This document shows, piece by piece, positions 1 through 24,369 of a DNA stretch of 24,369 nucleotides; position 1 is the first letter of the stretch, and each line of letters opens with the position of its first letter. The stretch is taken from contig JAGBZZ010000014.1 in NCBI GenBank assembly GCA_017652965.1, forward strand, positions 1-24,369, written 5' to 3'. The stretch is from Clostridia bacterium. GTDB taxonomy: Bacteria; Bacillota_A; Clostridia; Oscillospirales; CAG-272. The translations under genes and the position numbers were made by a program. The notes under the pieces are model-generated. The model worked only from the letters and a program-made list of their open reading frames with translations, did no database searches and had not been told where the DNA came from.

Positions 1-1151
1 CGGGGCGGCTCGGCCGCGTCTCGCGGGGGGGCGTCCGCCCCCTCGGCCATCGGTGCGGCCGGCGGGGTCTCGACCCTACGCAGTGGGGGCGTGGGGGCGG
101 CCTCCTGCGGCGGCACGGGTACGGTGGCGGCAGGGGGCGGGGCGGTCGGCTCGGCCGTGGGCTTTGCCACGACCTCGATCTCATCGGTTGTCGGGTCCTC
201 GGGCAGGTAGCGACGGCGGAAGCGCGCCTTGGGGATGGGGGCGGTATGCTCGTCCGGCCGTTCGGTAGCCAGGCGGTAGGCACTTCCCTCTTCTCTGAGC
301 GGGCGTGCATGCCCCGTCAGAAGATCATCAGGCAGACGGTCAAGCACGCGAAGCATATCGGCCGCCCCGTCAAAGCGGGCGGCGGGATCCTTTTCAAGGG
401 CACAAAGCACGATCTTTTCCATCGCGCCCGGGATGCTCGGATTGCGAAGGGTCGGGGGCTCGGGCTTTTTGGAAAGATGCATCATGGCAACGTCGGCGGG
501 GCGCTCGGCCTCAAAGGGGACACTGCCCGTGAGCATCTCGTACATCAGAACGCCGAGAGAATACAGGTCGCTTCTCTCGTCCACCGCGCCGCCGCCTGCC
601 TGCTCGGGGCTGACGTACTGCACGGTACCGACGGTGCGGTCGGGCATTAAGAAGCTATCACGGTCGGGCAGGCGGGCAATGCCAAAGTCGGTAACCTTGA
701 TACGCCCCTCTGTGGTGATAAGAATGTTACCCGGCTTGATATCGCGATGCACGATCCCGCGGCTATGTGCGGCATGCAGGGCATGCAGGATCTGGTTGGC
801 GCAGTTGGCGCTTTCCTTGACCGAAAGATGCCCGTGATAATTCAGATAATCCCGAAGCGTGATCCCGCAGACGTACTCCATGATGATATACATCTCGCCC
901 GACACCTCAAGGACGTCATAGACGTTGACGATATTGGGATGCGACAGGACGGCGGCCGCCCTTGCCTCGGTCATAAAATTGCGGGAGGCGGTGGGGGTGA
1001 TCTCCCCGCTCAGCACCTTGACAGCGACCGTGCGGTTCATCACCGTATCGCGGGCGAGATACACGTTGGCCGTTCCTCCACTCCCAAGGATTCCCGTGAC
1101 GGTATAATGGCCGGCAATGGTCGTGCCGGGCTGATAACGCGGATGCGACAT
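1..1151 (-). CDS. prkC: Serine/threonine protein kinase, PrkC/Stk type (3' end outside window)
   Basis: Eukaryotic-type (Hanks) kinase that phosphorylates proteins on Ser/Thr; members of this group are usually membrane proteins sensing cell-wall fragments. I translated 383 codons from an ATG at 1151 that is preceded by AAAGGAGAACCGTT. Visible motifs are the glycine loop GSGGTANVY (24-31), catalytic Lys45 in VAVK, HRDIKPGN with Asp137, and DFG at 155-157 followed by GIARLPDRDS. The kinase domain ends near residue 270. A Pro/Ala/Glu/Thr-rich juxtamembrane linker runs from about residue 310 to the window edge. No membrane segment or PASTA repeats have been reached, so those are only expected from the family. 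It starts 20 nt after the PP2C stop, the prpC-prkC order of B. subtilis, so the phosphatase is its likely antagonist. Confidence 0.93.
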   Translation of the reverse strand, partial: MSHPRYQPGTTIAGHYTVTGILGSGGTANVYLARDTVMNRTVAVKVLSGEITPTASRNFMTEARAAAVLSHPNIVNVYDVLEVSGEMYIIMEYVCGITLRDYLNYHGHLSVKESANCANQILHALHAAHSRGIVHRDIKPGNILITTEGRIKVTDFGIARLPDRDSFLMPDRTVGTVQYVSPEQAGGGAVDERSDLYSLGVLMYEMLTGSVPFEAERPADVAMMHLSKKPEPPTLRNPSIPGAMEKIVLCALEKDPAARFDGAADMLRVLDRLPDDLLTGHARPLREEGSAYRLATERPDEHTAPIPKARFRRRYLPEDPTTDEIEVVAKPTAEPTAPPPAATVPVPPQEAAPTPPLRRVETPPAAPMAEGADAPPRDAAEPP

Positions 1152-1171
1152 AACGGTTCTCCTTTCCTTTG

Positions 1172-2950
1172 TCAGATCTGTAAAAGCGCGACGGCAATGT
1201 TATCCTCGCCCCCGCGCTCATTGGCGGTGGCGATCAGATATCCGACCGCGACGGCGGGAGAAAGCTGTTGGGCAAGAATGCGGGCGATCTGCCCGTCACT
1301 CAGCATTTCCCACAGCCCGTCCGAGCATAAAAGATAGGTATCACCGCGCCGTACAACCCCCGAAAGCGGCAGAAGCTCCTGCCGCCCGAGCGAGCCAAGG
1401 GCGCGGGTAATCACGTTGCGGCGGGGGTGAAGGCGTACCTCCTGTGGCGTGATCCTGCCGGCATCCACAAGCGATTGCACGTAGGAATCGTCGTGGGTCA
1501 GAGGAACGAGATCCCCCTCTCGGAAGAGATAGGTGCGGCTATCCCCCACGTTGAGAAGCGTCACCGTATCGCGAAGGAGCAAAAGCGCCGTCACGGTGGT
1601 GCCCATACCGCCCCGCTCCTCCTTCTCGGAGGCGTACAGGCGTATGCGCTCGTCGGCCGTGCGGGCGGCCAGAACGAGAAGTGCCTCCCCCGCCTTCTGA
1701 TCCTTTGGCGGTGTGGCGGTAAAGATCTCGCGGAAGGCGTTGAGGGCAAGCTCAGCGGCGACGTCCCCGTCGGCATGGCCGCCCATCCCGTCAAAGACGG
1801 CGGCAAGAAGCCCACCCCCCGCAAGCGGAAGGGTCAGGGTCCTGTCCTGGTGATAGGGGCGCACACGGCCCCTGTCGCTATTGGCAAAGTACTGCACCGC
1901 ACACTCCTCCGTTCTTTTGGCGTGGGCGCGGCGCAGCTGGCCGCAGGCGGCGTTGACGTCACTCCCTAAGCGACGGCGCACCGTGGCGGTGACACCAAGC
2001 CCCTCGAGGCGTGCGGCAAAGGCGGTGGCCGCCGAAACCGAGGTACCGGTAAAGCCGGTCTCCTTGACGGCGTTCACACGGATAAGGTTCACGTGGATGG
2101 GGGCACCGTCCGCCCCGACGGTAGAGCGCAAAAGCGTGGCCAGGCGGGCGGCATCGGCAGGGGTATCGTTTTTCCCGGCGATGAGGGCGTATTCAAAGGA
2201 TATCCTGCGCCCCGTGGTGGCAAAATATTCGGTGCAGGCGGCCATAAGCTCGGCAATCGGGTAGCGGCGGTTGATCGGCATGATCTCACTGCGCCCCTCG
2301 TCGGTGGCCGCATGCAGTGAGACCGACAGGGTGATGGGAAAGCCCTCACGGGAGAGACGCCGGATGCCGTCCACAAGGCCGCAGGTGGAAAGCGAGATAT
2401 GGCGATATCCGATATTCAGCCCATCCGGGTGATTGACAAGACGCAGAAAGCGCACCACGTTATCGTAGTTATCAAGCGGCTCACCGATGCCCATCAGCAC
2501 GATACCCGAGACCCGCTCGCCCGACAGGCGCTCGGCGGCGATGACCTGCCCCAGCATCTCGGAGGGGAGAAGGTCACGCACCTTACCGCCGATCGTGGAG
2601 GCGCAGAAGCGGCAGCCCATGCGACAGCCGACCTGGCTGGAAATGCACAGGGTGTTGCCGTGGTGGTACTTCATCAGAACGCTTTCAATGCACTCCCCGT
2701 CCAAAAGACGGAAGAGGTACTTGACCGTCCCGTCCGAGGGCGAGACCAGCATATCCTCCAGGGTCGGCATGCGCCATTCAAAGCGCTCTGCCAGTGCCGC
2801 GCGCAGGGATTTGGGAAGAGTGGACATCTCGGCAAAGGGTGTCCCCTCGGTCATATGGCGGAAGATCTGCCCTGCACGGTAAGCGGGCTGCCCCATCTCC
2901 TTGACGGTGACCGCCAGCTCCTCGGGCAGGAGCGACAAAATATCTTGCAT
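1172..2950 (-). CDS. rlmN: In-frame RlmN (23S rRNA/tRNA m2A methyltransferase) plus PP2C phosphatase (PrpC) reading frame
   Basis: Residues 1-351 are a complete RlmN: the radical-SAM cluster CRMGCRFC (Cys109, 113, 116), Cys102 in TLCISSQVGC and Cys336 in NAACGQLR match the E. coli catalytic pair Cys118/Cys355. It methylates C2 of A2503 in 23S rRNA and A37 in some tRNAs. Residues 352-592 are a complete PP2C-family Mn/Mg phosphatase: GRVRPYHQD (361-369), DGMGGH (387-392), GDS (469-471), SDG (542-544), EDN (582-584). The usual Asn of the R..N(E/Q)D motif is His367. No stop separates the two. A GTG at 1897 with GGAGGAG six bases upstream would start a normal 241-residue PrpC, so either a fusion, two products, or both are possible. 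The ATG at 2950 overlaps the rsmB stop (TAATG). Confidence 0.9.
   Translation of the reverse strand: MQDILSLLPEELAVTVKEMGQPAYRAGQIFRHMTEGTPFAEMSTLPKSLRAALAERFEWRMPTLEDMLVSPSDGTVKYLFRLLDGECIESVLMKYHHGNTLCISSQVGCRMGCRFCASTIGGKVRDLLPSEMLGQVIAAERLSGERVSGIVLMGIGEPLDNYDNVVRFLRLVNHPDGLNIGYRHISLSTCGLVDGIRRLSREGFPITLSVSLHAATDEGRSEIMPINRRYPIAELMAACTEYFATTGRRISFEYALIAGKNDTPADAARLATLLRSTVGADGAPIHVNLIRVNAVKETGFTGTSVSAATAFAARLEGLGVTATVRRRLGSDVNAACGQLRRAHAKRTEECAVQYFANSDRGRVRPYHQDRTLTLPLAGGGLLAAVFDGMGGHADGDVAAELALNAFREIFTATPPKDQKAGEALLVLAARTADERIRLYASEKEERGGMGTTVTALLLLRDTVTLLNVGDSRTYLFREGDLVPLTHDDSYVQSLVDAGRITPQEVRLHPRRNVITRALGSLGRQELLPLSGVVRRGDTYLLCSDGLWEMLSDGQIARILAQQLSPAVAVGYLIATANERGGEDNIAVALLQI
1895..1910 (-). 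promoter_or_regulatory. prpC: Internal Shine-Dalgarno and GTG start for the PP2C half
   Basis: On the minus strand GGAGGAG (1904-1910) lies six bases before GTG (1895-1897). The GTG opens the residues VQYFANSDRGRVR, exactly where PrpC/Stp-type phosphatases begin. It is in frame with rlmN, which has no stop codon before it. A free 241-residue phosphatase could therefore be made by internal initiation. Confidence 0.6.
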
Positions 2951-4260
2951 TATTTTCTCCTAAGCTTAGCCATAAAAAAGCCGTCCGTCCCGTGGCGATG
3001 CGGCCACAGGGTCAGCATTCCCCCCTCCGAGGTAAGGCCGCCGACGGTAAAATCTTCGGTATAAAAATCGGGATGGCGGGAAAGAAAGGCGGTGACCGCC
3101 TCCCCGTTTTCCTCGGCCGTCAGGGTACAGGTGGAAAAGACCATTGTGCCACCGGGGCGCAAGGCCGTGGCGGCGGCATCCAGGATGCGCGAGGAAAGCG
3201 CACAAAGCTCGGCCACCGAGGAAAGGCCGCGATAGCGCAGATCCGGCTTTTTGGCGATGACACCAAGCCCCGAGCAGGGGACGTCACAGATGATACGGTC
3301 GACCTTCCCGCACAGTGCGGGGTCGGGCACCGTGGCATCCCACACCTCGGCCGTTACCGAGCCGAGCCCCAGGCGCTCTGCCCCCTCGGTGATGAGGGGA
3401 AGCTTGCTTTCGTGAATATCGCGGGAGCGGATGCGTGCCCCATCCCCGGCAAGGAGGGCGGCCGAAAAGCTTTTGCCGCCGGGGCATGCACAAAGGTCCA
3501 GGATAAGCTCGCCTGCCCTCGGGGCAAGCAGCTCGCCCGCCAGCTGAGAGGCGGCATCCTGCACGAAGAAATATCCCTCGCGGTAGCCCGGCAGGGCGGT
3601 AAGGGGCACCGCGCCGACAAGGCGGATGCCGTGTGCCGTCATAGGGTCGGGCATAGCCTCATAGCCCGCCTCGGCAAGGAGCGCAAGAAGCGCCTCTCTT
3701 GTCAGCTTTTGCGTATTGACGCGCAGAAAAAGCGGAGGACGGGTATTGAATGCGGCAAGAAGCGCGCGTGTTTCGGCCTCTCCAAGGCGACCGAGAAAAT
3801 AGCGCACGGTAGCCGCAGGGATCGAATACGCGACAGAAAGATGGCGGGCAAGATCCCGCGCCGCAGGGGGCGGCGCAAGACGGTCGGGCGCTTCGGCGGC
3901 GGCGCGCAAAACGCCGTTCAGAAGGGCACGCTCGCCCTTATCCTTGCCGAGAGACACCGTGGCATGCACGGCGGCATGCGGCGGGATATTCATATACAAC
4001 AGCTGATACAGCCCAAGCCGCAGGGCGGCACGGGTGTGCGGTGTCAGCGAGGCGGCGCTACGCCCTGCCAGCACCCCTATGTAATGATCCAGCGTCAGCG
4101 CCCGCTCGACCGCCCCGTAAAAAAGGGCAATCAGAAGCGCGCGGTCACGCGCCTCCATCCCCGAAAGGCGCTCCCCGTCAGCCAGGAGATTGGCATAGCC
4201 ATCCCCTGCCTCGTAGCGCAAAAGGAGCGAAAGCGCGCCGCGGCGGACAGGATCAGTCAC
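2950..4260 (-). CDS. rsmB: 16S rRNA (cytosine-967-C5) methyltransferase RsmB
   Basis: SAM-dependent enzyme forming m5C967 in 16S rRNA. The 436 residues comprise an N-terminal NusB-like RNA-binding domain (about 1-140) and a Rossmann methyltransferase domain (about 170-436). Visible motifs are the SAM loop DLCACPGGKS (255-264), DVPCSGLG with Cys329, and STCT with Cys378; these are the two cysteines used by RNA m5C methyltransferases. The chosen start is GTG at 4260, which overlaps the end of the upstream protease gene by 8 nt. I see no clear Shine-Dalgarno there, so translation is probably coupled. The TAA stop shares its last base region with the rlmN ATG (TAATG). Confidence 0.95.
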   Translation of the reverse strand: MTDPVRRGALSLLLRYEAGDGYANLLADGERLSGMEARDRALLIALFYGAVERALTLDHYIGVLAGRSAASLTPHTRAALRLGLYQLLYMNIPPHAAVHATVSLGKDKGERALLNGVLRAAAEAPDRLAPPPAARDLARHLSVAYSIPAATVRYFLGRLGEAETRALLAAFNTRPPLFLRVNTQKLTREALLALLAEAGYEAMPDPMTAHGIRLVGAVPLTALPGYREGYFFVQDAASQLAGELLAPRAGELILDLCACPGGKSFSAALLAGDGARIRSRDIHESKLPLITEGAERLGLGSVTAEVWDATVPDPALCGKVDRIICDVPCSGLGVIAKKPDLRYRGLSSVAELCALSSRILDAAATALRPGGTMVFSTCTLTAEENGEAVTAFLSRHPDFYTEDFTVGGLTSEGGMLTLWPHRHGTDGFFMAKLRRK

Positions 4261-4963
4261 GGTTACGACCCACGATCTGTGCTACGCGGATCACAAGGCG
4301 CAGAATCTGTGCCAGCGTCACGGCGAGGGCGGCCACGTAGGTCATGGCGGCGGCCGTCAGCACCTTGCGGGTCCCCGCGATCTCGCCCTCGTCCAGGTAG
4401 CCGGACTGCCGCAGGGTCTCCACCGCGCGGCGCGAGGCGTTGAACTCCACCGGCAGGGTCACAAGCTGGAAGAGCGCCGTCAGCGAAAAGAGCGCAATGC
4501 CAAAATAGGCAACAACGGCAAAGGCCTCGGAAAGCAGGCAAAGAAGGATGCCAAGCAGAATGACCCACACACTAAGGCGTGAGCCGATATTGGTCACAGG
4601 AACCAGCGCGGTGCGGATACGGCCGGGCAGATACTCCTCGGCGTGTTGCACGGCGTGCCCCGCCTCATGGGCGGCAACACCTGCCGCGGCGGCGCTTGTG
4701 CCGCCATACACCGCATCCGAAAGATAGATGGTGTTGTCACGCGGGTCATAATGGTCGGTCAGCTCGCCATCGCAGTGCCGTACCTCCACCCCCACAACAC
4801 CGTGATCCCGCAGGACCATACGGGCTACGTCTGCCCCGCTCATCCCACAGGAAAGGGGCTCGCGGGAGTAGCGCTTATAGGTCGCAGTCACCGAGGCCGA
4901 GGCCAGGGCGGCAAGCAAAGCAAAGGGCAGAACGATGATGAGATAGTAGATGTCAAAATACAT
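4253..4963 (-). CDS. yugP: YugP-type membrane zinc metallopeptidase
   Basis: Predicted integral-membrane zinc protease of the YugP family (neutral zinc metallopeptidase); substrates are not established. The protein has 236 residues. Membrane segments are visible at about 3-23, 131-150, 152-172 and 201-225. The zinc motif is HEAGH (His99, Glu100, His103), with a candidate third ligand Glu173 in PVEFNAS. The start at 4963 (MYFDIYYL) is chosen because GGAGGAGATATT precedes it directly; an upstream in-frame ATG at 4993 has no such site. It sits between fmt and rsmB, a position this family occupies in many Clostridia. Confidence 0.9.
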   Translation of the reverse strand: MYFDIYYLIIVLPFALLAALASASVTATYKRYSREPLSCGMSGADVARMVLRDHGVVGVEVRHCDGELTDHYDPRDNTIYLSDAVYGGTSAAAAGVAAHEAGHAVQHAEEYLPGRIRTALVPVTNIGSRLSVWVILLGILLCLLSEAFAVVAYFGIALFSLTALFQLVTLPVEFNASRRAVETLRQSGYLDEGEIAGTRKVLTAAAMTYVAALAVTLAQILRLVIRVAQIVGRNRD

Positions 4964-5011
4964 AATATCTCCTCCTTTTCGCACCTCGCGCAACGAAGTG
5001 CAAAGAAAACT

Positions 5012-5986
5012 TTACGAAAGAATATCGCCTATCGCCAGGCGACGGCCACGGATAAAATCGGATGCACGCATGGCGCCCTTCCCCTCGGGAAGCACGCGGG
5101 TCAAGACGACCGTGCCGTCCCCCGTGCTGACCGTGATGCCACCGTCCCCCTTATCCGAAAGGGCAAGCACCGTGCCGGGTGCGGCAGGTGCGGTGTGGGG
5201 GGAGGGATAGACACCGTAAGGGTCGGCACCCTCGCCTGCCACGGCAGAAAGCACCTTCAGCATTTTGCCGTCGGGCGTATGGGTGATGGCCAGGGGGGCG
5301 GGGGAAAGGCCACGCACGGTGGCAAGGATCGCGGCGGAGGGCTTCCAGAAATCGAGAAGCTGATCCTCCTTGGTGATCTTGGCGGCATACGAGATCCCCT
5401 CCTCGGGCTGGGGGGTACGCGGGGCACACCCCTCCTCCAGCATCCGCAGGGCATCCAAAAGTGCCTCCCCACCGATGGCGGCCGAGGTCGCCTCTACCAC
5501 CCCAAGGTCATCGGCAGGGCCGATCGGGAAGGGATGGACGGAAAGCACGTCCCCGGTATCGAGACCGACGTCCATATACATCACGCTGACACCCGTCTCC
5601 CGCTCGCCCGCCATGATGGCGCGCTGCATCGGGGCGGCACCGCGATATTTCGGCAGAAGAGAAACGTGGAGATTAAGACAGCCGTACTGCGGATAGGTCA
5701 GCACGTACTCGGGCAGGATCTTTCCGTAGGCCACCACAAGGCAGACGTCGGGCTTCAGCTCGTCAAGGATCGGAAGCGCCGCGCCATCCTTCAGGCTTTC
5801 GGGCTGATAGACCGGGATCCCAAGCTCCTCGGCCTTGACCTTGACGGGCGGTGGGGTCAGCACGTAGCGGCGCCCCACCGGCTTATCCGGCTGGCAAAAG
5901 ACCCCTACGACGGTATGGTGCGAGGCGGCCACGGCAGACAGGCACTCGGCCGCGATAGCCGGTGTCCCCATGAACAGGATCCTCAT
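5012..5986 (-). CDS. fmt: Methionyl-tRNA formyltransferase
   Basis: Transfers a formyl group from 10-formyl-THF to Met-tRNA(fMet), providing the bacterial initiator tRNA. It has 324 residues, a normal length. Visible features are the N-terminal MRILFMGTP, the catalytic Asn105 and His107 in LNLHVSLLP, the signature SLLPKYRGAAP (109-119), and Asp143 in the MDVGLDTGD loop. A C-terminal OB-fold tRNA-binding domain follows from about residue 205. The ATG overlaps the def stop by 4 nt (ATGA), so the deformylase and formylase that undo and make the same group are translationally coupled. Confidence 0.97.
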   Translation of the reverse strand: MRILFMGTPAIAAECLSAVAASHHTVVGVFCQPDKPVGRRYVLTPPPVKVKAEELGIPVYQPESLKDGAALPILDELKPDVCLVVAYGKILPEYVLTYPQYGCLNLHVSLLPKYRGAAPMQRAIMAGERETGVSVMYMDVGLDTGDVLSVHPFPIGPADDLGVVEATSAAIGGEALLDALRMLEEGCAPRTPQPEEGISYAAKITKEDQLLDFWKPSAAILATVRGLSPAPLAITHTPDGKMLKVLSAVAGEGADPYGVYPSPHTAPAAPGTVLALSDKGDGGITVSTGDGTVVLTRVLPEGKGAMRASDFIRGRRLAIGDILS

Positions 5987-6456
5987 CCTTCCTCCACCTC
6001 ATCCCGCCGCAAACGGCGGATCATCACGTCGGTAAACAGCTTGCCGTCCAGATGGTCAAGCTCATGGCAGAAGGCGCGCGCCAGAAGCCCCTGGCCGCTG
6101 TATTCCACCTCGTTGCCGTTTCTGTCGGTGGCACGCACGGTCACCGCGCGCGGGCGGCGGGTCACCCCCCACACACCGGGAAGTGAAAGGCAGCCCTCGC
6201 ACTCCTCCTGGGTACCGGCACGTGCCACGATGCGGGGATTGATCAGCTCATACACCTTCCCCGGCTCGGTCTCCACCACCACAATGCGGCGAAGAATGCC
6301 GACCTGGGGGGCGGCAAGCCCGCAGCCGTTGGTGGCGCGCATGGTTTCCACCATGTCGTCAAGCAGGGTCAGAATGCGCGGGGTGATCTCCTCTACCGGG
6401 CGGCAGACCTTTCGAAGGACGGGATCGCCTTCCTTCACAATATTCAAAATAGCCAT
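5983..6456 (-). CDS. def: Peptide deformylase
   Basis: Metal hydrolase that removes the N-formyl group from new proteins. It has 157 residues. All three signature motifs are present: GCGLAAPQ (44-51), EGCLS with metal ligand Cys89, and HELDH with His131, Glu132 and His135. The start ATG at 6456 is preceded by AAGGAGGAGACA. It lies 10 nt after priA and overlaps fmt by 4 nt. Confidence 0.97.
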   Translation of the reverse strand: MAILNIVKEGDPVLRKVCRPVEEITPRILTLLDDMVETMRATNGCGLAAPQVGILRRIVVVETEPGKVYELINPRIVARAGTQEECEGCLSLPGVWGVTRRPRAVTVRATDRNGNEVEYSGQGLLARAFCHELDHLDGKLFTDVMIRRLRRDEVEEG

Positions 6457-6466
6457 TGTCTCCTCC

Positions 6467-8713
6467 TTAAACGTCGGTCGGATTCATATCCACCGACAGT
6501 GTGACCCCGCTTTTCGGGGTGTATGCACACAGCAGTGCACCAAAATACTGTCTCATTGTCCGATTCAGCCGACACTTGACGATCAGCCGCATGCGAAAGC
6601 GCCCCTCCGCCTTGAAGGTGCGCGCCTCAAACGGGCCGAAGATCACGATCGGCTCCTTCCCCAGCTCACGCGAGGCACGTGCAACGCAATCGGCCGAGAA
6701 GGCCTCGGCGGCGGCACTGACGGCCGCCTCGTCCTCCCCTGTCAGGGTAAGCTGCACGATATCGCAGAAGGGGGGGAAGGTCAGCTCCCTCCGCAAGGCG
6801 ATCTCGCGGCGGTAAAAGCTTTCGTAGTCCTGGCGGCAGGCCAGGGTGATGACCTCGTTATCCGGGGTAAAGGTCTGGATCACGGCGCGCCCCGGGGTCG
6901 CTCCGCGCCCTGCACGGCCAATGACCTGTGTCAGAAGTGAAAAGGTGCGCTCGGCCGCGCGGAAATCCGGCACGTTCAGCGAGATGTCGGCCGCCAGCAC
7001 GCCGGAAAGGGTCACACGGGGGAAATCATGCCCCTTGGTGACCATCTGGGTCCCCAGCAGGATATCTGCCTCACCGTTTCGGAAGGCATCCAGCATGCGG
7101 TCATAGGCCTCCTTGCCCGAGGTGGTATCGGCATCCATGCGCATCACGCGCAGGGCGGGATGGGCGGCCGCAAGAGCCCCCTCTGCCTTTTGTGTACCCG
7201 CACCGAGGTAGGAGATCTGCTGACTGCTGCACTCGGGGCACAGGGCGGGCACGGGGGTGCGGTGGCCGCAGGTGTGGCACATCAGATACGCCCCGCCCGC
7301 CCCCGCATGATGGGTCAGCGCGACAGAGCAGTTCGGACAGTTGAAGACGTGCCCGCATCCGCGACAGTGGAGTACCGCGTGATAGCCGCGGCGGTTGAGA
7401 AAGAGGATAGCCTGCTCGCCCGCCTCCTCCATCTCCTCAAGGCAGGCGGTGAGGCGTGCGCTGATCGGCGACAGGTTTCCGTGGCGCAGCTCCTGCCGCA
7501 GATCCACGATCTCGGCATCGGGCAGGGGATTGCCACCAAACCGCTCGCGCAGCGGTACCAGCGTATAGACTCCCTTTTCAGCCTTGTAGAAGCTTTCCAG
7601 GGAGGGGGTTGCCGAGGCCATGACCACCAGGGCGCGGTGGGCGGCGGCACGGTAGGCCGCCACGTCCCTTGTGTGGTACTTCGGATCGGCATCCGATTTG
7701 TAGGTATGCTCATGCTCCTCGTCGATGAGGATCAGGCCTATTGTGGGCAGGGGGGCAAAGACGGCACTGCGAGTGCCGATGACAAGATCCACCTGTCCTG
7801 CGGCAATGCGGCGCCAGGCGTCAAAGCGCTCACCCGCCGAAAGCGAGGAGTGAATGACCGCCACCCGCTCGCCGTACCGGCGGCAGAAGATGCCGACGGT
7901 TTGCGGGGTGAGGGCGATCTCGGGTACCATTAATATGACACCCCGCCCTGCGGCGATCACGCGGTCCATCAGCTTCATCATGACCTTAGTCTTGCCGCTT
8001 CCGGTCACACCGAAAAGAAGGGCCGCCTCCGGGCGGTCACGGTCGGAAAGCTCCTCAAGCCGCTCGTACGCCTGCATCTGCGCGCGGGAAAGCACGATGG
8101 GCTCGGTCTCTCTTGCTGCCGTGCGATAGGGGCTGCGATAGCACTCCCGCTCCTCTCTTACGACCCAGCCGTGGGCAACCATAGCCGCCATCTGAGCAGA
8201 GGTGGCACCAAGCGCCGTCGCCTCGGCGGCCGAAAGCACCTGTCCCTCGGAAAGGGCCGAAAGGATGCGGCGATGTACCTCACTGCGCACCCGTTCACGC
8301 CCCGTACGGGCCAAAAGCCCGGGGATATCCCCGGGGGCGGCGGCGCGGTATTCGGCCACCGTGGCGATCTTGGCGGTCGCATTTCCCGTCAGCAGGGCGG
8401 GCGGCAACAGCGCGCGCACCGCATCCCCGAAGGAGCAAAGCGTATGCTCGCGCAAAAAAAGAGCAAGCGAAAACATCTCCTCGGTAAGGGCGTAGCACGC
8501 CTCCTCTACCGCAAAGACGCTCTTCAGGCGTGCGGTGTCCTCCCGCTCCTCCACGGCCGCCACCACGGCAGGGCGATGGCGGTCACCCCTCCCAAAGGGA
8601 ACGGTGACAAGAAACCCGCGCCCCACAGGGCCGAGAGCGGGCGGACAGATATAATCGTATCTCTTGTCGGCAGGGTACGGCACGCCGATGAGATACACAC
8701 CGACAACCGTCAT
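6467..8713 (-). CDS. priA: Primosomal protein N' (replication restart helicase PriA)
   Basis: 3'-5' superfamily-2 helicase that reloads the replisome at stalled forks. It has 748 residues. An N-terminal 3'-end-binding domain (about 1-105) is followed by a winged-helix region and a helicase core with Walker A GVTGSGKT (235-242) and DEEH box (331-334). A zinc-binding region has eight cysteines (450, 453, 459, 462, 479, 482, 492, 495), the usual two-zinc arrangement. The start ATG at 8713 gives the expected PriA N-terminus, although its Shine-Dalgarno is weak. It begins 9 nt after rpoZ; coaBC, which lies between these genes in B. subtilis, is missing. Confidence 0.97.
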   Translation of the reverse strand: MTVVGVYLIGVPYPADKRYDYICPPALGPVGRGFLVTVPFGRGDRHRPAVVAAVEEREDTARLKSVFAVEEACYALTEEMFSLALFLREHTLCSFGDAVRALLPPALLTGNATAKIATVAEYRAAAPGDIPGLLARTGRERVRSEVHRRILSALSEGQVLSAAEATALGATSAQMAAMVAHGWVVREERECYRSPYRTAARETEPIVLSRAQMQAYERLEELSDRDRPEAALLFGVTGSGKTKVMMKLMDRVIAAGRGVILMVPEIALTPQTVGIFCRRYGERVAVIHSSLSAGERFDAWRRIAAGQVDLVIGTRSAVFAPLPTIGLILIDEEHEHTYKSDADPKYHTRDVAAYRAAAHRALVVMASATPSLESFYKAEKGVYTLVPLRERFGGNPLPDAEIVDLRQELRHGNLSPISARLTACLEEMEEAGEQAILFLNRRGYHAVLHCRGCGHVFNCPNCSVALTHHAGAGGAYLMCHTCGHRTPVPALCPECSSQQISYLGAGTQKAEGALAAAHPALRVMRMDADTTSGKEAYDRMLDAFRNGEADILLGTQMVTKGHDFPRVTLSGVLAADISLNVPDFRAAERTFSLLTQVIGRAGRGATPGRAVIQTFTPDNEVITLACRQDYESFYRREIALRRELTFPPFCDIVQLTLTGEDEAAVSAAAEAFSADCVARASRELGKEPIVIFGPFEARTFKAEGRFRMRLIVKCRLNRTMRQYFGALLCAYTPKSGVTLSVDMNPTDV

Positions 8714-8722
8714 ACGAAAGTC

Positions 8723-9040
8723 TTACTCGTCGGCTTCCCCGGTGGCCTCTGCCACGGCCGGCTCGGCAGTCTCGGCGGTCTCGGCCACGCGATACATCCG
8801 ATAACGGCCCTCAGCCAGGCGGGTGATGGCGATCTTGACCGCCTTCTGATCGCGGTACTCGCTGTCGATCAGGGAAGCCAGGGGCTTCTCGGTCTCACGG
8901 TTGGCGATCATACGGTCTGCGCGGGCTCTCTGCTCCACGTATTCATCGGTGACGCGGCGGGCGCACTTGGCGGCGCCGATCACCAGCTCGTAGCGGTTGA
9001 ACTGACCCTTGGTAAGCTCGGAAATCGAAGGTTTGATCAT
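8723..9040 (-). CDS. rpoZ: RNA polymerase omega subunit
   Basis: Small subunit that wraps the C-terminal end of beta' and helps RNA polymerase assembly. It has 105 residues. The omega core runs from about 3 to 80 (ISELTKGQFNRYELVIGAAK, then the VKIAITRLAEG region). It is followed by an Ala/Glu/Thr-rich acidic tail of about 25 residues that is probably disordered. The ATG at 9040 has only a weak AGAAGA upstream. It lies 41 nt after remA; in B. subtilis gmk separates the two. Confidence 0.93.
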   Translation of the reverse strand: MIKPSISELTKGQFNRYELVIGAAKCARRVTDEYVEQRARADRMIANRETEKPLASLIDSEYRDQKAVKIAITRLAEGRYRMYRVAETAETAEPAVAEATGEADE

Positions 9041-9081
9041 GGTGTGTTCTTCTTTCTATAGCGTATTTTTTTAAAACTTGG

Positions 9082-9321
9082 TTATTCGGCCGCCCGCAGT
9101 CTTTCGGAAAGCTCGGGCGGGGTGAGGGGGGACAGAAGCACAAGGCCGCAATCGGTCACCAGGACCGAGCGGGTCTTTTGCCCACAGCTGACGTCAATGA
9201 TGCGTCCCTCCTCGCGGGCATCCTGACACAAGCGCTTGATGGGGGCGGTCTCGGGAGAGGCCACGGTCACCACACGGCCGACGGCCACAAGGTTTCCAAA
9301 GCCGACGTCAATAAACTTCAT
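9082..9321 (-). CDS. remA: RemA/DUF370 family DNA-binding regulator
   Basis: Member of the RemA (YlzA, DUF370) family. In B. subtilis RemA activates extracellular-matrix and osmoprotection genes by binding DNA as a ring-shaped multimer. It has 79 residues. The N-terminus MKFIDVGFGNLVAVGRV, the SPETAPIKR motif and the ILS-like VLLSPLTP segment are typical. A GGAG lies 10 nt before the ATG, inside the end of yicC; the yicC stop is 6 nt upstream. The yicC-remA pairing is conserved in Firmicutes. What it regulates here is unknown. Confidence 0.93.
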   Translation of the reverse strand: MKFIDVGFGNLVAVGRVVTVASPETAPIKRLCQDAREEGRIIDVSCGQKTRSVLVTDCGLVLLSPLTPPELSERLRAAE

Positions 9322-9327
9322 ACGGCG

Positions 9328-10215
9328 TCACTCCACGTTCTGCACCTGCTCGCGGATCTTTTCCAGCTCGCCCTTCATGGCAACGACAAGATGCGCGATC
9401 TCGGAGTTCTGTGCCTTACTGCCGATGGTATTGGTCTCACGGTTCAGCTCCTGCATCAGAAAATCCAGGCGGCGGCCTGCCGGCTCGGGCGCGGCGACGA
9501 TCTCGCCAAAGGCGACAAAGTGACTGCGCAGGCGGGCAAGCTCCTCATCGATCGCAATGCGGTCGGCAAAGATGGCCACCTCGGTCAGAAGCCTTCCCTC
9601 GTCGGGGGCAAGGCCGACCTCACCCGTCAGCTGGCGCAGGCGTGCCTCCAGCCGCTCACGGTAGCTCTCCTTATCCTTGACCGAAAGCGCCTCGACGCGC
9701 TCGGCCATCGCGGCGATGCGATCAAGCTTTTCCTGCATATCGGCAGCCGTGCGGGCACCTTCGGCCGTGCGGGCACTGAGGAATCCCTCGGCGGCCTCGG
9801 CAAGCACCGGAAGCAGCGCCTCCCACTCTGCCTCCGCATCCTCCTCGGTCTTGCGGTAGGAGAAAAGGTCACGGTTCTCGGCAAGCCGCATCACGGTAAT
9901 ATCGTCGGGCAAGGAAAGCTCGCTTGCCAGGCGCCGCAGGGCGGAAAGATAAGCCTTTGCCAGGGGGAAATCCACCTCCACGGTATCGACCTCAGCCCCG
10001 TGCCGCTCGACCGTGATATAGACGTCTACCTTGCCGCGCCCCGTGGCGTTCTTCTGCAGGTAGGCCTTAATACGCTCCTCAAGCGCCGCAAGGGCACGGG
10101 GGGCCTTCACGGTGCAGTCAAAGTAACGGCTGTTGACCGCACGGATCTCTACGGTGATATCCTTATCGGGGGCTTCGCGGCGGGCACGCCCAAAGCCTGT
10201 CATGCTTCTGATCAT
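9328..10215 (-). CDS. yicC: YicC family endoribonuclease
   Basis: YicC-family protein; E. coli YicC has been described as an endoribonuclease affecting the small RNA RyhB, and other members are poorly characterised. It has 295 residues, the usual length. Recognised parts are the N-terminal MIRSMTGFGRA, the VEIRAVNSRYFD motif, the long helical middle region, and the C-terminal GRRLDFLMQELNRE..NTIGSK signature of the DUF1732 domain. The ATG at 10215 overlaps the nrdR stop by 4 nt (ATGA), with AGGAGA upstream. Confidence 0.95.
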   Translation of the reverse strand: MIRSMTGFGRARREAPDKDITVEIRAVNSRYFDCTVKAPRALAALEERIKAYLQKNATGRGKVDVYITVERHGAEVDTVEVDFPLAKAYLSALRRLASELSLPDDITVMRLAENRDLFSYRKTEEDAEAEWEALLPVLAEAAEGFLSARTAEGARTAADMQEKLDRIAAMAERVEALSVKDKESYRERLEARLRQLTGEVGLAPDEGRLLTEVAIFADRIAIDEELARLRSHFVAFGEIVAAPEPAGRRLDFLMQELNRETNTIGSKAQNSEIAHLVVAMKGELEKIREQVQNVE

Positions 10216-10673
10216 ACCGGCTTCTCCTCTTCACTGTCCGAAATTACGTGGCTGATCACGTCAAGGAAGGTGCCAACGTCCTTGAACTCACGGTACACCG
10301 AGGCAAAGCGGACGTAGGCAACGGCATCGGCGTGGCGAAGCTCCTGCATCACCATCTCCCCGATCTCGCTGGTCGATATCTCGGCGGTCATGCGGTTGGC
10401 AAGCTCTGCCTCTATCGCGGCGGCAATGGCTTTGGCATCCACAGGGCGCTTTTCACAGGCCTTCAAAAGGCCCATTTCCAGCTTGTGGCGGTCAAAGATC
10501 TCACGCGTGCCGTCCTTTTTTACGACGGTCAGCGGTACCGTCTCCACTACCTCATAGGTCGTGAAGCGCTTGCCGCAGGCCGTGCATTCACGGCGGCGGC
10601 GGATACTGTTGTTTTCTGCGGGACGGCTGTCCAGCACGCGGCTGTCCGGCGCCGCGCATACAGGGCAATTCAT
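10212..10673 (-). CDS. nrdR: Transcriptional repressor NrdR
   Basis: Zinc-ribbon and ATP-cone repressor of ribonucleotide reductase genes; it senses ATP/dATP. It has 153 residues. The zinc ribbon uses Cys3, Cys6, Cys30 and Cys33 (MNCPVC and ECTACGKRF), followed by an ATP-cone from about 46 to 139 and an acidic tail. The start is the ATG at 10673 because AAGGAGGAACCC lies directly upstream and family members begin MxCP.C; an upstream in-frame start would add eight residues without such a site. It is the first gene of the long minus-strand operon. Confidence 0.95.
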   Translation of the reverse strand: MNCPVCAAPDSRVLDSRPAENNSIRRRRECTACGKRFTTYEVVETVPLTVVKKDGTREIFDRHKLEMGLLKACEKRPVDAKAIAAAIEAELANRMTAEISTSEIGEMVMQELRHADAVAYVRFASVYREFKDVGTFLDVISHVISDSEEEKPV

Positions 10674-10743
10674 GGGTTCCTCCTTGTCACCTCGCACAGG
10701 CGGGAGCGCGCGTATCGAGGCGGAATATAACTTTAACTACATA

Positions 10744-10772
10744 AGTATAGCACACTTTTTCCGAAAAGTAAA
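10744..10772 (-). promoter_or_regulatory. Sigma-A type promoter of the nrdR-prkC operon
   Basis: On the minus strand TTTACT (-35, 10767-10772) and TATACT (-10, 10744-10749) are separated by 17 bp. Initiation near 10737 would give a leader of about 65 nt before nrdR. It is the only good promoter I see upstream of the eleven-gene block. Confidence 0.6.
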
Positions 10773-10800
10773 CCCCCAAAGGCGATTTTTTCGCCGGGGG
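10773..10800. repeat. Inverted repeat abutting the nrdR -35 box
   Basis: CCCCC-AAA-GGCGA (10773-10785) can pair with TCGCC-GGGGG (10791-10800) around a TTTTT loop, leaving AAA as a bulge. Read on the minus strand it is followed by a broken T-run (TTTACTTTT), so it could be a weak terminator insulating the nrdR promoter, or a protein-binding site. Neither is proven. Confidence 0.35.
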
Positions 10801-11122
10801 TGCTACGGGAGGTGGAACGCCTGCCATGCGGGCGGCGGCGCACCGTGGCCGGGGGGGCGTGCCCTGCCGCCATGAAGGAGCCCGGAGCGCGGAGCATGCC
10901 GAGGGGGCGGCAAGGAAGCAAAAAAAGTTCAAATTATTGCATAGTTTCTTTTACATATACCGCCATTTTGTGCGAAAAGCCGCTGTTTTTCCTTTGTTTA
11001 TTCTCCAAAGATCGACAGGTCCTTTACCGTGCGTTCATCTATGAATTTTTCGTATATTTTTTGTGTCGGACAGGCTTCGTCACGCTTCGCGCAGGCGGGC
11101 GCATTTCTCCATGGCGTACGGC
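10801..11122. other. Non-coding region between divergent nrdR and propeller genes
   Basis: About 320 bp without a convincing gene. The left part (10801-10919) is very GC-rich with several G-runs on the plus strand and short inverted repeats (for example TGCCG/CGGCA around 10899-10914). The right part (10920-11095) is AT-rich with runs of T. Possible reading frames here have no Shine-Dalgarno and odd composition. I found no recognisable riboswitch. Confidence 0.4.
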
Positions 11123-11151
11123 TTGACACCCGCGCGGAGATGTGGTATAAT
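11123..11151 (+). promoter_or_regulatory. Consensus sigma-A promoter of the propeller-protein gene
   Basis: TTGACA (11123-11128) and TATAAT (11146-11151) match the consensus exactly and are 17 bp apart. Initiation is expected near 11158, inside a 12-bp palindrome. A promoter this strong would normally need repression or serve a highly expressed gene. Confidence 0.8.
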
Positions 11152-11156
11152 ACGAG

Positions 11157-11168
11157 GTATCATGATAC
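11157..11168. promoter_or_regulatory. 12-bp palindrome at the predicted transcription start (candidate operator)
   Basis: GTATCATGATAC is a perfect inverted repeat beginning five bases after the -10 box, spanning the predicted start site. This is a typical position for a repressor operator. The protein that binds it is unknown. Confidence 0.4.
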
Positions 11169-11169
11169 T

Positions 11170-11193
11170 TTAGGCGCGCGCTATGCGCGCTAA
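11170..11193 (+). promoter_or_regulatory. Stem-loop in the 5' leader
   Basis: TTAG(G)CGCGC pairs with GCGCGCTAA around a GCTAT loop, giving nine pairs with one bulged G. It sits in the roughly 59-nt leader, 24 nt before the start codon. No T-run follows, so it is not a terminator; an effect on mRNA stability or translation is possible. Confidence 0.4.
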
Positions 11194-11216
11194 GGGCTTA
11201 TCCCGGGAGGAGACAC

Positions 11217-12440
11217 ATGGCGATCTTTTATCTTTCAGGCGGCAAGCTTTGCCGCTACGGCGAGGACGGCCACCGCGAACTGCCGAACGGCATCCTTGAC
11301 CGCACGGCCGAGCGCATCCGCACCTCGGCACGGCGCGAGGAATGGAAAACGACCGGCAGCGGGGCACGCTTTATGAACGGCGAGGGGGGTGCCGCCTCGG
11401 CCGAGGATCGCGTGGCGAGCCTGCAGGCTACGGTGGGCGGCCTTGCCTTTTTCGGGGATCGCCTTGCCTATCGTCTTACGATAGACGAGGTATCCGGCAT
11501 CTATACCAAGCGCCATCCCGACGACACCGAGGAGGGTATCCTTTACAGTGACAGTACCCGCGCCTTTGGCGACCTTGCCGTGGCCGAGGACGGCCTCCTT
11601 GTCTCGGTGGGGTATGCCGGGCAGTCTCACATCGCGCTTTTGCATGAAGAAACGCGCGAGCTGACCATCCTGACCGAGGGGCGAACGGTCGATACCTCCC
11701 CTGCGGTAGACCCTACCGACCGACGCAGCTTTTATTTTTCCAGTGCCGGGCTTTCGGACACCGTGCAGGACGAGGAGGAGGAGATCCCAAGATCCCTGCC
11801 CGAGCTGCTTCTGGCCATGCATAAGAAGCGCCCGGAGGACGTCGTGGGGCCGGCCGCCATCTTGCATATGGATGCCGGGCGCACTGTCCTTTCCGAGGTA
11901 CTGGCCGACCCGCATTACGATTATCTCCGCCCCTCTGTCGGCAAGGACGGGACCCTGTATTATCTGCGCCGTCCCTACCGTGAGGAAAAGCAGGGGGTAT
12001 CCCCCCTCGGCTGTCTTACCGACATTCTGCTTTTCCCCTGGAATCTTTTGCGCGCCCTTTTCGGATTTTTCAACTTCTTCAGTATGAAGTACGGCGGCAA
12101 GCCCCTCTCGCACGGCGGAAGTGCGGCACGCCACCGCAGTGAGCGGGAGGTCTTTCTGGAGGGCAACCGCATTGAAGCCGAAAAGGAGCTTAAAAGGAAC
12201 AGACGGGACGAATTTCCGGGGATCGTGCCCGCCTCGTACGAGCTATGGTGCCGCCGCCCGGACGGAGAGTGCCGCAAGCTTGCCTCGGGGGTATATGCCT
12301 ACGCCCTGCGGGAGGAGGACATTCTGCTTTCGAACGGCTCGGCGATCCTGCGGCTTTTGCCAAGCGGCAAGCGTGAAAAGCTGACCGATGCGCGCCACGT
12401 GACGCGCATTGCCACCTTCCCGGCATCTAAAAACCCGTAA
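11217..12440 (+). CDS. Beta-propeller-like protein of unknown function with an internal hydrophobic segment
   Basis: I do not recognise this 407-residue protein as a named family. It has repeated stretches of beta-strand character resembling TolB/WD40-like propeller blades, for example GDLAVAEDGLLVSV, SPAVDPTDRRSFYFSSAG and RPSVGKDGTLYYLRRPY, where a strand is followed by a D-G or D-R turn. No signal peptide is visible (start MAIFYLSGGKLCRYG), so it is probably cytoplasmic. A markedly hydrophobic aromatic stretch at about 267-290 (FPWNLLRALFGFFNFF) interrupts the propeller and could be a membrane-contacting loop. A charged segment follows (310-335). The start ATG has GGGAGG six bases upstream. 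The gene stands alone behind its own strong promoter. Confidence 0.8.
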   Translation: MAIFYLSGGKLCRYGEDGHRELPNGILDRTAERIRTSARREEWKTTGSGARFMNGEGGAASAEDRVASLQATVGGLAFFGDRLAYRLTIDEVSGIYTKRHPDDTEEGILYSDSTRAFGDLAVAEDGLLVSVGYAGQSHIALLHEETRELTILTEGRTVDTSPAVDPTDRRSFYFSSAGLSDTVQDEEEEIPRSLPELLLAMHKKRPEDVVGPAAILHMDAGRTVLSEVLADPHYDYLRPSVGKDGTLYYLRRPYREEKQGVSPLGCLTDILLFPWNLLRALFGFFNFFSMKYGGKPLSHGGSAARHRSEREVFLEGNRIEAEKELKRNRRDEFPGIVPASYELWCRRPDGECRKLASGVYAYALREEDILLSNGSAILRLLPSGKREKLTDARHVTRIATFPASKNP

Positions 12441-12469
12441 AAAAAGCCCCCACGGGGTGCCCGTGGGGG
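12439..12469 (-). terminator. Intrinsic terminator of the RluA-family gene
   Basis: On the minus strand CCCCCACGG (12461-12469) pairs with CCGTGGGGG (12447-12455) around a five-base loop, followed by C and seven T (12439-12445). It starts five bases after the pseudouridine synthase stop. On the plus strand only AATTTC follows, so it would end transcription of the convergent propeller gene less well. Confidence 0.82.
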
Positions 12470-12473
12470 AATT

Positions 12474-13136
12474 TCAGAAAAGGAGCGGCGCATCCCCCGA
12501 AAAGGGAGCGAAGGCCTCCTCCTCATACGGCAGGGGGAGCGTGAAGGAAAGCATGCGCCCGCCCCGCGGATGCGGAAAACCGAGGCTGCGGGCGAAAAGC
12601 CCGAGTGGCGCGCGCTCGCGCCCGCCGTAGCGGCCGTCACCGAAAAGCGGCATTCCCCGCCCGGAAAACTGCACGCGGATCTGATGGGTGCGCCCTGTGC
12701 CCAGTGTCACGGCGACAAGTGAAAGCGCCTCCCCCGCCACCGTATGCGTGGCAAGGGTACGGTAGGAAAGCACCGCCTCGCGCACGCCGTGGCGCGGCCT
12801 GGAAACGATAAAGGATTTACCGCGGGAGGCATCCCGGAAGAGGAGATCCCGCATTTCTCCCTCGGCAGGGGTGGGGGTGCCGTGGACAACGGCGGCATAC
12901 TCCTTACGGAATTTGCCCGCCTGCATGGCGGCGGAGAGCCGACCGGCATCCGCACCCGTAAGGGCAAACACCATAAGCCCCGCAGTCTCTCTGTCCAGGC
13001 GATGCACGGTCAGCACGCCGATGCCGAGCTCTGTCTGCAGAAGGCTTGGCATACCGTGGGGATCCGACCCCTCCGAAAGCACACCGCGCGGCTTTTCCGC
13101 CACGATGACAGCCTCATCCCGATACAGTATATGCAT
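12474..13136 (-). CDS. RluA-family pseudouridine synthase
   Basis: Isomerises uridine to pseudouridine in rRNA or tRNA. It has 220 residues, with catalytic Asp48 in HRLD (45-48) and the family motif TGRTHQIRVQ (147-156). There is no N-terminal S4 domain, so it is a short RluA-type enzyme; which RNA site it modifies cannot be told from sequence. The start is the ATG at 13136 (MHILYRDEAV), with AAAGGGGG upstream and a promoter 30 bases further up. In-frame sequence continues upstream but crosses that promoter and lacks family similarity. Confidence 0.9.
   Translation of the reverse strand: MHILYRDEAVIVAEKPRGVLSEGSDPHGMPSLLQTELGIGVLTVHRLDRETAGLMVFALTGADAGRLSAAMQAGKFRKEYAAVVHGTPTPAEGEMRDLLFRDASRGKSFIVSRPRHGVREAVLSYRTLATHTVAGEALSLVAVTLGTGRTHQIRVQFSGRGMPLFGDGRYGGRERAPLGLFARSLGFPHPRGGRMLSFTLPLPYEEEAFAPFSGDAPLLF
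13105..13133 (+). promoter_or_regulatory. Possible promoter of the deo operon
   Basis: ATGACA (13105-13110) and TATATG (13128-13133) are 17 bp apart on the plus strand, inside the first codons of the divergent pseudouridine synthase gene. Initiation near 13140 would give a leader of about 84 nt before deoC. The -10 box is only a 4/6 match; I found nothing better between the two genes. Confidence 0.32.
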
Positions 13137-13163
13137 CCGCCGTACCCCCTTTGTTTTTCTTAT

Positions 13164-13192
13164 AGTATAGCAGAAGCTTCTGCCTTTTGCAA
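13164..13192 (-). promoter_or_regulatory. Promoter of the RluA-family gene
   Basis: On the minus strand TTGCAA (-35, 13187-13192) and TATACT (-10, 13164-13169) are 17 bp apart. Initiation near 13157 leaves a leader of about 20 nt. The spacer is largely filled by a perfect 14-bp palindrome. Confidence 0.58.
13170..13183. promoter_or_regulatory. 14-bp perfect palindrome between -35 and -10 (candidate operator)
   Basis: GCAGAAGCTTCTGC is a perfect inverted repeat directly adjoining the minus-strand -10 box, in the middle of the intergenic space between the pseudouridine synthase gene and deoC. A protein bound here would block the minus-strand promoter and lie in the path of the deo transcript. 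A DeoR-like or other repressor is a guess; no regulator gene is nearby. Confidence 0.45.
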
Positions 13193-13223
13193 CCCCCAAA
13201 ACCATTACCCACAGGAGGTTTTT

Positions 13224-13898
13224 ATGGATATCGCTTCTATTCTTGCCCGCGTTGACCACACCCTGCTGCTTCAGACCGCGACCGAGCCCGAGATCCTTGC
13301 CCTTTGTGACGACGGCATCCGCTACGGCTGCGCCTCTGTTTGCATTCCGCCCGCCTTTTTGCCTGCCGCCGCCGCCCACTGCGAGGGGCGCATCCCGCTT
13401 TGCACCGTGATCGGCTTTCCGAACGGCAACATGCGCACGCGCGCCAAGTGCTTTGAGGCACAGGACGCCGTTTATGCCGGGGCAGACGAGGTGGATATGG
13501 TCATCAATATCGGGCTTTTGCGTGAGAAAAAATACGATGCCGTGCGGGACGAGATCGCCGCTGTCAAGGCGGCCTGCGAGGGACGGCTTTTGAAGGTCAT
13601 TATCGAGACCTGCCTTCTGACCGATGAGGAAAAGGCCGTGATGTGCCGTCTTGTCGGCGAGGCGGGGGCGGACTATATCAAGACCTCCACGGGCTTTGCA
13701 GGGGGCGGGGCGACCGCCGCCGACGTGCGCCTGTTTGCCGCCCATCGCCCAAAGGGGCTGAGGATCAAGGCGGCGGGGGGCATCTCCTCGCTTGCCGATG
13801 CCGAGGAGTTTATCGCCCTGGGGGCAGACCGCCTTGGCACCAGCCGCATTGTGAAGATCGTAAAAGAGCTTGAAAAGGAAGGTAAATACCATGTCTAA
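13224..13898 (+). CDS. deoC: Deoxyribose-phosphate aldolase
   Basis: Class I aldolase splitting 2-deoxyribose-5-phosphate into acetaldehyde and glyceraldehyde-3-phosphate, the last step of deoxynucleoside catabolism. It has 224 residues. Schiff-base Lys153 lies in YIKTSTGF, and Lys182 (IKAAGGI) and Asp91 (DEVDMVINIG) correspond to the other catalytic residues. The ATG at 13224 has AGGAGG five bases upstream. The stop lies 8 nt inside the next gene, so translation is coupled to deoD. Confidence 0.96.
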   Translation: MDIASILARVDHTLLLQTATEPEILALCDDGIRYGCASVCIPPAFLPAAAAHCEGRIPLCTVIGFPNGNMRTRAKCFEAQDAVYAGADEVDMVINIGLLREKKYDAVRDEIAAVKAACEGRLLKVIIETCLLTDEEKAVMCRLVGEAGADYIKTSTGFAGGGATAADVRLFAAHRPKGLRIKAAGGISSLADAEEFIALGADRLGTSRIVKIVKELEKEGKYHV

Positions 13899-14619
13899 TA
13901 CCCCCACCGCCCACATTGGGGCACGCCCCGAGGATATCGCAAACGTCGTCTTAATGCCCGGCGACCCGAAGCGCTCGCGCTTTATTGCCGAGAATTTTCT
14001 TGAAGGGGCACGCCTTGTCAACGATCTGCGCGGCGTGCAGGGCTACACCGGCAGCTACCGCGGCCGCCGTGTGACCGTGATGGCCAGCGGCATGGGAATG
14101 CCCTCGATGGGGATCTACAGCTACGAGCTGTTTTCCTTCTTCGGGGTGGAGGCCATCATGCGCATCGGCACGGTAGGCGGCATGAGCGAAAGGGTACGGG
14201 TGCGCGACCTTATTCTTGGTATGGGTGCCTCTACAGACTCTGCCTTTGCCACCCAGTACCACCTGCCGGGGAGCTTTGCCCCGCTTTGCTCCTACCCCCT
14301 GCTTTCTGCCGCCACGGCCATTGCCGAGCGCGAGGGCATGCGCTATCACGTCGGCAATCTTCTGTCCACCGACGTCTTCTATTGGGATGACCCGACCGAC
14401 AACGAGCGCTGGCGCCGCCTTGGGATCCTGGGTGTGGAGATGGAGGCGGCTGCCCTCTATATGAACGCGGCGCGTACCGGCAAGCAGGCCTTGGCCATCT
14501 GCACCGTTTCTAACCATCTCGTGACCGGGGAGGAGACCACTGCCGCCGAGCGCGAGACCACCTTTACCGATATGATGACCCTGGCGCTGGAGACGGCGCT
14601 GACCGTCAAGGAGGGGTAA
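13891..14619 (+). CDS. deoD: Purine-nucleoside phosphorylase, DeoD (hexameric) type
   Basis: Cleaves purine (deoxy)nucleosides with phosphate to base and (deoxy)ribose-1-phosphate. It has 242 residues. Family motifs are LMPGDPKRS (21-29), ASGMGMPS (65-72), RIGTVGG (91-97) and GVEMEAAALY (181-190). Near the C-terminus the motif reads TVSNHL where E. coli has TVSDHI: Asn208 replaces Asp204, the residue that protonates purine N7. The start ATG at 13891 (MSNTPTAHIG) follows AAGGAAGG and fits the family; an upstream in-frame ATG at 13870 would overlap deoC further. It lies 8 nt upstream of the pyrimidine phosphorylase gene. Confidence 0.95.
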   Translation: MSNTPTAHIGARPEDIANVVLMPGDPKRSRFIAENFLEGARLVNDLRGVQGYTGSYRGRRVTVMASGMGMPSMGIYSYELFSFFGVEAIMRIGTVGGMSERVRVRDLILGMGASTDSAFATQYHLPGSFAPLCSYPLLSAATAIAEREGMRYHVGNLLSTDVFYWDDPTDNERWRRLGILGVEMEAAALYMNAARTGKQALAICTVSNHLVTGEETTAAERETTFTDMMTLALETALTVKEG

Positions 14620-14627
14620 GGGCTACT

Positions 14628-15932
14628 ATGCTGACGATGTACGACCTTCTCTGCCGCAAAAAGGCGGGGATGGCGCTTACCGAGGAGGAGATCTCCTATT
14701 TTGTCAAGGGATACACCGAGGGGCAGATCCCGGATTACCAGGCCTCGGCGCTTCTGATGGCGATCTGCCTGCGGGGGATGGACGACCGCGAGGCCGCCGC
14801 CCTGACCGGTGCCATGATGCGCTCGGGCGACATCCTGGATCTTTCGGATCTCGGCCCAACGGCCGACAAGCATTCGACCGGCGGCATCGGGGATAAGACC
14901 ACCCTGATCGTGGCGCCCTTGGCGGCCGCCTGCGGCTGTACGGTAGCCAAAATGTCCGGCCGTGGGCTTGGGCACACCGGCGGCACGGTGGATAAGCTGG
15001 AGAGCATCCCCGGCTACCGCACCACCCTGTCGCCCGAGGAGTTCCGCGCGACCGTCAAGCGCTATGGGCTTGCGGTCATCGGACAGAGCGGCGACCTTGC
15101 CCCTGCCGACAAGAAGCTGTATGCCCTGCGGGACGTGACGGCCACGGTGGACAGCATTCCCCTGATCGCCGCCAGTATCATGTCCAAAAAGCTGGCATCG
15201 GGTGCCGGGACGATCGTGCTGGACGTCAAGGTCGGTAGCGGTGCCTTTATGAAAACAGAGGCCGAGGCGCGGCATCTTGCCGCCCTGATGGTAGAGATCG
15301 GGCGGGCGCACGGCCGCCGCGTGATCGCGGTGCTTTCGGATATGGATGCCCCCCTTGGCTATGCCGTCGGCAATGCCGTGGAGGTGGAGGAGGCCGTATC
15401 CGTCCTGAAGGGGGACGGCCCGCCCACCCTGCGCGCCCTTTGCATCACCCTGGCCGCCACGATGGCGGAGGGGGCACTCGGCCTTGCGCGCAAGGAGGCA
15501 CTTGCCCGTGCCGAGGCGGCACTGGAAAGCGGCGCGGCCTTCCGAAAAATGTGTGACTGGGTAGGCGCACAGGGCGGCGACACGGCGGCACTGCACGATA
15601 CCGCCCGCCTGCCGCACGCTACGCATACCCACCCCGTGCTTTGCCCGCGTGACGGCTATCTTTGCGCCACCGATGCCGAGGCGATCGGGCGTGCTTCTAT
15701 CCTTTTAGGGGCAGGCCGCGCCGTAAAAAGTGACATCATTGATCCGAGCGCCGGTATACTTTTCAAAAAACAGATCGGCGACCCCGTTAAAAAGGGGGAA
15801 ATCCTAGCAATTCTGCTGACTTCCGAGAAGGAGAACCGTTTCTCCGATGCAGAGGCAGTCCTGCAGGCCGCCATCACGGTCGGAGATGCCCTCGTCCCTG
15901 CCCGTCACCCGGTGATCGATGTCATCGGCTGA
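14628..15932 (+). CDS. pdp: Pyrimidine-nucleoside phosphorylase
   Basis: Phosphorolyses uridine and thymidine/deoxyuridine to base and sugar-1-phosphate. It has 434 residues, normal for the thymidine/pyrimidine phosphorylase family. Phosphate-binding KHSTGGIGDK (81-90) and the family signature SGRGLGHTGGTVDKLE (110-125) are intact. A C-terminal alpha/beta domain ends VPARHPVIDVIG. The start at 14628 (MLTMYDLL) has AAGGG five bases upstream; Met4 is an alternative. It follows deoD by 8 nt. Pdp and DeoA types are hard to separate by eye; pdp is chosen for the Firmicutes context. Confidence 0.94.
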   Translation: MLTMYDLLCRKKAGMALTEEEISYFVKGYTEGQIPDYQASALLMAICLRGMDDREAAALTGAMMRSGDILDLSDLGPTADKHSTGGIGDKTTLIVAPLAAACGCTVAKMSGRGLGHTGGTVDKLESIPGYRTTLSPEEFRATVKRYGLAVIGQSGDLAPADKKLYALRDVTATVDSIPLIAASIMSKKLASGAGTIVLDVKVGSGAFMKTEAEARHLAALMVEIGRAHGRRVIAVLSDMDAPLGYAVGNAVEVEEAVSVLKGDGPPTLRALCITLAATMAEGALGLARKEALARAEAALESGAAFRKMCDWVGAQGGDTAALHDTARLPHATHTHPVLCPRDGYLCATDAEAIGRASILLGAGRAVKSDIIDPSAGILFKKQIGDPVKKGEILAILLTSEKENRFSDAEAVLQAAITVGDALVPARHPVIDVIG

Positions 15933-15962
15933 GCGGGCAGAACACACGAAAAGGAGAGTCTT

Positions 15963-18704
15963 ATGCGACTTCGTATTGAGGAGGATCTCTTCCTCCACCG
16001 TCAGCCCGAAATGGCCTTTATCGAGGATCTGAAAAAGCCTCTGCATACCGAGACCCCGCCCGGATGGAACAAGCGCCGCCCGAAGGAAAACGAGGTCTTT
16101 ATCGAAAGCCTTACCCTTGTGGGCGCCTTCCCCGACCCCGAGGGGCTTCTTGTCACTGCCTATGAGGATTTCGGAAGGTTTATGAAATCGGCAGGGATCC
16201 GCGAGGGGGCAGGCTTTCGCATCGTCACCGAGCAAGGTAAGACCGAGTGCCGCGAGGCCTATCGCATCCTGATAACCCCCGAGGAGTGCCGCCTGATCGC
16301 CGCCGACACCGAGGGCATCCGCCGCGCCCTTATTTATCTTGAGGATGAGATGCAGCGGCGCGAGGGCAGCCTTCTGCCGCTTGGTGCGATCGAGCGCCGC
16401 CCCTTTATCAAGACCAGGATCTCCCGTTGCTTCTTTGCCCCGCCCAGCCATGCCTCCAACCTCGGCATGGAGAACGAGCTGGCATCCGACATTGACTATT
16501 ACCCCGACGAATATCTGAACCGCCTGGCACACGACGGCATCAACGCCCTGTGGCTTGGGGTCACCTTCCGTGAGCTTTTGCCGTCACGCGTGATCCCCGA
16601 GTTCGGCACCGACGGCGAGCGGCGCCTCAAGAAGCTGAACGAGGTGGTGGCAAAGTGCCGCCGCTACGGCATTGCCATCTATATCTTCTGCAGTGAGCCT
16701 GCCTCCACCTTCCGCAATCCCATTCCCTTTGAAAAGCATAAGGACGTCCTTGGCGGCCTTTTCTGGCCGGCGAAGAACGCCTGGACCTTCTGCCATATCA
16801 GCGAAAAGGGGGCGGCCTACGTGGAGGAGGCCTTTACGACCCTTTTCCGCCGTGTACCTAACCTTGGCGGCCTTATGATGATCACCACCGGGGAGACGAC
16901 CTCCTCCTGCGGCTCTGTCCCCCGTATGCTTTGCCCCCGCTGTCGCGAGCGCTTTGGCACGGTAGGCAAGACCCTGGCCGACCTTGAGCGCACCGTGCGC
17001 GACATCATGGACCGCGAAGCGCCGGATGCCGAGTTTATCAGCTGGACCTACTCACAGCGTGCCTGGAAGCGCGAGCTGATCGAGGAGACCTGCGAGGAGC
17101 GTGACCCGCGCGTGATCCATATGCAGAACTTTGAGGATCTTTGCGAGGTGGAGCAGCTTGGAAAGACCCGCCTTGCCGCCGACTACTGGCTGTCTGTGGT
17201 TGGGCCCGGGCGCATTTTTTCGCAGTCCCTGGAGATCAACCGCCGCCGCGGCGTGCGGATGTTTGCCAAGATCCAGGCCTGCTCCTCTCACGAGATCTCA
17301 ACCGTGCCGTACGTGCCCGCCCCCGGCATCCTTTACGATAAGTACAAGTTCATGTACGAAAACGGCATCACGGGGGTGGTGCATTGCTGGTACTTCGGCA
17401 ACTATCCCTGCCTTATGAACAAGGCGGCGTGCGAGCTTTCCTTCCTCCCCCGTTTTGAAAACAAGCACGAATTCCTTGTGCATCTGGCCGGTATCGCCTG
17501 GGGGCAAAGCCATGCCGAGCAAGTGGCCACCGCCTGGGAGGCGATCGAGAAAGGGTATCGCGAATTCCCCGTGAACATCGCCTTTGAGTGGCTGGGCCCG
17601 ATGCAGGACTCCCCCTCCTCCCCGCTTCATCTGTTGCCGGCCGACCTGCCCATGCCCAGCACCTGGCTGCTTGGTGACGGCAATCCCTCGGGCGGGGACC
17701 GTATCGGCGAATGCATGCTGAACGGCCACACCGAGGAGGAATGCGTGACCCTGACCGGCCGTGTAGCCGACGGGGCGCGGCGCGGCGCCGCTATCATCGC
17801 CTCTCTCCCCGACGGGGGATACGGTGAGCGCACCGAGCAGAAGAGCGTGGCCGAGGCACTTGCTCTTATCTTTGAAAGCGGACACAACGTCGTGCGCTTT
17901 TACACCCTGCGCCGCCTGCTTGGCATCGGTAAGGGGGACGTCTCGGGGATCCTTGACGAGATGGAGGCCATCGCAAGGCGCGAGATCGAGATCTCGCGTG
18001 CCCTCATTCCCATTACCGCTGCCGACAGCCGCATCGGCTATCACTCGGAGGCGCACGGATACAAGATCTTCCCCGATAAGCTTGCCTGGCGGATCGGCGA
18101 GGTGGAAAGGGTGTTACGCGAAGAGTTTCCCGCTTTGCGCCGCCGCATAGCCGACGGGCTTTACCCCCTGGCCTTTTACCGTGGCGAGGAGGAGGGGGCA
18201 CGGCGCTACCTTATTGCGCATGCCCCTGTAGAGAGCTGTGAGTGGATGGACTTTTTGCAAAAGGACGGCACGCCGGACCCCGCCACCTCTATCCGCGTAG
18301 CCGAGACCGAGGACGGATACTGCCTTGAGGTGCGTATCCTTGACGGTGAGGATACGGTGTGGTTCAGGCCTGAGTTCCGCATGTTCCACCCGAGCCTGCC
18401 CTTTGGTGTCAGCTCGCTCGGTATTCCGATCGAAAACGACCTGCAGTACTCGGTGTACGACAACCGCGCACGGGAGATCAAGGCGCGCTTTACCTATGCC
18501 GCGCGTGAGTGCGAGGGCGGCAAGATCTACACCCTCACCTTCCGCCGTGCCGACTTTGACATGGAGAAGGGCGAGCCCTTCCGCCTCAGTGCTACCCGCG
18601 CGGGGCGCGGGACTGTCCTCTCACTTCCCGACCGTATGTTCTCCCGCCTGATCCAGGGGAGCTATTCTCCCGACTCCTACGCCTTCTTTGTGCCCGAGGC
18701 ATAA
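15963..18704 (+). CDS. Cytoplasmic GH20-like glycoside hydrolase-type protein, exact family unknown
   Basis: A 913-residue protein I cannot assign to a specific enzyme. Residues about 45-150 look like the alpha/beta domain that precedes the barrel in GH20/GH67-type enzymes (an AYRILITPEECRLIAAD strand pair and a GIRRALIYLEDEM helix, then PLGAIERRPF). A TIM-barrel-like part follows (about 155-480), with YPDEYLNRLAHDGINALWLG on an early strand, a possible acidic residue Glu311 in ITTGETTSSCG, and a Cys pair CPRC (324, 327). A helical part runs to about 725. The end (about 735-913) resembles a family-9 carbohydrate-binding or DOMON-like beta domain. There is no signal peptide. AAGGAGAG precedes the ATG and the gene is 30 nt behind pdp, so it is co-transcribed with the nucleoside genes. 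Confidence 0.72.
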   Translation: MRLRIEEDLFLHRQPEMAFIEDLKKPLHTETPPGWNKRRPKENEVFIESLTLVGAFPDPEGLLVTAYEDFGRFMKSAGIREGAGFRIVTEQGKTECREAYRILITPEECRLIAADTEGIRRALIYLEDEMQRREGSLLPLGAIERRPFIKTRISRCFFAPPSHASNLGMENELASDIDYYPDEYLNRLAHDGINALWLGVTFRELLPSRVIPEFGTDGERRLKKLNEVVAKCRRYGIAIYIFCSEPASTFRNPIPFEKHKDVLGGLFWPAKNAWTFCHISEKGAAYVEEAFTTLFRRVPNLGGLMMITTGETTSSCGSVPRMLCPRCRERFGTVGKTLADLERTVRDIMDREAPDAEFISWTYSQRAWKRELIEETCEERDPRVIHMQNFEDLCEVEQLGKTRLAADYWLSVVGPGRIFSQSLEINRRRGVRMFAKIQACSSHEISTVPYVPAPGILYDKYKFMYENGITGVVHCWYFGNYPCLMNKAACELSFLPRFENKHEFLVHLAGIAWGQSHAEQVATAWEAIEKGYREFPVNIAFEWLGPMQDSPSSPLHLLPADLPMPSTWLLGDGNPSGGDRIGECMLNGHTEEECVTLTGRVADGARRGAAIIASLPDGGYGERTEQKSVAEALALIFESGHNVVRFYTLRRLLGIGKGDVSGILDEMEAIARREIEISRALIPITAADSRIGYHSEAHGYKIFPDKLAWRIGEVERVLREEFPALRRRIADGLYPLAFYRGEEEGARRYLIAHAPVESCEWMDFLQKDGTPDPATSIRVAETEDGYCLEVRILDGEDTVWFRPEFRMFHPSLPFGVSSLGIPIENDLQYSVYDNRAREIKARFTYAARECEGGKIYTLTFRRADFDMEKGEPFRLSATRAGRGTVLSLPDRMFSRLIQGSYSPDSYAFFVPEA

Positions 18705-18716
18705 GGAAAATCTCAC

Positions 18717-18750
18717 GAAAGCCGACTTTTGTTCGGCTTTCTTTTTTCTT
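18717..18750 (+). terminator. Intrinsic terminator of the deo operon
   Basis: GAAAGCCGA (18717-18725) pairs perfectly with TCGGCTTTC (18733-18741) around a seven-base loop and is followed by TTTTTTCTTT. It begins 13 nt after the stop of the GH20-like gene. Confidence 0.93.
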
Positions 18751-19164
18751 TGTATTTGTAATGTATCCTTTACAAAACACAATTTTCGCGGTGTACACAT
18801 TTGTTTGCATAGCGTTCGGGGGAGATTTTCTTAAATCCTGCCGATTTTCGAAAAGTAAACAGTTTTTCCCGTTCCTTTATATATATAAGGGCGTTTCGCT
18901 CCTCCCGCCGCCGCCACACGTGGCGTGGAAGAAGGAGAGGTGAAAACGGCCGACCGAAAGCGAAGCGGCAGAGAAAAGACCGCCCCGGAGGAGAGCGGCG
19001 CCGGTGCCAAAGGGCGAGGGCACCGAGGGGGGGCGCACGAGGAGGCGCTACCCAAGATGCGGAGCCGGCGATGCGGGGAGGCGTGAGCGGGCATTGGCGA
19101 GGCCGCAGGGCTTTGAGCGGAGGCTTTTTGGGATGCAGAACACACGCACGCGCGTGGGCAGAGC

Positions 19165-19184
19165 GCAAGCGCAGGCAAGCGCAG
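19165..19184 (+). repeat. Two-copy 10-bp tandem repeat
   Basis: GCAAGCGCAG occurs twice head to tail at 19165-19174 and 19175-19184, near the right end of the GC-rich island. Its second copy contributes the left arm of a short hairpin with the sequence just downstream. Confidence 0.7.
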
Positions 19185-19201
19185 GCGGGTTGCCATTTTT
19201 T
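19174..19201 (+). terminator. Possible weak intrinsic terminator at the end of the GC-rich island
   Basis: GGCAA (19174-19178) can pair with TTGCC (19190-19194), followed by A and six T (19196-19201). The stem is only five pairs with an 11-base loop. It would end a plus-strand transcript from the island before the next promoter. Confidence 0.3.
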
Positions 19202-19229
19202 GCTTAATAAAATTACGTGCGCGCAGGGG

Positions 19230-19258
19230 TTGCTTTTTTCGAAGAATAGTGCTATAAT
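19230..19258 (+). promoter_or_regulatory. Sigma-A promoter of the YwaF-ABC operon
   Basis: TTGCTT (19230-19235) and a perfect TATAAT (19253-19258) are 17 bp apart. Initiation near 19265 gives a leader of about 105 nt before the start codon at 19370. The leader has a GC-rich segment (CGCGCGCGGCCGC around 19330-19341) but no motif I recognise. Confidence 0.72.
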
Positions 19259-19369
19259 GTCCCTGTATGTAATTGTCATTTCTCTCTTTCGGCCGTGCCG
19301 CTCTCCCGCGCAAGCCCCGTTTTCCTTACGCGCGCGGCCGCAAAATACACACGCATTGGAGATATTCTT

Positions 19370-21625
19370 ATGCTTGTTCCCTATTCGGTCATCCTGCTTG
19401 CCGCCCCCCCGGTCATTGCCCTTGCCGTATACTTCTCTCTTCTCAGAAGCCGCAAGGTCATGAATCTCGGCTTTACCATGGTCGGTAAGCGTGAATTCAC
19501 CAGAAAGCTTTTATCGCTTCTGCTTCTTGCCCTGTTTGTGACCCGCCTTTTCCGCCATGACGCGATCTACCACCAGCTGGGGCTTGGAGATCCCGAGGCC
19601 CTGATGCCTGCCACCGAGACGATCCTGGCTACGGCTTCCCGCTGGTTCGGTCTCCTTTCGGTCTCTATGGCGATCCTTGCCCCCTTCTTCCGCAAAAGGG
19701 AGCTGCACGATTTTGTTGCCTTCTTTGCCCCGCTTTCGGTCGCCTTTACCGCCGTAACACTTTCCGGTAACCTCGTCTCCATCTCCGGAAATGCCGATCC
19801 CCTCTACTGGCGCGGCATCCTCTTTATGGGGGAGACCCTCCTTACCGGTGTGATCGCCTGGTCCGAATTTTTACTGCTTTTGCGGCGGCGCGCCTTCGGG
19901 GGCGGCTGGCGGCGTATCGGGCGTCTTTTCACCTTCCTTCTCACCTATCTTTTCCCCTTCATGCCGGTGTGGGCGCCCGCCGTCCTTTTCGGCGAATTCG
20001 GGGATAAGACCAAGGGCTTTTCGCTTGAGCACCGCATTTTCATCTATATCGGCATTTTTCTGATCTTTTACTTCTACATCCTTTTGCGCAACCGCTCCTA
20101 TGACGAGCGCTACTTTGCGGTGGTTGCCCTTGCGGCCTCGGCCTTCTTCAACTACTTCTCGGTCAGCCGTACCGGCCTTTCAGGCCTGCCGCTTCACCTT
20201 TGTAACACCGCCATCATGATGATGCTGGTGACCTACGTCTTCCGTCTGCGCGGGCTTTTCTACTTCACCTACCTTGTCAACGTGCTTGGGGCGGCGTTTG
20301 CCATCATCATGCCAAGCCCCGACACCTTCTTCTCGGATCCCGGCTCGCTTCTCTTCTGGTACAACCACATCTACGCCTTTGCCCTGCCCGTCCTTGGGGT
20401 GGCGCTGGGCATCTTCCCGCGGCCGAACTTCAAGATGATGAAGAAGGCTATCGGCGTCTTTACCCTTTACTTTGTGGCGGTGATGATACTGGACGGCTGG
20501 TTCAACCATGCCTCCTTCAATACGACAGGTGTCGAGGTCGACTACTTCTTCCTCTATTCCACCTTCTACATCGAGAAATTCGCCTTTGCCACACCCCTTT
20601 ATAAGCCCTTTGACGTATACATCGGCGATCAGCTGATCCGCTTCTTCCCTCTGTATCAGCTGACGATCTACGTGATCTTCATTGCCTCCATGTTTGCCCT
20701 TTGGGGGATTTATGCCGTCCTTTTCCGTGTGGCGGATGACCACAAGGAGCTGACACGGCGCAAGAACCTTCTGCGGGACGCGCACCTCCGCCTGCTTGCA
20801 GAGCTCGGGGACAAGCCGCTGTCCGAACCACTCAATCCGGAGGGAAAAAATATGATCAAAATCGAGCATTTTTCCAAGATCTACAACGGCTCTACCCGTA
20901 AGTCTGCCGACGATATCAACCTGGAGATCCACGCCGGTGAGGTCTTTGGCTTTATCGGCCATAACGGCGCCGGAAAATCCACCACCATCAAAAGCCTTGT
21001 GGGCATCCAAAGCATCACCGAGGGACGGATCGAGATCGAGGGCTACGACATCTCCCGCCAGCCGATGGAGGCCAAGATGCACATCGGCTACGTTTCGGAC
21101 AACCATGCCGTATACGAAAAGCTGACCGGGCGCGAATACGTCAACTACGTGGCCGACCTTTACCGCGTACCGACGGCCGAGCGCGAGGAGCGGCTTGCCA
21201 AGTACACCAAGATGTTCCACCTCGAGGAGGCCATTGACCGTGAGATCAAGGGCTACTCGCACGGTATGAAGCAGAAGATCATGGTGATCTCGGCCCTGAT
21301 CCACAATCCGAAGGTATGGGTGCTGGACGAGCCCCTGACAGGCCTTGACCCCACCTCCTCCTACCAGATCAAGCAGTGCATGCGCGAGCATGCCAACGAG
21401 GGGAACATCGTCTTCTTCTCCAGCCATATCATCGAGGTCGTGGAGCGCATCTGCGACCGCATCGCCATCATCTCGGGCGGGAAGATCTGCCATTACTGCA
21501 CGATGGACGAGATCCACGCCTCCGGGCGCTCGCTTGAGGAGATCTATCTCGACTACATCGACGGGCCCGAGGGCGCCATGCTTGCCGCCGAGCGTGCCGA
21601 GAAGAAAGCCGGGGCAAAAAAATGA
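19370..21625 (+). CDS. Membrane protein with YwaF-like (TIGR02206) domain joined in frame to an ABC transporter ATPase
   Basis: The reading frame has 751 residues. Residues 1-494 carry about 13 hydrophobic segments. The second half resembles YwaF-family membrane proteins (GLPLHLCNTAI, a YLVNVLGAAFAIIMP segment, WYNHIYAFALPVLGVALG), and the first half looks like a degenerate copy. Residues 495-751 are a complete ABC-2 type ATPase: Walker A GHNGAGKST (530-538), signature GYSHGMKQK (degenerate LSGGQ), Walker B VWVLDEP (649-655), H-loop SSHIIE. The Q-loop reads GYVSDN, without Gln. The ATG at 19370 has GGAG eight bases upstream. An in-frame ATG at 20852, with its own GGAGGG, begins the ATPase, so a fusion or two products are possible. 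The stop overlaps the permease start by 4 nt. Confidence 0.85.
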   Translation: MLVPYSVILLAAPPVIALAVYFSLLRSRKVMNLGFTMVGKREFTRKLLSLLLLALFVTRLFRHDAIYHQLGLGDPEALMPATETILATASRWFGLLSVSMAILAPFFRKRELHDFVAFFAPLSVAFTAVTLSGNLVSISGNADPLYWRGILFMGETLLTGVIAWSEFLLLLRRRAFGGGWRRIGRLFTFLLTYLFPFMPVWAPAVLFGEFGDKTKGFSLEHRIFIYIGIFLIFYFYILLRNRSYDERYFAVVALAASAFFNYFSVSRTGLSGLPLHLCNTAIMMMLVTYVFRLRGLFYFTYLVNVLGAAFAIIMPSPDTFFSDPGSLLFWYNHIYAFALPVLGVALGIFPRPNFKMMKKAIGVFTLYFVAVMILDGWFNHASFNTTGVEVDYFFLYSTFYIEKFAFATPLYKPFDVYIGDQLIRFFPLYQLTIYVIFIASMFALWGIYAVLFRVADDHKELTRRKNLLRDAHLRLLAELGDKPLSEPLNPEGKNMIKIEHFSKIYNGSTRKSADDINLEIHAGEVFGFIGHNGAGKSTTIKSLVGIQSITEGRIEIEGYDISRQPMEAKMHIGYVSDNHAVYEKLTGREYVNYVADLYRVPTAEREERLAKYTKMFHLEEAIDREIKGYSHGMKQKIMVISALIHNPKVWVLDEPLTGLDPTSSYQIKQCMREHANEGNIVFFSSHIIEVVERICDRIAIISGGKICHYCTMDEIHASGRSLEEIYLDYIDGPEGAMLAAERAEKKAGAKK
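20839..20854 (+). promoter_or_regulatory. Internal Shine-Dalgarno and ATG start for the ABC ATPase half
   Basis: GGAGGG (20839-20844) lies seven bases before ATG (20852-20854), which opens MIKIEHFSKIYNG, the usual N-terminus of an ABC-2 ATPase. It is in frame with the membrane domain and no stop intervenes. A free 257-residue ATPase could be made in addition to, or instead of, the fusion. Confidence 0.6.
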
Positions 21626-23328
21626 GCAGCGTACCGAGCAAGGAGCAGATCGGGGTGCTGGAGCGCCAGCGCCGCTCGGCATCCAGGATCCGTGCGCTCC
21701 TCTTTATGCAGATGGGCGACAAGCTCAGAAAACGGACACGCCGCCAGCGCCGCCGCTTTGCCTTTCTCCTGTTCCTGCAGATCCTGGCGGCCGTTGCCGT
21801 CACGGCGATCTGTACGGTGCTTTGCAACGTACTGGCCAACACCTTTCACGTCCCGATGGATCGCGACATGCTGGCCGCGATCTTCCTGCTGACCCAGCTT
21901 ATCAGTATCATTGCCAACGTGGGGACGATCCAGGACATTCTGTTTACCGACCGGGAAAACTCCATGCTTCTGACCTTTCCCTGCACCTTCCGCGAGATCG
22001 CCATCAGCAAGCTTTTGCTCTTTTTCATGCGTGAGCTGAAAAAGAACTGCTTCTTCCTGCTTCCCTTCCTTTTCGGGTTTGCCATTGCCACGGCGCAAAG
22101 CCCCGCCTTCTTCCTTTTTGCCATCGGGGCTTACCTGCTTCTTTCGGCACTGCCCATCTTTGTGGCCTGCGTGCTGTCCATCGCCTTTTTGTACGTCAAC
22201 CGCTGGCTGCAGTCCATCCCGCTTTTGTACGCCACCGTCCTTTCGCTCTTCTTTGCCGGTATCTTTTACGTGGCCTATCGGATCCTTTTGCTTTTGCCCG
22301 ACCCGCTTCGCTTTTTGCAGGAGTACGCCTCCTACATTGCAAGGATCACCGACGTTGTGGACGCGGTGGCACGCTTTTCCCTGCATTACGGCTCGCTTGC
22401 CGATATCCTGACGGGCGACGGCCGCCTTTTTGACTGGGTGCTCGTCCTTGTGGCAAGCGCGGTCATTACGGTAGCGGGGATCACCCTGCTTCTGCCCTTT
22501 TACTTCCGCGCCGTCTCCTCCTCTGCCGAGCGCTCCACAAGGGAAAAGAAGGTGCGCGTGCGGCGGCATGAAAGCTCCAGCCTGACGGCGGCGCGCGGCC
22601 GCTTTGGCCACCTTGCCCTTTACCGCACCTTTTTGCACAAGGAGCTGATCATCACCGTGCGTGACGTGCAAAAGCTGTCCGCCACCATCACCTCCTTCTT
22701 TGTGCTTCCCCTGGTCTCCTACGTGATGAACCAGGTGCTGGACTCGATCAACACCAACCCGCTTGGTGACTACATGGTCATCGCCTTCAATCTCATGATC
22801 AGTGCCAGCCTGCTTGCCGCCTTCAATACCGACTGTGCCTGTGCCCTTTCGATGGAGGGGTTAGAGTTTGGCGTATTGAAGACCGCCCCCAGCAACACCA
22901 TGTCGATCGCCTGGGCGAAGATCACCGTGACCCTGCTTTCCAACCTCATTGCCATCCTGGCGACCACCGGTATTTTGTATTTCACAACCGGGATGGGTGT
23001 CATTGACCTCCTTCTCTTCGCCGTTACCCTGCTCTTTATTGCCGGCGGCGTCGTGCTTTGGAGCTTCCAGCTGGACGTGTGCCACCCCCTCTTTCACGAG
23101 TATGCCTCCAAGGGCGGAGGGGTCGTGGACAACCCTAACGTCGGCAAGGCCGCCCTGTACGGCTTTCTGACCGCTACCATCAGCGGTCTTCTTACCCTGC
23201 TTTTGTTGCATGACGGGTACGTAACGGGCTGGATCCGCATTCTTTTACTTGCCACCTGCTTTTTGGCCGCGCGGGTCTTCCTCTTTTATCGCAACCTGCA
23301 GGTCTACTTCCATGAGATCGAGCTGTAA
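21622..23328 (+). CDS. ABC-2 type transporter permease
   Basis: Polytopic membrane protein of 568 residues, likely the permease partner of the upstream ATPase. A basic cytoplasmic N-terminus (DKLRKRTRRQRRRF) is followed by about 12-13 hydrophobic segments in two blocks: residues about 46-300, then, after a charged cytoplasmic loop (305-345), about 350-560. The layout resembles Firmicutes putative ABC exporter permeases of the ABC-2 superfamily; the cargo cannot be told from sequence. The ATG overlaps the ATPase stop (ATGA), showing coupled translation. Confidence 0.85.
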   Translation: MSSVPSKEQIGVLERQRRSASRIRALLFMQMGDKLRKRTRRQRRRFAFLLFLQILAAVAVTAICTVLCNVLANTFHVPMDRDMLAAIFLLTQLISIIANVGTIQDILFTDRENSMLLTFPCTFREIAISKLLLFFMRELKKNCFFLLPFLFGFAIATAQSPAFFLFAIGAYLLLSALPIFVACVLSIAFLYVNRWLQSIPLLYATVLSLFFAGIFYVAYRILLLLPDPLRFLQEYASYIARITDVVDAVARFSLHYGSLADILTGDGRLFDWVLVLVASAVITVAGITLLLPFYFRAVSSSAERSTREKKVRVRRHESSSLTAARGRFGHLALYRTFLHKELIITVRDVQKLSATITSFFVLPLVSYVMNQVLDSINTNPLGDYMVIAFNLMISASLLAAFNTDCACALSMEGLEFGVLKTAPSNTMSIAWAKITVTLLSNLIAILATTGILYFTTGMGVIDLLLFAVTLLFIAGGVVLWSFQLDVCHPLFHEYASKGGGVVDNPNVGKAALYGFLTATISGLLTLLLLHDGYVTGWIRILLLATCFLAARVFLFYRNLQVYFHEIEL

Positions 23329-23339
23329 GGAGGAAGAAC

Positions 23340-23783
23340 ATGAACAAAAAGCTAATGATCCTGATCGTTGCCCTGGAGTGCGTGTTTTCGGTATTCCTCA
23401 TCAGCATCTTCGGTCCGATGGTCGAGGCTATCCACTCGGGCGTGCCGGTAAGCGAGATCTCCTTTCTCGATGAAAACGGAGAGCGCCTTCCGGACGGCAC
23501 CGTCCTTGAGGTGGACCTTGAGAACGAGCGCAGTGTGTCGCTTTCCTGGCTGATCCTGCCCGAGGATGCCAAAAACAAGACCGTCACGGTCACGGCCGAT
23601 GTCGGCGAGGACGTCGTGCGTATTACAGAGGATGAAGACGGCCTTGGGGCGCGTATCACCTTCCGTAAGACCGAGGTCGTGCGCATCACCGTCCGTGCGA
23701 CAGACGGCAGCACCGAAAGTGCCACCATCACCCTGAAGCCCATGACCAAGCCCCCGGCCTCAGACATTGACCCCTTTGGTTGA
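23340..23783 (+). CDS. Small membrane-anchored protein with an extracellular Ig-like domain
   Basis: 147 residues, family not recognised. A hydrophobic N-terminal helix (about 4-27, LMILIVALECVFSVFLISIF) after MNKK is probably an uncleaved anchor or signal peptide; no lipobox Cys is present. The remainder (about 38-135) alternates strands and turns like a bacterial Ig-like (Big2-type) domain: PVSEISFLDENGERL, ENERSVSLSWLILPEDA, KTVTVTADVGEDVVRI and VVRITVRATDGSTESATITL. AAGGAGG precedes the ATG, 11 nt after the permease stop, so it belongs to the same operon. It may be an outside-facing partner of the transporter; that is inference. Confidence 0.8.
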   Translation: MNKKLMILIVALECVFSVFLISIFGPMVEAIHSGVPVSEISFLDENGERLPDGTVLEVDLENERSVSLSWLILPEDAKNKTVTVTADVGEDVVRITEDEDGLGARITFRKTEVVRITVRATDGSTESATITLKPMTKPPASDIDPFG

Positions 23784-23809
23784 TTTCACTTTGTTTTTCA
23801 TTTCGCATT

Positions 23810-23840
23810 GAAGCCGTCCGAAAGTGAGCCATCCGGCTTC
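23810..23840 (+). promoter_or_regulatory. Stem-loop upstream of the lipoprotein gene
   Basis: GAAGCCG (23810-23816) pairs with CGGCTTC (23834-23840) around a 17-base loop in the 111-bp gap before the lipoprotein gene. No T-run follows on either strand, so it is not a standard terminator. It could be a leader structure, an mRNA-processing site or an attenuating hairpin. Confidence 0.35.
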
Positions 23841-23894
23841 GCGGCAAGAGCGATTTGCTAATAGAAAGGACTAAACAAGAAAGAGGTATTTACC

Positions 23895-24369
23895 ATGAAA
23901 AAGACAATCTTTCGCTTGCTTCTCTCGCTTCTCCTGATCTCCGTGCTGGTCGGCGCATTGGCCGCCTGCGGCGATCCTGCCGAGTTCACCGTTACGGTGA
24001 AGGACGGCGACACAACGCTGAAGACCTATACCGTAGCCTCCGGCACCGCCCCTGCGATCCACGCGGCCGATCTTGCCAAGACCGGCTACAGTCTGCTTGG
24101 GCTTTACACCGATGCCGACATGACGGCCGAGTTTGCCCCCACAAACGGCACCTACCCCACCGTCACGGCCGACCTTACCCTCTACGCCAAGTACGGGGCC
24201 AAGGAATACTCGGTGTTCATCGACTACAACAATGACGGTAGCGATGACCTGGAAACGACCTTCACCTACGGCGCCCCCTACACCCTGGAGACCCCGCCCG
24301 AGCGGATCGGATACCGCTTTATCTCCTACGTTTACCGCGGTGCCGATTTCCCGATGAGCGGCACCTTCA
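23895..24369 (+). CDS. Lipoprotein with Listeria/Bacteroides-type (Flg_new) repeats, cut by the window edge
   Basis: 158 residues are visible from an ATG at 23895 preceded by AAAGAGGTATTTACC. MKKTIFRLLLSLLLISVLVG is a lipoprotein signal with lipobox LAAC, so Cys25 should be lipidated and the protein held outside the membrane. Residues about 61-100 form one Listeria/Bacteroides repeat: GYSLLGLYTDADMTAEF, then VTADLTLYAKY. A second related unit starts near 128 (PPERIGYRFISYVYRGADF). Such repeats occur in surface proteins of Gram-positive gut bacteria. It is 111 nt from the previous gene and may share its transcript. The 3' end is outside the window. Confidence 0.88.
   Translation, partial: MKKTIFRLLLSLLLISVLVGALAACGDPAEFTVTVKDGDTTLKTYTVASGTAPAIHAADLAKTGYSLLGLYTDADMTAEFAPTNGTYPTVTADLTLYAKYGAKEYSVFIDYNNDGSDDLETTFTYGAPYTLETPPERIGYRFISYVYRGADFPMSGTF

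Follow-up and report, generated by a model that had tools for sequence, protein, structure and literature searches.

In this stretch of 24,369 nucleotides, hereafter the window, the genes for the RNA methyltransferase RlmN and for a PrpC-type PP2C phosphatase lie in a single open frame (1172..2950, minus strand). We propose that the rlmN stop was lost recently, and in this lineage only, at a coupled operon junction, and that the locus would now yield an RlmN-PP2C fusion together with some free PrpC, a reading that we consider reasonably probable. The absence of a stop is confirmed in the sequence as given. The frame starts with ATG and runs stop-free through 592 codons plus a terminal stop, the open reading frame list and the family matches agreeing on its content, so that the sequence-only reading was right to place rlmN and prpC in one stopless frame with both domains complete. 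The junction codons are AGA ACG GAG GAG TGT GCG GTG CAG TAC TTT (R T E E C A V Q Y F), and these exact letters are absent from all 269 loci examined. Among the 17 stand-alone relatives in our alignment, 12 end at the position of codon 350 (TGT, Cys; 1901..1903, minus strand).

The gene order is rsmB-rlmN-prpC-prkC. Upstream, the TAA of rsmB (2950..4260, minus strand) shares one base with the ATG of rlmN (TAATG, 2952-2948), and downstream the kinase domain of prkC (3..1151, minus strand) runs off the window; its best NCBIfam match, PknB_PASTA_kin, scores 361 bits, below the cut-off of 450. We considered a plasmid or viral origin and set it aside, since positions 1-5000 of the window had no megablast match among plasmids and a pattern search of IMG/VR with the fusion gave none either. 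No Rfam family reached its gathering score in the window, and no tRNA was found in it. Elsewhere in the window (8723-9321, minus strand), remA (PF04025) adjoins an rpoZ-like frame (PF01192, 21.5 bits, below the cut-off of 26), and no guanylate kinase gene separates the two, as one usually does. Two plus-strand frames, 15963-18704 (913 aa) and 11217-12440 (407 aa), had no Pfam or NCBIfam match at an E-value of 0.001.

Both halves of the fused frame have the features of complete domains. The RlmN part (residues 1-345; 1916..2950, minus strand) matches TIGR00048 over residues 3-345 with 329.8 bits, above the equivalog cut-off of 290. Cys109, Cys113, Cys116 and Cys336 fall in invariant alignment columns; we take the first three to be the CxxxCxxC radical-SAM cysteines and the fourth to be the C-terminal methyl-carrying cysteine. 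The PP2C part (residues 352-592 plus the stop; 1172..1897, minus strand) matches PF13672 with 44 bits against a cut-off of 24, PP2C family matches covering residues 368-554. Asp369, Asp387/Gly388, Asp470, Asp544 and Asp583, presumably the residues of the PP2C metal site, are present and are invariant in an alignment of seven fusions. The score against NF033484 (Stp1/PrpC) is 202.7 bits, under the equivalog cut-off of 230, and the separate PrpC falls below the same cut-off in 6 of the 12 prpC-bearing genomes of the genus of G691, the closest genome found (RlmN 78%, PrpC 60%, tblastn). We thus call the C-terminal half a PrpC-type PP2C on the basis of PF13672, gene order and fold, and not an NF033484 equivalog.

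The predicted structure of the fusion has a mean pLDDT of 92.2 and a pTM of 0.71. Confidence by block is 80 for residues 321-330, 79 for 331-340 and 72 for 341-350, and the model carries a helix (338-349) nearly straight into the first PP2C strand (353-359). Solved structures of RlmN (6fz6) and of PstP (1txo) match the model with TM scores, by target length, of 0.92 and 0.90, respectively. Between the window and G691, dN is 0.168 and dS 0.854 for RlmN, and dN is 0.349 and dS 1.025 for PrpC, ratios which span mostly the time before the fusion. Altogether, neither half looks decayed at the sequence level, and the possibility of decayed or partial domains was dropped in view of the family matches, the dN/dS values, the structure model and the TM matches. 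The earlier description of a complete RlmN running into a complete PP2C is therefore borne out.

The same holds for the claim that a ribosome site stands where PrpC should begin. GGAGGAG (1904..1910, minus strand), a putative prpC ribosome-binding site inside the 3' end of rlmN, lies six bases before an in-frame GTG (Val352; 1895..1897, minus strand), the inferred internal start of free PrpC, so that both elements of an internal in-frame start are present at the domain border. This GTG aligns with the ATG of the separate prpC of G691, which opens ATGCAGTACTTCGCCAAC; the corresponding GTGCAGTACTTTGCCAAT of the window aligns from the first codon. The motif by itself was rejected as strong evidence. 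Indeed, of 395 internal sites in 17 window frames, 8 have GGAGG placed 4-10 nt ahead of an in-frame start-like codon, Val352 included (a count in which a few gene starts are approximate and the frames right), and so do 24 of 3547 internal sites within rlmN of relatives. The anti-SD duplex energy at Val352, -10.4 kcal/mol, ranks about seventh of the 395. Since such sites are not rare, the motif alone is weak evidence; as far as the alignment can tell, its position at the ancestral prpC start is strong evidence. A hairpin is predicted to cover the GTG and to hold most of the ribosome site in its loop, and it might restrict the synthesis of free PrpC. It has a z-score of -3.54 over 53 nt, a stretch chosen after the fold had been viewed. 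As a possible regulatory element it deserves no more than a weak remark, because the 77-nt stretch around the prpC start has a z-score of -0.49 only and no counterpart was found among the 12 relatives.

The closest relatives have a stop at this junction. A first protein search listed 120 proteins, six of them full-length RlmN-PP2C fusions and 114 of stand-alone RlmN length, and the 17 aligned relatives were picked from these 114. The closest among the matches listed, P0003 (94% RlmN identity; 9 member sequences on 4 contigs), is stand-alone, as is the next, P0004; 12 of the 17 are 349 aa long and thus end right where the window has Cys350. In the genus of G691, a PrpC-length match (at least 190 bits) is found in 12 of 69 genomes, the other 57 having none or one of at most 44 bits. 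These genomes may be incomplete, and the PrpC phosphatase seems, from such matches, to be often lost in this genus. In none of the 12 is rlmN fused to prpC. Ten of them have a candidate prpC start that overlaps the rlmN stop by 4 or 1 nt (ATGA, GTGA, TGATG, TAATG) and hence does not share the rlmN frame (shift 2); prpC is out of the rlmN frame in 11. The sequence-only reading had asked whether close relatives carry the same stopless junction or a stop. They carry a stop: P0003 ends at residue 348, and rlmN has its own stop in all 12 prpC-bearing genomes of the genus. The fused state is thus not common to sister species, and an old fusion shared across the clade was rejected because the sister, P0003, is separate.

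Another frame of the window served as an internal control. At 19364-21625 (plus strand), a YwaF/TMEM164-like membrane domain and an ABC ATPase also share one frame; at the ABC border, an in-frame ATG follows GGAGG at a distance of 8 nt. Like RlmN-PP2C, it is thus joined with an internal GGAGG and a start at the domain border. Unlike RlmN-PP2C, this fusion is conserved, being stop-free and reaching into both domains in 20 of the 69 genomes of the G691 genus. Conserved fusions are therefore detectable in these genomes, and RlmN-PrpC is not one of them. The internal GGAGG and ATG are kept in G691, and among 21 sequences only the window and G691 have a start codon at the aligned ABC border, the other 19 loci being without.

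The window is not alone in joining the two domains. Six clean fusions stood among the 120 matches listed (P0001, 70%; P0002, 69%; P0007, 54%; P0057, P0086, P0090, 47%), P0090 with five sequences on three contigs and P0001 with two sequences on two contigs. A profile search from seven fusions gave 10 fused proteins among 120 matches listed, five of them new and, in our reading of their sequences, damaged: P0240-P0242 appear to carry junction deletions, and P0243 and P0246 show apparent frameshifts. P0057 and P0240 are represented by one sequence each, on 2 and 1 contigs, and near-identical RlmN proteins of the P0057 lineage are separate (P0247, P0248 and P0251, on 104, 103 and 164 contigs). A search with the PP2C region listed 120 matches with P0002 as the only known fusion among them, which shows the protein searches to be incomplete. 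Searches of whole genomes with queries of fusion length, which were E-value-limited and may miss weaker cases, added G804 (locus L230; 51% to P0090), the sole stop-free full-length match listed. In G804 no stop interrupts the junction, AAGGAG stands nine bases ahead of the in-frame ATG where PrpC begins, and among the matches listed no stop-free full-length one came from the 11 other genomes of its genus. Seven of the eight clean fusions (window, P0001, P0002, P0007, P0057, P0090 and G804) have M, V or L where PrpC ancestrally began, the start codon itself being known for the window and G804 only; the eighth, P0086, has a Met one residue off. P0017, an RlmN of 351 aa, agrees almost exactly with the window over its first ~130 residues and differs strongly from it thereafter, and so probably stems from a chimeric metagenome contig.

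A tree of 128 RlmN sequences, 12 of them fused and built by a quick method, pairs the window with P0003 (support 99), P0004 joining them at 97; both of these relatives are unfused. P0001 groups with P0002 (84), and the remaining eight fused rows are far from the window, P0007 being placed elsewhere on a flagged long branch of unsure position. Left out were P0017, P0244 and P0245 (internal duplications), loci below 60% identity, duplicates, fragments shorter than 300 aa and rows with stops; L230 was found later. The tree requires six label changes, at least five of them forced by well-supported branches, and G804 is additional. On these sequences, RlmN-PP2C fusions recur at scattered places, and the idea that the fusion of the window is unique was abandoned in view of the protein searches and G804. 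The sequence-only reading knew of no described RlmN-PP2C fusion; the domain pair exists in protein databases, in the six clean and five damaged cases besides G804, and the portions of the literature available to us on RlmN with PP2C, with PrpC and PrkC, or with fusion proteins describe none.

How readily this junction fuses can be judged from 214 distinct rlmN ends, a set selected by similarity in which in-frame pairs are favoured: prpC lies within 400 nt in 176, and two, the window and G804, are fused. Among the 146 unfused pairs in frame, in a sample biased towards such pairs, 99 have a single stop between the genes, and a fusion is therefore easily reached. The frequency of in-frame prpC was rejected as a clade signal because the match ranking favours in-frame pairs and prpC is out of frame in nearly all prpC-bearing congeners of G691. 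Elsewhere in the genus of G691 the frame after rlmN is different: at L023, L063, L146, L149 and L156, examples from the genomes without a PrpC-length match, it resembles RsgA, and L145 has a kinase-like frame there.

We propose the following course of events. The ancestral rsmB-rlmN-prpC-prkC operon was probably translationally coupled at the rlmN-prpC junction, with the prpC ribosome site inside the 3' end of rlmN. Once the rlmN stop was lost, ribosomes would run on through prpC and make one RlmN-PP2C protein of ~592 residues. At the kept GGAGGAG and GTG, internal initiation would continue to supply some free PrpC, probably competing with the ribosomes that arrive from rlmN. Starting from in-frame ancestral genes, a single base change could have removed the stop; starting from an overlapping junction like that of the congeners, a small indel could have done so. 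Here we take the base sequence to be correct and the fusion to be tolerated, not selected. Because the frame is open, the domains look complete and the ancestral start and ribosome site are kept, one would naturally predict a fusion together with free PrpC; this part of the two-product proposal stands as reasonable. What is not supported is a lasting or unique link of rRNA methylation to the PrkC switch, given the unfused P0003, the 12 of 12 stops in the congeners and the fusions found elsewhere beside separate-gene relatives.

On the other hand, rlmN and prpC could be separate in the real genome, and the stopless junction could then reflect an error of sequencing or assembly, or a minor allele; the contig is probably a metagenomic one. 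We find this rather unlikely. In its favour, a sense codon sits exactly at the stop position of most aligned relatives, near-identical genes can in rare cases appear fused (P0057 and P0240 against their separate counterparts), and such artefacts do occur, as the five database fusions with junction deletions or frameshifts and the chimeric look of P0017 illustrate. If the route was a single base change, a base error in the assembly could account for the junction; however, if the ancestor was overlapping (shift 2), one miscalled base would not be expected to yield this junction. Moreover, G804 is a separate fusion at the DNA level, and the P0090 and P0001 fusions are repeated observations. One could also assume a selected two-product locus, in which the fusion puts the phosphatase that opposes PrkC on an RNA methyltransferase and internal initiation supplies free PrpC. 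Both sets of catalytic residues are intact, the fused model is a confident prediction and the start residue persists in seven of eight clean fusions, as mentioned above; the available part of a study in Bacillus subtilis reports that PrkC and PrpC act on EngC and EF-Tu (PMC4014445). However, the sister is unfused, none of the 12 congeners is fused and the fusions are scattered over the tree, and young fusions would equally be expected to retain the start residue, so that we regard selection at this locus as highly improbable. Hardly less doubtful to us is a recurrent two-product design in Clostridia, in which one mRNA would give a methyltransferase-tethered and a free phosphatase, with some of the activity that opposes PrkC bound to ribosome or tRNA substrates; the window would then represent one independent gain among several. 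We rate the case, which comes from one sequence, as a stop loss that is recent or possibly spurious; losses of this kind turn up occasionally at this junction.

If the fusion is real and used, rRNA/tRNA methylation would be tied to Ser/Thr phosphatase activity on one chain. More generally, a coupled operon junction can turn into a fusion while the downstream start persists, a plausible intermediate in the evolution of fusion proteins, and the scattered cases form a natural series in which the tolerance, use or removal of such intermediates could be studied.

A parallel can be drawn with three known arrangements. The window shares its domains, their order and a prpC site at the end of rlmN with systems in which a stand-alone RlmN (TIGR00048) is followed by a PrpC/Stp1-type PP2C and PrkC, as in G691, and differs from them in having no stop between rlmN and prpC. 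According to the parts available to us of two reports, same-strand gene pairs lie at -4 or -1 nt far more often than at any other distance, with tightly coupled translation across these two distances (PMC10666635), and RNA unfolding and ribosome scanning or reinitiation have been proposed as models of the coupling (PMC10666635, PMC12548453). This is the form of rlmN-prpC in G691 and nine congeners, whereas the window has lost termination before prpC. Finally, P0001, P0002, P0007, P0057, P0086, P0090 and G804 combine, like the window, a complete RlmN with a complete PP2C in 587-606 aa and differ from it in lineage and linker; G804, like the window, also keeps the internal ribosome site.
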